From assembly GCF_009663685.2 (NCBI RefSeq), contig NZ_RCOG02000032.1, forward strand, positions 674,382 to 738,381: 64,000 nt of DNA. The letters run 5' to 3'. How positions within the stretch are numbered: position 1 is the first letter of the stretch; each line of letters opens with the position of its first letter. The translations under genes and the position numbers were made by a program. Under the pieces are notes generated by a model. It was not told where the DNA came from and made no database searches. It saw only the letters and a program-made list of their open reading frames with translations. The DNA is from Cupriavidus sp. U2 (GTDB taxonomy: Bacteria; Pseudomonadota; Gammaproteobacteria; Burkholderiales; Burkholderiaceae). Positions 1 through 64,000 of the stretch are shown here, in pieces.

Positions 1-360
1 ACGGCGCGAATCCGCGCGTTGTTTGCAGGGGAATGTTTTCCGGATGCCTCGCGGGCAAGCAGGCTATTTTGCTGCTTTTCCGGCGCAGCCGGTAATTGCT
101 TGACATCGCAAGCGATTATGCCATGCGGCTCCGCCGCCGAAGGGCAGGCCGGACCGCCCGGGCGGCGGTCATTGGCGAAAGGGGGATTTCGCGGATGGCG
201 AAGGGACGCGCGCTGGCCTTGGTTTCTCCCCTCTCCCACGACGTGGGAGAGGGGTCGGGGGAGAGGCATGGCAGTTCAAACTGCCGCATGCTGGCAAGCA
301 GAGCCGCATTGCCCTCTCCCCCAGCCCCTCTCCCGCACGCGGGAGAGGGAAGCCGCGACT
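1..360. other. Intergenic region downstream of livF carrying two REP-like palindromes
   Basis: I see no convincing gene here; the open frames lack a ribosome-binding site and a recognisable product. The region holds two inverted copies of the GC-rich palindrome described separately (228-254 and 326-349). The far left edge may belong to a gene outside the window. Confidence 0.6.
226..350. repeat. Inverted pair of REP-like palindromes
   Basis: The first element (228-254) has 13-bp arms, CCCCTCTCCCACG and its complement, followed by CGGGGGAGAGG. The second (326-349) has arms CCCTCTCCCGC and GCGGGAGAGGG with a 2-nt loop, preceded by CCCTCTCCCCC. They are the same composite unit in opposite orientations, as in paired REP/BIME arrangements. 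The position just after the livF stop codon suggests a role in transcript 3' ends. Confidence 0.85.
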
Positions 361-1061
<701 letters not shown>

Positions 1062-1062
<1 letters not shown>

Positions 1063-1829
1063 CAGTCCTCTCCCAGGTAGGCCTTGATCACGCGCGGGTC
1101 GTTGCGCACCGCTTCGGGCTTGCCGATCATGATCGGCTTGCCGTGCTCCATCACCAGGATGCGGTCCGACACGCCCATTACCAGGCTCATGTCGTGCTCG
1201 ATCAGCAGCACCGAGATATTGAATTCACGGCGCAGGCGATCGATCAGCTGCTGCAGTTCGATCTTTTCCTGCGGGTTCAGACCGGCCGCCGGTTCGTCCA
1301 GCATCAGCAGGCGCGGCCTGGTGATCATGCACCGCGCGATCTCCAGCCGGCGCTGGTGGCCGTACGACAGCGTGCCCGCCTCGCGGTTGGCCACGCTGGT
1401 CAGGCCCATGCGCTCCAGCCATTCGGCGGCACGCTCCAGCGCCTCGCGCTCGGCGCGGCGGTAGGCCGGCGTGGCCAGCAGGCCGCGCAGCAGCCCGGCC
1501 TTGACCTGCAGGTGCTGCGCAACCATCAGGTTTTCCACGACGGTCAGCTGCTTGAACAGGCGGATGTTCTGGAACGTGCGCACCAGGCCGTGGCGTGCCA
1601 CCACGTGGCTGGGCTTGCGCGCGATCGAATGGCCGTCCAGCGTCACCTCGCCGGCGGTGGGCTTGTAGAAGCCGCCCACGCAGTTGAACACGGTGGTCTT
1701 GCCGGCGCCGTTCGGGCCGATGATGGCGAAGACCTCGTCGCGGCGCACATCGAACTCGATGCCGTCCACGGCCAGCAGACCGCCAAAGCGCATCTGCAGG
1801 CCCGATACTTTCAGCATTTCAGTGCTCAT
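1062..1829 (-). CDS. livG: Branched-chain amino acid ABC transporter, ATP-binding protein LivG
   Basis: A 255-aa ATPase subunit, partner of LivF. It has Walker [10 protein letters not shown] at residues 38-46, a signature loop with the Liv-type variant [13 protein letters not shown], and Walker [14 protein letters not shown]. The C-terminal extension after the H-loop ([18 protein letters not shown]) is typical of LivG. The gene overlaps both neighbours by a few bases, so translation of livM, livG and livF is probably coupled. Confidence 0.93.
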
Positions 1830-3100
1830 CGCGGCAGCTCCACGTGGGGACGGCTAGCGGGCAGCAGGCCCTGCGGACGCCACATCATCATCAACACCAT
1901 CACCAGGCCGAAGATCAGCATGCGGTATTCGGCAAAGTCACGCGCCACTTCGGGCAGGATGGTCAGCAGGATGGCCGCCAGGATCACGCCCAGCTGCGAA
2001 CCCATGCCGCCCAGCACCACCACGGCCAGGATCAGCGCCGACTCGATGAAGGTGAACGATTCCGGATTGACCAGGCCCTGGCGCGCGGCAAAGAACGCAC
2101 CGGCCAGGCCGGCGAACGATGCGCCCAGCGTGAATGCCGACAGCTTGATGCGCGTCGGGTTCAGGCCCAGCGAGCGGCAGGCGATCTCGTCCTCGCGCAG
2201 TGCCTCCCACGCCCGCCCCATCGGCATGCGGATCAGGCGGCTCGTGACGAACAGCGTGAAACCCACCAGCAGCAGCGCCAGCAGGTACAGCCAGATCACC
2301 ATGTGCTGGCCGGCGTACGGGATGCCGATCAGGTCATGGAACGTCTTCGCGCCTTCCACGCTGGCACTGCGTGCCATTTCGATGCCGAACACGGTCGGCT
2401 TCGGGATGCCCGACACGCCGTCCGGTCCGCCGGTCAGGCTGGTCAGGTTGTTCAGCAGCAGGCGGATGATTTCACCGAAGCCCAGCGTCACGATGGCCAG
2501 GTAATCGCCACGCAGGCGCAGCACCGGGAAGCCCAGGATGAAGCCGAACGTGGCCGCCAGGCCGGCCGACAGCGGCAGGCATTCCCAGAACGTCAGGCCG
2601 AAATACTGGTTCAGCAGCGCATAGGTATAGCCGCCGACCGCGTAGAAGCCCACGTAGCCCAGATCGAGCAGGCCGGCATAGCCCACCACGATGTTCAGGC
2701 CCAGGCCCAGGATCACGTAGATCAACGCCAGCGTGGCCACGTCCACCGCGCCGCGCGAGCCGAAGAACGGGAACACCAGGCCCACCACCAGCAGGACCCA
2801 GATGGCCGACCGCTGCTGCCGGGCGCCCATCGCGGGCACCGACGGCAGCTTGACCGCGCTGCGGGCACGCAGCAGGAACGGCTTGCACAGCTGGAACAGG
2901 AACACCAGGCCCACGGCGATCCACACCGGACGCCAGTGCGGCTCCAGCACCACCTTGTAGCCGTCGAGCTTGAGCTGCAGGCCCAGCACGGGGATGGTCA
3001 GGATAGCCGTCAGCACGGCGGCGGTCACGGCATTCTTCAGCGTGTCCGAGACCGACGTTTGCGGGATCGACGCCCGCGAAATCGAAGTCGCTTGTGTCAT
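1826..3100 (-). CDS. livM: Branched-chain amino acid ABC transporter permease LivM
   Basis: A 424-aa polytopic inner-membrane permease that forms the translocation path with LivH. Many hydrophobic helices are visible, with the Liv/urea permease core motifs [25 protein letters not shown]-type (mid-protein) and the cytoplasmic coupling loop [16 protein letters not shown]. About 100 residues of extra N-terminal sequence with two hydrophobic stretches precede the core, as in long LivM proteins. Twelve bases separate it from livH, and it overlaps livG. Confidence 0.92.
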
Positions 3101-3112
3101 GTCGCCCTCCCC

Positions 3113-4039
<927 letters not shown>

Positions 4040-4122
4040 GCGGGGACCTTGTGGATCGGATGAGTCCGATGCGCGATGCCGACCGCCCTTATGTGGCGGC
4101 TACCCGACATCGAACCGATACC

Positions 4123-4160
4123 AAAACGCCCCGCAGGCCGGTTGGCCGCGGGGCGTTTCG
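4123..4160 (-). terminator. Hairpin terminator between livK and livH
   Basis: The arms AAACGCCCCGC and GCGGGGCGTTT form a perfect 11-bp stem, followed on the minus strand by TTTTGG. It lies just after the livK stop codon and before livH. It probably allows partial read-through, giving more binding protein than membrane components. Confidence 0.8.
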
Positions 4161-4177
4161 CCAGGATGGCGCCGGGT

Positions 4178-5305
4178 TTAGTTTGCGGCGGTCTTCGTGG
4201 CGTCCTTGTGCCACGTGTAGACGACGAACTTGAACGACTTCAGGTCGCCCTTGGCGTCGTATTCGACCTTGCCGATCGGCGTGGTGAACGCGTTCTTGTG
4301 CATGTAAGCGGCCACCTTCGTCGGGTCCGTGCTCTTGGCGCCGGCGATGGCGTCGCCGATGATCTTGACGGCGGCATAGGCAGGCATCTGGAACGGACCG
4401 TTGGCGTCACGCTTCTTGTCGGCAAAGGCCTTCACCAGCGCGGCGTTGGCCGGGTCGGCCGAGAAGTCGGCCGGCAGCGTCACGAGCATGCCTTCCGAAG
4501 CGGCGCCGGCAATCGCCGTCACGTCCTTGTTGCCCACACCTTCGGGGCCCATGAACGTGGCCTTCACGCCCTGCTCGCGCGCCTGGCGCAGCAGCAGGCC
4601 CATTTCCGGGTGGTAGCCGCCGAAGTACACGAAATCCACGCCCTGGGACTTCAGTTTGGTGATCACGGCCGAGTAGTCGGAATCGCCGGCGTTGACGCCT
4701 TCGAAGACTGCCACGGGGATCTTGGCCGCTTCCAGGTCCTTCTTCACCGAGCTGGCAATGCCCTGGCCGTACGACTGCTTGTCGTGCAGCACGGCAACCT
4801 TCTTCGGCTTGACCTTGCCGATGATGTACTGGGCGGCGGCCGGGCCTTGCTGGTCATCGCGGCCGATCGTGCGGAAGATGAAGTTGCGCTTCTTCGTTTC
4901 GGTCAGCTGCGGCGCGGTGGCCGACGGCGTCACCATCACGATGCCTTCGTTTTCGTAGATATCCGAGGCCGGAATCGTCGAACCCGAGCACACGTGACCG
5001 ATTACGTAATGGATACCCTGGCTGACGATCTTGTTGGCCACGGCCACGGCCTGCTTCGGTTCGCAAGCGTCGTCCATCAGCACGGCTTCGAACTTGTTGC
5101 CATTGGCGCCGCCCGCCGCGTTGATCTGTTCGATCGCGGTCAGGGCACCGGCCTTGACCATGTCGCCGTACTGGGCGACCGAGCCGCTCATGGGGCCGGC
5201 GATGGCGATCTTGACGGTTTCGGCGTTGGCCGAGGTGAAGGCAGCGAGACCGGCAGTGGCAAGCACGGCGGCCATGGCAGTGGACGTGAGACGGGACAGC
5301 GTCAT
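4178..5305 (-). CDS. livK: Branched-chain amino acid ABC transporter substrate-binding protein LivK
   Basis: A 375-aa periplasmic binding protein (type I fold, Leu/Ile/Val-binding family). The start at 5305 is chosen because GAGGAG lies just upstream and a clean Sec signal peptide of about 28 residues follows, ending TSANA before ETVKIAIAGPMSG. The open frame continues about 90 codons upstream, but that part is arginine-rich and unlike the family. Two cysteines flank a short loop (DDACEPKQ ... GHVCSGS), as in LivK proteins. It is the first gene of the liv locus and is separated from livH by a terminator. Confidence 0.93.
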   Translation of the reverse strand: MTLSRLTSTAMAAVLATAGLAAFTSANAETVKIAIAGPMSGSVAQYGDMVKAGALTAIEQINAAGGANGNKFEAVLMDDACEPKQAVAVANKIVSQGIHYVIGHVCSGSTIPASDIYENEGIVMVTPSATAPQLTETKKRNFIFRTIGRDDQQGPAAAQYIIGKVKPKKVAVLHDKQSYGQGIASSVKKDLEAAKIPVAVFEGVNAGDSDYSAVITKLKSQGVDFVYFGGYHPEMGLLLRQAREQGVKATFMGPEGVGNKDVTAIAGAASEGMLVTLPADFSADPANAALVKAFADKKRDANGPFQMPAYAAVKIIGDAIAGAKSTDPTKVAAYMHKNAFTTPIGKVEYDAKGDLKSFKFVVYTWHKDATKTAAN

Positions 5306-5624
5306 CAGGAGCTCCTCGATTATGTATGGGTCATTCCGGGCAGAGTCGGCATGACTGGCGCAATCGAACAACACCCGCGAGGAAGAAGCGCCGCCTGACG
5401 TGGCGAACGTACGGCCCATGAGCGGAAACCGGGCCTGCGATGAAGACAGTGAAGCGAATGCGGGGCCCGGCATGTGTCGGCGTACGCACATCTCGGGGAT
5501 GCCGCGGCCGCCGTAAGTTCGGAAAGACAACGTTGATGCGTTCTCTATTGCGCAAGCCTTTCGCCTGCCCCGCTTCTCCAACGCGGCTGGCCGGAAGGGT
5601 GGCCCGGCTGCCGGTCGGCAAAGC

Positions 5625-5661
5625 AGCCCGCATTATAGGGGGAAAGTTGCACCCTGATGAA
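5625..5661 (-). promoter_or_regulatory. Candidate sigma-70 promoter for livK
   Basis: On the minus strand a perfect TATAAT (5632-5637) lies 18 bp downstream of TTCATC (5656-5661). It would start transcription about 320 bases before the livK start codon, leaving an unusually long leader (5306-5625) with no recognised RNA motif. The -35 match is weak. Confidence 0.45.
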
Positions 5662-5843
5662 GTAGAGATATTCGGTTTTGGAGAAAATCTGACAACTAAT
5701 GCATGGCGTTGCAACCATGCCAAGGCAGGAATCGTCGTCAAAATCTTGTTTCACAACAATTGTGCATAGTCGCATTTGTGGCGTATGCCATGCTTTGCGC
5801 CACCTTGCGCAACCGGCCGCCTGCAGCGAAGGCGCATCGCACC

Positions 5844-5875
5844 AAAAAAAAACGCCCCGGCGGGCCGGGGCGTTT
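5844..5875 (-). terminator. Rho-independent terminator of gltA
   Basis: AAACGCCCCGG and its complement form a GC-rich stem followed on the minus strand by nine or more T residues. It lies 20 bases after the gltA stop codon and ends the sdh-gltA unit. Confidence 0.92.
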
Positions 5876-5895
5876 CATGCAGCACGGGAGGCGGC

Positions 5896-7197
5896 TTAGC
5901 GCTTTGCCATGTCCGGCACGTTGCGGGCGGCGTTGCCGTTGAACAGCTGACGCGGACGGCCGATCTTGTATTCCGGATCGGTGATCATCTCTTCCCACTG
6001 CGAGATCCAGCCCGGCGTACGTGCCAGGGCGAAGATGCAGGTGAACAGCGAGGTCGGGATGCCCAGCGCGCGCTGCACGATACCCGAGTAGAAGTCCACG
6101 TTCGGGTACAGCTTGCGGCTCACGAAATATTCGTCTTCCAGCGCGATCTTTTCCAGTTCCATGGCCAGCTTGAACAGCGGGTCGTTGTGCAGACCCAGTT
6201 CGTTCAGCACTTCATGGCAGGTTTCGCGCATCAGCTTGGCGCGCGGATCGTAGTTCTTGTACACGCGGTGGCCAAAGCCCATCAGGCGCACGCCCGAATT
6301 CTTGTCCTTAACCTGCTTGATGAACTCGCCGATGTGGTCGACGCTGCCGATTTCTTCCAGCATCTTCAGCGCGGCTTCGTTCGCGCCGCCGTGGGCCGGA
6401 CCCCACAGGCAGGCCACGCCAGCGGCAATGGCTGCGAACGGGTTCGTGCCTGACGAGCCGGCCAGGCGCACGGTCGAGGTCGATGCGTTCTGCTCGTGGT
6501 CGGCGTGCAGGATGAAGATGCGGTCCAGCGCGCGCTCCAGCACCGGGTTCACGGTGTACGGTGCGCACGGCGTACCGAACATCATGCGCATGAAATTGCC
6601 CGAGTAGGACAAGTCGTTCTGCGGATAGATGTACGGCTGGCCGATGTTGTACTTGTACGCCATGGCGACCAGGGTCGGCATCTTGGCGATCAGGCGGATG
6701 GCCGAGATCTCGCGCTGGTGCGGATCGTCGATGTCCATCGCGTCATGGTAGAACGCGCTCATCGCGCCCACCAGGCCCGTCAGCACGGCCATCGGGTGAG
6801 CGTCGCGGCGGAAACCGCGCAGGAAGAACTGCAGTTGCTCGTGAACCATCGTGTGGTTCATCACCGAGTTCACGAAATCTTCCTTCTGCTTGGCGTTGGG
6901 CAGCTCGCCCTTCAGCAGCAGGTAGCAGGTTTCGAGGTGATCGCACTTCTCGGCGAGTTGCTCGATCGGGTAGCCGCGGTACAGCAGCTCGCCCTTGTCG
7001 CCGTCGATGTACGTGATCTTCGAGTTGCACGAAGCGGTCGACATGAACCCCGGGTCATAGGTGAACTTGCCGGTTTGACCGTACAGCTTGCGAATGTCGA
7101 TCACATCCGGGCCAACGGTGCCCTTGTAGATCGGCAGCTCAACGCTGGGGGAACCATCGGAAAACGATAGCGTGGCTTTCACATCGGACGGCGTCAT
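5896..7197 (-). CDS. gltA: Citrate synthase (type II, hexameric)
   Basis: A 433-aa enzyme condensing oxaloacetate and acetyl-CoA to citrate, the entry step of the TCA cycle. Active-site regions are visible: [24 protein letters not shown] (catalytic His and binding Arg) and, near the C-terminus, [12 protein letters not shown] and GRPRQLFNG. The N-terminal domain (about residues 1-60) marks the type II, NADH-sensitive Gram-negative form. It lies 42 bases after sdhE in the same direction, so it is the last gene of the sdh operon, and a strong terminator follows. Confidence 0.97.
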
Positions 7198-7239
7198 GTC
7201 GGTTCCTTCAAATACTGTGAATAATAGTGTTGACCAAAC

Positions 7240-7521
7240 TCAGACCGAACGCAGCAGGCTGAGTACCCGTTGCATCGGGGGCGTGTCGAGCTCACCGTCA
7301 AGCTCCTTGCGGACAAGCAGCAGGTCCATCAACTCGTTGTCGCTAAGCTCGAACAGCTCGCCCAGCGAAGCCACGTCCTGATCGGACAGGCTCTCCTCGT
7401 AACGGTTGAAGAAACGTTCGACGATGATGTCGTTCTCCAGGAGGCCGCGGCGGGCGCGCCAGCGAAGACGGGCACGTTTGTGCGGGTCGGCCTGATGGGA
7501 GAAAGTGGTGGAATGACTCAT
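7240..7521 (-). CDS. sdhE: Succinate dehydrogenase flavinylation factor SdhE
   Basis: A 93-aa protein of the SdhE/YgfY (DUF339) family that helps attach FAD covalently to SdhA. The signature RRGLLENDI near residue 25 contains the conserved RGxxE motif, and the five-helix acidic C-terminal region (LFELSDNELMDLL) is typical. It sits between sdhB and gltA. Confidence 0.93.
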   Translation of the reverse strand: MSHSTTFSHQADPHKRARLRWRARRGLLENDIIVERFFNRYEESLSDQDVASLGELFELSDNELMDLLLVRKELDGELDTPPMQRVLSLLRSV

Positions 7522-7663
7522 GGTCAGCCTTCATTGACCGGCGCTCCAGCCCGACTTGATACCGCATCGGGCTGACGCGCCGCTTACATCAACTTGCATT
7601 ACTGCAGACTGCCTGTCTGCACCGCGAACGGCGGGGGCGCAGAAGGCAGTTTATACCGGGCAA

Positions 7664-8365
7664 TTAAACAGCGCGGCGAACCATCAGTTCCTTGATCTTG
7701 CCAATCGCCTTGGTCGGATTGAGGCCCTTCGGGCACACGTCGACGCAGTTCATGATGCTGTGGCAACGGAACAGCCGGTACGGGTCGTTCAGGTTGTCCA
7801 GACGCTCGCTGGTGGCCTGGTCGCGGCTGTCCGCGATGAAGCGGTAGGCTTGCAGCAGGCCGGCCGGGCCGACGAACTTGTCCGGGTTCCACCAGAACGA
7901 CGGGCACGACGTGGAGCAGCTGGCGCACAGAATGCACTCGTACAGGCCATCCAGCTCGTCGCGTTCCTGCGGCGACTGCAGACGTTCCTTCTCGGGCGGC
8001 GGCTCGTCGTTGATCAGGAACGGCTTGATCGAGTGGTACTGCTTGAAGAAGTTCGTCATGTCGACGATCAGGTCGCGCACCACCGGCAGGCCGGGCAGCG
8101 GACGCAGCACGATGCGGTCCGGCAGCTCGCGCATGTTCGTCAGGCAGGCCAGGCCGTTCTTGCCGTTGATGTTCATCGCGTCCGAGCCGCACACGCCTTC
8201 ACGGCACGAACGGCGGAACGAGATGGTTTCGTCCAGCTTCTTCAGCTTGACCAGTGCGTCCAGCAGCATGCGCTCGTGACCGTCCAGCTCGACCTCGTAG
8301 GTCTGCATGCGGGGGGCGGCGTCCTTGTCCGGATCGTAGCGGTAGACTTCGAAAATACGCTTCAT
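7664..8365 (-). CDS. sdhB: Succinate dehydrogenase iron-sulfur subunit
   Basis: A 233-aa subunit carrying the three iron-sulfur clusters that pass electrons from SdhA to quinone. The [2Fe-2S] ligands are in CREGVCGSDAMNINGKNGLAC. The [4Fe-4S] and [3Fe-4S] ligands are in CILCASCSTSCPSFWW and CHSIMNCVDVCPKGLNP. The length is normal. It is 34 bases downstream of sdhA. Confidence 0.97.
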   Translation of the reverse strand: MKRIFEVYRYDPDKDAAPRMQTYEVELDGHERMLLDALVKLKKLDETISFRRSCREGVCGSDAMNINGKNGLACLTNMRELPDRIVLRPLPGLPVVRDLIVDMTNFFKQYHSIKPFLINDEPPPEKERLQSPQERDELDGLYECILCASCSTSCPSFWWNPDKFVGPAGLLQAYRFIADSRDQATSERLDNLNDPYRLFRCHSIMNCVDVCPKGLNPTKAIGKIKELMVRRAV

Positions 8366-8399
8366 TTCTGGGGGTCCTGTTTTCTCTACGAGGCGGGTA

Positions 8400-10178
8400 T
8401 CAGAACGTACGAGCCTTGGGCGGAACCGATTCCACCGTCAGCGGCTGCATCTTCACCGGCTTGTAGTCGAGGCGGTTGCCTTCGCTGTAGAACAGCGTGT
8501 GCTTGAGCCAGTTGTCGTCGTCGCGGTTCGGGAAGTCGCTGTGGGCGTGGGCGCCACGCGATTCCTTGCGGGCCGCGGCCGAGATCATCGTGGCCTTGGC
8601 CACTTCCACCAGGTTGGCCACTTCCAGGGCTTCCACCAGCGCGGTGTTGAAGACCTTGGACTTGTCCTTCAGGTGGATGTTGTCGGCACGCTCGGCCACT
8701 TCCAGAATGCGCTCGACGCCTTCGTCCATCAGCTTCTGCGTACGGAACACGCCGGCATGCGACTGCATGTTGCGGCGGATGTCGTTGGCCACGTCCTGGG
8801 TGTATTCGCCCGAGGTCGTTGCCTGCAGCTTGGCCAGACGGGCCATGGCGCGGTCGGCGGCATCGGCCGGCAGCGGCTTGTGTTCCTTCTGCTTGCTGGC
8901 GTTGGCCACGATGTGGTTGCCGGCGGCACGGCCGAACACCACCAGATCGAGCAGCGAGTTGGTACCCAGGCGGTTGGCGCCGTGCACCGACACGCACGAG
9001 CATTCGCCGATCGCGTAGAAACCGTTGACCACTTCGTTCGGGTTGCCGTTCTTCGGCACCACGACCTGACCGTGGAAATTCGTCGGAATACCACCCATCT
9101 GGTAGTGGATGGTCGGCACGACGGGGATCGGTTCCTTGATCGCGTCGACGTTGGCGAACTTCATGCCGATTTCGCGGATCGACGGCAGGCGCTTCATGAT
9201 GGTCTCGGCGCCGACGTGGGTCAGGTCGAGCAGCACGTAGTCGCCGTTCGGGCCGCAACCACGGCCTTCCTTGATTTCCTGGTCCATCGAGCGCGACACG
9301 AAGTCACGCGGCGCCAGATCCTTCAGCGTCGGGGCATAGCGTTCCATGAAACGCTCGCCATCCTTGTTACGCAGGATGCCGCCCTCGCCACGCACGCCTT
9401 CCGTGATCAGCACGCCCGCGCCGGCCACGCCGGTCGGGTGGAACTGCCAGAATTCCATGTCTTCCAGCGGGATGCCGGCACGCGCCGCCATGCCCAGGCC
9501 ATCACCGGTATTGATGAAGGCGTTGGTGGAAGCCGCGTAGATCCGGCCGGCACCGCCGGTCGCGAACAGCGTGGTCTTGGCTTCGAGGATATAGACTTCG
9601 CCGGTTTCCATTTCCAGCGCGGTCACGCCCAGCACGTCGCCTTCTTCGTCGCGGATCAGGTCCAGTGCCATCCATTCGACGAAGAAATGCGTCTTGGCGC
9701 GCACATTGCGCTGATACAGCGTGTGCAGCAGCGCGTGGCCGGTACGGTCGGCGGCGGCGCAAGCGCGCTGCACGGGCTTCTCGCCGTAGTTGGCGGTGTG
9801 GCCGCCGAACGGACGCTGGTAAATCGTGCCATCGGCGTTACGGTCGAACGGCATGCCGAAGTGTTCGAGCTCGTACACGACCTTCGGGGCTTCACGGCAC
9901 ATGAACTCGATGGCGTCCTGGTCACCCAGCCAGTCCGAGCCCTTGATGGTGTCGTAGAAGTGATAGTGCCAGTTGTCCTCGCTCATGTTGCCAAGCGAGG
10001 CACCGATACCGCCCTGCGCCGCCACGGTGTGCGAGCGGGTCGGGAAAACCTTCGACAGCACGGCCACGCTCAGGCCGGCTTCCGCGAGCTGGAGGGATGC
10101 GCGCATCCCGGCGCCGCCCGCCCCGACGATGACCACGTCAAATTTACGACGCGGCAATCCAGTCTTGACTGCGACCAT
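8400..10178 (-). CDS. sdhA: Succinate dehydrogenase flavoprotein subunit
   Basis: A 592-aa catalytic subunit of complex II that oxidises succinate to fumarate at the inner membrane. The FAD-binding GAGGAGMRA motif near residue 20, the histidine of SHTVAAQGGIGAS that takes the covalent FAD, the FHPTG active-site segment and the C-terminal HGANRLGTNSLLDL motif are all present. Three bases separate it from sdhD, so the two are tightly co-transcribed. Confidence 0.97.
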   Translation of the reverse strand: MVAVKTGLPRRKFDVVIVGAGGAGMRASLQLAEAGLSVAVLSKVFPTRSHTVAAQGGIGASLGNMSEDNWHYHFYDTIKGSDWLGDQDAIEFMCREAPKVVYELEHFGMPFDRNADGTIYQRPFGGHTANYGEKPVQRACAAADRTGHALLHTLYQRNVRAKTHFFVEWMALDLIRDEEGDVLGVTALEMETGEVYILEAKTTLFATGGAGRIYAASTNAFINTGDGLGMAARAGIPLEDMEFWQFHPTGVAGAGVLITEGVRGEGGILRNKDGERFMERYAPTLKDLAPRDFVSRSMDQEIKEGRGCGPNGDYVLLDLTHVGAETIMKRLPSIREIGMKFANVDAIKEPIPVVPTIHYQMGGIPTNFHGQVVVPKNGNPNEVVNGFYAIGECSCVSVHGANRLGTNSLLDLVVFGRAAGNHIVANASKQKEHKPLPADAADRAMARLAKLQATTSGEYTQDVANDIRRNMQSHAGVFRTQKLMDEGVERILEVAERADNIHLKDKSKVFNTALVEALEVANLVEVAKATMISAAARKESRGAHAHSDFPNRDDDNWLKHTLFYSEGNRLDYKPVKMQPLTVESVPPKARTF

Positions 10179-10181
10179 TTA

Positions 10182-10547
10182 TTACACCCTCCAGAGAATC
10201 TGAGCAGCGTAGCCCGCGCAACCGACGAGCCACAGAATCGTTAGAACTTGCAGCACGAGGCGCACGGCCATCGGCTTCACATAGTCCATCCAGATGTCAC
10301 GAATGCCGATCCATGCATGGAACAGCAGCGACAGGATGGTCAGGAACGTCAGGAGCTTCATCCATTGGTTGGCGAAGAGACCCGACCAGCCTTCGTAAGA
10401 AGGGTTGCCGAAGGCGAGATACACCACGGCGAGCACCACGGTGAAGACCACCATGATGACTGCGGTAACGCGTTGCGCGAGCCAGTCTTTCAGGCCGTAA
10501 TGCGCACCGACGACAAGACGCTTGGGACCGATATTGTTATTTGCCAC
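10182..10547 (-). CDS. sdhD: Succinate dehydrogenase membrane anchor subunit SdhD
   Basis: A 121-aa membrane anchor with three hydrophobic helices. The histidine in FHAWIGIRDIWMDYV is the expected haem b ligand, and that segment is diagnostic of SdhD. It lies between sdhC and sdhA. Confidence 0.93.
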   Translation of the reverse strand: MANNNIGPKRLVVGAHYGLKDWLAQRVTAVIMVVFTVVLAVVYLAFGNPSYEGWSGLFANQWMKLLTFLTILSLLFHAWIGIRDIWMDYVKPMAVRLVLQVLTILWLVGCAGYAAQILWRV

Positions 10548-10557
10548 GTGACTCTCC

Positions 10558-10968
10558 TCAGAACAGGCCGAAAAGCTTCAGCCCGAAAACCAGGGTGAGC
10601 AGCAGGCTGACCACCAGCACGGCCTTGGCCGACGTGGCCGAGGCGGGCTTCGAGACGCCGACGTGAACGTCCAGCAGCAGGAAGCGGATACCGGCGCAGA
10701 AGTGATGCAGGTAACCCCAGATCAGGGCCAGGATCACCAGCTTGACGAAGCCGTTGGACAGCAGGGCCGAGAACCTGGCGAAGCTCAGTTCGGAGGTGAC
10801 GCTCTGTTCGAACAGGTACAGAATGAAAGGGAGGAGGAGGAACATCAAGCCACCGCTTACGCGATGCAGGATGGATACCTTGCCGGCCCAGGGCAACCGG
10901 TAGCGCGAGATTTGCGCGATACCGATGTTCCGGAACTCCGGCCTGGCTTGTTTGGCGGCTTCAGCCAT
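10558..10968 (-). CDS. sdhC: Succinate dehydrogenase cytochrome b556 subunit SdhC
   Basis: A 136-aa membrane subunit with three helices that binds haem b and quinone with SdhD. It contains SILHRVSGG (quinone-site region) and YLHHFCAGIRFLLLD with the haem-ligand histidine. I place the start at 10968 (MAEAAKQ), because GGGG lies six bases upstream. An ATG four codons earlier (10980) would put that sequence inside the gene. It is the first gene of sdhCDAB-sdhE-gltA. Confidence 0.9.
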   Translation of the reverse strand: MAEAAKQARPEFRNIGIAQISRYRLPWAGKVSILHRVSGGLMFLLLPFILYLFEQSVTSELSFARFSALLSNGFVKLVILALIWGYLHHFCAGIRFLLLDVHVGVSKPASATSAKAVLVVSLLLTLVFGLKLFGLF

Positions 10969-11340
10969 GCGAGACCCCATTTGCGATGAAAAGAAAACTG
11001 CAAAAGAACGACACTGCCATTACCCCCGATTGCATTGGCGCCACACAGCGGTTACCGTGAATGCACCGGATTGCATCAAGCGTGTGGGTCCGCTGGATGC
11101 AAATGGATGCAGGGGAGCAAATCCACGTGATTTTAGCGCCTTTGTTGCGCGCCGCACCAATAATTTTCGCCTATCACGCACCAGCGCGGCGTGCCCGACA
11201 ATCGCACGCAACAAGGTGCGCACCACTCCAGACACGCTTTGTCCGAGCATTGCATTCACGAATGACAATGGTCGGCGCACGTCCCATACACGCGTGACAA
11301 TAGTCAGCGTGCGGAACAGACTTTCCATGGTCATGGCCCT
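10969..11340. promoter_or_regulatory. Upstream region of the sdh operon
   Basis: No gene is supported in these 372 bases between the GntR regulator and sdhC. On the minus strand TAAAAT (11130-11135) is a possible -10 box about 160 bases before sdhC, with a poorly spaced TTGGTG upstream. The copies of TGCAT/ATGCA between 11028 and 11265 may be protein-binding half-sites or chance. Confidence 0.35.
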
Positions 11341-12186
11341 TCAGCTCAGGTCGTTCTGATAATAGTGGCGCGTCGTGACATAAAGCCCACGGCGAACTTC
11401 CACCGGGCGGTCACCGTAGGTGAACGACACACGTTCCACCGACAGCAGCGGCGAACCGGGTGCCACGGACAACAGCTCGGCAGCCGTGTTATCGGCAGCA
11501 ACGGCCCGGATCTTTTCGGTGGCGCGAATCATCCGCGTGCCGAACTCGGCCTCGAAGAGCGCGTACATCGGGCCCTTCCACTCGTTGAGCTTCTCGGCCG
11601 TGAGGCCCTTGAAGTTGGCGCCGAGCAGCCAGATTTCGTCCAGCACCGTGGCTTCGTTGGAAAAGGTCAGCACGCGGCGGATCTGCACAACGCTGTCGCC
11701 GGTGCGAATATCGAGCAGCCGGGCGATTTCGGCCGGCGCGCGCAGCCGCTTGCATTCGAGCACGCGGCTGGCGCCGTAATGGGGTTCACCCTCGTCGGGT
11801 ACCAGGCGGAGGAAGCGGAACTTGACCACATCCTCGTGATGGGTCGTCACAAACGTGCCCTTGCCCTGGCGGCGTGCAACCAGGTTGTCCGCGGCGAGCT
11901 CGTCGATGGCCTTGCGCACCGTGCCCTGGCTGACCTTGTAGCGGGCCGCCAGATCCATCTCGCTCGGGATCATTTCGCCAGGCTTCCACTCGCCGGTCTG
12001 CAGGCTCTGCATGATCAGGGCCTTGATCTGCTGGTAGAGTGGGCTGAACGTTGGGGACGGCGCCGCGGCCGGCGTATTGGCCGATGCGGGCGTGGACGGC
12101 TGCGTCCCGGCACCGCTCTGTGGGGCGCCAGATTCCGGCGCACCATTGGCGGCGGCGGCGAGCGGGGACGTAGGCAGGGAAGACAT
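11341..12186 (-). CDS. GntR-family (HutC/UTRA type) transcriptional regulator
   Basis: A 281-aa DNA-binding regulator. A disordered Ala/Pro/Ser-rich N-terminus of about 45 residues is followed by the winged helix-turn-helix (PLYQQIKALIMQSL ... SQGTVRKAIDELAADNLV, about residues 50-115). A UTRA ligand-binding domain (about 140-275) ends the protein. It lies between the sdh-gltA operon and the divergent mdh, so a role in controlling TCA-cycle genes in response to a metabolite is likely but inferred. A perfect palindrome overlapping its own promoter (12243-12260) suggests autoregulation. Confidence 0.9.
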   Translation of the reverse strand: MSSLPTSPLAAAANGAPESGAPQSGAGTQPSTPASANTPAAAPSPTFSPLYQQIKALIMQSLQTGEWKPGEMIPSEMDLAARYKVSQGTVRKAIDELAADNLVARRQGKGTFVTTHHEDVVKFRFLRLVPDEGEPHYGASRVLECKRLRAPAEIARLLDIRTGDSVVQIRRVLTFSNEATVLDEIWLLGANFKGLTAEKLNEWKGPMYALFEAEFGTRMIRATEKIRAVAADNTAAELLSVAPGSPLLSVERVSFTYGDRPVEVRRGLYVTTRHYYQNDLS

Positions 12187-12235
12187 AGCCCGGATTCAAC
12201 CACAAAAGCGAGAATCGCGTCCAGCGCACTATGAA

Positions 12236-12260
12236 ATGTCTTATGTCTTATATAAGACAT
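12236..12260. promoter_or_regulatory. Operator palindrome of the GntR regulator
   Basis: ATGTCTTATATAAGACAT (12243-12260) is a perfect 18-bp palindrome. A third half-site, ATGTCTTAT, directly precedes it (12236-12244). The palindrome overlaps the -10 box of the regulator gene and lies six bases upstream of the mdh -35 box. Confidence 0.8.
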
Positions 12261-12275
12261 ATGAATTGACATCAA
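12247..12275 (-). promoter_or_regulatory. Promoter of the GntR regulator gene
   Basis: On the minus strand TTGATG (12270-12275), a 17-bp spacer and TATAAG (12247-12252). The -10 box lies inside the operator palindrome. Confidence 0.65.
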
Positions 12276-12294
12276 TGAGGGCTCCCCCTACACT
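12266..12294 (+). promoter_or_regulatory. Promoter of mdh
   Basis: A perfect TTGACA (12266-12271) with a 17-bp spacer and TACACT (12289-12294). It overlaps the divergent regulator promoter. It implies a leader of about 300 bases before mdh (12301-12599), in which I see no gene. Confidence 0.7.
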
Positions 12295-12599
12295 CGCGCA
12301 GGTCCGCGCCACCGCCTCCGCCAGGTCTCTTCCGGGCTACCTGCCCACCTTTTGAAGCCTTACGGATGCGGCGCACCACACAGCAGTAGTAGACTTACGC
12401 CTTGTCGCCCTCGACGCCTGCCCACGGCCCGCGCGCTCCACGTCGCGGCCGCACGGCCGGCCGCGGGCTCCCGGCGGACGCCCGCCTGCCCCGTGGCGAC
12501 ACGCGAACCAGCTTCCGGTGATGCGCCGGCCCGCTCCATACCCTGGATGGCCCGTTGCCACCGACCGGTTACCCCCTCTTTTCGTTTGGAGACTTACTC

Positions 12600-13583
12600 A
12601 TGGCTAAAGCCCCAATGCGCGTCGCAGTCACCGGCGCCGCTGGCCAGATCGGCTATTCCCTGCTGTTCCGCATCGCCAACGGCGACATGCTCGGCAAAGA
12701 CCAGCCGGTCATCCTCCAACTGCTCGACCTCCCGCAAGCCCAGGCCGCCGTCAAGGGCGTGGTGATGGAGCTGGAAGACTGCGCGTTCCCGCTGCTGGCC
12801 GGCGTGGTCATCACCGACGACCCCAAGGTTGCCTTCAAGGACGCCGACGTCGCCCTGCTGGTGGGTGCCCGTCCCCGTAGCAAGGGCATGGAGCGCAAGG
12901 ACCTGCTCGAAGCCAACGCCCAGATCTTCACGGTGCAGGGCAAGGCCCTGGACGAAGTGGCGAGCCGTGACGTCAAGGTGCTGGTGGTCGGCAACCCGGC
13001 CAACACCAACGCCTACATCGCCATGAAGTCGGCGCCGAACCTGAAGCGCGAGAACTTCACGGCCATGCTGCGCCTGGACCACAACCGCGCCCTGTCGCAA
13101 ATCGCCGCCAAGACCGGCAAGCCGGTGTCGTCGATCGAGAAGATGTTCGTCTGGGGCAACCACAGCCCGACGATGTACGCCGACTACCGCTACGCCACCG
13201 TCGACGGCAAGAGCGTCAAGGACCTGATCAACGATCCGGTGTGGAACAACGACGTGTTCCTGCCGACCGTGGGCAAGCGCGGCGCCGCCATCATCGAGGC
13301 CCGTGGCCTGTCGTCGGCTGCCTCGGCCGCCAACGCCGCCATCGACCACGTGCACGACTGGGTGCTGGGCTCGAACGGCAAGGTCGTCACGATGGGCATC
13401 CCGTCGAACGGCGAATACGGCATTCCGAAGGACGTCATGTTCGGCTACCCGGTGACCACGGCCAACGGCAAGTACGAAATCGTGCAAGGCCTGGAAATCG
13501 ACGCCTACAGCCAGGAAAAGATCAACATCACGCTCAAGGAACTGGAAGAAGAGCGTGCCGGCGTGCAGCATCTGCTGGGCTGA
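12600..13583 (+). CDS. mdh: Malate dehydrogenase (NAD-dependent)
   Basis: A 327-aa cytoplasmic enzyme that interconverts malate and oxaloacetate. The NAD-binding [19 protein letters not shown] motif is at the N-terminus. Substrate arginines are in [15 protein letters not shown], and the catalytic histidine is in WGNHSPTMY. The start (MAKAPMRV) follows a GGAG-type site, while the open frame's earlier ATG lacks the family alignment. It belongs to the LDH-like MDH group typical of Burkholderiales. It is transcribed away from the GntR gene. Confidence 0.97.
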
Positions 13584-13608
13584 TCTTCTCCAGAGCCTCC
13601 CGCTCATG

Positions 13609-13656
13609 AAACCGGGGTCCGCATCGATCTGAAAATCGGCGCGGACCCCGGTTTTT
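13609..13656 (+). terminator. Rho-independent terminator of mdh
   Basis: AACCGGGGTCCGC pairs with GCGGACCCCGGTT across a loop of about 18 nt and is followed by a short T run. It ends 26 bases or more after the mdh stop codon. Confidence 0.88.
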
Positions 13657-13712
13657 CATTTGGGCAGCCGTTTTGTCTTCACAATACCCCCCCGCTCCAT
13701 ACGTATATCAAC

Positions 13713-14693
13713 GTGCATCCATCCGAGGTCTTGTTCCAGGGCGAAGCCATTCCGGTGCAGCTGCCGGTCTGCGACCACTATGCGGGCAGCGAAAAGCTCA
13801 TGCGCAAATCGCTTGCCCTGCAGCAGGCGCTTGGCCCCGTGTTCGACATTACGTTCGATTGCGAGGACGGCGCCGCCGTCGGGCTGGAGCGCGAGCACGC
13901 CCTGCTCTGCGCACAGCTGGTCAATAGCGCGGAGAACGTGCACAACCGCGTGGGCGTGCGCATCCACGACCCGGCGCACCCGGGCTGGCGCGAAGACGTG
14001 GATATCCTGGTGGGCGCCGCCGGCGCGCGCCTGGCCTATGTGGTGGTGCCCAAGGTCACCGACGTGGTCGAAGTGGCACGCGTGACCGACCACGTGAACC
14101 AGGTGGCCCGCGCGGCCGGTATCGCCCGCCACATTCCGATTCATGTGCTCATTGAGACACATTCAGCACTGGAACAGGCCTTCGACATTGCATCGCTGGT
14201 CCAGGTGGAATGCCTGAGCTTCGGGCTGATGGATTTCGTCTCGGCGCACCACGGCGCCATTCCGGGCGACGCGATGCGATCGCCGGGGCAGTTCGAACAT
14301 CCGCTGATCCGGCGCGCCATGCTGGAGATCTCTGCCGCCTGCCACCGCCACGGCAAGGTGCCGTCGCACAACGTCAGCACCGACGTGCAGCAGCCGGAGC
14401 GCGCCGGCGACGACGCGCTGCGTGCCCGCGCCGAATTCGGCTACCTGCGCAAGTGGAGCATTCACCCCGGCCAGATCGCGCCGATCGTGGCTGCGTTCCG
14501 GCCCAGCGACCGCGAGATCGGGGCGGCCAGCCAGATCCTGCTGGCCGCGCATGAGAACAACTGGGCACCGATCCGCCACGACGGGCAGTTGCACGACCGC
14601 GCCAGCTACCGCTACTACTGGTCACTGTTGCAGCGGGCCCACGCCACGGGCACGCGACTGCCGCCGCCCGTGAGCGATCTGTTCTTTGATTGA
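13713..14693 (+). CDS. HpcH/HpaI aldolase/citrate lyase beta-like protein (CitE-like CoA-ester lyase)
   Basis: A 326-aa TIM-barrel protein of the CitE/malyl-CoA lyase superfamily. The metal and CoA region shows FDITFDCEDGAAVG, and IPIHVLIETHSAL and the C-terminal KWSIHPGQIAPI segment are typical. Translation starts at GTG 13713. The genome shows no citF or citD partner here, so it is unlikely to be part of a true citrate lyase. Malyl-CoA or citramalyl-CoA lyase or thioesterase activity is more likely. Its place between mdh and acnA fits a TCA or glyoxylate side role. Confidence 0.85.
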   Translation: MHPSEVLFQGEAIPVQLPVCDHYAGSEKLMRKSLALQQALGPVFDITFDCEDGAAVGLEREHALLCAQLVNSAENVHNRVGVRIHDPAHPGWREDVDILVGAAGARLAYVVVPKVTDVVEVARVTDHVNQVARAAGIARHIPIHVLIETHSALEQAFDIASLVQVECLSFGLMDFVSAHHGAIPGDAMRSPGQFEHPLIRRAMLEISAACHRHGKVPSHNVSTDVQQPERAGDDALRARAEFGYLRKWSIHPGQIAPIVAAFRPSDREIGAASQILLAAHENNWAPIRHDGQLHDRASYRYYWSLLQRAHATGTRLPPPVSDLFFD

Positions 14694-14930
14694 GCGCAAC
14701 ACCACGCGATCACACACGAAAACTGCTCATTTCCGCCTGCAAGTGGCCGATGACAAACCATCCGCGTGCGATTGTGTAACCAATGTCCGACGGGCTTCGC
14801 CCCGTCAGACAAATCGTAGAGAATAGCGGCGGAAAGTTGCCGGGGCGCCGCGTGACACTGCGTGGCGCCCCCCGGACTGTTCACCACAACGAGCCCCTTT
14901 GACTACCCAAGCAATCCGGAAGGAACCCAC

Positions 14931-15482
14931 ATGAAACAACTCGTGCTGGCAGCCTGCATTGGCGCCCTGACCCTGACCACCGGCGCCGCAATGGCCCAGG
15001 AACCGGCCAAGAAGCCGGCCGCCACCAAGAAGGCGCCCGCCAAGAAGTCGACGAAGGCCGCTGCCGCCGCACCCGCCGCCGTGCAGCCCACGGGCGAAAA
15101 GTGGCAGTGCGAACTGGGCCATGCCATCTGGATCAGCGGCAACATGCAGCGCGATGAAGTGATCACCGTGCATTGGGACGGCCGCAACTACCGCCTGCCG
15201 CGCCAGAGCACCGTCACCGGCGCCGATCGCTACTTCGATCAGGCCTCGGGTCTGGATCTGGTCGTGATCCCGAGCAAGGCCATGCTGTTCAACAAGAACC
15301 TGGGCCAGCGCCTGGCCGACGAATGCCAGAACGCCGACATGCAGGCCGGCGGCGCAGCCCCGACGCAGGCCGGCGCACTGCGCGCCCCGGTGTCCACGCC
15401 GCTGCTGATGGCGCCGGCCCAACCGGCTGCCCAGCCGGCCGACGCCGCCCAGCCTGCTGCACAAGCCGCGCCGAAGCAGTAA
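14931..15482 (+). CDS. Secreted MliC-like protein with Ala/Pro/Lys-rich linkers
   Basis: A 183-aa exported protein. A good site (GGAAGGA) precedes ATG 14931, and a Sec signal peptide of about 22 residues ends in AMAQ. A Lys/Ala/Pro linker (residues about 23-50) follows. The compact domain (about 55-125: KWQCELGHAIWI ... VHWDGRNYRL ... GADRYFD ... LVVIPSKAMLF ... C) has the spacing of the MliC lysozyme-inhibitor fold, including the two cysteines. An Ala/Gln/Pro tail ends it. Function as a lysozyme inhibitor is an inference from weak similarity, and the protein could simply be a structural relative. Confidence 0.75.
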   Translation: MKQLVLAACIGALTLTTGAAMAQEPAKKPAATKKAPAKKSTKAAAAAPAAVQPTGEKWQCELGHAIWISGNMQRDEVITVHWDGRNYRLPRQSTVTGADRYFDQASGLDLVVIPSKAMLFNKNLGQRLADECQNADMQAGGAAPTQAGALRAPVSTPLLMAPAQPAAQPADAAQPAAQAAPKQ

Positions 15483-15500
15483 AGTCTCACCTTGCCTTAC

Positions 15501-15532
15501 CCTGCGCGGCGCCGCTCTGGCGCCGCGCGGGT
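15501..15532 (+). terminator. GC-rich hairpin after the MliC-like gene
   Basis: GCGCGGCGCC pairs with GGCGCCGCGC over a 5-nt loop. There is no T run, so it is a possible factor-dependent terminator or RNA-stabilising hairpin between this gene and acnA. Confidence 0.55.
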
Positions 15533-15683
15533 ATCAGCTGCACTGAATCGTTGTAACGGTGCGCGTCCGGGTCCTTGCCGGCCGCGCCGCATGCATGGCG
15601 GCGGAACCCTTCCGCGCACCGGGGTCTGAAGAATAAGCATCCACAAGCAGAGTCCCGCGTCATCCCTCGATTGGAGTCAGGCA

Positions 15684-18389
<2,706 letters not shown>

Positions 18390-18417
18390 CCTGCGCTGCC
18401 GGCGCCGCCGGCGGCCC

Positions 18418-18456
18418 GAACCGCCGCTTCCGCTCACGCGGGGCGGCGGTTTTTTG
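18418..18456 (+). terminator. Rho-independent terminator of acnA
   Basis: AACCGCCGC pairs with GCGGCGGTT and is followed by TTTTTG. It lies about 30 bases after the acnA stop codon. Confidence 0.88.
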
Positions 18457-18619
18457 TTGTCCGGCAGCTCCGGGGATGTCGCGGGGAAAGTCGTGGGCAA
18501 GGGGGCGGGGCTTTGGGGTAATCCCCACCCCGGCGCGTAAGTTCCGCGCAAGCCTGCGCTGCCAGACTGGTCGGCATGCCTTGCGGCGTAACCTATACCT
18601 ACAGACTCGGAGACAACAG

Positions 18620-18754
18620 ATGGTCAAGATCCTGATCGCATTCGTCGTCATTGCCGGCGCGGCCCTGTACCTGCTGACCAAGGGCGGCGGCGACGTGTCG
18701 ATGGGCGGCGAATCGCACAGCACCGAATCGCACGCGCCGGCCGCGCAGAAGTAA
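18620..18754 (+). CDS. Small single-span membrane protein (44 aa)
   Basis: A 44-aa frame with a GGAG site nine bases before the ATG. It has one N-terminal hydrophobic helix (VKILIAFVVIAGAALYLL) and a Gly/Ser/His-rich tail ending APAAQK. It stands alone between the acnA terminator and the DUF2863 gene. I do not recognise a function. The signal-anchor character and good start site support a real gene. Confidence 0.65.
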   Translation: MVKILIAFVVIAGAALYLLTKGGGDVSMGGESHSTESHAPAAQK

Positions 18755-18840
18755 GCGGCCAAACAAGGGTTCGCGACAACTGCGGCTGTCAACGCAGCGG
18801 GTAGAATACCGTTTTACGAAAAAACGGACGCTTTCTATCT

Positions 18841-20043
18841 ATGGCAGGTTTTCGCCCCAAGTCTTCTACCCGACTCTCGCCCGACGCCGAGCGACTGGTG
18901 GCCGATGCACTGGCCCTGGACGCCTCGGGCAGCCGCATGGAGGACGGATACTGGGAGCGGCGGCTGTCCCAGCGGCTCTATCGCCTGCTGAAGAACGGCA
19001 GCCAGACCGCCCTCGACGCGGCGCTCGAACACCTGTTCAAGCACAATGCCGACGCGTCCGACGTGCTGGCCGAACAGGCCGAGACGCTGGCCGAATCGGC
19101 AACGATCGAGATCGACGGCGTCAAGCATGACGCCCTGCTGATCGCCGCCCCGATCCTGGCCCATACGCGCTATGCCATCCCGTCCGGCGCGCTGAAGCCC
19201 GAACTGGCGCAGACGCTGGCGGTACACCTGCAGGCGCACGTGCTGGCCACCAGTACCAAGGTGGCCCTGTCGCCTTACCTCTACAGCATCGACCAGCTGC
19301 CGCGCAGCCATAGCGACACGTTCGCGCTGACGCACAAGCTGGCGTCGGCCGCGCTGGCCGGATCGATGCCCAAGGTGGACCTGAAGGACCTGCCCGAGAC
19401 CGCCCCGATACTGGCCGATCCGCGCTACCTGCTGGCCGTGGTGGTGGCACCGCACGAAGGCGCGCTGTTCCGCTGGCAGGAAGACGCCAAGGAGCACCAC
19501 GCCGAGCGTTCGGTCTGCCTGGAGCAATGGCGCAACCAGGTGCAGCCGACCGTGGCCGTGCTGCTGCCGGGCTGCGAGTTCGAACTGCTGCTGCCCGACG
19601 CCTTCTTCCTGTCGTGCCGGGAATCGGACAAGAGCATCCGTCCGCTGACCGTGCGCGCCGCCGTCAACTACCTGTGCGGCACGCTCGACATTCCGGCCGG
19701 CCAGCTGGCCGCCGTGGTGGCCGGCTTTGGCGAGGAAGTGGTCGAGGAATACCGCGTGGGCTTCACGATGCGCGGCGAGAAGGACGTGATCTACGGCATT
19801 GTCTGGCCGGTGTACGGCCGGGAGTCTGGCGAGATCGACGCCGAGGAGAAAGGCAACCCGGTCGAGCAGATCTGCGAGGAATTGCGCAACGCCGGCGTCG
19901 AAGACATCTTCCGCCATGCCGCGCTGTTCGATCCGGAATACTGCGAGGATTGCGGTACGCCGCTCTATGCGGACCGTTCCGGCGAAATCGTCCACGCCGA
20001 ACTGCCGGAGGATGCCCCGACCCAGCAGCCGCTGTTCCACTAA
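18841..20043 (+). CDS. DUF2863 family protein
   Basis: A 400-aa protein of a family largely confined to Burkholderiales and without known function. It is soluble, with no signal peptide. The C-terminal part carries a CEDCGTPLYAD segment (two close cysteines in CxxC spacing) that could bind metal. There is no clear ribosome-binding site before the ATG. It is monocistronic and shares a bidirectional terminator with the convergent methyltransferase gene. Confidence 0.85.
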   Translation: MAGFRPKSSTRLSPDAERLVADALALDASGSRMEDGYWERRLSQRLYRLLKNGSQTALDAALEHLFKHNADASDVLAEQAETLAESATIEIDGVKHDALLIAAPILAHTRYAIPSGALKPELAQTLAVHLQAHVLATSTKVALSPYLYSIDQLPRSHSDTFALTHKLASAALAGSMPKVDLKDLPETAPILADPRYLLAVVVAPHEGALFRWQEDAKEHHAERSVCLEQWRNQVQPTVAVLLPGCEFELLLPDAFFLSCRESDKSIRPLTVRAAVNYLCGTLDIPAGQLAAVVAGFGEEVVEEYRVGFTMRGEKDVIYGIVWPVYGRESGEIDAEEKGNPVEQICEELRNAGVEDIFRHAALFDPEYCEDCGTPLYADRSGEIVHAELPEDAPTQQPLFH

Positions 20044-20057
20044 GGCATCGCACTTCC

Positions 20058-20092
20058 ATGAAAAAACCCGCCAGTCACGGCGGGTTTTTTCA
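20058..20092. terminator. Bidirectional Rho-independent terminator
   Basis: AAAAAACCCGCC, the loop AGTCAC and GGCGGGTTTTTT form a perfect stem with A and T runs on both sides. It serves the converging DUF2863 and methyltransferase genes, and the stop codon of the latter overlaps its edge. Confidence 0.92.
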
Positions 20093-20761
20093 TGCCGGCC
20101 GCACGCTGGTGCAGCGCCAGAGCCCATGCCCGGACGCACCATACTTTCGCTCGAACGGCGTCATCGGGGTTTCCGGCTGCCAGGCTTCAGTCTGTGCCGG
20201 ACGTCCGACCAGCGTCAGCGCCGCCGCGAATTCGTCGATATAGATCTTCCAGTTGCTGCGGCACTCCAGGTAGTCGCCGCAGGCGGCCAGCGCGGGAAAC
20301 ACCGCGTGCCCCTGCCAGCGCCGGCCCAGGTGGCCAATCTTCGGCCACGGGTTCGGATACAGCACATAGTGCCGCACCACATGCACCCCGCCCTGCTGCA
20401 GCAGGCGCCAGAAATCGACCAGATCGGCGCGCGCCCAGTGATAATTCACCGGCATCTCGGCATCCCACCAGTCCTTCCCTGCGGTTAATCGCTTTTCCGA
20501 CTGATCGATGCCGATCACGTAGTGGTCGGGAAACGCCGTGGCCAGCCGCAGCGTGCTCTCGCCGATGCCGCAGCCGGCATCGATGATCAGCGGCTTGCCG
20601 CCGGCATGCTGCCAGGCTTCCATGGCCGCATCAAACGCCTGTTGGCTCGGTGCGCCGATGGGCTTGCGGAACGGCTCGGCCAGATGACGCTGGACGCGCG
20701 CCGCCAGATGCTCGTGAATATCGGTCTGCGCCGACGAAATGGTGCGGGAATTGGCAAACAT
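20090..20761 (-). CDS. TrmB-like SAM-dependent methyltransferase
   Basis: A 223-aa Rossmann-fold methyltransferase. The SAM-binding loop is IIDAGCGIGESTLRLA (about residues 55-70), and YPNPWPKIGHLGRRWQGH is the diagnostic TrmB (tRNA m7G46) motif region. It is shorter and more divergent than a typical housekeeping TrmB, so it may be the TrmB-like paralogue often seen in Burkholderiales rather than the main enzyme. The start at 20761 is the only internal ATG upstream of the conserved region, with no obvious ribosome-binding site. Confidence 0.78.
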   Translation of the reverse strand: MFANSRTISSAQTDIHEHLAARVQRHLAEPFRKPIGAPSQQAFDAAMEAWQHAGGKPLIIDAGCGIGESTLRLATAFPDHYVIGIDQSEKRLTAGKDWWDAEMPVNYHWARADLVDFWRLLQQGGVHVVRHYVLYPNPWPKIGHLGRRWQGHAVFPALAACGDYLECRSNWKIYIDEFAAALTLVGRPAQTEAWQPETPMTPFERKYGASGHGLWRCTSVRPA

Positions 20762-20884
20762 GGGCGCGATTGTACCGGCGCCCTGCCCCGCCCGGCATCC
20801 GCGCCGCACCCGTCGCGGAGGTGTCGGACATGGAAGTACATTTGACGGCACAATAGCGGCCAACACCGTACGAGGAGCCCACTC

Positions 20885-22471
20885 ATGATCCGCCGCACGC
20901 TGCTGCAAGCATCCCTATCGATGGCGCTGAGCGCCGCCGCGCTGACGCTGATCCCCGTCCACGCCGCTCACGCGGAAGACCTGCGTATCGGCCTGGCCGC
21001 CGACGTCACGTCGATGGACCCCCACTGGAACAACGCGGGCCCCAACAACGCCATTGCGCTCCACATCTTCGAGTCGCTGGTGTTCATGGACAAGAACGCC
21101 CGCTACATTCCCGGCCTGGCGTTGTCCTGGAAGCCGGTCAACGCCATCACCTGGGAAATCAAGCTGCGTCCCAACGTGAAGTGGCACGACGGTTCGCCGT
21201 TCACGAGCGAAGACGTCAAGGCGTCGCTGGAACGCCCGGAGAAGCTGACCAACGCCCCGGGCTCGTTCACCAGCTACACCAAGCCGATCGCCCGCATCGA
21301 CACGCCCGACGCGCTGACGGTGCGCCTGACGATGAATGTGCCGAATTACGCCAATCTGGCCAACGATCTGAACAGCGTGCCCATCATGCCGAAGAAGATC
21401 GCGGCGGACCTGAGCCAGGCCGATTTCGACTCGGGCAAGGCCATGATCGGCACCGGGCCGTACAAGTTCGTGCGCTTCGCGCGAGGCCAGGAAATCGTGA
21501 TGCAGCGCAACCCCGACTACTGGGGCCCGAAGCCGGAATTCGACCGCGCCATCTTCCGCATCCTGACCGACAACGGCGCGCGCACCGCCGCGCTGCTGGC
21601 GGGCGATGTCGATGTCATCGAGAGCATTCCGGCCGCGGACGTCGCCAAACTTAAGCAAAATCCGAAGTTCAAGATCGAGCAGACCACGTCGTGGCGCACC
21701 ATCTTCTGGCAGATGGACCAGTCCCGCGACAACCCGCCGTTCGTCACCGACAAGGCCGGCAAGCCGCTGGGCAAGAACCCGTTCAAGGATGTCCGTGTGC
21801 GCGCCGCGATCAGCAAGGCGCTGAACCGCGATGCCATCGTCAGCCGCATCATGGAAGGCCTGGCGGTGCCGGCGTCGTCGATCGTCTCGCCGCAGATCTT
21901 CGGCCATCCGGGCACGAAGCCCGACGCCTATGACGTGGAAGGCGCGAAGAAGCTGCTGGCCCAGGCCGGCTATCCGGACGGCTTTGCGCTGACGCTGCAC
22001 GCCACCAACAATCGCTACCTGAACGACGCCCAGGTGGCGCAGGCCACCGCCGGCATGCTGACGCGCATCGGCATCCAGACCAAGGTCGAAACGCTGCCCG
22101 TGGCCGCCTACTTCACGCGCGCCCGCCAGGGGGATTTTGCGTTCGAGATGCTGGGCTGGGGCTCGGCCGCCGCCGACGTCGCGCTACGCTCGATCACCGG
22201 CACGCCAAACCCGAAGACCGGCTATGGCACGTGGAACTGGGGCAAGTACAGCAATCCGAAGCTGGATCAGTTGATCGAGAAATCGCTGACCACGGTGTCG
22301 AGTGACAAGGACCGCGAGCAGAACGCCCGCACGGCCGCGAAATTCGCGCTGGAAGACCACGCCATCATCCCGTCGCACAGCCAGCTGGCGATGTGGGCCA
22401 TGCGCAAGGGCCTGAAGTACGAGGCGCGCACCGACGAATGGTCGCTGGCCCAGTTCTTCCACAAGGAGTGA
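20885..22471 (+). CDS. Peptide/nickel-type ABC transporter substrate-binding protein (SBP family 5)
   Basis: A 528-aa periplasmic solute-binding protein. GGAG precedes the ATG, and a Sec signal peptide of about 30 residues ends HAAHA. The mature protein has the family 5 features LRIGLAADVTSMDPHWNN, KWHDGSPFTSEDVKASLE and GTGPYKFVRFARGQEI. No permease or ATPase genes are adjacent, so it is an orphan that may serve a transporter elsewhere. The substrate (oligopeptide, glutathione or other) cannot be told from the sequence. Confidence 0.9.
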   Translation: MIRRTLLQASLSMALSAAALTLIPVHAAHAEDLRIGLAADVTSMDPHWNNAGPNNAIALHIFESLVFMDKNARYIPGLALSWKPVNAITWEIKLRPNVKWHDGSPFTSEDVKASLERPEKLTNAPGSFTSYTKPIARIDTPDALTVRLTMNVPNYANLANDLNSVPIMPKKIAADLSQADFDSGKAMIGTGPYKFVRFARGQEIVMQRNPDYWGPKPEFDRAIFRILTDNGARTAALLAGDVDVIESIPAADVAKLKQNPKFKIEQTTSWRTIFWQMDQSRDNPPFVTDKAGKPLGKNPFKDVRVRAAISKALNRDAIVSRIMEGLAVPASSIVSPQIFGHPGTKPDAYDVEGAKKLLAQAGYPDGFALTLHATNNRYLNDAQVAQATAGMLTRIGIQTKVETLPVAAYFTRARQGDFAFEMLGWGSAAADVALRSITGTPNPKTGYGTWNWGKYSNPKLDQLIEKSLTTVSSDKDREQNARTAAKFALEDHAIIPSHSQLAMWAMRKGLKYEARTDEWSLAQFFHKE

Positions 22472-22495
22472 GAGATCTGGCTGCCGACTGTTTGC

Positions 22496-22528
22496 GCTCC
22501 CCGCTCCCGCCCGGCGGGAGCGGGGAGC
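22496..22528. repeat. Perfect 16-bp palindrome related to the REP-like family
   Basis: GCTCCCCGCTCCCGCC pairs with GGCGGGAGCGGGGAGC with a single-base loop. It lies between convergent genes (20885-22471 and 22535-23449) and may act as a transcription barrier for both. The sequence is a variant of the CCCTCTCCCGC family. Confidence 0.75.
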
Positions 22529-22534
22529 CTTCCC

Positions 22535-23449
22535 TCAGATCACCAGCCGGTCTTCCTGCCGCGCATTCGCCGCGCGCAGTTTCCTGACCCAATCGCGGGC
22601 CGGCAGCCCGGTCGCAGCCTCGACCACATCGGCCCGGGCTTCCAGCGTTTGCCACGACACATCGATCGCCGGGCCGTTGAACGCCAGCGCGATGATGTTG
22701 CCGTCGTGCACCTCCGGGAACACCAGCACGCGATTGTCGAAGGCGTCGCAAATGCGCTCGATGTTCTTCGGGAAGCTGTCGTGGTCGCCGAACAGGTTGA
22801 TGGTCATCACGCCGGGCGCCTTCAGCACACGGCGGCAGGCACGATAGAACGCCGTGGTGTCCAGCACCGGCCCACGTGCCGTGGCGTCGTACAGGTCCAC
22901 CTGCAGCGCGTCGATGGCGGCGGTATTGGCGGCATCCATCACGTAATCCCAGGCGTCCTGCTCGCGCACGGTCAGCCGCGCATCGTCCTCGCGCAGGCCG
23001 AACATGCTGCGGCCTGCCACGATCACGGCCGGGTTCAGTTCGACAGCCGTAACCTTTGCCTTGGCGAAATGGCGATGGCAGAACTTGGTCAGCGCGGCCG
23101 CGCCCAGGCCCAGCTGCGCCACATGGAAATCGGCCGACGACGGCGACTGGAACAGCAGCCAGGCCATCATCTGCTGCGCGTATTCCAGTTCGATGGCTTC
23201 GGGCTTGCGCAGGCGCATCGCGCCCTGCACCCACTCGGTACCGAAATGCAGGTAGCGCACGCCGTCCATTTCGGAAAACGTCACCGGCGCAAAGCGCGGC
23301 GTCATGCGCTTTTCTTCGGCGTCCTTGGAAAGGTTCTTGCGCGAGGACTCACGGTTGCCGCGTGCGGGGCGGCGCGAGGCCACCGCCTCGATCGATTTGC
23401 GTTTCAGAAGCGTCATGGAAGAAAGAAGTGCGCCCAGGGCGCGGATCAT
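22535..23449 (-). CDS. Spermidine synthase-like methyltransferase-fold protein
   Basis: A 304-aa protein with the SAM/decarboxy-SAM-binding Rossmann fold of the spermidine synthase superfamily. Visible are VAQLGLGAAALTKFCHRHF (glycine-rich loop), VTAVELNPAVI and VDLYDATARGP. Catalytic residues of true aminopropyltransferases are not clearly conserved, so the product is uncertain. The start at 23449 is chosen because its ATG overlaps the TGA of the upstream TPR gene (ATGA), suggesting coupled translation. An alternative start is 23416. Confidence 0.75.
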   Translation of the reverse strand: MIRALGALLSSMTLLKRKSIEAVASRRPARGNRESSRKNLSKDAEEKRMTPRFAPVTFSEMDGVRYLHFGTEWVQGAMRLRKPEAIELEYAQQMMAWLLFQSPSSADFHVAQLGLGAAALTKFCHRHFAKAKVTAVELNPAVIVAGRSMFGLREDDARLTVREQDAWDYVMDAANTAAIDALQVDLYDATARGPVLDTTAFYRACRRVLKAPGVMTINLFGDHDSFPKNIERICDAFDNRVLVFPEVHDGNIIALAFNGPAIDVSWQTLEARADVVEAATGLPARDWVRKLRAANARQEDRLVI

Positions 23450-24219
23450 TGGCCCAGCGCGGCTTGCGCGCGCTGCAGCCATTCGCGATTGTGTTCGCGG
23501 GCATGACGCGGCCAGTGGCGGGCGTCATGGACGATTTCGGAATACAGCGACTTCGCGCGCTCACGGTCGGCCGCATCGGGCTGCTGCGCCAGCCAGTCGG
23601 CGAACAGGCAGCGCGCGGCCACGTCGCTGGCGTTGGTCAGCGCCCGCTCGAAGGCTTCGCGCGTGCCGGGCGCCCCCTGCGCGGCCAGTGCCCTGGCGTA
23701 GAGCAGCGACGGATCGGCTTGTTCGCGCGCACGGGGATTGCCCGCGAACAGCTTTTCCAGCGTGACCTGGGCCTCGGCATGACGGCCCGTGGCCAGTTGC
23801 GCGCGGGCCAGCCCTTCCAGCAGCGCCGGGTCCGAGGCAAACGGGCCGTTGGCCGCGGCTTCGTAGTGCTCCAGCGCCTCGGCCGGATTGCCTGCATCGA
23901 GCAGGGCAGCCCCCAGGCGCATGCGATGGTCGACAGTCGGCGCGCGGTCGAACGCCTGGCGCGCCTCGCGCACGGCGCGGCCCGGGTCGACGATCTGGCC
24001 GATGGCGCGCTTGGCCACCTGCGCACCGCGGGTCTGGCGCAGGCCCGGCAGGTAGATCGCAAAGAAATAGACCACGCTGCCGAGCCCCGGGAAGAGGAAC
24101 AGCAACAGCAGCCAGTACATGTTCTGGTGGGTGCGGACGGCATGCACGGCAAAGAAGATCGCCACGATGACATGCAGGCCGATGCCGCCAATACCGCCGA
24201 AACCGAGGGAAGACAACAT
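23446..24219 (-). CDS. Membrane-anchored TPR protein
   Basis: A 257-aa protein with two N-terminal hydrophobic segments (GLHVIVAIFFAVHAV and YWLLLLFLFPGLGSVVYFFAI) and a C-terminal tetratricopeptide-like region. The repeat-like helices are rich in LEHYEAAAN- and LEGLARAQLATGRHAEA-type units (about residues 95-240). The start at 24219 gives the membrane segments directly, while the open frame extends upstream with unlike sequence. It is coupled to the spermidine synthase-like gene. Such proteins usually organise membrane protein complexes, but the partner is unknown. Confidence 0.72.
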   Translation of the reverse strand: MLSSLGFGGIGGIGLHVIVAIFFAVHAVRTHQNMYWLLLLFLFPGLGSVVYFFAIYLPGLRQTRGAQVAKRAIGQIVDPGRAVREARQAFDRAPTVDHRMRLGAALLDAGNPAEALEHYEAAANGPFASDPALLEGLARAQLATGRHAEAQVTLEKLFAGNPRAREQADPSLLYARALAAQGAPGTREAFERALTNASDVAARCLFADWLAQQPDAADRERAKSLYSEIVHDARHWPRHAREHNREWLQRAQAALGQ

Positions 24220-24366
24220 GGGAATCCAGTAAGGTGCGGGGGCGTCCGATACGCCGGACAGCCGCGATTGTGACAGATGCCGATCAGACCGCGCCCGCAT
24301 CGCTAAAGTTTTCACGATGAATGGCCGAAGAAGCATGTGGGCTCTCTCTTCGATCGGACTCCAACA

Positions 24367-24876
24367 ATGACAACCATCAGCAGCGTTACCCCTCAGGTCA
24401 TGGTGGCCAGTGACGCGACGGTCACCAACACCCGCCGCTTCACGCAACCCACCGAAGACGCCGCCGCGCAGACCGGCGACGGCCAGGCCACCGGCGCCTC
24501 CCAGGGCGCTTCGGCTTCGGGCTCGGCCTCGTCGTCCAACGCCGGCGGCCGCATCGCTGGCCCGGCTGGCGCGGGCAAGCCCGCCGGCGCAGCCGACGCG
24601 CAAAGCAGCAGCGACGACAGCGAATCGGCCGTGATCAAGGCCCTGAAGCAGCAGATCGAAGCCCTGCAGAAGCAACTGGCCGCCCAGATGGCCCAAATTC
24701 AGGCCGCCCAGGCCGCCCCGACCGACGACCAGACCAAGGCCACCACGGTGGCCACGCTGCAAGCCGGCGTGACGGCCACCCAGGCCGCACTGTCCGAAGC
24801 CATGGCCAAGCTGACGGAGGCCTACAAGCAGGCCACGGGCACCAGCACCGGCAACAACGTCAATACGACGGCCTGA
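24367..24876 (+). CDS. FlxA-like coiled-coil protein
   Basis: A 169-aa protein with a low-complexity Ser/Gly/Ala-rich N-terminal half. A coiled-coil follows (about residues 85-160), with the FlxA-like pattern VIKALKQQIEALQKQLAAQMAQIQAAQ. No signal peptide is seen. The start at ATG 24367 is the conservative choice, and GTG 24337 is possible. The family role is poorly known (FlxA is flagellum-associated in enterobacteria), and no flagellar genes are nearby. Confidence 0.7.
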   Translation: MTTISSVTPQVMVASDATVTNTRRFTQPTEDAAAQTGDGQATGASQGASASGSASSSNAGGRIAGPAGAGKPAGAADAQSSSDDSESAVIKALKQQIEALQKQLAAQMAQIQAAQAAPTDDQTKATTVATLQAGVTATQAALSEAMAKLTEAYKQATGTSTGNNVNTTA

Positions 24877-24914
24877 ACGGCCGCATCTTTTCTCTCTTCG
24901 AGAGGCCCGACGTT

Positions 24915-24950
24915 CCGGCCGGAACTGGTTTTTCCGGCCGGACGCTTTTC
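24915..24950 (+). terminator. Terminator of the FlxA-like gene
   Basis: CCGGCCGGAA pairs with TTCCGGCCGG, with CTGGTTT in the loop and CTTTTC after the stem. A smaller nested palindrome, GTTCCGGCCGGAAC, followed by TGGTTTTT offers an alternative fold. Confidence 0.65.
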
Positions 24951-25050
24951 CCTCCGCCTCCCGCCCCGCTCCTCCCCGCTCCCCCGCCGTTCCGGCCGCC
25001 CGCCGCAGGGCCGCTTTCCCGGCAAACCGAGTTGTAACACCGCTTGATCT

Positions 25051-25074
25051 TCATTTAACCAATGCGTTAAATGA
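25051..25074. promoter_or_regulatory. Operator of the ArsR regulator
   Basis: TCATTTAAC and GTTAAATGA form a perfect 9-bp inverted repeat with a 6-bp spacer, ending four bases before the ATG of the ArsR gene. ATTTAA-type inverted repeats are usual ArsR/SmtB binding sites, so autorepression is likely. Confidence 0.8.
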
Positions 25075-25078
25075 CCAC

Positions 25079-25444
25079 ATGCCCAATGTTACCGATCCAC
25101 TTTCGTCCGTGTTTGCCGCGCTGGCCGATCCCACGCGGCGCGCGATTCTGGCGCGGCTGGCGCAAGGCGAGGCGCCTGTCAGCGAACTGGCGCGGCCGTT
25201 CGACATGTCGGCGCCAGCCATTTCCCGGCATCTGCGCGTGCTGGCCGATGCCGGGCTGATCGAGCGTGAGGTCAATGCGCGCTGGCGCATCTGCCATCTG
25301 CGGCCGGGCGCGCTGCGCGATGCGCACGGCTGGCTGGAGACCTACCGGCGGCACTGGGAAGACAACCTCGACAGGCTGGTGGCTTTTGTCGAGCAGGCGC
25401 AATCCGACACCGATGTCACATCGAAGCAGGGGAACAAGTCATGA
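25079..25444 (+). CDS. ArsR-family transcriptional regulator
   Basis: A 121-aa winged-helix repressor. The HTH ISRHLRVLADAGLIEREV is preceded by FAALADPTRRAILARLAQGE, the standard N-terminus of the ArsR group that pairs with AHSA1/START-domain genes. No metal-binding cysteine motif is present, so it is not a metal sensor of the ELCVCD type. Its TGA overlaps the ATG of the AHSA1-GST gene, so the two form an operon under the palindrome at 25051-25074. Confidence 0.9.
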   Translation: MPNVTDPLSSVFAALADPTRRAILARLAQGEAPVSELARPFDMSAPAISRHLRVLADAGLIEREVNARWRICHLRPGALRDAHGWLETYRRHWEDNLDRLVAFVEQAQSDTDVTSKQGNKS

Positions 25445-26526
25445 GCGAAGCCGCGACCTTTCATCTGGAAATGACCCGTCAGATCCGCGCCCCGCGCGAG
25501 CGCGTGTTCGATGCCTTCACCGACCAGGCCGCGCTGGCCACCTGGCATTGCCCGCGCGGCATGACCGTGCTCGAAGCGCGTGCCGATGCCCGGGTAGGCG
25601 GGGCATACCGGCTGGTGATCGGCGCCCGGGACGGCGAGCAGCACATCGTCAACGGCCAGTACCAGACGCTCGACCGGGCCAACTTCCTGGCGTATACGTG
25701 GGAATGGGAAGGCGGCGCCGAACTGCCGGCCGGCATGCGCACGCTGATCGAGGTGACACTGACCGACAGGGACGGCGGCACCCACATGCATATGCGGCAC
25801 AGCGGCTTCCCCGATACGGCGATGCGCGATGCCCATGTCAGCGGCTGGCAATCGGTGTTCAACAACCTCGTCGATTACCTGGACCCGGAGGGCAGCGCCG
25901 GCACACTGACCGTCTACGGCGACGCCCGCAGCACCTATGTGCGCACCGTGCGCCTGGCGCTGGAAGAGAAGGGGCTGCGTTACAAGCTGGACCCGGTCAC
26001 GCCGCGCGACGAGGCGTTGCTGGCCCATAACCCGTTCGGCCGCATTCCGGCTTTCGCCGACGGCCCAATCGAGTTCTACGAAACCCGGGCCATCCTGAGC
26101 TATATCAACGACATTTTCGGCGGCATCAACCTGATTCCGCAGACCGGCCCCACCGCCCGCGCACGCTGCGAGCAATGGATCAGCCTGATCAACTGCCACG
26201 CCTACGACACGATGGTGCGCCGCTACGTGCTGCAATACGTGTTTCCGAAGGGTGAAAACGGCCAGCCCGACCGCCAGATCATCGACGCCGCCGTGCCGGA
26301 AATGGCCAAACAGCTAGATGCGCTGGAACAGGCGTACGGTGGCCGGGATTTCCTGGTAGGCAATGCGCTGTCGATGGCCGACCTGTTCTTCGCGCCGATC
26401 GTCGAGTATCTGGGGATGTTCCCGGAAAGCCAGGCGCTGCTGGAGACGCGACCGAATATCCGGCGCGGCCACGCCGTCATGCGTGCGCGGCCCAGCTACG
26501 CGGCGACGCAGCCAAAGTTTGAATAA
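25441..26526 (+). CDS. AHSA1/SRPBCC-glutathione S-transferase fusion protein
   Basis: A 361-aa protein in two parts. Residues 1-145 form an AHSA1-type START/SRPBCC ligand-binding domain (ATFHLEMTRQIRAPRERVFDAFTD ... SGWQSVFNNLVDYL). Residues about 150-361 form a complete glutathione S-transferase (LTVYGDARSTYVRTVRLALEEKG ... NPFGRIPAFADGPIEFYETRAI ... NALSMADLFFAPI). There is no stop or frameshift at the junction (YLDPEGSAGTL), so it reads as a real fusion. The ArsR regulator overlaps upstream. A role in sensing or detoxifying a hydrophobic electrophile is plausible but inferred. Confidence 0.9.
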   Translation: MSEAATFHLEMTRQIRAPRERVFDAFTDQAALATWHCPRGMTVLEARADARVGGAYRLVIGARDGEQHIVNGQYQTLDRANFLAYTWEWEGGAELPAGMRTLIEVTLTDRDGGTHMHMRHSGFPDTAMRDAHVSGWQSVFNNLVDYLDPEGSAGTLTVYGDARSTYVRTVRLALEEKGLRYKLDPVTPRDEALLAHNPFGRIPAFADGPIEFYETRAILSYINDIFGGINLIPQTGPTARARCEQWISLINCHAYDTMVRRYVLQYVFPKGENGQPDRQIIDAAVPEMAKQLDALEQAYGGRDFLVGNALSMADLFFAPIVEYLGMFPESQALLETRPNIRRGHAVMRARPSYAATQPKFE

Positions 26527-26538
26527 CAGCGTGGCGCA

Positions 26539-27036
26539 CTAGGCCAGCCACTCGCGCAGCGCCTGCCACGCAATCAGCTTCTGCGCATACGCCAGCGTGT
26601 AGGCGGGGCTGCTGGATGGCAGTTTGACGATGGCGTGCGGGTCGCCATGTCCGGCCAGCGCCTTTTCGCCAATCTTTGCCGCCGTGCCGCCGTTGAAGGC
26701 AATCGCCCGCAGCTTCGGCAGGGTGGCAATCAGGCCGATCAGGTCGTTGCCCTGGTGATCGCGGATGCTGCTGTCGAGGCTGCCTTCGCGGCGCGCTTCG
26801 GCCACCACGTCCCACAGGCCCACGCGGTGCCGGCGTAACGTGGCCAGTCGGCTGTCGTAGTCCAGGCTGACCAGGTCCACGCCCAGCACGTCGCCCATCA
26901 GGTGCCAGAAACGGTTCTGCTTGTGGGCGTAGTACTGGGATTGAGCCAGGGACACTTCGCCCGGCAGGCTGCCGAGCACCAGCACGCGGGTGTGCGGGTC
27001 GACAACCGGAGGGAAGCAGCGTTTGGTGGTCATCAT
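26539..27036 (-). CDS. DNA-deoxyinosine (hypoxanthine-DNA) glycosylase, UDG family 6
   Basis: A 165-aa base-excision repair enzyme. Motif A reads VLGSLPGEVSLAQSQYYAHKQNRFW, where GSLPG with the following serine and the asparagine/arginine region marks the hypoxanthine-glycosylase family rather than uracil glycosylases with a catalytic Asp. Motif B is LPSSSPAYT. It probably removes deaminated adenine. It lies convergent to the fusion gene and downstream of the REP-like pair at 27064-27182. Confidence 0.85.
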   Translation of the reverse strand: MMTTKRCFPPVVDPHTRVLVLGSLPGEVSLAQSQYYAHKQNRFWHLMGDVLGVDLVSLDYDSRLATLRRHRVGLWDVVAEARREGSLDSSIRDHQGNDLIGLIATLPKLRAIAFNGGTAAKIGEKALAGHGDPHAIVKLPSSSPAYTLAYAQKLIAWQALREWLA

Positions 27037-27063
27037 TCAGCGTGGTGAGACATGGAGCGGCCC

Positions 27064-27182
27064 GCCCTCTCCCCCGCCCCTCTCCCGCTCGCGGGAGAGG
27101 GGAGAACACCCAAGGCATCCTCAAGTGCTCACGGTGGTTTGCTCCCCTCGCCCGCCTGCGGGAGAGGGGCCGGGGGAGAGGG
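27064..27182. repeat. Inverted pair of REP-like palindromes
   Basis: The left unit is 27064-27102 (CCCTCTCCCCCG, then CCCCTCTCCCGC and its complement around a 2-nt loop). The right unit is 27142-27182 in the opposite orientation (CTCCCCTCGCCCGC and GCGGGAGAGGGG, then CGGGGGAGAGGG). They lie between the glycosylase gene and the end of htpG. Confidence 0.85.
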
Positions 27183-27213
27183 CCAGCGCGTCATAACCAC
27201 GACAGCGCAGGGA

Positions 27214-29115
27214 TCAGGCCAGCAGGCGGTTCACCCGCTGCACATAGGCCGCCGCGTCGTCGAGCATGCCGCCCTCGGCCAGCAGGGCCTGGTCGAACAG
27301 CACGAACACGCGGTCGGTGAAGCCATCGCCTTCGGGCAGGTCGCGCAGCTTCTTCACCAGCGCGTGCTCGGGGTTCAGTTCCAGGATCGGTTGCGCATCG
27401 GGTGCCTTCTGGCCGGCCTGCTTCAGCAGGCGTTGCAGATAGCCGCTCATGTCGCCCTCGTCGGACACCAGGCACGACGCCGAATCGGTCAGGCGCAGCG
27501 TCACGCGCACGTCCTTGGCCTTGCCTTTCAGCACGGCCTTAGCGCGTTCCACCACGTCCTTCCATTCGGTGGCCGCCTTTTCCTGCTCGGCCTTCTCGGC
27601 CTCGTCAGCCAGCGCGCCCAGATCCAGGTCGCCGCGGGCCACGGACACCAGTTCCTTGCCGTCGAACTCGTGCAGGTACGACAGCATCCATTCGTCCACG
27701 CGTTCGGTCAGCAGCACGACCTCGATGCCCTTCTTGCGGAACACTTCCAGATGCGGGCTCGACTTGGCCGCGGCCCACGTATCGGCCGTGACGTAGTAGA
27801 TCTTGTCCTGGCCTTCCTTCATGCGGCCCACGTAGTCACCCAGCGACACCGACTGCTCGGCCGTGCCGTTGTGGGTCGTGGCAAAGCGCAGCAGGCGGGC
27901 GATGCGCTCGGCGTTGGCGTAGTCCTCGCCCATGCCCTCCTTGAGCACCTGGCCGAACTGCTCCCAGAACGTCTTGTACTTGGCGCGATCGGCTTCGTCC
28001 TCGCTGTCGGCCAGCGCCTCCAGCATCGACAGCACGCGCTTGGTGCAGCCTTCGCGGATGGCCTTCACGTCGCGGCTTTCCTGCAGCAGTTCGCGCGACA
28101 CGTTCAGCGGCAGGTCGGCCGAATCCACCACACCCTTGACCCAGCGCAGGTACGACGGCAGCAGCTGGTCGGCGTCGTCCATGATGAACACGCGCTTCAC
28201 GTACAGCTTGAGGCCGGCCTTGCGGTTGCGGTCCCACAGGTCGAACGGCGCGCGGGCCGGGATGTACAGCAGCTGGGTGTACTCGCTGCGGCCTTCCACG
28301 CGGTTGTGCGTCCAGGCCAGCGGCGCCTCGTGGTCGTGCGCAATGTGCTGGTAGAACGCCTGGTACTGCTCGTCGGAAATATCGGACTTGTTGCGGGTCC
28401 ACAGCGCGCTGGCCTGGTTCACGCTTTCCCACTCGCCCGTGGGCTTCTGCTGCTGGGCCTCGGCATCCCACTGTTCCTTGGGCATGCGGATCGGCAGCGA
28501 GATGTGGTCCGAATATTTGCGGATGATGTGTTGCAGGCGGTACGACGACAGGAAATCGTCCTCGCCTTCGCGCAGATGCAGCGTGATCGTGGTGCCGCGC
28601 TCGGCCCGGTCGATCGCATCGATCGTAAACTCGCCATCGCCGGCGCTTTCCCAGCGCACGGCTTCGTTGCCAGCCAGGCCGGCGCGGCGCGTTTCCACGG
28701 TGACCTTGTCCGCGACGATAAAGGCCGAGTAGAAGCCCACGCCGAACTGGCCGATCAGCGCGGCGTCCTTCTGCTGGTCGCCCGACAGTTGCTGGAAGAA
28801 TTCCTTGGTGCCCGAACGGGCGATGGTGCCCAGGTTGCGGATCGCCTCGTCACGGCTCATGCCGATGCCGTTGTCGGTGATCTTCAGCGTGCGGGCGGCC
28901 GGGTCGGCTTCGATGCGGATCGCCAGGTCGGCGTCGTTTTCCAGCAGGGCCGGATTCGCAATCGCCTCGAAGCGCAGCTTGTCGGTGGCGTCCGAAGCGT
29001 TCGATATCAGCTCGCGCAGGAAGATTTCCTTGTTGCTGTACAGCGAGTGGATCATCAGGTGCAGCAACTGCTTCACTTCCGCCTGGAAGCTCATCGTCTC
29101 GTGCGGTGCGGTCAT
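27214..29115 (-). CDS. htpG: Molecular chaperone HtpG (Hsp90)
   Basis: A 633-aa ATP-dependent chaperone. The N-terminal GHKL ATPase site shows [23 protein letters not shown] and [11 protein letters not shown]. The middle domain and C-terminal dimerisation domain are full length. The start at 29115 ([14 protein letters not shown]) follows GAGGAG; the open frame continues upstream, but the extension is arginine-rich and crosses the promoter. A heat-shock promoter lies 75-100 bases upstream. The gene is monocistronic. Confidence 0.96.
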
Positions 29116-29189
29116 GGTTCTCCTCTTGAAAACGGATCTATGCGCAAGGTGCCCGGCCCCGTGTATCCGGAGCGGGTCGATGGCGCAGG

Positions 29190-29218
29190 AAATAGGGACG
29201 GGACGGGGCGATTTCAAG
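29190..29218 (-). promoter_or_regulatory. Sigma-32 heat-shock promoter of htpG
   Basis: On the minus strand CTTGAAA (29212-29218), a 14-bp spacer and CCCTATTT (29190-29197). This is very close to the sigma-32 consensus CTTGAAA-N13/14-CCCATNT. Confidence 0.85.
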
Positions 29219-29233
29219 CCCCCGCCCGGTGGA

Positions 29234-30772
29234 TCAGGTGCCGGCGCCCGCCGGCAGGCCCGACAGACGCTCCATCTGGCCGGCCAGGAAGCGCAGCATG
29301 CCCGGATCGGTGCTGCTGGCCACATTGAAGCGGGTCCAGGTGGACGGCATCTGCGACGGCGAGAACAGGCTGCCCGGCGCGAACAGGTAGCCTTCCTCGT
29401 GCCCGGCCGTCGCAATGACATTGGTATCCACGCCGGTATCGGCCCACAGGTACATGCCAGCCACCTGCCCCGGGAAGATGCGCAGGCCCAGCCGCTCGAG
29501 CTGCTCGCGCGTCGCGTCGCGGGCACGGTCCAGCCGCACCCGCACGCGCTCGGTGTGCTTGCGGTAGTGCCCCTCGGTCAGCACCTTGTAGACCACGCGC
29601 TCGTTGATTTCGGGGGTCGCCATGCCCGTCACCAGCTTGCTGTCGGTCAGGGTCACGGCCAGGTCCGGGCTGGCGGCGATAAAGCCCACACGCAGGTTGG
29701 CGGCCAGCGTCTTGGAAAAACTGCCCAGGTAGATCACCCGCCTGAGCTGGTCCAGGCTGGCCAGCCGCGTGGCTGCATGGCCGGGCGGGCACAGGTCGCA
29801 ATAGATGTCGTCCTCGACGATCGTGAAGCCATATTGCTCGGCCAGTTGCAGCAGCCGGAACGCCCGGGCGGCAGACAGCGACGTGCCCGTCGGGTTGTGC
29901 AGGACCGAATTGACCACCACCAGCTTGGGCTGGTGCGCCTGGGCGATACGCTCCAGCGCCTCCAGGTCGGGGCCATCGGCCGTGTAGGGCACGCCGATCA
30001 CATTGGCGCCCTGCGTGGCAAAACGGGCAAACATCACGAACCAGGCCGGGTCGCCCACCACCACGGTATCGCCCGGATGCAGGAACTGACGCGCGATCAG
30101 GTCGAAGGCCTGCGTGATGCCCGATGTCATCACGATCTGGTCCGGCGTGACGCCGATTTCGAGTTCCTCCAGCCGGGTGCGCAGTTGCTGCCGCAGCGGC
30201 AGGAAGCCCATCGGCGTGCCGCTGGACAGGAAATGGCCGCCCGGCTGGCGCCCCAGGCTGCGCATGGCGCCGGACAGCAGCTCGCCATCGAGCCATTCGG
30301 TGGGCAGGAACCCCCAGCCCGGTGCCTTGTGGCTCTCGGCGGAGTGGAACATGCTGCGCAGCAGCCAGGTGACGTCCACATTGCGGATGGACGGGGACGC
30401 CAGCGGCGCCGCTGCCGGATGCGGCACGCGGTCGCGCACGTAGAACCCCGACCCCCGGCGCGATTCCAGGTAGCCCAGGGCCACCAGGCGCTCGTAGGCT
30501 TCCACCACGGTAAAGCGCGAGATGCCTTTTTCCGACGCCAGCTGGCGGATCGACGGCATCCGCATGCCCGCCCGGAACACCCGCTCGTCGATGCGCAGCC
30601 GCGCCCATTCGGTCAGTTGCTCCACCAGCGTCATCTGGGCGGACGGTATGGGATCGGGCAGGTGGGGATGGCCGGCGGCCGGCATCACCAGCCGCAACGG
30701 GCGCGTACCGCCCGAAGTGACATTCGAGGCACTATCATTTCCGCCCTGGCGATTCTTCTGGCTGCCTTCCAT
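29234..30772 (-). CDS. MocR-family PLP-dependent transcriptional regulator (GntR-aminotransferase fusion)
   Basis: A 512-aa regulator. A short flexible N-terminus is followed by a GntR winged HTH (about residues 48-120: [33 protein letters not shown]). A fold type I aminotransferase domain (about 160-500) follows. The PLP lysine is in [22 protein letters not shown] lies upstream of ATG 30772, and the much longer open frame upstream is not coding. The gene is divergent from the VOC-AlaX-LysE-EamA-RidA cluster. It probably controls itself and that cluster in response to an amino compound. Confidence 0.9.
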
Positions 30773-30786
30773 GTGGCGCTCCCGCA

Positions 30787-30831
30787 ACTGTACTGAAGAC
30801 GATTTGCTGAACTGTATCGGTACTGTACCGA
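30787..30831. promoter_or_regulatory. ACTGTA repeats and palindrome between the MocR and VOC genes
   Basis: ACTGTA occurs three times in the same orientation (30787-30792, 30811-30816, 30822-30827). A perfect palindrome, TCGGTAC-T-GTACCGA, spans 30817-30831. MocR regulators usually bind direct repeats, so this is the likely operator of the divergent regulator. Confidence 0.7.
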
Positions 30832-30856
30832 CAAGCTTGACTACCATCAACCAACG

Positions 30857-31534
30857 ATGAAACTCGCCCTTGACCATCTCGTGATTGCCGCCCCCGACCT
30901 GGAGTCGGGCGCCGAGCATGTCGCCAACCTGCTTGGCATCGCCCCGCAAGGCGGCGGCGCCCATCCGCGCATGGGCACGCACAACCGCGTGCTGGGGCTG
31001 TTTGGCGGGATGTACCTCGAAGTGATCGCGATCGACCCGGCCGCGCCGGCCCCGGATCGCCCGCGCTGGTTCGGGCTGGACAGCGACCTGATCCAGCAAC
31101 GGCTGCGCGACGGTCCTTTCCTGGCGCACTGGGCGGCCCGCGTGGAGCGCCCGGCCGACCTGTCGCGCTGGCAATCGCAGTACCCGGACCGCATCGCCCC
31201 GGCCATCCCGATGGATCGCGGCGCGCTGCACTGGCGCCTGACCGTGCCCGACGACGGCAGCCTGCCCGCGTGGCATGGCGAGGCCGCCAGCGCCGGCGAT
31301 GGCCTGTTTCCGACGCTGATCCAGTGGGACGTGGCCAACCACCCCGGCGTCAGCCTGCCGCGCCAGGACCTGGCCCTGCGCCGGCTGCGCGGCCAGCATC
31401 CGCATGCGGAACTGCTGCGGCAGGGGCTGGCGTGGATTGGCGCCGCGCACCTGATCGAGATCGACCAGACCGATGGGCCGCCGCTGCTGACGGCCGACAT
31501 CGACACCCCAGCGGGCGTCAAGACCCTGCGCTGA
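30857..31534 (+). CDS. VOC superfamily (glyoxalase-like) protein
   Basis: A 225-aa protein whose N-terminal part (LALDHLVIAAPDLESGAEHVANLLG, NRVLGLFGGMYLEVIAID) is the glyoxalase-like fold (PF13468-type). The HD and E positions suggest a metal-binding His and Glu. No signal peptide is seen. It is the first gene of a plus-strand run with the AlaX-like, LysE, EamA and RidA genes, divergent from MocR. The reaction is unknown. Confidence 0.82.
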   Translation: MKLALDHLVIAAPDLESGAEHVANLLGIAPQGGGAHPRMGTHNRVLGLFGGMYLEVIAIDPAAPAPDRPRWFGLDSDLIQQRLRDGPFLAHWAARVERPADLSRWQSQYPDRIAPAIPMDRGALHWRLTVPDDGSLPAWHGEAASAGDGLFPTLIQWDVANHPGVSLPRQDLALRRLRGQHPHAELLRQGLAWIGAAHLIEIDQTDGPPLLTADIDTPAGVKTLR

Positions 31535-31567
31535 TCCCCAAGACAAGACCCACCCAAGGAGCCCCCG

Positions 31568-32284
31568 ATGTCCGCCACCACCGCCAAGCGTTTCGACGAC
31601 GACGCGTATCTCGATCACTGCCAGGCCACCGTGGTGGCGGTGAGCGATGCGGGCATCGAACTGGACCAGACCGTGTGCTACGCGCGCAGCGGCGGGCAGG
31701 CTGGCGACACCGGCACGCTGCATACCGCCGACGGCCGTGTGGTGGCGCTGGCCGATACGGTCTACGCCGACGACCGCACCCGCATCCTGCATGTGCCCGC
31801 CCCGGATGCGCCCGCGCTGGCCGTGGGTGACCGCGTGGAGGTCAGGATCGACTGGGCGCGCCGCCACCGGCTCATGCGCCTGCATACCTGCCTGCACCTG
31901 CTGGGGTCGCTGATCCCGGTGCAGGTCACCGGCTGCAGCATCTCGCCCGATTCGGCACGCATCGACTTCGACCTGCCTGAATCGACGCTCGACAAGGCCG
32001 TGCTGACCACACAGCTCAACGCGCTGATCGACGCGAAGACGCCGGTCAACATCGACCGCATCACGCCCGCGCAACTGGCCGCCCAGCCCGACCTGGTGCG
32101 CACCATCGGTGCCGCGCCGCCGGCCGGCACGTCGACCATCCGCATCGTCGACATCCCCGGCGTGGACCGCCAGCCCTGCGGCGGCACGCACGTGGCCAAC
32201 ACCGGCGAGATTGGCGCGATGGTGGTGACCAGGATCGAGAAGAAGAGCCGCACCAACCGGCGCGTGGTCGTCAATTTCGCATGA
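31568..32284 (+). CDS. Alanyl-tRNA editing protein (AlaX-type)
   Basis: A 238-aa free-standing editing domain that hydrolyses mischarged Ser- or Gly-tRNA(Ala). Both zinc motifs of the AlaRS editing domain are present: HTCLH (HxxxH) mid-protein and CGGTH (CxxxH) near residue 200. The C-terminal IEKKSRTNRRVVV is typical. AGGAG precedes the ATG, and its stop overlaps the LysE gene start. Confidence 0.92.
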   Translation: MSATTAKRFDDDAYLDHCQATVVAVSDAGIELDQTVCYARSGGQAGDTGTLHTADGRVVALADTVYADDRTRILHVPAPDAPALAVGDRVEVRIDWARRHRLMRLHTCLHLLGSLIPVQVTGCSISPDSARIDFDLPESTLDKAVLTTQLNALIDAKTPVNIDRITPAQLAAQPDLVRTIGAAPPAGTSTIRIVDIPGVDRQPCGGTHVANTGEIGAMVVTRIEKKSRTNRRVVVNFA

Positions 32285-32922
32285 CCGGCGTGGAAACCTG
32301 GCTCACGGGCCTGTCGATGGCCCAGTTCCTGGCATTGGTGACGTTGCTGGCCGTGGGCGCCTTCACGCCCGGCCCGAACACCACCGTGGCGGCCGTGACC
32401 GGCGCCAATTTCGGCCTGCGCGCCACGTTGCCCCATTGCATCGGCGTGTCGGTGGGCTTCGCCAGCATCATCGCGCTATGCGCCACCGGCGTGGGCGCGC
32501 TGATCCTGGCCAGCCCGATGCTGGCGGCGGCCATCCGCGTGGTGGGCGTGCTGTACCTGCTCTGGCTGGCGCTGCGCATCGCGCGCAGCACGTCGCTGGC
32601 CGAAAAGAACGTGCTCAAGCCGATGAACGTCTGGCAATCGATCGCCATGCAGTTCGCCAACATCAAGGCGTGGATGATGGCGCTGGCCGTGGCCGCGTCC
32701 TATATGGATAACGCCCCGTCGCTGGGCCAGCGCGTGCTGCTGGTCAGCACGCTGTTTGCCACGTTCGGCTTCTTCAGCAACGGCGCCTATGGCGTGCTGG
32801 GCGCGTCCCTGCGGCAATGGCTGATGCAGGGCAACCGCGTGCGCTGGTTCAACGGTGCGATGGGGCTCGCACTGGCGCTGACCGCCCTGTGGATGGCCGT
32901 GGCCGCCGCACACCCGCACTGA
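32281..32922 (+). CDS. LysE-family amino acid exporter
   Basis: A 213-aa inner-membrane exporter of the LysE/RhtB family with six hydrophobic segments. The signature AVGAFTPGPNTTVAAVTGANFG is at residues about 20-42. It overlaps the AlaX-type gene by four bases (ATGA) and the EamA gene follows by a TGATG overlap. It probably exports an amino acid related to the MocR signal, but the substrate is unknown. Confidence 0.9.
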   Translation: MTGVETWLTGLSMAQFLALVTLLAVGAFTPGPNTTVAAVTGANFGLRATLPHCIGVSVGFASIIALCATGVGALILASPMLAAAIRVVGVLYLLWLALRIARSTSLAEKNVLKPMNVWQSIAMQFANIKAWMMALAVAASYMDNAPSLGQRVLLVSTLFATFGFFSNGAYGVLGASLRQWLMQGNRVRWFNGAMGLALALTALWMAVAAAHPH

Positions 32923-33911
32923 TGGTCCCCCGGATTGCCATGAACCAGAACCCCTCCCCTCATACCGGCGGCATGCTGCTGGGCTTTATCGGCGTGGCCA
33001 TCTTCAGCCAGACGCTGCCCTTCACGCGCATGGCCGTGGCCGAGCTGGATGCCACGTTCGTGGCGCTGGCCCGGGCCGTGGTCGCGGCCGCGCTGGCCCT
33101 GGCCTTGCTGGCGGCGCGCGGCGCGCTGGCTCCGTCGAAGCGCCCGCGCGGGCGCCAGTGGCTGCGGCTGGCGGTGACCGCGCTGGGCGTGGTGGTCGGC
33201 TTTCCGGTGTTTTCGTCGCTGGCCATGCGCGAAGTGCCAGCCGCGCACGGCGCCATCGTGATCGGCCTGCTACCGCTGGCCACGGCCGTGTTCGCGGCAT
33301 GGTTCGGCAACGAGCGCCCGTCCGCCGGCTTCTGGCTGTCGGCGCTGGCCGGCAGCGCGCTAGTGGTCGGTTTTGCGCTGTGGCAAGGCGCGGGTGGCCT
33401 GCAGCATGCCGACTGGTTCCTGTTCCTGGCTGTGGTGCTGGGCGCACTCGGCTATGCCGAAGGCGGCAAGCTGTCGCGCGAACTGGGCGGGCTGGAGACG
33501 ATTTCCTGGGCGCTGGTGGTGTCGCTGCCGGTGCTGGTACCGGTGGTGGCGTGGCTGACAGTTGGGCACGCGGACGACATTGCCGCCGCGTCGCCGCGCG
33601 CGTGGGCCGGCATGGCCTATGTGTCGGTGTTCTCGATGTTCATCGGATTTCTGTTCTGGTACGCCGGGCTTGCAAAAGGCGGCGTGGCCCGCGTAGGCCA
33701 GATACAATTGCTCCAGCCGTTCCTCACGCTGGCGGGCGGCGCCGTGATCCTGGCCGAGCCCCTCGATGCCGCCACCGTCGCTTTTGCAGTCGCGGTGATC
33801 GCCGTGGTGGCCCTGGGCCGACGCGCCGCCGTGCGCAACACCGCACCCGCCACGCCACCGGCCGCCGTGGCCGGAGAAACGCCCCCCGTTCTTCCAGGAC
33901 GCATTCACTGA
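32922..33911 (+). CDS. EamA/DMT-family transporter
   Basis: A 329-aa inner-membrane transporter of the drug/metabolite superfamily with ten hydrophobic helices and two EamA repeats (for example SSLAMREVPAAHGAIVIGLLPLATAV and VSVFSMFIGFLFWYAGLAKGG). The start at 32922 overlaps the LysE stop as TGATG, while ATG 32940 is an alternative six codons later. It probably exports a metabolite together with the LysE protein. Confidence 0.88.
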   Translation: MVPRIAMNQNPSPHTGGMLLGFIGVAIFSQTLPFTRMAVAELDATFVALARAVVAAALALALLAARGALAPSKRPRGRQWLRLAVTALGVVVGFPVFSSLAMREVPAAHGAIVIGLLPLATAVFAAWFGNERPSAGFWLSALAGSALVVGFALWQGAGGLQHADWFLFLAVVLGALGYAEGGKLSRELGGLETISWALVVSLPVLVPVVAWLTVGHADDIAAASPRAWAGMAYVSVFSMFIGFLFWYAGLAKGGVARVGQIQLLQPFLTLAGGAVILAEPLDAATVAFAVAVIAVVALGRRAAVRNTAPATPPAAVAGETPPVLPGRIH

Positions 33912-33924
33912 CAGGAGTCACCGC

Positions 33925-34377
33925 ATGTCCGTCTACGACACCCTTGCCAAACTCGGCGTGGAACTGCCCACCGCCGGCGCCCCGGCCGCTGCCTATGTGA
34001 TGGCCGCGACCACCGGCAACACCGTCTTCCTGTCGGGCCATATCGCCCGCCGCGACGGCAAGCCCTGGGCTGGCAAGCTTGGCAAGGATATCGATACCGC
34101 CGCCGGCCAGCAGGCCGCGCGCAGCATCGCCATCGACCTGCTGGCCACGCTGCACGGCCATATCGGCGACCTGAACAAGGTGAAGCGCGTCGTCAAGGTG
34201 ATGAGCCTGGTGAACTCCACGCCGGAATTCACCGAACAGCACCTGGTGACCAACGGCTGCTCCGAATTCCTGGTCGAAGTGTTCGGCGAGAAAGGCAAGC
34301 ACGCCCGCAGCGCCTTTGGCGTGGCGCAGATTCCGCTGGGCGCCTGCGTCGAGATCGAGATGATCGTGGAGATCTGA
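33925..34377 (+). CDS. RidA/YjgF-family protein (probable enamine/imine deaminase)
   Basis: A 150-aa protein of the RidA superfamily, which hydrolyses reactive enamines formed by PLP enzymes. The substrate-binding arginine is in ARSAFGVAQIPLGACVEIE, and LFLSGHIARRDG is a family motif. AGGAG lies before the ATG. Its place between transporters and a PLP aminotransferase fits amino-acid catabolism. Confidence 0.9.
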   Translation: MSVYDTLAKLGVELPTAGAPAAAYVMAATTGNTVFLSGHIARRDGKPWAGKLGKDIDTAAGQQAARSIAIDLLATLHGHIGDLNKVKRVVKVMSLVNSTPEFTEQHLVTNGCSEFLVEVFGEKGKHARSAFGVAQIPLGACVEIEMIVEI

Positions 34378-34402
34378 GGCAGCCCCCTGCCTGACCTGAC
34401 GT

Positions 34403-34438
34403 ACCAGACCGACCAGACTGACCAGAACGACCAGAGAC
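34403..34438. repeat. Four tandem 9-bp ACCAGA repeats
   Basis: ACCAGACCG, ACCAGACTG, ACCAGAACG and ACCAGAGAC stand head to tail in the gap between the RidA gene and the aminotransferase gene. They could be a binding site in DNA or RNA, or a neutral microsatellite-like tract. Confidence 0.7.
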
Positions 34439-34490
34439 ATGGCCGGGCCCACGGGCCCGGCGCCTGAATTCCCCCACCACGAGATCAATC

Positions 34491-35678
34491 ATGAAATGGG
34501 CCATCTCCCGCCGGGCGCAGCAACTGACCAGCTCGGCCATCCGCGAAATCCTGAAAGTCACCGAGCGTCCGGAAGTCATTTCGTTCGCCGGCGGCCTGCC
34601 CTCGCCGGCGTCGTTCCCGGTAGCGGCCATGGAAGCGGCGGTGGCCCGTGTATTCGCCGATAACCCCCAGGCTGCCTTGCAGTACGCGGCCACCGAAGGC
34701 TACCTGCCGCTGCGCGAATTCGTGGCCAGGCGCTATAACGTGGGGGTCGAGCGCGTGCTGATCACCACCGGTTCGCAGCAGGCGCTGGACCTGATCGCCA
34801 AGATCATGATCGACCCGGGCAGCCCGGTGCTGGTGGAAACGCCCAGCTACCTGGGCGCGCTGCAGGCGTTCTCGCTGTTCGAGCCGGAATTCGTGTCGAT
34901 CCCGTCCGACGACCGCGGCCTGATCCCCGAGGCGCTGACGGCCGAACTGACCGCCAACGCGCGCTTCCTGTACGCGCTGCCGAACTTCCAGAACCCCACG
35001 GGCCGACGCCTGCCGCTGGAGCGCCGCCAGGCGCTGGTCAAGCGCGCGCAGGAACTGGGCATCCTGCTGGTGGAAGACGATCCGTACGGTGAACTGAGCT
35101 ACACCGGCAACACGCTGCCGACGCTGCTGTCGATGAACCCGGACGGCGTGATCTACATGGGCTCGTTCTCGAAGATCCTGGCGCCGGGCATGCGCCTGGG
35201 CTTCGTGATCGCCCCGCCCGAGCTGCATTTCAAGCTGTGCCAGGCCAAGCAGGCCTCTGACCTGCACACGCCGACCTTCACGCAGCGCATCGCTTACGAG
35301 ACGGTCAAGGACGGGCTGCTGGACACCCACATCCCGACCATCCGCGAACTCTACGGCAAGCAGTGCGCCTGCATGCTGGACGCGCTCAAGCGCCACATGC
35401 CGGCCGGCGTGACCTGGAATGCCCCCGAAGGCGGCATGTTCATCTGGGTGGAACTGCCGGAAGGCCTGAACAGCATGACCATCCTCGAAGAAGCCGTGCG
35501 CCGCAACGTGGCCTACGTGCCGGGCGCGCCGTTCTACGCCGGCAACCCGCGCATGAACACGCTGCGCCTGGCCTTCGTGACGGTGCCGCCGGAGCGCATC
35601 GAACAGGGCGTGTCGATCCTGGGCGAGCTGTTCCGCGAAGCCATCGCCAAGGCTGCCCCGCAGCCGCGCGCTGCCTGA
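34491..35678 (+). CDS. PLP-dependent aminotransferase (2-aminoadipate aminotransferase-like)
   Basis: A 395-aa fold type I aminotransferase without a DNA-binding domain. The PLP lysine is in YMGSFSKILAPGMRLGFV. NFQNPTG and EDDPYGELSY are standard cofactor-pocket segments. It belongs to the LysN/2-aminoadipate group that acts on diverse amino donors. It follows the RidA gene, which would clear its enamine by-products. Confidence 0.9.
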   Translation: MKWAISRRAQQLTSSAIREILKVTERPEVISFAGGLPSPASFPVAAMEAAVARVFADNPQAALQYAATEGYLPLREFVARRYNVGVERVLITTGSQQALDLIAKIMIDPGSPVLVETPSYLGALQAFSLFEPEFVSIPSDDRGLIPEALTAELTANARFLYALPNFQNPTGRRLPLERRQALVKRAQELGILLVEDDPYGELSYTGNTLPTLLSMNPDGVIYMGSFSKILAPGMRLGFVIAPPELHFKLCQAKQASDLHTPTFTQRIAYETVKDGLLDTHIPTIRELYGKQCACMLDALKRHMPAGVTWNAPEGGMFIWVELPEGLNSMTILEEAVRRNVAYVPGAPFYAGNPRMNTLRLAFVTVPPERIEQGVSILGELFREAIAKAAPQPRAA

Positions 35679-35716
35679 GGATGATGGCCGACATGGATCT
35701 GGAAGAGCCGCAAACC

Positions 35717-36361
35717 ATGCTGCGCATCTGGGGCCGCCTGTCGTCGATCAACGTGCAGAAGGTGGTCTGGTGCGCGCGCGAGCTGCACCTGGACCACGAA
35801 CGTATCGACATCGGCAACCACAAGGGCGAACTTGATGCCGAGGCATACGTCCGCCTGAATCCGAACCGGCTGATTCCGGTGATCGAGGATTTTCGCGACA
35901 CCGACGTGGCCGGCGAGCCGTTCGTGCTGTGGGAGTCGAATGCGATCGTGCGCTACCTGTGCGCGCGCTATGGCGAAGACACGCTGTGGCCATCGGACGT
36001 CAAGGCGCGCGCATCGGCCGACCGCTGGATGGACTGGCAGACCACCACCTTCAGCCCGGCCATGGTGCAGGCTTTCCTGCAGATGGTCCGCATCCCCGAA
36101 GACCAGCGCGACCAGGCCGTGATCGACAAGTCGTGCGAGCGCACCGAGCCGCTGGCGCAGATGCTGGACGCCGCGCTGGCAGACCGGGAGTTCATCGGCG
36201 GCGACCGTTTCACGATGGCCGACATCTCGCTGGCCTGCGCCGCGCATCGCTGGATGGGCACGCCCGTCCCGCATGCGCCACGGCCCAACCTGGAACGCTG
36301 GCTTGCCGCCATGCGTGCCCGCCCGGCCGCCCTGAGCATCCTGGTGCTGCCGCTCAAGTAG
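35717..36361 (+). CDS. Glutathione S-transferase family protein
   Basis: A 214-aa GST with an N-terminal thioredoxin-like domain (LRIWGRLSSINVQKVVWCARELHL ... NPNRLIPVIED ... WESNAIVRYL) and a helical C-terminal domain (GGDRFTMADISLACAAHRW). I place the start at 35717, where the family begins and GGAAGAG lies upstream. ATGs at 35681, 35684 and 35693 would add up to 12 residues. It lies close after the aminotransferase and is probably co-transcribed. Confidence 0.88.
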   Translation: MLRIWGRLSSINVQKVVWCARELHLDHERIDIGNHKGELDAEAYVRLNPNRLIPVIEDFRDTDVAGEPFVLWESNAIVRYLCARYGEDTLWPSDVKARASADRWMDWQTTTFSPAMVQAFLQMVRIPEDQRDQAVIDKSCERTEPLAQMLDAALADREFIGGDRFTMADISLACAAHRWMGTPVPHAPRPNLERWLAAMRARPAALSILVLPLK

Positions 36362-36397
36362 ATCATCGCGTCTGCTTGTGGCCGTGGTAATGCGCTT

Positions 36398-36422
36398 CCC
36401 TCTTTCGCCAGGCGGGAGAGGG
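36398..36422. repeat. Degenerate REP-like palindrome
   Basis: CCCTCTTTCGCC, one base, then GGCGGGAGAGGG. This is a single copy between the GST and chromate transporter genes, which converge here. Confidence 0.7.
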
Positions 36423-36433
36423 TAGCAATACCA

Positions 36434-36967
36434 CTACACCAGCCCCAGCAACCCCGCCCCCGCACCGAGGGCCACCAGCAGCAGCGGGTGGATCTTCGTC
36501 TTCAGCATCAAGCCCACTGTCAGCAGCGTCACCGCCACGGCCGTCCAGGTATGGTCGACGCTGGTGGCCAGCACCCATCCCGTGGACATCAGCAGGCCGA
36601 TGGTCAGCGCCGACAGGCCGCGCTTGATCAGCACCGGCCAGACCGCGTGTGGCGCGCGTCCGGCGAAGTATTCGAAGCCCAGCGCGATCACGCTGGACGG
36701 GCCGCAAATGCCGAGCATCGACGCGAACGCGCCACCCGCGCCGGCCACCTGCCAGCCGAACAGCGCCACGAACAGGATGTTCGGCCCCGGCGATGCCTGC
36801 GAGATGGCGTAGAGCGCGGCGAACTGCTCGTCGGTCATCCAGTGGTTGGCCTCCACCAGATACCGGTGCATGTCCGGGATCACCGTGCCGCCGCCGCCCA
36901 CGGCCAGCAATGACAGCATGCCGAAGTGGCCCAGCAGGTCGCGCAGGATGTCGGGCGATGCCATCAT
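36434..36967 (-). CDS. Chromate transporter, C-terminal-type half (CHR family)
   Basis: A 177-aa protein with the CHR-domain motif FGMLSLLAVGGGGTVIPDMHRYLV and SQASPGPNILFVALFGW, and about five hydrophobic segments. It is half the size of the classic two-domain ChrA. Its start overlaps the stop of the preceding half (36964-37542), so the two proteins form a short-chain pair that should assemble as a heterodimer. Transport of chromate or another oxyanion is assumed from the family. Confidence 0.87.
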   Translation of the reverse strand: MMASPDILRDLLGHFGMLSLLAVGGGGTVIPDMHRYLVEANHWMTDEQFAALYAISQASPGPNILFVALFGWQVAGAGGAFASMLGICGPSSVIALGFEYFAGRAPHAVWPVLIKRGLSALTIGLLMSTGWVLATSVDHTWTAVAVTLLTVGLMLKTKIHPLLLVALGAGAGLLGLV

Positions 36968-37542
36968 GCCCCCTTGCGCATGGCGCGGTATTCCAGCACC
37001 AGCGCCACGGGCACCAGCACGGCCATGACCGGCAGCAGCGGCCAGCGCAGCCAGCCGATGGCCAGGAACGCCGCCACGCCCACGACGAGGGCGCGCACCG
37101 AACGCGACTGGCTCTGCGCCAGCTTCACGCCCGTCGACAACACCAGCCCGGCCGCGACGGCCGTCATGCCGGCCAGCATCTGCCGTACCTGCGGCACGTC
37201 CTGGTAGCGCAGGTACAGGCCCATCGCGCACAGCACCACCACCATCGGCACGAACACCAGCCCGCTGAACGCCGCCAGGGCGCCGCGCAGGCCGGCGAAG
37301 CGCAGACCTAGCATCAACGCCAGATTGATGACGTTCGGCCCCGGCAGCACCTGTCCCAGACTGAGTATTTCGACGAAATCACGATCGTTGAGCCAGCGGT
37401 TGCGCTCCACCACCGAGCGCCGCACGAACGGCAGCACGCCACCGAAGCCGGACAGCCCCATGCGGGCAAACTCGAAAAACAGGGTACGGGCGCTGGGAGG
37501 CGGGGCGAGCGTCGGCTCGACAAGCAGGGGCGTGGAGGACAT
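36964..37542 (-). CDS. Chromate transporter, N-terminal-type half (CHR family)
   Basis: A 192-aa CHR-domain protein with FARMGLSGFGGVLPFVRRSVVE and LGQVLPGPNVINLALMLG, the counterpart motifs of its partner. It has five to six hydrophobic segments and a Pro-rich 20-residue N-terminus. The pair shares an ATGA junction. Such pairs occur in bacteria with or without chromate resistance. Confidence 0.87.
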   Translation of the reverse strand: MSSTPLLVEPTLAPPPSARTLFFEFARMGLSGFGGVLPFVRRSVVERNRWLNDRDFVEILSLGQVLPGPNVINLALMLGLRFAGLRGALAAFSGLVFVPMVVVLCAMGLYLRYQDVPQVRQMLAGMTAVAAGLVLSTGVKLAQSQSRSVRALVVGVAAFLAIGWLRWPLLPVMAVLVPVALVLEYRAMRKGA

Positions 37543-37690
37543 GACCGTGACGGTGATCGCCTGCCGTGCGGAATGGGCAGGGTGCCGACATGGTACGGCA
37601 GATAGTGGCCGCCTGGCTGGCGCGAGGCATCACGAAACGGCAAGAGGGGGTCGCGGTTGGCGATGGCTGGCTGGATGACCGGTGACCGGC

Positions 37691-37718
37691 TCCCTCTCCC
37701 GCGTGCGGGAGAGGGGAG
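37691..37718. repeat. REP-like palindrome downstream of parC
   Basis: CTCCCTCTCCCGC, GT, then GCGGGAGAGGGGAG. It lies just after the parC stop codon region, between parC and the chromate transporter genes. Confidence 0.8.
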
Positions 37719-37761
37719 CGAACCCGCGGGGTTCGGACTGGGATAGTCCTTGCGCGTCCGC

Positions 37762-40092
37762 TTACTCCGGCGCCTTCACCGGCTCCAGCTTCACATCCTT
37801 CAGGCGCGGCTCAATGGCCTTGCCCTTGCGGGCGCGCTTGCCCACGTACGGCAGCAGCGTCTTGCCGGCCAGCTTCTGCGGCGGCAGCTTGCCGCCGCGC
37901 ACGCCGGTGCCCGAGATCATCAGGCCAGGCGCGCCCACCGGCACGGCCTGTTCCAGTGCTTCCTTCGGTTCCAGTTCCATGAGGATCACGCCGCGGCCGC
38001 CGGCCGACAGCACCTTGACCTCGTCGAGCCCCACCAGCAGCAGGCGGCCATTGGCCGAGAAGCACGCCACATGCGTGGCTTCGTCGCCAACCGGCGCCGG
38101 CTGCAGGATGGCGTCGCCGTCGTCGAGCGTGATGAACGCCTTGCCGCCCTTCTGGCGGCTGATCATGTCGCCGACCTTCGTGACAAAGCCATTGCCGCCG
38201 GCCGTGGCGATCAGCATGCGCTGCTCGGCGCCGCCCGCGAACGTGTGGGCGATCTGCGACCCTGCGGCCAGGTCGATCAGCGTGGTCACCGGCACGCCAT
38301 CGCCCCGCCCGCCCGGCAGGCTGGAGACGGCCACCGAGTAGACCCGGCCATTGCTGCCGAACGCCAGCATGGTATCGACCGTGCGGCACTCGAACGTGGC
38401 GTAGAGGCTGTCGCCCGCCTTGAACGTGAACTGCGACGGATCGTGGCCGTGGCCCTGGCGCGTGCGCACCCAGCCCTTGCCCGACATGATCACCGTCACC
38501 GGCTCGTCGATGACCTTCACCTCGGCGGCGGCGCGGGTGGCTTCCTGGATCAGCGTGCGGCGCGGGTCCTTGTCCTCGGGGCTGTACTGCCTGGCGTCCT
38601 GTTCGATCTCCTTGATGATCTTGCGACGCATCATGGTCTCGGACTTCAGCAGCACGTCCAGCTCAGCCTGCTCATCTCGCAGTTTCGCCAGTTCCTGTTC
38701 GATCTTGATCGCTTCCAGCCGTGCCAGCTGGCGCAGGCGGATTTCCAGGATGTCCTCGGCCTGCCGGTCGCTCAGGCGGAATGCCTCGATCAGCGCCGGC
38801 TTGGGGTCGTCGCTTTCGCGGATGATGCGGATCACCTCGTCGATGTTCAGCAGCACCAGCATCCGCCCTTCCAGGATATGGATGCGGTCTTCCACCTTGT
38901 TCAGCTGGAAGCGCGTGCGGCGCGTAACGGTGGCGAAGCGGAACTCGATCCACTCGCGCAGGATTTCCTGCAGGCCCTTCTGGCGCGGACGCCCGTCGGT
39001 GCCGATCATCACCAGGTTGATCGGCGCGCCCGATTCCAGGCTGGTATGCGCCAGCAGCGTCTGGATGAATTCCTGCTGGTCGGTGTTCTTGCTCTTGGGC
39101 TCGAACACCAGGCGCACCGGCGCGTCCTTGCCCGATTCGTCGCGCACGGCGTCCAGCACGGCCAGCATCGTGGTCTTGAGCTGGGTCTGCTCGGGCGTCA
39201 GCGCCTTCTTGCCGGCGCGGATCTTCGGGTTGGTGATTTCCTCGATTTCCTCGAGCACCTTCTGCGCCGACGTGTTCGGCGGCAGTTCGGTCACCACCAG
39301 TTGCCACTGGCCGCGCGCCATCTCCTCGATGGTCCAGCGCGCGCGCACCTTCAGGCTGCCGCGGCCGTTCTCGTAGATCTGGGCGATTTCCGACGCGGGC
39401 GAGATGATCTGGCCGCCGCCCGGATAGTCGGGGCCCGGCATGATCGCCAGCAGTTCGGCCAGCGAGATGTTCGGGTTGCGGATCATCGCCACGGCCGCGC
39501 CAGCCACCTCGCGCAGGTTGTGCGGCGGGATTTCGGTGGCCATGCCCACGGCAATGCCCGATGCGCCGTTCAGCAGCACGAACGGCAGGCGCGCCGGCAG
39601 CAGCTTGGGCTCTTCTTCCGAACCGTCGTAGTTGGGCAGGAAGTCCACCGTGCCCATGTCGATCTCGTCGAGCAGCAGGCGCGAGATCGGGGTCAGGCGG
39701 GCTTCGGTGTAGCGCATGGCTGCCGCGCCGTCGCCGTCGCGCGAGCCAAAGTTGCCCTGGCCGTCGATCAGCGGATAGCGCAGCGAGAAATCCTGCGCCA
39801 GGCGCACCAGCGCGTCATAGGCCGACTGGTCGCCGTGGGGGTGGAATTTACCGAGCACCTCGCCGACCACGCGGGCCGACTTCACGGGCTTGGCGTCGGC
39901 GCGCAGCCCCATGGCCGCCATCGCATAGAGAATGCGGCGCTGCACGGGCTTCTGGCCGTCCGCCACTTCGGGCAGGGCGCGCCCCTTGACCACGCTCACG
40001 GCGTAATCCAGGTAGGCGCGCTCGGCGTACCGCGCGAGCGTCAGCGAATCGGCCGGCTCTTCGGGCCGAAAAGTAGTATCTGCTTGATCCAT
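37762..40092 (-). CDS. parC: DNA topoisomerase IV subunit A
   Basis: A 776-aa subunit that cuts and rejoins DNA during decatenation. The catalytic tyrosine region [10 protein letters not shown] and the N-terminal [20 protein letters not shown] are present, and a C-terminal beta-propeller with degenerate repeats follows. The start at 40092 (MDQADTT) is chosen over an upstream ATG that lies in unlike sequence. In the quinolone-determining region [12 protein letters not shown], Gln stands where E. coli ParC has Ser80, and Asp stands at the Glu84 position. It follows a lytic transglycosylase gene and parE. Confidence 0.96.
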
Positions 40093-40221
40093 GGTTGGCA
40101 AGGGTTCGGCATGCCGGGCGCGGGCGCCGGACATCCCGCTTGTTTGCGGTCAGCGTGGGATTCTAAAGGAAGTGGATGACGATGCCGCCGGAAATAGCGC
40201 CCGGAAACCGGACAGACGGCA

Positions 40222-41031
40222 TCAGGGCATCGGCCGGCGACCGCCGCCGATCACCATGCGCACGCGGTCTGCCGCCACGCCGGTACGGATCACGCCGCCC
40301 GCCGCCGGCTGGTACAGACGGTAGAACTCCAGCACCGTGCTCACGTACTGGCGGGTCTCGGGGTAAGGCGGGATCTGGTTGTTGTAACGCTGCACCGCGC
40401 CTTCGCCGGCGTTGTACGCGGCCAGCACCAGTTCCAGGTTGTTCGGGAACAGCTCCATCAGGAAGCGCAGGTAACGCACGCCCGCCGAGATATTGAGCCT
40501 GGGGTCGGCCAGCTTCTGCTCCACCGTCCGGCGGCCGTCCGCGGCAATGCCGAAGCGCGTGCCGGTATCGGGAATGACCTGCATCAGCCCGATGGCGCCC
40601 TTGGGCGATACGGCCGACGGGTTGAAGCCGCTTTCCACGGCCATCACGGCCTTGACCAGCGCCGGGTCCACGTTCTGGGCCCCGGCCACCTGCGCGATGA
40701 TCGGATCGACCGTGCGCAGGTTCGGGTGGTTGAGCAGGTACTGGAACAGCTTGTCGCGCGACGGGCCAGTCTTGTCCGGCAGCGTGATCACGCCCCGGTG
40801 GCCCAGGTTGCCCGAATCGAACTGGCCGCCGTCCTTCATGAACAGCTTGTAGCGGTCGTCGAGCTTCGTATCGGCGAAATGGGCCACGCCCTCGCCGTCG
40901 ATATAGCCCCACAGCGCCGCATGGGCCGGCGCGGCGATGCCGAACATGCCGAGCACGGCCAGCGTGCCGGCCAGGCGCTTCGCCTGTGCCTGGATCCGCC
41001 TGATCCGCTGTTGCCCTGCTCGTTCCTGCAT
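40222..41031 (-). CDS. Lytic transglycosylase (SLT domain)
   Basis: A 269-aa exported enzyme that cleaves peptidoglycan. The N-terminal Arg-rich region and hydrophobic stretch end in APAHA (signal peptide of about 38 residues). The SLT domain (about residues 115-235) has the catalytic Glu in VMAVESGFNP, then GAIGLMQVIPDT and AYNAGEGAVQRYN. It lies between parE and parC with small gaps, an order seen in other Burkholderiales, and is probably co-transcribed from the parE side. Confidence 0.9.
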   Translation of the reverse strand: MQERAGQQRIRRIQAQAKRLAGTLAVLGMFGIAAPAHAALWGYIDGEGVAHFADTKLDDRYKLFMKDGGQFDSGNLGHRGVITLPDKTGPSRDKLFQYLLNHPNLRTVDPIIAQVAGAQNVDPALVKAVMAVESGFNPSAVSPKGAIGLMQVIPDTGTRFGIAADGRRTVEQKLADPRLNISAGVRYLRFLMELFPNNLELVLAAYNAGEGAVQRYNNQIPPYPETRQYVSTVLEFYRLYQPAAGGVIRTGVAADRVRMVIGGGRRPMP

Positions 41032-41056
41032 CGCCGTTCCTCCAGATCTGGCGCCG

Positions 41057-43051
<1,995 letters not shown>

Positions 43052-43300
43052 GGAGTCGATACGGATATTGGACTTGCCGGCCGTCGGCGGCCGGGATGCG
43101 CTGCATTGTAATGGATGGCCGTGGCAGCCATCCTTTTTGAAAAACCCCAGAAATTCGTAGTCCGGCACAATTCCGGTGCCCGGCTTACACTAGGCGCCGA
43201 CCCCCACGGCGCCCCCCGGCGTTACCCGATCACCGGCAGCACGCCGGCGGCGATTCACAAGACAACAAGACAAAACAATAGAGACAATACCGAGCCCGAC

Positions 43301-44512
43301 ATGACCGATCGCAAACTATCCCTGACCACCGTGCTCGTGTGCGGCGGCCTGCTCGTCACCCTTTCCATGGGCATCCGGCATGGCTTTGGCCTGTTCAACC
43401 TGCCCATCACGCAGACGCACGGCTGGAACCGCGAGACCTTCGCCTTTGCGCTGGCGCTGCAGAACCTGATGTGGGGCGCCAGCCAGCCGATCACGGGCGC
43501 GCTGGCCGACAAGTTCGGCGCGGTGCGCATCATGATCGTCGGCGTGGCGCTGTACGTGGCCGGCCTGGTCGTGATGGCGCTGGCCACCAGCGGCACCGCG
43601 TTCGCCACCGGCGCCGGCGTGCTGATCGGCATTGCGCAGTCCGGCACCACCTATAGCGTGGTCTACGGCGTGATCGGCCGCGTGGCCAGCGCCGAAAAGC
43701 GCGTCTGGGCCATGGGCATTGCCGCCGCGGCCGGGTCGTTCGGCCAGTTCCTGATGATTCCGGTGGAGCAGACGCTGATTTCGACCGCGGGCTGGCAGAA
43801 CGCGCTGTTCATCCTGGCCTTCCTGGCCTGCTTCATGCTGCCGCTGGCCCTGACGCTGCGCGAGCCCAACATGGCCGCCGGCACCGGCGGCCACCAGCAG
43901 ACCATTGGCGAAGCCACGCGCGAGGCCTTCGGCAACCGCAACTTCCAGTTGCTGACGCTCGGTTATTTCGTGTGCGGGTTCCAGGTGGTGTTCATTGGCG
44001 TGCACCTGGCGCCCTACCTGAAGGACCGGGGCCTGGTGGACGTGAAGATTGCCACGGTGGCGCTGGCGCTGATCGGCCTGTTCAATGTATTCGGCACCTA
44101 CACGGCCGGCGCGATGGGCCAGCGCATGCCCAAACGCTACCTGCTGTCGGCCATCTATATCGCGCGGTCGGTCGTGATCGCCGGTTACCTGATGCTGCCG
44201 CTGACGGCCTGGAGCACCTGGATCTTTGCCGCGCTGATGGGTTTCCTGTGGCTGTCCACCGTGCCGCTGACCAACGGCATCATCGCGCAGGTGTTCGGCG
44301 TGAAGTACCTGTCGATGCTGTCGGGTGTGGTGTTCTTCTCGCACCAGATCGGCAGCTTCCTGGGCGCCTGGCTGGGCGGCTTCCTGTTCGACCGCACCGG
44401 CAGCTACAACACGGTGTGGCTGCTGGCGATCGGGCTCGGCGTGCTGGCCGCGCTGGTCAACCTGCCGATCCGGGAGCAGGCACTGTCGCGCCCGCAGCCG
44501 GTTGGAGTCTGA
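43301..44512 (+). CDS. Major facilitator superfamily transporter
   Basis: A 403-aa inner-membrane transporter with twelve hydrophobic helices. The loop 2-3 motif GALADKFGAVRIMIVG is the MFS signature, with a second copy-like GAMGQRMPKRYLL. It resembles oxalate/formate-type or CynX-like members, but the substrate cannot be assigned. A 41-aa membrane protein follows after one base. Confidence 0.88.
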   Translation: MTDRKLSLTTVLVCGGLLVTLSMGIRHGFGLFNLPITQTHGWNRETFAFALALQNLMWGASQPITGALADKFGAVRIMIVGVALYVAGLVVMALATSGTAFATGAGVLIGIAQSGTTYSVVYGVIGRVASAEKRVWAMGIAAAAGSFGQFLMIPVEQTLISTAGWQNALFILAFLACFMLPLALTLREPNMAAGTGGHQQTIGEATREAFGNRNFQLLTLGYFVCGFQVVFIGVHLAPYLKDRGLVDVKIATVALALIGLFNVFGTYTAGAMGQRMPKRYLLSAIYIARSVVIAGYLMLPLTAWSTWIFAALMGFLWLSTVPLTNGIIAQVFGVKYLSMLSGVVFFSHQIGSFLGAWLGGFLFDRTGSYNTVWLLAIGLGVLAALVNLPIREQALSRPQPVGV

Positions 44513-44513
44513 G

Positions 44514-44639
44514 ATGCGCTGGGCGCGCGGTGTGGGCTACCTGGCCCTGGCGGTGGTGCTGACGCTGGGGTTCCTGGCCTACCTGCGCCCGGCGTTCATG
44601 GTCGACCTGACCAACATGGTGCTGGCGTGGTGCGGGTGA
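44514..44639 (+). CDS. Small membrane protein (41 aa) downstream of the MFS gene
   Basis: A 41-aa frame that starts two bases after the MFS stop codon, with GGAG eight bases before the ATG. It has a hydrophobic helix (GYLALAVVLTLGFLAYL) followed by RPAFMVDLTNMVLAWCG. The position suggests a co-expressed small partner of the transporter. I do not recognise a family. Confidence 0.6.
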   Translation: MRWARGVGYLALAVVLTLGFLAYLRPAFMVDLTNMVLAWCG

Positions 44640-44665
44640 GGGTATGAGGTATCGTTGACCGGCTG

Positions 44666-44791
44666 CCGTCTCCCACATCGTGGGAGACGGGTTGGGGGAG
44701 CGGGTAAGGCGGCTTGGCTTGCTGCCTTGTCGCAATTTGAACCTCGAGGCCCTCTCCCCCGGCCCCTCTCCCGCTGTGCGGGAGAGGGGAG
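44666..44791. repeat. Inverted pair of REP-like palindromes
   Basis: The left unit is 44666-44703 (CCGTCTCCCAC, ATC, GTGGGAGACGG, then GGGGGAGCGGG). The right unit is 44749-44791 in the opposite orientation (CCCTCTCCCCCG, then CCCCTCTCCCGC, TGT, GCGGGAGAGGGG). They lie between the convergent 41-aa gene and uup. The left arm pair carries compensating changes (T/A positions) that keep the stem intact. Confidence 0.85.
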
Positions 44792-44803
44792 AAACCAGCG
44801 GCA

Positions 44804-46726
44804 TTACACCGCCTCGCCTTTCGTCTTCTTTTCCAGCATTTCCCAGCGTTCCAGCGCCTCCAGCAGTTCCATCTCGATCTCGTCGTGGCGCGAGGCCAGT
44901 GCGGCGGCGCGCGCCGGGTCGGTGGCGTACAGCGAACCGTCCTCCAGTTGCGCGCCGATGGTCTTCTGCTCGGCCTCCAGGCTCGACATCCGCTCCGGCA
45001 ATCCATCCAGCTCGCGCTGTTCCTTGTACGACAGCTTGACCGTGCGGTTGGCACCCCGTGCCTCGCGGGTGCTGGCCTTGGGAGCGTCGGCGGCCCTGGG
45101 CTCGGCCCGGGCGGACTGCAGCGCCTGGGCGCGTGCCGACTGCTGCTCCCAGTCCGAATAGCCGCCCACCGATTCGCGCCACAGTCCATCGCCTTCGGCG
45201 GCGATCGTGGACGTGACCACGTTGTCCAGGAACGCGCGGTCGTGCGATACCAGGAACACCGTGCCGCTGTAGTCCTGCAGCAGTTCTTCCAGCAGTTCCA
45301 GCGTGTCGATGTCGAGGTCGTTGGTCGGTTCGTCCAGCACCAGCACGTTAGCCGGCCGGGCGAACAGGCGCGCCAGCAACAGGCGGTTGCGCTCGCCGCC
45401 GGACAGCGACTTGACCGGCGACCGCGCGCGTTCCGGCGCGAACAGGAAGTCGCCCAGGTAACTCATCACGTGCTTGCGCTGGCCGTTGACTTCCACCCAG
45501 TCGCTGCCGGGGCTGATGGTGTCGGCCAGCGATTTTTCCAGGTCCAGCGCGGAACGCATCTGGTCGAAGTACGCCACTTGCAGGTTGCTGCCATTGCGCA
45601 CCGTGCCGGCGTCGGGCGCCAGATCGCCCAGGATCAGCCGCAGCAGCGTGGTCTTGCCGGCGCCGTTCGGGCCGATCAGGCCCACCTTGTCGCCGCGCAT
45701 GATGGTGGCCGAGAAATCGCGCACCACCGTCTTGTTGCCGTACGACTTCGACACATCGACCAGTTCGGCCACGATCTTGCCCGAGCGGTCGCCCTGGGAC
45801 ACTTCCAGCCTGACGTTGCCCTGCACCTCGCGGCGCTGGGCGCGTTCGTCCCGCATGGCATGCAGCCGCTGCACCCGCGCCACGCTGCGCGTGCGGCGTG
45901 CCTCCACGCCCTTGCGGATCCACACTTCCTCCTGCGCCAGCAGCTTGTCGAACTTGGCCTGCTCCACGGCCTCGTTGGCCAGCAGTTCGGCCTTGCGGGT
46001 CTGGTAGGCGGCAAAGTTGCCGGGGAACGACAACAGCTTGCCCCGATCGAGTTCGACGATGCGCGTGGCCACGCGGTCCAGGAAGGCGCGGTCGTGGGTA
46101 ATCAGCAGCACGCTGCCGCGGAAGCCCAGCAGCAGGTCTTCGAGCCAGCGGATGGCTTCGACGTCGAGGTGGTTGGTCGGTTCGTCGAGCAGCAGGATAT
46201 CGGGCTCGGCCACCAGGCCCTGCGCCAGCGCCACGCGCTTCTGCAAGCCGCCGGACAGCGCGTCCACGCGTACATGCGGGTCCAGGCCCAGCCTGGCCAG
46301 CGTGGTTTCCACGCGGGTGCGCAATTGCCAGGCATCGGCGGCATCGAGTTCGGCCTGCACGCGGTGCAGTTCGGCCAGCGTGGCCTCGTCGTGGTGCGAT
46401 TCCAGTCTGGCCAGCGCCGCGTCATAGCGCAGCAACAGGTCGTGGGCGGCGCCCATGCCCTGGCTGACCGCATCGAACACGGTCAGGCCGGGCTCGAATT
46501 GTGGTTCTTGCGCAACATAGGCCGATGTCACGCCGCTCTGGCGCGCAATCAGGCCGTCGTCGGGCGCGGACGCGCCCGACACGATCCGCAGCAGCGAGGA
46601 CTTGCCCGTGCCGTTGCGGCCGATCAGGCCAACGCGTTCGCCGGCTTCGAGCGAGAAATCGGTATGGTCGAGCAGCGCCACGTGGCCAAAGGCCAGTTGG
46701 GCATCGGTAATGGAGAACAGGGCCAT
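44804..46726 (-). CDS. uup: ABC-F ATPase Uup
   Basis: A 640-aa cytoplasmic protein with two ABC ATPase domains and no membrane segments. The Walker A motifs are GRNGTGKSS and GPNGAGKTT. The two signature motifs are DALSGGLQKRVAL and KSLSGGERNRLLL, with Walker B LLLDEPTNHLD and LVLDEPTNDLD. The C-terminal coiled-coil (KLSYKEQRELDGLPERMSSLEAE) marks Uup, which acts on ribosomes or branched DNA. The start at 46726 is where the family begins. The open frame continues far upstream through a hairpin region that is unlikely to be coding. Confidence 0.93.
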   Translation of the reverse strand: MALFSITDAQLAFGHVALLDHTDFSLEAGERVGLIGRNGTGKSSLLRIVSGASAPDDGLIARQSGVTSAYVAQEPQFEPGLTVFDAVSQGMGAAHDLLLRYDAALARLESHHDEATLAELHRVQAELDAADAWQLRTRVETTLARLGLDPHVRVDALSGGLQKRVALAQGLVAEPDILLLDEPTNHLDVEAIRWLEDLLLGFRGSVLLITHDRAFLDRVATRIVELDRGKLLSFPGNFAAYQTRKAELLANEAVEQAKFDKLLAQEEVWIRKGVEARRTRSVARVQRLHAMRDERAQRREVQGNVRLEVSQGDRSGKIVAELVDVSKSYGNKTVVRDFSATIMRGDKVGLIGPNGAGKTTLLRLILGDLAPDAGTVRNGSNLQVAYFDQMRSALDLEKSLADTISPGSDWVEVNGQRKHVMSYLGDFLFAPERARSPVKSLSGGERNRLLLARLFARPANVLVLDEPTNDLDIDTLELLEELLQDYSGTVFLVSHDRAFLDNVVTSTIAAEGDGLWRESVGGYSDWEQQSARAQALQSARAEPRAADAPKASTREARGANRTVKLSYKEQRELDGLPERMSSLEAEQKTIGAQLEDGSLYATDPARAAALASRHDEIEMELLEALERWEMLEKKTKGEAV

Positions 46727-47244
46727 GATTGCGAGGAAGGGTAAGCGGCGCCCGACCGGAAGTCTGGCGCGAAGGCAGGCCCGAATTGTAGACGACGCGG
46801 CCCGCGCTGCCGTTGCCGCCCATGCCGGGCCTGACCGGCCGGCACAGGCGGCCGGACAAAAAGAAAAGGCCCGTTCGCCTGAACGGGCCCCAAGAGTCTC
46901 TCCTCGGTGCCCTGCTCGCAAGGCACGACTGAAGCATAGCCAGCGGCGCCGCACACCAGAAGTCGGACAAATCCGTAAGGGAAAATCCTCGTCAACCTGC
47001 CCCGTCCCGAAGCGTTGCGTGCCGGGGACGTTGAGCCCGCGCACTAACGGCGGCTGTTGTGCCGAGATGGGCGCCCGTGGAACAATCCGGAGCATCGGAA
47101 TTCTCCTAAATTCCGGAACCGCAGAACAAGCACAACGACAGCAGTACCCAGCAGCAGTCATAGAGCCGGACCCATCCGGCCAGTCGCGGCGCAACGCGCC
47201 GCCGGGGTTGTTCCTAGAAATTTTATTTTCGACGGGTGTCATTC
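46727..47244. other. Long divergent region between uup and a binding-protein gene
   Basis: About 520 bases without a supported gene. On the minus strand it contains a hairpin-T-run terminator (46862-46890) 140 bases before uup and a strong ribosome-binding-like TTAGGAG before an ATG near 47092. These suggest either a short leader frame plus attenuator for uup or a separate small transcript. Confidence 0.5.
46862..46890 (-). terminator. Hairpin with T run upstream of uup (possible attenuator)
   Basis: On the minus strand GGCCCGTTC, the loop AGGC and GAACGGGCC, then TTTTCTTTTT. No annotated gene ends here, so it would end an unannotated transcript or act as an attenuator in the uup leader. Confidence 0.75.
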
Positions 47245-48180
47245 ATGACCAATTCGGGCCTGCCGCGCCGTGCCTCGCTACGAGGCATGGCGCCTGTCGT
47301 ACTTTCCCTAGCCGCGTTGCTCTGCCTGCCTGCCGCACCGGCGGCGCAGGCGGCCATGCCCAACTCCGTGGTACTGCGCATCCAGCAGACCGGGGCCATC
47401 CGCATCGCCCACCGCGAAAGCTCGGTGCCGTTTTCGTTCGTGGTGGACGGCAAGCCGATGGGCTACGCCGTGGACCTGTGCCTGAAGGTGGCCGATGCCG
47501 TGCGCACGCAGCTCAAGCTGCCGCAGTTGCGCGTGGAATGGGTGCCGGTGACGCCGGCCTCGCGCATCCCGGCCATCGTCGAGGGCAAGGCCGACCTGGA
47601 ATGCGGATCGACCACCAACAACCGCGAGCGCCGCGACCAGGTGGCGTTCACCATTCCGCACTACATCGCCGGCAGCCGCATGCTGGTGAAAACCGACTCG
47701 GGCATCCGCAAGTGGGGCGACCTGCGCGGCAAGATCGTGGTGTCCACCACCAAGACCACGCCGCTGGAAATGATCCGCAAGATGGACGAGGCGGGTGCCA
47801 TGGGCTGGAAGGTGGTGGAGGCCAAGGACCATGCCGAGGCCTTTGCCATGGTCGAATCGGGCAAGGCCGACGCCTTCGTGATGGACGACGTGCTGCTGTT
47901 CGGCCTGCGCGCCAACGCGAAGAACCCCGCATCGCTGGCCGTGACCGGCGACCTGCTGACGATCGAGCCGTACGCGGTCATGCTGTCCAAGCACGACGCC
48001 GAGTTCAAGAAGATCGTGGACAAGGCGATGGTCACGTCAATCTACGACCAGGAAACCCAGAAGCTGTACCGCAAGTGGTTCCTGCAGCCGATCCCGCCGA
48101 ACGGCATCACGCTGGATATCCCGATGAGCTACCTGCTGCGCGATTCGTTCAAGTTCCCGAGCGACAAGGTGGCCGACTGA
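47245..48180 (+). CDS. Amino acid-type ABC transporter substrate-binding protein (SBP family 3)
   Basis: A 311-aa periplasmic binding protein. A signal peptide of about 35 residues ends in AAQA, and the family 3 motifs are IRIAHRESSVPFSF, MGYAVDLCLKVADAV and VEGKADLECGSTTNNRERR. It resembles glutamate/aspartate-binding GltI proteins. No permease or ATPase genes are adjacent, so it is an orphan. The start at 47245 is used; GTG 47236 is in frame just upstream. Confidence 0.88.
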   Translation: MTNSGLPRRASLRGMAPVVLSLAALLCLPAAPAAQAAMPNSVVLRIQQTGAIRIAHRESSVPFSFVVDGKPMGYAVDLCLKVADAVRTQLKLPQLRVEWVPVTPASRIPAIVEGKADLECGSTTNNRERRDQVAFTIPHYIAGSRMLVKTDSGIRKWGDLRGKIVVSTTKTTPLEMIRKMDEAGAMGWKVVEAKDHAEAFAMVESGKADAFVMDDVLLFGLRANAKNPASLAVTGDLLTIEPYAVMLSKHDAEFKKIVDKAMVTSIYDQETQKLYRKWFLQPIPPNGITLDIPMSYLLRDSFKFPSDKVAD

Positions 48181-48230
48181 GGCCCGCTGAGGCCCGCTGA
48201 GGCCCGCTGAGGCCGATCATCGGATCGGCC
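48171..48230. repeat. Tandem decamer GGCCCGCTGA and following hairpin
   Basis: Three exact copies of GGCCCGCTGA (48181-48210) follow a degenerate copy, GGCCGACTGA, that forms the last codons of the upstream gene. Then GGCCGATC-ATCG-GATCGGCC (48211-48230) is a perfect hairpin that may end transcription. Confidence 0.9.
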
Positions 48231-48349
48231 GCCCCCCGCCCCCCTGCCCCCGATCGCCTGAACGGCCCGCGCGAGCGGCGACAAAACCACCCTGCCCGGC
48301 GCTGCCGTGCGAAGATACCGGCCCATTCCGTCCTTCGCATGCCCCTTCG

Positions 48350-49540
48350 ATGAACCGCGCCCTCGCCCCGAAGCTGTCCGACCTTTCCGTTTCCACGCTG
48401 GTGGCCGGGCTGATCGCCCTGCTGACCGGCTACACCAGTTCGCTGGTGCTGATGATCCAGGCCGGCCAGGCGGCGCACATGACCGACCCGCAGATTTCGT
48501 CATGGATCTGGGCGTTGTCGATCGGCATGGGCGTGACCACGCTGGGGCTGTCGCTGGCCATGCGTGTGCCGGTCGTGGTGGCCTGGTCCACACCGGGCGC
48601 GGCGCTGCTGATTGCCAGCCTGCCCGGCGTGCCCTATGCCGAAGCGATCGGCGCCTTTCTGATGGCTGCGCTGCTGATGACCGCGGCCGGTCTGACCGGC
48701 TGGTTCGACAAGCTCATGAAGGCGCTGCCTGCCAGCATCGCGTCAGCCCTGCTGGCCGGCATCCTGTTCCGCATCAGTGTGGATGTGTTCGTGCAGGCCC
48801 AGTACCAGACGGTGCTGTTGCTGGCGATGTTTGCCACCTACCTGGTCGGGCGGCGCTGGTGGCCGCGCTATGCGGTGCCGGGCGTGCTGGCCGTGGGCGT
48901 GGCGCTGGCTGGCGCGATGGGCCAGTTGCACTTCGAGCAGTTTCATTTCACCGTGGCGCTGCCGGTGTGGACCACACCGGCGTTCTCGCTGGCGGCCTTC
49001 GTCAGCATCGCCGTGCCGCTGTTCATCGTCGCGCTGGCGTCGCAGAACATTCCGGGGCTGGCCGTGCTGCGCGCCGACGGCTACCACGTGCCGGCCAGCC
49101 CGCTGATCGCCGCGACCGGCATCGCATCGGCTCTCCTGGCCCCGTTTGGCTCCCATGGCATCAACCTGGCGGCCATCACCGCCGCCATCTGCACCGGCCC
49201 GCAGGCCGATGCGGACCCGCGCCGCCGGTACATGGCAGCCGTGGTGTGCGGCGTAGGCTATCTGGTGATGGGCGTGATGGCCGCCAGCATCGCGGCGCTG
49301 TTCGCGGCCTTCCCAAAGGCGCTGGTGGTGGCCGTGGCGGCCTTCGCCCTGCTCGGATCGATCGCCAACGGGCTGACCGTGGCCATGCAGACGCCAGCCG
49401 AGCGCGAATCGGCGCTGCTGACGTTCATGATCACGGCATCGGGCATGACCCTGGCCGGCGTGGGTTCGGCCTTCTGGGGCGTGGTCGGGGGCATGCTCGC
49501 GCTGCTGGTGCTCAAGCCGCGCGCGCCGAAGGCCGCCTGA
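48350..49540 (+). CDS. BenE-family benzoate/H+ symporter-like transporter
   Basis: A 396-aa inner-membrane protein with about twelve hydrophobic helices. The BenE signature regions are visible: VVVAWSTPGAALLIASLPG and ASQNIPGLAVLRADGYHVPASPLI, and then APFGSHGINLAAITAAICTGP. The family includes benzoate and related aromatic-acid transporters, but no degradation genes lie nearby, so the substrate is open. There is no clear ribosome-binding site. Confidence 0.88.
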   Translation: MNRALAPKLSDLSVSTLVAGLIALLTGYTSSLVLMIQAGQAAHMTDPQISSWIWALSIGMGVTTLGLSLAMRVPVVVAWSTPGAALLIASLPGVPYAEAIGAFLMAALLMTAAGLTGWFDKLMKALPASIASALLAGILFRISVDVFVQAQYQTVLLLAMFATYLVGRRWWPRYAVPGVLAVGVALAGAMGQLHFEQFHFTVALPVWTTPAFSLAAFVSIAVPLFIVALASQNIPGLAVLRADGYHVPASPLIAATGIASALLAPFGSHGINLAAITAAICTGPQADADPRRRYMAAVVCGVGYLVMGVMAASIAALFAAFPKALVVAVAAFALLGSIANGLTVAMQTPAERESALLTFMITASGMTLAGVGSAFWGVVGGMLALLVLKPRAPKAA

Positions 49541-49585
49541 TCCGGGGCATGCCCCGGGCCTGCCTGCCGCTGCCGCCGGCCCGGC

Positions 49586-50113
49586 TCAGAGCAGCAGGAA
49601 CGCCACCTCGGCCGCGCTGATCGCGGTCACCGGCACGCCCTTGCGCCGCTGGAACAGCACGTGTTCCAGCACGCGGTCGCGATGCTCGGCGAACACAGCC
49701 GGCGCTAACCGCAGCGCTGCCGTGCCGTAGTGCTCGGCCAGCAGCTTGTAGACGCGATGCCGGACCAGCAGCATCTCGTTGTCGGCCTGCAGCCGCGTCA
49801 TTTCGCTGGTGTGGTCTTCCTCGAGCTGGCGCATGCTGACCACCACGCGCGCGTGCATGCCGCGGTAGCGGTCGATCTCGGCGTGCGCGCGGCGCAGTTC
49901 CTCGCGCAAGGCCCGCGATTCCTGCTGCAGCCTGAGATTGTGCTGAACGCCCCGCTGGATGCGGGCCGCTTCCTCCAGCGCCTGGTCGGCAGCGGCGATC
50001 GTGTTTTGCCACACGCCCTCGGCCGCTTCGGTACGGTGGTCGGACGTTCCCTCGACGTCGGCCAGCCGCGTGATGACAGGCCATGCGGTGGCCGCATCCA
50101 GATCGGTTGTCAT
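49586..50113 (-). CDS. Hypothetical coiled-coil protein
   Basis: A 175-aa soluble protein without signal peptide or membrane segment. A long central coiled-coil (about residues 45-125, rich in ALREELRRAHAEIDRY-type heptads) is flanked by a short helical C-terminus. GGGGAG lies six bases before ATG 50113, which decides the start against an ATG four codons upstream. I do not recognise the family. Confidence 0.75.
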   Translation of the reverse strand: MTTDLDAATAWPVITRLADVEGTSDHRTEAAEGVWQNTIAAADQALEEAARIQRGVQHNLRLQQESRALREELRRAHAEIDRYRGMHARVVVSMRQLEEDHTSEMTRLQADNEMLLVRHRVYKLLAEHYGTAALRLAPAVFAEHRDRVLEHVLFQRRKGVPVTAISAAEVAFLLL

Positions 50114-50477
50114 ACTGCTCCCCATTTATCCCGTTTACCCGCGTCCCGCCACCGGCGCCTCATTATTGGGTGCCGGCATGGTCAGGCCACTGGTTTTTTT
50201 GTCGCCGCGACTTTTATGGTTGGCCGCCTCGATTTTCTTCCCCCCGGGCGGCTATGGCGTACGCGTAGCATTCAAGACGGGTATTGGCTTTGGCACAACC
50301 ACCGCGAGGGAGGGTAATCCAACCGCCTGAAACCCGCATGGAGACTGGATTGTGGGCATTTTCGGCACCGTTTTGCAGCCCCCTGTTTGAGTGCATCTTG
50401 CATAATGGTGCGCACAGGCGCCTTAATGGTCGCTTTTGCGTGCTCAAACGCTGTTTCCCTGCATTCCGCCCCTTGCC
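50114..50477. other. Intergenic region before the SMR pump gene
   Basis: About 360 bases with no supported gene. I looked for a guanidine riboswitch because of the downstream SMR gene but saw no paired ACGR-loop hairpins. A promoter for the SMR gene is expected here but not clear. Confidence 0.4.
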
Positions 50478-50807
50478 ATGAACGGAGATCTGCTACTTGC
50501 CCTGGCCATCGTCGCCGAAGTGATTGCCACCAGCAGCCTCAAGGCCGCGGAGAATTTCACGCGCCTCTGGCCCAGCGTGCTGGTCGTGGCGGGCTATGTG
50601 GCCGCGTTCTGGCTGCTGATGCAGGTCATGAAGACCGTGCCGGTGGGGGTGGCCTACGCGATCTGGTCGGGCGCGGGCATTGTCCTGGTGACGCTGATCG
50701 CCGTGGTGCTGTACCGCCAGGTACCCGATCTGGCGGCCGTGGTTGGCATCGCGCTGATCATCGCCGGGGTGGCGGTCATCCAGTTGTTCTCGAAGATGAG
50801 CCACTAG
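50478..50807 (+). CDS. Small multidrug resistance (EmrE/QacE-type) transporter
   Basis: A 109-aa inner-membrane protein with four helices. The conserved Glu of helix 1 is in LAIVAEVIATSSLK (the EmrE Glu14 position). ENFTRLWPS, GVAYAIWSGAGIVLVTLI and the final IIAGVAVIQL are SMR signatures. The pattern resembles the EmrE/QacE drug-proton antiport group more than the guanidinium exporter (Gdx/SugE) group. Confidence 0.9.
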   Translation: MNGDLLLALAIVAEVIATSSLKAAENFTRLWPSVLVVAGYVAAFWLLMQVMKTVPVGVAYAIWSGAGIVLVTLIAVVLYRQVPDLAAVVGIALIIAGVAVIQLFSKMSH

Positions 50808-50828
50808 CCGCTGGGCGCCCTCCGGCGC

Positions 50829-51155
50829 TCAGGTCTTTGGCGGCAGCGTGCGCAGCAGGCGGTTGACCTGAACCAGCGTCTCGCACTCGTCGGCCTTGCG
50901 CTTGCGACGCTCGTCCACGATGTCCAGCAGCGCCCGGATTTGGCCATTCTTGGCCTCGCACGCTTCGTTGCCGTCCTTCGGGCACACCACGTCGATCTCG
51001 CCGCGCAGGCTTTCCTGGACGATATCGATCAGCGCCGAACAGCCGGACGTGTCGTTCAATGCCGGATCGGACGCAGGCTGCACCGCCACCGCGGGGGTGG
51101 CAGCCATCACGGCCAGCGCGGAAAACCAGCGCAGAGACGTCCGGAATAGAGGCAT
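50829..51155 (-). CDS. Secreted hypothetical protein
   Basis: A 108-aa protein with a Sec signal peptide (about residues 1-26, ending TPAVA). The mature part carries four cysteines (SGCSALID, DVVCPKD, EACEAKNG, ADECET) that could form two disulfides. It is helical and charged. The function is unknown. It converges on the SMR gene. Confidence 0.65.
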   Translation of the reverse strand: MPLFRTSLRWFSALAVMAATPAVAVQPASDPALNDTSGCSALIDIVQESLRGEIDVVCPKDGNEACEAKNGQIRALLDIVDERRKRKADECETLVQVNRLLRTLPPKT

Positions 51156-51272
51156 GGATCGACAGATTTGGACAGACAACGCCACCGCGGCTGCGGCGTG
51201 CGGGCTACATGATAGCCGTTTGTGGAAACTGGCCCGCAGAAATCGGCAGCTTCGCGCACAGGGTCGCGCGGC

Positions 51273-51299
51273 AAAGAAACAGGCCACATTGTGGCCTGT
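51273..51299 (-). terminator. Terminator of tRNA-Arg
   Basis: On the minus strand ACAGGCCAC, AAT, GTGGCCTGT, then TTCTTTG. It lies 144 bases downstream of the tRNA gene. Confidence 0.7.
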
Positions 51300-51442
51300 C
51301 GCTGGATGGGCGGCACGGCGCAACGTGCGCCGTTACGGGTGCCAGCGCACACTGCCTGGTAGCGCGGCCCGGGGTGCCAGTATCCTCACCCTTGTGACCC
51401 CCGGTCATGGTCCCCAGTGGGTCCGCTCATGCTCAGGGTGGG

Positions 51443-51517
51443 TGGTCCCGCCGACAGGAATCGAACCTGTATCTAGCGCTTAGGAGGCGCTCGTTCTATC
51501 CATTGAACTACGGCGAG
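51443..51517 (-). tRNA. tRNA-Arg (CCU anticodon)
   Basis: The folded cloverleaf is complete: the acceptor CTCGCCG pairs with CGGCGGG, a D arm contains TTCAATGGATAGAA, the anticodon stem AGCGC/GCGCT has loop CTCCTAA (anticodon CCT), and the T arm is ACAGG-TTCGATT-CCTGT. The 3' CCA is encoded. It decodes AGG. A terminator lies downstream. Confidence 0.95.
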
Positions 51518-51620
51518 CGGACCGTCTGCACGGTGCCTGCGCCGCGCTGGGGCGGGCGGACCGGAAGACGGGGCGCAGTATAGCAAACTCCGCCAGTGCG
51601 GGATGTTGGCGATCCCTGTC

Positions 51621-51651
51621 GTGGCGCATTTCGTGGCGCATTTCGTGGCGC
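51621..51651. repeat. Tandem 12-bp GTGGCGCATTTC repeat
   Basis: Two full copies and a partial third of GTGGCGCATTTC in the gap between the tRNA gene and the LRAT-domain gene. No gene is supported in this gap (51518-51791). Confidence 0.75.
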
Positions 51652-51791
51652 CTTGGCCGGCGGGCCTGGGCGGCGTCCCGCTGCTGGCCGCACGCGCGGT
51701 GGCAGGCGCGGCCGCTGCGGGCGGTACAGTTTTCCCAATCGATCAGTCCGGACATGGCGGGCCCCTTTGGCAGTGGCGTGCTTGCGATGGA

Positions 51792-52259
51792 TCAGGCGGC
51801 GTGCAGGCTGGCGAGGTGGAGGCTCGACAGCAGGGCCAGCGCCATCTGCAGGACGATGACCATTGCGGTGCCGGGGTTGCGCAGGCAGGTTTCCACCTGT
51901 TCGCTGCGGGGCTGGCCCAGCAGGCACCACGTGCAGAAGTGCTCGCAGTTGTTGGTCAGCAGGTGGTAACGGTTCTCGCCCAGGCGGCTGCGGGCGCGCG
52001 ACACGGCTTCGGCGCCCAGGTAGCGGGCGCAGGGTTCGGACTTGGCCGTCACGCCGTGGCCGTCGGCAAACTGTTCGAGCGTGGTTTCTTCCACGGGACC
52101 AGCGTGCAGCGCGTGGCAGAAGCCGGCGTAGTGGATGACGCGGCCCTGGCCGACGTAGATGCCATGGTGCGCGTAGCCATTGCGTTCCGTCACGAGATGG
52201 GCGCCGGGCAGGTAGGCATCTTCCAGGCGGCTGACTTGTTGTTGGTCTTGGGCGTTCAT
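51792..52259 (-). CDS. LRAT-domain (NlpC/P60-like) putative acyltransferase with C-terminal membrane anchor
   Basis: A 155-aa protein of the lecithin:retinol acyltransferase-like thiol enzyme family. The catalytic set is complete: His32 in AHHGIYVG, His43 in VIHYAG and Cys105 in NNCEHFCTW. A hydrophobic helix at residues 132-150 (AMVIVLQMALALLSSLHLA) gives the same layout as vertebrate PLAAT/H-REV107 proteins, with the active domain in the cytoplasm and a C-terminal anchor. Family members transfer or remove acyl groups through a thioester. The gene is divergent from the GG-leader protein gene. A sigma-54 promoter lies 60-75 bases upstream. Its natural substrate is unknown. Confidence 0.85.
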   Translation of the reverse strand: MNAQDQQQVSRLEDAYLPGAHLVTERNGYAHHGIYVGQGRVIHYAGFCHALHAGPVEETTLEQFADGHGVTAKSEPCARYLGAEAVSRARSRLGENRYHLLTNNCEHFCTWCLLGQPRSEQVETCLRNPGTAMVIVLQMALALLSSLHLASLHAA

Positions 52260-52319
52260 GGCAGGTCTCGGTTCGGTGTCGGTGGCTGGCAGCCAGGGCT
52301 GCGTCGGTGCCTACCCAAC

Positions 52320-52335
52320 CGCATCAAGCGTGCCA
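52320..52335 (-). promoter_or_regulatory. Sigma-54 promoter of the LRAT-domain gene
   Basis: On the minus strand TGGCACGCTTGATGCG. The -24 box TGGCACG is perfect, and the -12 TGC has correct spacing with one mismatch. The predicted start site is near 52309, about 50 bases before the ATG. Confidence 0.75.
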
Positions 52336-52637
52336 GACCACCGTATCGACGGCGGGACAACGGCTGGCGGGGAATCGGCAAATTCGAATCGCGCGAATTC
52401 GTCGGCGTATGCCCAACAGCGTTGGCCGGATTGTGTTGGCGCGCGACCGGCATTGGGGTGAGGCCCGCGAGCAGCAGGACGTCAGCGCAGGGCCAACGCC
52501 TGGCGGCCGCATGCTGACGGCGCCGCCCCACCAGTTCCGGCCGGCTGTTGGCGCGTGCCCAACGCGCAATCAGGCCAATGCCTCACATGGCTCGCACAAT
52601 GGGTACGGCATGCGCCCCAATCATCACAACGGCGCCG

Positions 52638-52653
52638 TGGCACACCGTTTGCT
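52638..52653 (+). promoter_or_regulatory. Sigma-54 promoter of the GG-leader protein gene
   Basis: TGGCACACCGTTTGCT fits TGGCAC-N5-TTGCT at every consensus position. The predicted start site is near 52664, about 33 bases before the ATG at 52697. Confidence 0.85.
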
Positions 52654-52696
52654 CCTTACCGGCAGACCCTTTCGATGCCAGCCTCAGGAGACCATC

Positions 52697-52987
52697 ATGG
52701 CTACGCTCACCATCCGCGACCTGAACACCCAACGCGCACTGGATTTCCGGGCCATGTCGGCCGTGCGGGGCGGCGGCGCGCCGTGGGTGTTCGGCTGGAT
52801 CCAGCCTTATGTGGCGGCGCGCCCCAGCGCGTTACCCGTCGTGAACTTTTACGAGATCAACTACAGCTTCTATGCTGATCAGATGAACAACCAGTTCCAG
52901 AACGTGAACGTCCAGAACACGGCGCCGAATTCGAATATCACGGTCGATGCCGGCATGGACGCCCGCAACAAGGGACGGCTGGTCTGA
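52697..52987 (+). CDS. Double-glycine-leader secreted protein (candidate cargo of the C39 exporter)
   Basis: A 96-aa protein with CAGGAG seven bases before the ATG. The first 26 residues form a double-glycine leader: Gly25-Gly26, with hydrophobic residues at -4 (Val23), -7 (Met20) and -12 (Leu15) relative to the cut, the pattern read by C39 peptidases. The remaining 70 residues have no cysteine. They are aromatic at first (PWVFGWIQPY ... NFYEINYSFY) and then rich in Asn/Gln (NNQFQNVNVQNTAPNSNI). A consensus sigma-54 promoter lies directly upstream, and a C39 exporter operon with a sigma-54 activator is 5 kb away. It could be a bacteriocin-like or signalling protein. The function is inferred, but the leader is clear. 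Confidence 0.82.
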   Translation: MATLTIRDLNTQRALDFRAMSAVRGGGAPWVFGWIQPYVAARPSALPVVNFYEINYSFYADQMNNQFQNVNVQNTAPNSNITVDAGMDARNKGRLV

Positions 52988-53089
52988 GCCCTGCAGCATC
53001 CGGCAGGGCTTTCGCGGTGACTTCCAAATTCCCGGCGCCCCGGGGGCGCCATACGCGCAAGCCGGTATCGGCCCGCGCTGGAGCATGCC

Positions 53090-53869
53090 GTGACCTGCGT
53101 ATCGCAATTCCGCTGGACTTCGGCCGCCTGCACAGACGTCGGACGGGTGCGGGCACGCAATGAAGACGCCTGCCTGGCCATGCCCGAGCGCGGCATCTGG
53201 GCCGTGGCCGATGGCATGGGCGGCCACGCGGTGGGCGACTTCGCCAGCCGCGCGATCATCCAGGCGCTATCGGCGCTGCCCGAGCCCGACAGCCTCGATG
53301 GCGCCGCAGAGAGCGCGCGACTGGCCATGCAGACCGTCAACCAGTTGCTGATCGAGGAAGCGCTGCGGATGAAGGTGCGCGTGATCGGCAGCACCGTGGT
53401 GATGCTGCTGGCCTGCGAGCGCCGCTGCAGTTGCCTGTGGGCCGGGGACAGCCGGCTCTACCTGCTCCGCGACGGCCACCTGAAACAGCTGTCGCGCGAT
53501 CACAGCCAGGTGGAACGGCTCAAGGCGCGCGGGCTGATCACCGCCGACGAGGCCAAACACCATCCCGCCCACAACACCATCACGCGCGCCGTGGGTGCGG
53601 CAGCCACGCTGGATCTGGAACGGCTGACGCTGGAGATCGGCGATGGCGACGTGTTCCTGCTCTGCAGCGACGGGCTCAGCAACGAAGTCGAGGACGACCA
53701 GATCGCTGCCCTGCTGGCCCCGGGCATCGCCGATCCGGCGGCTGCCGCCGATGCATTGGTCAAGCAGGCGCTCGACAATGGCGGCCGCGACAACGTGTCG
53801 GTAGTGGTCATCCGCGCCGAGGACATCGGCGGCGGATCGGACATGACGCTGCTGAATCCGGAGGTTTGA
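53090..53869 (+). CDS. PP2C-family serine/threonine phosphatase
   Basis: A 259-aa cytoplasmic phosphatase. Metal-binding and active-site motifs are DVGRVRARNEDA, AVADGMGGH, WAGDSRLYLLR, LCSDGLSNEV and GGRDNVSVVVI. Translation starts at GTG 53090 after a GGAG site. It follows the GG-leader gene by 102 bases in the same direction and could share its sigma-54 transcript. No partner kinase is in the window. Confidence 0.9.
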   Translation: MTCVSQFRWTSAACTDVGRVRARNEDACLAMPERGIWAVADGMGGHAVGDFASRAIIQALSALPEPDSLDGAAESARLAMQTVNQLLIEEALRMKVRVIGSTVVMLLACERRCSCLWAGDSRLYLLRDGHLKQLSRDHSQVERLKARGLITADEAKHHPAHNTITRAVGAAATLDLERLTLEIGDGDVFLLCSDGLSNEVEDDQIAALLAPGIADPAAAADALVKQALDNGGRDNVSVVVIRAEDIGGGSDMTLLNPEV

Positions 53870-54033
53870 GGCAAGGCAAACGCAGCACACATTGCGGACG
53901 TTTCGCATGGCGATTCGAGAATCGTCTGTTTGTGTTATTGCGCCACGTGGGCAAGATGAGCGACAAGCGCCGCGGCATGTGTTTCGCACACACGGCGCGC
54001 AGCGCTTGCCCCTCGATGCCCGGAAACCCTGCA

Positions 54034-56670
54034 ATGCACCTGCCCGCCAGTCAGCCACGTCGCGTCACCCGAGCATGTATTGTCGCAACGGCGCTATGCA
54101 CGCTCATCGCGACAGCCTTCACGCATGCCGCGCCACCGCGCATGTACTACTCCGCGTACCCGATCGGCGTATATTTCGACACACCGCAAGAAGCCTGCGA
54201 CAACCTGAACAACCACCTCTACGCCTCAGATTTCTGGAGATACGACGACGCTGACCGTCAGTGCATCCACGCTACAGGCTCCTTTCATGTTGGTGGGCGC
54301 CTTCGTTGCGCTCCCGATGCATCCGAGCCCGGGCTCGATATCGGCCCCGAAGACCAAAGATGTGGAGGGCCGTTCTTCTGGGCCGGCAGCACACCCGTTC
54401 GCGACATCGAAGACGAAAGCTGCCCGCTGGGCAATCCCGTCGCCGTCGGCACCGGAGTCAAAACCCAGAAAGAACTTGACATTCCGGGTACGGAGCACGT
54501 GCCGGCGCTCGAACGGACGTACCGGTCCGAGGTCCGTTTCGCGGCGGCCGACGGCTTCGGTCCGAATTGGACGCACCAATGGAACCGGCAGATTCAGAAT
54601 CCCGGAGTGTCACCCGATTCGATCTCGGTACTGCGTGGTGATGGCTCTGCCCGAACTTTTCAGAAATCCGAAACCGGCTGGATCGCGGTGAGTGGACGCG
54701 ACGCGATAACGCTGACATCAGGAACGAATGGAAGTATTGGTTGGCGATACTTCAATGCCACTGACCATTCCTTCGAAACCTACGACGCCCGGGGTCGCCT
54801 GCTACATATCGTGGCACGCAACGGCAGAACTATCACGCTGACTTATGGCGAAGGCGGACAGCTTTCACGCGTGGAAAATCACTTCAAACAAAGCTACACC
54901 TTCCAGTACGACACAGCCGGACGTATCGCTTCGATCACCGATCCAACGAACCGCACGACGCGATATGAGTACAACCCATGGGGCATGCTCGCCGTCGTGG
55001 TGCATCCCGATGGCACGCGGCGCACGTACCATTACGAGAATTCGCCATACCGATCGATATGGACTCATCAGCTGACCGGCATTACTGACGAAGCCGGGGT
55101 CCGCTATTCCACCTATGAGTACGACGCCCAAGGACGCATCAAGAGCACCGAGCGGGCGGGCGGCGTTGACCGGGTCACGTTGGTATATCTCAGCGAACTG
55201 GAGACTGCACGGACTTTCCCCTACGGCTCTCCAGCCACGTTATACCGACAGATTCGTATTGGAAATCGACTGCGCCCCGCGTCGATCGAGGGCCCACCCC
55301 CGGAAGCAGGCGGTACGAAATTTATCGTGTACGACGCGACGGGAAACGTTGCACGCACCGTAGATTTCGAAGACCGGGAAACGCAGTACACGTATGACCA
55401 GCAAGGTCGCGAGACGCAGCGTATCGAAAACCCGGGTCTACCGGATAAACAAGTGACCTCAACGGAATGGCATACCGGCTGGAATTTGCCGACGCGAATC
55501 GCCAGGCCGAATCGCGTGGACACCATCGAGTACGACAGCGTTGGACAACCCATTCTGCATACCTGGTTCGCAACCGCAGACGCAACTGGCGAAATGGGCT
55601 ACGGGGCACCACGGGTTGACGCCATAGCGAGCGTTGCGTGGACCTACGATCACAACGGCTTGCTGACCAGCCTGACTGGACGGGAAGACACTCGAATCGT
55701 GGACCGGTGGACTTTCTCGTACGACGCACAGGGCAACCTCGCGACGGCAACCGACGTCAACCGCCGCACCTCCCGCGCCTTGGCGTACGATGGCGCGGGA
55801 CGGTTGCTTGAGGCCATCGACCTGAACGGGATCCGACTGAAATACGTCTATGACGCGCGCGCCCGCCCTGTGGCGTATCACTACGGAGCCAATCTCACAA
55901 CGTACGCGTACGACGCCATTGGCCAATTGACGCGGCAGACCGGCCCACATGGCCGTGAGACCCACTACAAGTACGACGCGGCGCACCGGCTGGTGGATGT
56001 TCAGGAGAACGGCTCGAGCTTGGTCGGCAGCGATCCCTTCATTGAACCCGGCGCGGTAGATCATACCGATCCAGCCGCGGACAATGTGGGCGCAAATCCG
56101 TTTGATCGTTGGTTCGGGTGGCTGACCAGGATCTTCACATGGCTGTTCAGCCCGGCGCAGGCTCAGGCAGTCCCCGTGCCACCCCAGCCGCACGTGCTGG
56201 GCGCCGCCACATCGGTGCCAGACACCTACACGCCATCGCCTTGGGACAACCTGGCGTACGGGACGGGATCCAGGCGTCCTTGGGAGTGGCTTGTTATCTG
56301 GACACAACGGATAGTCAATATTTGTACCGGAAAAAGTAAGCGGGAAGAGCACCGAGGCCGTATTCACGCACAGGGTGTCGACTATCCAAACGCAGGGATT
56401 GGCGATGCGGAAGCTTGGGCTCAGGCTCATCCCTTGCCTGTAGTGGCCGGCCTGGTGAAGTTGGACGCGGTCGTAGCCCGAATGACAAAAAGGCAATATC
56501 ACAACCGTACCCAGGCAATTGATCGAGCGCGCAAATATATGATTGACTCAGCGAACGCGGGCGGGATAGGTCAAAGAAAACGGACCTTTCACAATGACAA
56601 AATCAGAAACGCCGGCGGCTCAGAGCGCGTCGACATAGACGTTCTATCCGGACGGGCATTCATACCATAG
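54034..56670 (+). CDS. Sec-exported Rhs/YD-repeat protein with putative C-terminal toxin domain
   Basis: An 878-aa protein. A signal peptide (RRVTRACIVATALCTLIATAFTHA, cut near residue 32) is followed by a DUF6531-like N-domain (CPLGNPVAVGTGVKTQKELDI, about residues 135-155) and many YD repeats (YDARGRL, YDTAGRI, YDAQGRI, YDQQGRE, YDAIGQL; about 230-660). After a hydrophobic linker (FDRWFGWLTRIFTWLFS) comes a unique C-terminal domain (about 770-878) ending RVDIDVLSGRAF. That domain resembles, from memory, polymorphic toxin type 34. The usual Rhs shell-closing motif (YDPxxGRFxxxDP) is missing. A small immunity-like gene follows after nine bases. The start at 54034 is chosen for the signal peptide. 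Base composition is lower in GC than the flanks. Confidence 0.85.
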   Translation: MHLPASQPRRVTRACIVATALCTLIATAFTHAAPPRMYYSAYPIGVYFDTPQEACDNLNNHLYASDFWRYDDADRQCIHATGSFHVGGRLRCAPDASEPGLDIGPEDQRCGGPFFWAGSTPVRDIEDESCPLGNPVAVGTGVKTQKELDIPGTEHVPALERTYRSEVRFAAADGFGPNWTHQWNRQIQNPGVSPDSISVLRGDGSARTFQKSETGWIAVSGRDAITLTSGTNGSIGWRYFNATDHSFETYDARGRLLHIVARNGRTITLTYGEGGQLSRVENHFKQSYTFQYDTAGRIASITDPTNRTTRYEYNPWGMLAVVVHPDGTRRTYHYENSPYRSIWTHQLTGITDEAGVRYSTYEYDAQGRIKSTERAGGVDRVTLVYLSELETARTFPYGSPATLYRQIRIGNRLRPASIEGPPPEAGGTKFIVYDATGNVARTVDFEDRETQYTYDQQGRETQRIENPGLPDKQVTSTEWHTGWNLPTRIARPNRVDTIEYDSVGQPILHTWFATADATGEMGYGAPRVDAIASVAWTYDHNGLLTSLTGREDTRIVDRWTFSYDAQGNLATATDVNRRTSRALAYDGAGRLLEAIDLNGIRLKYVYDARARPVAYHYGANLTTYAYDAIGQLTRQTGPHGRETHYKYDAAHRLVDVQENGSSLVGSDPFIEPGAVDHTDPAADNVGANPFDRWFGWLTRIFTWLFSPAQAQAVPVPPQPHVLGAATSVPDTYTPSPWDNLAYGTGSRRPWEWLVIWTQRIVNICTGKSKREEHRGRIHAQGVDYPNAGIGDAEAWAQAHPLPVVAGLVKLDAVVARMTKRQYHNRTQAIDRARKYMIDSANAGGIGQRKRTFHNDKIRNAGGSERVDIDVLSGRAFIP

Positions 56671-56679
56671 GTTACCGGC

Positions 56680-56928
56680 ATGCGCACTATCTATGAGATC
56701 TGGGAAGCCATCGCCGAGAGCGATGGTTGTAGTCAGATTGCGTTACTCCGAAAGGGCGAGATAGAGAAGGAGGCCTTGCTTTTCGAAGGGAAGCCGCGAT
56801 TGCTCAAGACATTCGAAGCCAACAGCTACAACGAGGCTTGCCAAGCCTATAACGACTTCTTCGGCTGGGGGAAATATCACCCGATGGATGACGATCTGGG
56901 AGACTGCAATGGTGACGAAAATCTATGA
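56680..56928 (+). CDS. Probable immunity protein for the Rhs toxin
   Basis: An 82-aa acidic soluble protein, starting nine bases after the Rhs stop codon. It has no signal peptide, an N-terminus IYEIWEAIAESDG and a C-terminus GWGKYHPMDDDL. Small size, acidity, lower GC and position directly after the toxin tip are the usual signs of a cognate immunity gene. I do not recognise the family. A decayed second copy overlaps its end. Confidence 0.7.
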   Translation: MRTIYEIWEAIAESDGCSQIALLRKGEIEKEALLFEGKPRLLKTFEANSYNEACQAYNDFFGWGKYHPMDDDLGDCNGDENL

Positions 56929-57002
56929 AATCCGGGACGACTTCCTGAGCGGGGAAAAAATACCATCCGATGAAGGAGGATCTGGAGGGGGGCAATGACT
57001 GA
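56909..57002 (+). pseudogene. Truncated, frameshifted second copy of the immunity gene
   Basis: ATG 56909, with GGGAG six bases upstream, opens MVTKIYEIRDDF, matching the start of the 82-aa protein (IYEIWEA). After the run GGGGAAAAAA the +1 frame reads KKYHPMKEDLEGGND then stop (57000-57002), matching GKYHPMDDDLGDCN of the intact gene. About 50 middle codons are missing. Read in one frame it makes only 29 residues. It is a remnant of a duplicated or swapped immunity gene. Confidence 0.75.
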
Positions 57003-57055
57003 AAAAGCCCGGCATCCGCAAATCCCTCCCTCGCCGATCGTCTGATCGCCCCGCC

Positions 57056-58378
57056 CTACTTCCCATCCGCCTGCCGGTTGTTCCGGAAATCCTTCGAGTG
57101 GATGCCGTGCTTCTTCAGCAGCATCTGGATGTGCGACCGGTTCATGTCGAAGCGGCGCGCCAATTCGGCCACGGTTCCCCCGACTTCCTGCAGCCCGCGT
57201 TCCAGGAAGGCCCTTTCGGCCTCGTCGCTGGCGGCGCGCTTGGCCTCGCTGAGCGATGTGGCCGTGCTCAGGTCGGTTACCGTTGCCTTGCCGCCCGCGG
57301 CTGCCACGGCCTGCAGCCCGGTCGGCCTGGGGCGGATGTCCTGGGGCAGATGGGCGAAATCGGCCGTGTCGCCGGCCAGGCATGACAGCCGGTACATCAG
57401 GTTGCGCAGTTCGCGGATATTGCCCGGATACTCGTAGTGCAGCAGGAAGTCGCGCAGCCGGGGCGTCAGCTTCAGCGGCCGCCGCTTGAGCTGGCCGGCC
57501 GCCTCGTCGCCGAAGTAGGCCACCAGCAGCGGGATTTCGTCGCGCCGTTCGCGCAGGGCCGGCAGCGTCACGTGGATCACGCTGAGCCGGTAGAACAGGT
57601 CTTCGCGGAACGTGCCCTCCTGGCTCATCCGGCGCAGGTCCTTGTTGGTGGCCGCGACGATGCGCGTATCGACGGCGATCACCTCGTCCGAGCCCACCCG
57701 CTGGATCTCGTGCGCCTCCAGCACGCGCAGCAGCTTCACCTGCCCGGTCAGCGGCAATTCCCCGATCTCGTCCAGGAAGATGGTGCCCGTATGCGCGCTC
57801 TCGAACTTGCCGCGCCGGTCGTTGGCCGCGCCGGTGAACGCGCCCTTCTTGTGGCCGAACAGTTCCGATTCGAGCAGGCTGTCAGGAATCGCGCCGCAGT
57901 TGACCGAGATGAACGGCTTGTCGTTGCGCAGGCCGTTGGCATGGATCACCTTGGCCATCAGCTCCTTGCCGGTGCCGCTTTCGCCGTCGATCAGCACGGG
58001 CAGGTCGGTCGGCGCAGCCTTCTCGGCGATTTCCAGCGATTCGAGCAGCCTGGGGTTGTCGCCGAACGTGCCCTCGAAGATAAAGCTTCGCTCCATCAGC
58101 GCCTGCCGCCGCTCGCGGGACGACATCTCCACCGGCTCGACCACTGCCTCGTCGGCCCCCGCCTCGCCCGTGGCCGACGCCGCCGCCACAAAGCGTTCCT
58201 TGTGCGACAGGCCCATGACCTCGTCGCGCAGTGTGGTGGCCTGCTTGAGCAGCTTCTCGATGTCGGGCCGCTCCAGCCGCGACGACCAGCGCAGCGTGGA
58301 GCGCAGGATCTCGATCCGCTCGATCAGGCCGGCGAACGATACGGCCGAAGTGACGGGGGTGGGGTTGTATAGCTTCAT
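57056..58378 (-). CDS. Sigma-54-dependent transcriptional activator (AAA+ / Fis-type HTH)
   Basis: A 440-aa activator. The N-terminal 100 residues have no recognised sensor and no receiver domain. The AAA+ domain (about 105-340) has Walker A GESGTGKE, the sigma-54 contact loop GAFTGA, Walker B FLDEIGELP and the arginine-finger region REDLFYRLSV. A Fis-type HTH (TVAELARRFDMNRSHIQMLLKKHG) ends it. The ATG at 58378 overlaps the exporter's TGA, so it is the last gene of the hlyD-ppi-exporter operon. It is the obvious candidate to drive the two sigma-54 promoters near 52.3-52.65 kb. Confidence 0.92.
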   Translation of the reverse strand: MKLYNPTPVTSAVSFAGLIERIEILRSTLRWSSRLERPDIEKLLKQATTLRDEVMGLSHKERFVAAASATGEAGADEAVVEPVEMSSRERRQALMERSFIFEGTFGDNPRLLESLEIAEKAAPTDLPVLIDGESGTGKELMAKVIHANGLRNDKPFISVNCGAIPDSLLESELFGHKKGAFTGAANDRRGKFESAHTGTIFLDEIGELPLTGQVKLLRVLEAHEIQRVGSDEVIAVDTRIVAATNKDLRRMSQEGTFREDLFYRLSVIHVTLPALRERRDEIPLLVAYFGDEAAGQLKRRPLKLTPRLRDFLLHYEYPGNIRELRNLMYRLSCLAGDTADFAHLPQDIRPRPTGLQAVAAAGGKATVTDLSTATSLSEAKRAASDEAERAFLERGLQEVGGTVAELARRFDMNRSHIQMLLKKHGIHSKDFRNNRQADGK

Positions 58379-61300
58379 GCCGCGCTCAACTGCTTCTGGA
58401 CCAACTGGTAGTACATGCCGCGCCGTTCCAGCAGTTCCTCGTGCCGCCCCTGCTCCACGATGCCGCCTTCGTACAGCACCAGGATCTTGTCGGCCTGCAT
58501 GATGGTGCTGAGCCGGTGCGCGATGATCACGGCCGTGCGGCCCTTCAGGATCTCCTGCATATTGGCCAGGATGTTGCTCTCCGACTGCGTGTCCAGCGCC
58601 GACGTGGCCTCGTCGAACACCAGCAGCCGCGGGTCGTGATACAGCGCCCGGGCGATGCACAGCCGCTGGATCTGCCCGCCCGACAGCCCGATGCCGCGCT
58701 CGCCAACCACCTGCTCGTAGCCGAGCGGCAGCTTCGAGATGAACGCGTGGGCGTCGGCCATCTTGGCCACTTCCTCGATGCGGCGCCGGTCCGGGCTGTC
58801 GTCCCCGCAGGCAATGTTCTCGGCCACCGTGCCCGAGAACAGCAGGTTGGTCTGCATCACATACCCCACCTGGGCACGGAAGAACTCGGTGTCGATCACG
58901 TTCATGTCATAGCCGTCCACCTTCATGGTGCCGTCGGTTGGCTTGTAGAAGCCCACCAGCAGCTTGGCCAGCGTGGTCTTGCCTGACCCGCTGCGCCCGA
59001 CGATGGCAACCATCTCGCCCGGCCGCATATGGAAGCTGATGTTCTCCAGCACGTAGGCGGTGTCCTCGCCGCCATAGCGGAAGTACACGCCGTCGAACTG
59101 GATCTCGCCCTGCAGGTCGGGCAGCGACACGCGCGACATCACGTCCTGCGGCTTCTGCTCCGGGTCCAGGTCCAGCACGTCGCCGAGCCGCTCCATCGCC
59201 ACGCCGGCATCGTTGAGCTGGCCCCACAGCGCCACCAGCCCCATCAGCGGCGCCAGCACGCTGCCCATGAAGGCGTTGAACGCGATCAGCTGCCCGATCG
59301 TCAGCTCGCGCTCCAGCACCAGCGTGGCGCCCACCCAGAGGATCGTGATGGTGGTGGCCGCGTTCAGCACCTGGCTGACCAGCCCCACCAGGATATGGAA
59401 CGATTGCGCCTGGTACTGCTTGTCCAGCGCCTTGGCGTACTTGCGCTCCCAGCGCAGCCGCACCGGGCGTTCGATCCCCATGCCCTTCACGGTCTCCGCG
59501 CCGCCCAGCGTTTCCATCAGGTAGGCCTTGGCATCGGTCGACGCCGCGAACACCTCGCGCGCGTAGCCCTTCACCTTGGGCGTGACCACCACGGTCAGCG
59601 CGGCAATCGGGATCACGAACGCAATCAGCAGCAGCGTCAGCTTCACGTTGTAGAGGAACATGATGCTGAAGTAGATGAACACCATCAGCAGGTTCAGCGC
59701 CGTGGTGACCGTGGACTCCGTCAGGAACGCGCGGATGGTCTGGTTTTCCTGGAAGCGCGCGAAGATGTCGCCGGTCTTGCGCTTGGCAAAGAACGACAGC
59801 GGCAGCGACAGCGTGTGCTTGAAGAAGTGCGACATCATCGCGAAATCCATGTTGCGGACCATGAAGTTCGCCAGGTACGCGCGGATGGTGACCATCAGCT
59901 GCGTGAACACGTTCGAGATCACCAGCCCCAGGATCAGCAGGTGAAGCAGCCCGATGTTCTGGTGCACCACCACGCCGTCGAGGATGTTCTGGATGATCAG
60001 CGGCGGCACCACGCCCAGCACCTGGATCACGAACGTGGCCAGGAACAGATGCGCCAGGATGCGCTTGTACGGCGACAGGTAGCCGATGAAGCGCAGCCAC
60101 GGCGAGCGCGACACCGCCAGTTCGTTCATCTGCGTACCGGGCGAGAACAGCAGGCAGGTGCCGCTCCAGCCGCGCTCGAACTCCTCGGCGCTCATCTTGC
60201 GGAAGCCGATGGCCGGGTCCGCCACCCACACGTACTGCGACGACACGCCGTAGACCACCACGTAGTGGTAGCCCTCCCAGTGGATGATGAACGGCAGTTC
60301 GAAGCCGGTCAGCGCATCGCGCGTGCATTGCACGCCGCGCGTGGTGAAGCCCAGCGATTCGCCCGCCCGCGCCAGGCTGTCGAGCGTGGCGCCGGCGGTG
60401 GTCACATTGGCCAGTTCGCGCAACTTGCCCAGCGTCATGGGGATGCCATAGTGGCGGCAGATCATCGCCAGGCAGGCGGCACCGCAATCCATCTCCTCGG
60501 CCTGCTCGACCAGCGCGAAGCGACGGATCAGCCGTTCGCCCAGCGCGGGCTTCGAATGCAGGTCCAGCAGCACCGGCCGCTTGCGGCGCTCGGCGAGCTT
60601 CTTCTGCCGGTGCAATTCCCGATCCACGGTGCGGATGCGCTCTTCCAGCACCTCGCGCAGCCGCGCGTTGCGCTCCAGGATCAACTGCACCGTCTTCTCC
60701 GGGATCACCAGCAGCCGCGTGTCGGTCTCGGCAATGGCCGAGGCAATCTGCTCCTGGCGCATCACGCAGGCGCGCTCGCCGAAGATTTCGCCCTGTCCCA
60801 GCGTGGCAAGCTGGAACGTGTCGCCGTCCTCCTCGCGCACGATGCGCACCGTGCCCTGGCGCACCACATACAGACGCCGGTCCTCGCGCCCGTCCTGCTG
60901 CAGGATTTCCTTGCCTGCCGCCACCCGCTTGACGCCCACGCTGCGCACGGCGTCTTCCAGCTCCAGCTTGTCGAGCTTGCCGCGCAGGTCGAACAGCCGC
61001 GCCACGAAGCCCCCCGCCGAACTGATGGCCACGTAGCTGGTGATAAAGGCCAGCGCGGCCGGGTTGCCGCCCACCGTCGGCTCGGCAACGGCGCGCGGTA
61101 TCGTGATCAGCTCGGTCTTGCCCGATGCCCGCACCGACGACTCGTGCCGGTACTCGCGCAGCAGCGCAATATCGGCAAACACTTCGCCGGTCTTGCGCAC
61201 GCCCATGCTGATTTCCTTGCCATGCTCCTCGTTGAACACGCGCACGGAGCCGCTGCGCACGATGAAAATGCCGTCCGCCGGCTCGCCCGCATTGCAGACC

Positions 61301-61482
61301 GTGTCGCCAAAGCCGAAATGCAGCGTGCGGGCGCTGGCGGCCAGCCGCTCGATCTCGTCGCGCGACAACGGCGACAGGATCTCCACCGTGGCCAGGAAGT
61401 CGGCCAGCGACTGTCCGGCGGGCGGCGCGGGGGCGGCGGCAGCGGCCGGCGCCGCCACCTCGCTAGCGGGCTTCGATGACAT
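58375..61482 (-). CDS. Peptidase-containing ABC exporter with two cNMP-binding-like domains (C39-TM-NBD)
   Basis: A 1035-aa inner-membrane protein. Two cNMP-binding-like domains (about residues 35-150 and 180-275) come first. A C39 peptidase (about 325-455) has a full catalytic set: Gln327, Cys333 in MDCGAACL, His406 in EGYHYVVV and Asp422 in VADPAIG. A six-helix membrane domain (about 475-760) and an ATPase domain follow (Walker A GRSGSGKTT, signature IGLSGGQIQRL, Walker B LLVFDEATSAL). It should cut double-glycine leaders and export the cargo with HlyD. It overlaps the isomerase gene upstream and the activator downstream. The N-terminal cNMP-like domains suggest export gated by a small ligand. 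Confidence 0.93.
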   Translation of the reverse strand: MSSKPASEVAAPAAAAAPAPPAGQSLADFLATVEILSPLSRDEIERLAASARTLHFGFGDTVCNAGEPADGIFIVRSGSVRVFNEEHGKEISMGVRKTGEVFADIALLREYRHESSVRASGKTELITIPRAVAEPTVGGNPAALAFITSYVAISSAGGFVARLFDLRGKLDKLELEDAVRSVGVKRVAAGKEILQQDGREDRRLYVVRQGTVRIVREEDGDTFQLATLGQGEIFGERACVMRQEQIASAIAETDTRLLVIPEKTVQLILERNARLREVLEERIRTVDRELHRQKKLAERRKRPVLLDLHSKPALGERLIRRFALVEQAEEMDCGAACLAMICRHYGIPMTLGKLRELANVTTAGATLDSLARAGESLGFTTRGVQCTRDALTGFELPFIIHWEGYHYVVVYGVSSQYVWVADPAIGFRKMSAEEFERGWSGTCLLFSPGTQMNELAVSRSPWLRFIGYLSPYKRILAHLFLATFVIQVLGVVPPLIIQNILDGVVVHQNIGLLHLLILGLVISNVFTQLMVTIRAYLANFMVRNMDFAMMSHFFKHTLSLPLSFFAKRKTGDIFARFQENQTIRAFLTESTVTTALNLLMVFIYFSIMFLYNVKLTLLLIAFVIPIAALTVVVTPKVKGYAREVFAASTDAKAYLMETLGGAETVKGMGIERPVRLRWERKYAKALDKQYQAQSFHILVGLVSQVLNAATTITILWVGATLVLERELTIGQLIAFNAFMGSVLAPLMGLVALWGQLNDAGVAMERLGDVLDLDPEQKPQDVMSRVSLPDLQGEIQFDGVYFRYGGEDTAYVLENISFHMRPGEMVAIVGRSGSGKTTLAKLLVGFYKPTDGTMKVDGYDMNVIDTEFFRAQVGYVMQTNLLFSGTVAENIACGDDSPDRRRIEEVAKMADAHAFISKLPLGYEQVVGERGIGLSGGQIQRLCIARALYHDPRLLVFDEATSALDTQSESNILANMQEILKGRTAVIIAHRLSTIMQADKILVLYEGGIVEQGRHEELLERRGMYYQLVQKQLSAA

Positions 61483-62215
61483 GTTCCTGCGCCCTGGCCA
61501 TCAGCCATTCCTCGCGGAGCAGCCGGCGGATCTCCACGGTCACGTCGGGGTCCAGCCGGGCCGGATGCTTGGCGCGCACCAGGAAGACCTCGAAGAACGA
61601 CTTGTCCGGCGCCGGAAACGGCCCCAGCAGGTCACCGGCTTCGGCGTTGAACACCTTGGCCTCGATGTCGCCCTTGAGCGATCCGCGCAGCACCTTGCCG
61701 ATGTCGCCCCCCTGCTCGCGCGTATCGGCGATCGAATGCTCGCGCGCCATCTCGGCAAACGCGTCGGGATCGTCCTGCAGGTACGACACCAGTTCCTTCG
61801 CCTTGCCCTCGGTGTCCACCACGATATGGCTGACCTCGATGCTGTCGAACTTCGGTGAATTGAGCTGGAAGTACGACTCCACCGCCTGGTCCGTGCACAC
61901 CTGCTCCATCATCTTTTCCTGGTACAGGCTGTCGGTGATGAAGTTCTCGAACTCGTCCAGCGTGATGTTCAGCGCGTCGAGGTAGTGGTTCATGTCTGCC
62001 GCCCGGTGCAGGCCATGCACGCGGCGGAACTGGTCGGCGCGCTCCTGCACTTCCTCAGGCGTCAGCTTCAGGCCCTGGCGCCGCGCCGCGTGGGCGGTCA
62101 GCTTGTCCCGCACCAGTTGCTCCACCAGGCCTTCGAACTGGCCGGTCAGCTTCAGGACCCTCACGAATTCGTCGACGCCGATCACTTCTTCGTCGATGCG
62201 TACGATGGCTGTCAT
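61463..62215 (-). CDS. Parvulin-type peptidyl-prolyl isomerase (PpiC/SurA-like)
   Basis: A 250-aa protein without signal peptide, so probably cytoplasmic. The N-terminal helical region (about 1-115) is SurA/trigger-like, and the parvulin domain (about 120-220) includes VSHIVVDTEGKAKELV, REQGGDIGKVLRGSL and FNAEAGDLLGPF. GGAGAGG precedes ATG 62215, and its end overlaps the exporter start by about 20 bases. It probably keeps the cargo or its leader in an export-ready form. Isomerase genes of this kind accompany cNMP-domain C39 exporters in other bacteria, as I recall. Confidence 0.88.
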   Translation of the reverse strand: MTAIVRIDEEVIGVDEFVRVLKLTGQFEGLVEQLVRDKLTAHAARRQGLKLTPEEVQERADQFRRVHGLHRAADMNHYLDALNITLDEFENFITDSLYQEKMMEQVCTDQAVESYFQLNSPKFDSIEVSHIVVDTEGKAKELVSYLQDDPDAFAEMAREHSIADTREQGGDIGKVLRGSLKGDIEAKVFNAEAGDLLGPFPAPDKSFFEVFLVRAKHPARLDPDVTVEIRRLLREEWLMARAQEHVIEAR

Positions 62216-62232
62216 CGCCCTCTCCTCCACGT

Positions 62233-63615
62233 TCAACCCGCGACCTGCCTGAATGGATCGAGCCCCAGGTCGATCAGGCGCCTTTCCCGCACCACGATCT
62301 CCGCCGTGGCGGTCATGCCGTAGCGCAACGGATACTTGTTGCTGGCCACGCTGTAGTAGTCCTGCGCCAGCCGCACGCGGCCCTCGTACACCGGCTGCTT
62401 GTCGGGGCCCGACGGCTTGGTGGCCGGCGAGATGTATTCGAGCGTGCCCGCGATCAGGCCGTACCGCTGGTACGGAAACGCGCTGAACTTGAGCTTGACC
62501 GGCAGCCCCTCGCGCAGGAAGGCACGGTCGCGTTCGGCAATCTCGATGCGCAGCATCGGCCGGGCATCCTTGGGCGCGATGCCGCCCAGCGGCGTATTGG
62601 CCTGCACCTTGTCGCCACGCTGGGTGGACGTCACATCGGTAATCACGCCCGACACCGGCGCCAGGATCAGCAGGAAGTTGTCCTTGTCGATGTTCTCGAA
62701 CTTGATGCGTGCGGCGGCATCGGCCACCAGCCGGGCCGTCTGCACCTGCAGCCGCAGCTTGTCCTCGGTGCTGGTGATCTCGCGCACGGCGGCGTCGTAC
62801 TGCACGCGCAGGCTGGCCAGTTCCTGGCCGCTGCCTTCCAGCTGCGCGCTGGCCTGCGTGAATTCCTGCGCCAGCCGCGCGTCCAGTTCGGCCAGCCGCG
62901 ACTGCGCCACGCGCAGGGTGTTCTCGGCCTCCTGCGTGGCCGCGCGCTTGGCCTCGACCTGCGATTGCGACACCCCGCCGCCGGCGGGCAACGCGAACAG
63001 CCGCGCATAGCGGTCCTGCTCCTGGCGTGCGAATTCCCGTGCGCGGCGCGCGTTTTCCAGATTGCTGCGCGCCTCGGCCAACTGCGCGCGCTGCTGCTCG
63101 GCCAGCCGCGTCGTGCCTTCGGCCAGGCGGTTCTCGTGCTGGCGCGAATTGAGTTCGATCTGCTGCTTCAGCGCCAGCGCGCGGCGCTCCAGCAAGGCCT
63201 TGCGCTCGGGAAACTGCTTCCACTCGCGTTCGGCGTCTTCGAGCTTGAGCTGGGCCTGCAGCGCATTGGCCGCCGCCTCGATGGCGCCGCGCGCGTTGAG
63301 CCGCGCCACCACGTCGTCCTTCGACACCGGCTGGCCCTCGGCCACGTAGAGATCGACCAGCTCCCCATCGACCGGCGCATAGAAGCGCCGCACCTCGGAC
63401 TCCGGCGCCAGCGTGCCCTGCGCAGTCACGATCACGTCGGCGTGGCCGAAGAACGACCACAGCAGCGCGCACAGCACCAGCACGCCCGTGGTCACCACGG
63501 CCAGCAGCGTCAGCCGGCGCGGCTCGGCGCTGAGCAGCGCGATGCCTTCGGCGCTATGGTCTTCCAGCGCCTCGGTCAGCGGCCGCAGCCTGTTGTCGCG
63601 GTTCTCGTCCTTCAT
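62233..63615 (-). CDS. HlyD-family periplasmic adaptor of the exporter
   Basis: A 460-aa membrane-fusion protein that links the ABC exporter to an outer-membrane channel. A cytoplasmic N-terminus and one hydrophobic helix (LAVVTTGVLVLCALLWSFFG, about residues 37-56) precede the barrel-sandwich half-motif GELVDLYVAEGQPV. A long coiled-coil hairpin follows (about 110-270), then the second half PVSGVITDVTSTQRGDKV. The C-terminal KYPLRYGMTATAEIVVRER is the HlyD signature. Its ATG overlaps the stop of the upstream gene as ATGA. Confidence 0.92.
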   Translation of the reverse strand: MKDENRDNRLRPLTEALEDHSAEGIALLSAEPRRLTLLAVVTTGVLVLCALLWSFFGHADVIVTAQGTLAPESEVRRFYAPVDGELVDLYVAEGQPVSKDDVVARLNARGAIEAAANALQAQLKLEDAEREWKQFPERKALLERRALALKQQIELNSRQHENRLAEGTTRLAEQQRAQLAEARSNLENARRAREFARQEQDRYARLFALPAGGGVSQSQVEAKRAATQEAENTLRVAQSRLAELDARLAQEFTQASAQLEGSGQELASLRVQYDAAVREITSTEDKLRLQVQTARLVADAAARIKFENIDKDNFLLILAPVSGVITDVTSTQRGDKVQANTPLGGIAPKDARPMLRIEIAERDRAFLREGLPVKLKFSAFPYQRYGLIAGTLEYISPATKPSGPDKQPVYEGRVRLAQDYYSVASNKYPLRYGMTATAEIVVRERRLIDLGLDPFRQVAG

Positions 63616-64000
63616 GGCGTACTCCCCGCTTCGGGCTTCACGGCGGCGGCGGTGGCCGCGGTCCCGGCCGGCGCGGCCTTGCCGTCCTTGCCCCCGCCGT
63701 CCTTGCCTTCGTCCTTGCCGCCCTCCTTGCTGCCCTCGCCCACCAGCGCCAGCTTGGCCTTGAGCACCGCCGGGTCCAGCACCATGCGCAGGTCATTGAG
63801 CGACCGGCGCTGGGTGTCGACTTCGGCCTGGATGTCGTCACGGATCTTGCTCCACTGCGCCGAATCCTCGATCTTCAGCTGGGCATAGATGCGCAGCCCC
63901 TTGCGCGCATCGTCCTGGGCATCGGCCAGCAGCCGGGCCTGCGAGCGGAACTTGGCCGAAATACCCGATTCCAGCCGTTGTTCGCCGGCAATCAGGCCGC
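63612..64000 (-). CDS. C-terminal part of an unidentified coiled-coil protein (gene runs past the window end)
   Basis: The last 129 residues of a gene read to the edge of the window. The visible part is a helical coiled-coil (ARLLADAQDDARKGLRIYAQLKI ... RSLNDLRMVLDPAVLKAKLAL) followed by a Lys/Gly/Asp-rich tail (KEGGKDEGKDGGGKDGK) and an Ala/Pro end. Its TGA overlaps the hlyD ATG, so it belongs to the same operon. It might be a TolC-like outer-membrane channel, a second adaptor or an operon-specific factor. The sequence shown does not decide this. Confidence 0.6.
   Translation of the reverse strand, partial: GLIAGEQRLESGISAKFRSQARLLADAQDDARKGLRIYAQLKIEDSAQWSKIRDDIQAEVDTQRRSLNDLRMVLDPAVLKAKLALVGEGSKEGGKDEGKDGGGKDGKAAPAGTAATAAAVKPEAGSTP

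Follow-up and report, generated by a model that had tools for sequence, protein, structure and literature searches.

A 437-bp gap (52260-52696) in the DNA of Cupriavidus sp. U2, from which an LRAT-domain gene (minus strand) and a 96-aa frame (plus strand) diverge, appears to hold two divergent sigma-54 promoters with paired-dyad enhancers, at which a 440-aa activator would drive the LRAT gene, the peptide gene and further exported peptides. We assign this reading a probability of about 0.8, on the strength of sequence comparison. The promoters and the enhancer pairs are very likely real, and the local activator is likely the common regulator of both promoters, as judged from its co-occurrence with the peptide and from its position. 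The length of the gap agrees with that given in an earlier note on this DNA; the window referred to below is the whole 64-kb stretch of 64,000 nucleotides that was analysed. Comparison of related loci finds the promoters, the dyads and their pairing conserved, with helical spacing between enhancer and promoter and with co-occurrence of activator and peptide. The features are collected in Table 1. A scan of 52200-53100 found neither sigma-70 promoters nor terminators.

Table 1. Features of the divergent gap and of the neighbouring genes in the window
Feature	Position	Strand	Basis
LRAT-domain gene, 155 aa, divergent target	51792..52259	-	Pfam LRAT, E 6.6e-24
9/10 dyad GTCGGTGCCTACCCAAC, expected start site of the minus transcript, possible operator	52303..52319	.	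dyad scoring
Minus sigma-54 promoter TGGCACGCTTGATGCG, -24/-12	52320..52335	-	104 of 137 LRAT-bearing loci, strict or relaxed pattern
Putative minus enhancer, proximal dyad GTCGGCGTATGCCCAAC, 9/10, 82 bp from promoter start	52401..52417	.	dyad scoring and comparison
Putative minus enhancer, distal dyad GTTGGCGCGCGACCGGC, 8/10, 34 bp from partner	52435..52451	.	dyad scoring and comparison
Extra dyad GTCAGCGCAGGGCCAAC, 8/10, present only in some close relatives	52481..52497	.	dyad scoring
Putative plus enhancer, weak distal dyad GACGGCGCCGCCCCACC, 7/10 by eye, 31 bp from partner	52516..52532	.	stronger in other loci
Putative plus enhancer, proximal dyad GTTGGCGCGTGCCCAAC, 10/10, 91 bp from promoter start	52547..52563	.	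dyad scoring and comparison
Plus sigma-54 promoter TGGCACACCGTTTGCT	52638..52653	+	153 of 156 distinct loci
96-aa peptide gene, double-glycine-type leader (..AMSAVRGGG/APWVFGWIQPY..)	52697..52987	+	frame and leader motif
PP2C-type phosphatase	53090..53869	+	domain match
440-aa sigma-54 activator (bEBP), proposed activator of both promoters	57056..58378	-	AAA+ with GAFTGA, C-terminal HTH
ABC exporter, peptidase C39 and cyclic-nucleotide-binding domains	58375..61482	-	domain match
PpiC-type isomerase	61463..62215	-	domain match
HlyD-type adaptor	62233..63615	-	domain match

The peptide was searched for in 60 genomes of the genus, and the best 30 loci were examined for the minus promoter. A set of 80 loci out of a larger match list covers Cupriavidus, Paraburkholderia, Burkholderia, Caballeronia, one Ralstonia record, one Burkholderiaceae bacterium and one Aromatoleum. 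From 210 loci, 156 distinct upstream regions were retained, and the minus promoter was analysed in the 137 of these in which LRAT was recognised upstream of the peptide by a short motif. The loci share kinship, and counts across them are not independent.

The plus promoter, TGGCACACCGTTTGCT, is the sole exact match to TGGCACN5TTGCW in the window, and TGGCAYN5TTGCW occurs 19 times in the genome against once in the backwards control, which together make the site a strong sigma-54 candidate. It carries the GG and GC dinucleotides 10 bp apart in the TGGCAY-N5-TTGC context, and the fit to the full -24/-12 consensus described in the earlier note is exact. Some of the genomic sites are followed by frames that we take, by eye and from their translations, to be pilin-like, DctA-like and transporter-like; rpoN is present in one copy. 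In 153 of the 156 distinct loci the same small peptide gene has a sigma-54 promoter no more than 190 bp away, against 0 of 156 in control windows at -800 to -610 and 2 of 156 inside and past the peptide start. It is likewise present in 79 of the 80 loci of the named-species set, and its -24 element reads CGGCA in genus g9 and a few others. Of the three loci without it (L114, L117 and L219), two have a peptide match that starts inside the gene (L114 and L117), and L114 gains a site if another start is chosen. We also note that in L219 (2145-2560, Aromatoleum diolicum) the peptide relative is preceded by one or more other leader-type peptides and lacks a sigma-54 promoter of its own by the pattern used.

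The minus promoter, TGGCACGCTTGATGCG (52335-52320), has two mismatches to TGGCACN5TTGCW, a T to A change in the -12 box and a G as the last W. The attempt to validate it by consensus counting inside the window failed, in that sites with at most two mismatches number 31 against 40.5 expected from shuffles, so the site is not significant by consensus alone. Among relatives the minus promoter was found in 104 of the 137 LRAT-bearing loci, 58 by the strict pattern and 46 by the relaxed pattern only (mainly TGGCCC), compared with 0 strict and 3 relaxed matches of 137 in backwards controls. The GG and GC dinucleotides and their spacing are retained, as in sigma-54 promoters, and the -12 box is ATGC rather than TTGC. 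This is the single core mismatch that had been reported for the site, and it is conserved across the relatives: ATGC is present in 104 of 105 minus matches counted from the listing, and GATGC in 102, although the pattern allowed A, C or T, which marks the mismatch as an old, kept feature. No minus promoter was recognised in 33 of the 137 LRAT loci, of which genus g9 contributes 25; one of the 33, L134, has TGGCAA..GATGCA. Within the best 30 peptide loci, the minus promoter is present in 24, and the six without it (L043, L044, L046-L049) all lack the LRAT motif, yet a seventh locus of these 30 without the motif, L039, has kept it. Strict matches occur in four of the 19 loci without LRAT motif (L039, L135, L131 and L104); the match is of the usual GATGC kind in L039 and L135, is TGGCACAGCCCATGCA in L131, and appears unrelated in L104.

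To describe the enhancers, 17-mers were scored against GTTGG-N7-CCAAC (10 positions), and the GTTGG/CCAAC words on which the earlier note had based its enhancer-like elements proved to be halves of a dyad. The conserved unit is GTYGG-N7-CCAAC, a dyad of 17 bp. Most copies form pairs with a spacing of 31-34 bp, and a promoter usually has one such pair. Both elements named at the outset are present, and the one at 52547-52563 is a conserved dyad, whereas the palindrome at 52413-52425 is incidental. The latter, the 13-bp CCAACAGCGTTGG (CCAAC-N3-GTTGG), was rejected as a conserved unit, its GTTGG at 52421 being absent in the nearest relatives (L021-L025). The CCAAC of CCAACAGCGTTGG belongs to GTCGG-N7-CCAAC at 52401-52417, the partner of which is GTTGG-N7-CCGGC at 52435-52451. 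The repeat of TGTTGGCGCG at 52434 and 52546 is also present as described, and alone it is compatible with chance. Shuffle means are 0.39 for GTTGG-N7-CCAAC, 0.50 for CCAAC-N3-GTTGG and 0.55 for TGTTGGCGCG, each of them compatible with chance, and single palindromes were not validated as stand-alone proof in the window. The densest cluster found is a 300-bp stretch with 7 of the window's 117 GTTGG/CCAAC words.

Counts inside the window are weak alone; it is the comparison that decides, and it points to conservation of the promoters and the main dyads. The gaps, 58.3 kb in all, contain 225 dyads of at least 9/10. The flanks contain none in 59.9 kb on the LRAT side and one in the 87.8 kb that begin at the peptide start, and first-order shuffling of the gap sequences yields 0.04 such dyads per kb. 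Averaged over 125 loci, the dyad match is highest 32-33 bp upstream of the plus proximal site; on the minus side, the average over 102 promoters has its maxima at distances of 81-82 and 115-116 bp from the minus promoter. The best distal partner is 31-33 bp off in 105 of the 125 loci and scores mostly 6-8 of 10, so the second dyad is often weak; the plus distal dyad of the window (7/10) is weak as well. In L139 a dyad pair is situated inside the LRAT frame as called. A genome-wide search for the dyad, in line with a check proposed earlier, gave no excess: GTYGG-N7-CCRAC occurs 33 times, and its backwards control 45 times. The motif by itself therefore does not allow further members of the regulon to be listed. 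Dyad pairs do occur at other peptide promoters of the locus. The genome-wide search for CCAAC 62-92 bp before a sigma-54 site gave 5 matches against 4 in the control, and two of the five are the promoters studied here. In 28 longer loci, a dyad pair with a total of at least 14 accompanies 45 of 46 sigma-54 promoters before leader-type peptides, a sample that includes plus promoters of the studied kind and some loci from the same or close genomes, compared with 21 of 400 random windows. The sole promoter of the 46 without a pair belongs to L127 and lies where the stretch taken ends.

The spacing was analysed in 125 loci with one unambiguous best site of at least 9/10 each. The distances from the plus promoter to this site fall into groups with means of 79.4, 91.4, 102.9, 114.9, 125.1, 135.0, 145.9 and 158.0 bp, the last three comprising 2, 11 and 2 loci, and one further locus is at 182. 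The best period of the distances is 11.2 bp with a vector length of 0.75. The rule 80 + 11.4n, which was picked with the data in view, accounts for 110 of the 125 to within 2 bp, against 44% by chance. No such period is observed to the start codon, either from the site (0.14) or from the promoter (0.18). The period strength is 0.38 from promoter to promoter and 0.62 from the plus site to the minus promoter (83 loci with one minus promoter each), and the latter value is a warning that kinship contributes. Parsimony on the peptide-gene tree gives 57 distance changes, 19 of them of at least 5 bp; a tree test against uniform changes, which rests on these 19, yields P 0.0008 for a period of 11.2 bp, or 0.010 when the best period between 8 and 14 bp is taken. 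An alignment of L043 to L047 and L048 matches the dyad pair together with its flank and places the gap, of about 12 bp, in the loop. This case is explained by a loop deletion, and half-site turnover (half-sites are 12 bp apart) was rejected as the source of its ~11-bp step, an explanation that covers the comparison of L043 with L047/L048 alone. The outliers at 110, 143, 160 and 182 bp may be mis-picked, and the one at 143 (L034) is the far member of a pair. Stepwise distances of upstream pairs, in helical phase, are as expected of a looping enhancer, as far as comparison can tell.

The earlier note regarded the elements as symmetrical repeats serving both promoters. The element is indeed common to both, but each promoter normally has a pair of its own, and a shared pair was seen in loci of the C. 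plantarum/C. pampae type. One clear pair, 33 bp apart, is located between the promoters in C. plantarum (L034/L153), C. pampae (L035/L154) and a relative (L033), and the promoters are closer together in these loci than in most. In L033, L034 and L035, respectively, the dyad nearer to the minus promoter is 91, 126 and 103 bp from it, and the dyad nearer to the plus promoter is 90, 110 and 113 bp from that one. These distances are near the same helical series, 110 fitting least well, and the clade would provide a natural case of one enhancer for two promoters.

The 440-aa protein matches the AAA+ family PF00158 (Sigma54_activat, E 1e-69), and its GAFTGA loop, the hallmark of a bEBP AAA+ domain, is invariant in 22 orthologues. 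The C-terminal HTH has helices in residues 376-437, with a block-mean pLDDT of 77-88 for 381-430 in an AlphaFold model of low overall confidence (mean pLDDT 49.7), and the recognition-helix region MNRSH-QMLLKKHG is invariant except one position in the 22 aligned orthologues. About 100 N-terminal residues are without Pfam match and give no receiver-domain match at E 0.01; the sequence thus does not suggest an NtrC-type response regulator. These first 100 residues were found once per genome in 50 of the 60 genus genomes, and in 155 of the 398 family genomes drawn (8 of 25 genera). The peptide is present in 49 of the 60 genus genomes, all among the 50 with the activator; two of the 49, G023 and G033, are counted only on weak partial matches far from the activator gene. 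In L121 (G050) the activator is present with no recognisable peptide in the 11 kb beside it. In L076 (G046, 691-1800) the activator frame ends early, at 369 aa and without the usual C-terminal HTH, owing to either a sequencing error or a broken gene. The earlier suggestion of one activator working both ways gains support from the same paired dyad at both promoters, from the same element before other peptide promoters and from the co-occurrence of activator and peptide, from which we infer binding.

The activator need not be the local one. The genome has 21 activator-domain matches above the family cut-off and 16 above 200 bits, and hence 15 other likely activators, any of which, or a regulator that is not an EBP, could bind the dyads at genuine sigma-54 promoters while the 440-aa activator acts elsewhere. 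We regard this as unlikely in view of the near-perfect co-occurrence of activator and peptide in the 60 genus genomes, the concentration of dyad pairs at the promoters of the locus, and the conservation of the HTH of the 440-aa activator where the dyads are. The dyads might also be thought of as repressor operators, with activation by an activator that is bound elsewhere or not bound to DNA. Sites like the 52303-52319 dyad, scoring 8-9/10, are seen by eye in many loci 33-38 bp beyond the minus promoter start, which is the expected start of the transcript and a typical repressor position, and the 52303-52319 dyad is possibly a feedback operator on the LRAT gene. For the main pairs such a role is very improbable, as their location ~80-160 bp upstream, their helical steps and their three-turn pairing fit an enhancer and have no obvious reason in a repressor.

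We likewise give very little credence to the view that only the plus promoter works in this strain and that the minus promoter is a weak relic owing to its ATGC box. The departure from TTGC and a consensus score not above chance in the window speak for it; the retention of ATGC in 104 of 105 matches, where the pattern also permitted T or C, speaks against it, as does the joint absence of minus promoter and dyad pair in genus loci without LRAT.

The peptide itself has no match in Pfam, NCBIfam or PHROGs, and its AlphaFold mean pLDDT is 41.9. It has a double-glycine leader ending in GG/GA with a C39-domain exporter nearby, and the peptides would be cut and exported by this C39 ABC exporter. The exporter scores 560 bits with TIGR03796, below the cut-off of 853.3, and is not assigned to the NHLP/NHLM bacteriocin type. 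Beyond the window are an FHA protein, an outer-membrane efflux protein, an FGE-type protein and a protein kinase, together with two further promoters of leader-type peptides, at L065 5050 (minus strand) and 10400 (plus strand), each with a dyad pair. More short leader-type frames follow the first peptide of the 10400 promoter on the same strand (L065 10497-11812), which suggests a peptide array. Across window 53090-63998 and L065 94-10582, an FHA protein, a Ser/Thr protein kinase and a PP2C phosphatase accompany the type I peptide exporter; this signalling trio is better known from type VI secretion. The phosphatase and activator genes are separated by a large frame at ~54088-56670, YD/RHS-like by eye. 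This frame is possibly a local insertion, since the peptide is only ~2-2.7 kb from the N-terminal end of the activator in several other loci.

In the mechanism favoured here, the gap would consist of two back-to-back sigma-54 promoters with an enhancer each, made of two 17-bp dyads that are separated by about three helical turns, with the nearer of the two ~80-90 bp upstream. The 440-aa activator, whose gene is ~4 kb away, would bind the dyad pairs via its C-terminal helix-turn-helix, form an AAA+ oligomer and reach the promoter-bound sigma-54 polymerase by DNA looping, so that transcription would be switched on in both directions together, to the left into the LRAT gene and to the right into the leader-peptide gene. 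The same activator would drive at least two further peptide promoters beyond the window. One of these, at L065 5050, probably starts an operon running through the TolC-like, FHA, HlyD, PpiC and ABC genes to the activator, an order deduced from orientation, and exporter, cargo and activator would then rise together. A single-sequence guess has thereby become a testable regulon with a defined candidate binding site, a candidate activator and four promoters in one locus, and it bears on when a family of probably exported, uncharacterised peptides is made.

A broader picture can be drawn tentatively, at somewhat less than even odds. It would be a so far undescribed sigma-54 regulon, in at least eight genera of the Burkholderia-Cupriavidus family, that is dedicated to a type I peptide exporter with phospho-signalling through FHA, Ser/Thr kinase and PP2C proteins. 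The enhancers of the regulon would act as a natural helical ruler with about eight registers; in the C. plantarum/C. pampae clade a single pair would serve both promoters in register, and the dyad at the LRAT start would feed back.

The locus and the regulon were not found in the open-access literature, a weak absence with subscription papers mostly outside that scope, and several known systems resemble it in part. The NtrC enhancer of E. coli glnAp2 has two dyads about three turns apart, ~100-140 bp upstream. The likeness lies in paired dyads at this separation upstream of the promoter; in contrast, NtrC carries a receiver domain and recognises a different site sequence, and no divergent sigma-54 gene is known there. 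In E. coli hyc/hyp, divergent sigma-54 promoters are activated by FhlA, so that two divergent operons share one activator as proposed here, with a different activator family, different sites and different genes. Systems of double-glycine peptides with C39 ABC exporters (PCAT) similarly have short GG-leader peptides near a C39-domain exporter, whereas the present exporter has cNMP domains and PpiC, FHA, kinase and phosphatase partners, is apparently under sigma-54 control, and is accompanied by a peptide without a family-model match. The closest parallel in spacing is the LuxO-qrr system of Vibrio, in which the natural loop lengths of 61 enhancers, from ~80 to ~120 bp, are reported to cluster in ~11-bp steps (PMC4740811). 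Tandem activator sites, a sigma-54 promoter and distance steps of ~11 bp are common to both systems. The present system differs in its divergent promoters, its dyad and its peptide-export genes, and it extends to eight distance groups from ~79 to 158 bp, to another bacterial family and to the variant with one pair for two promoters. The control mechanism is therefore classical and the full-turn spacing rule is already known from Vibrio qrr; the distances in the Cupriavidus-type loci are a second natural case for the rule that enhancer loops tolerate full-turn, but not half-turn, changes.
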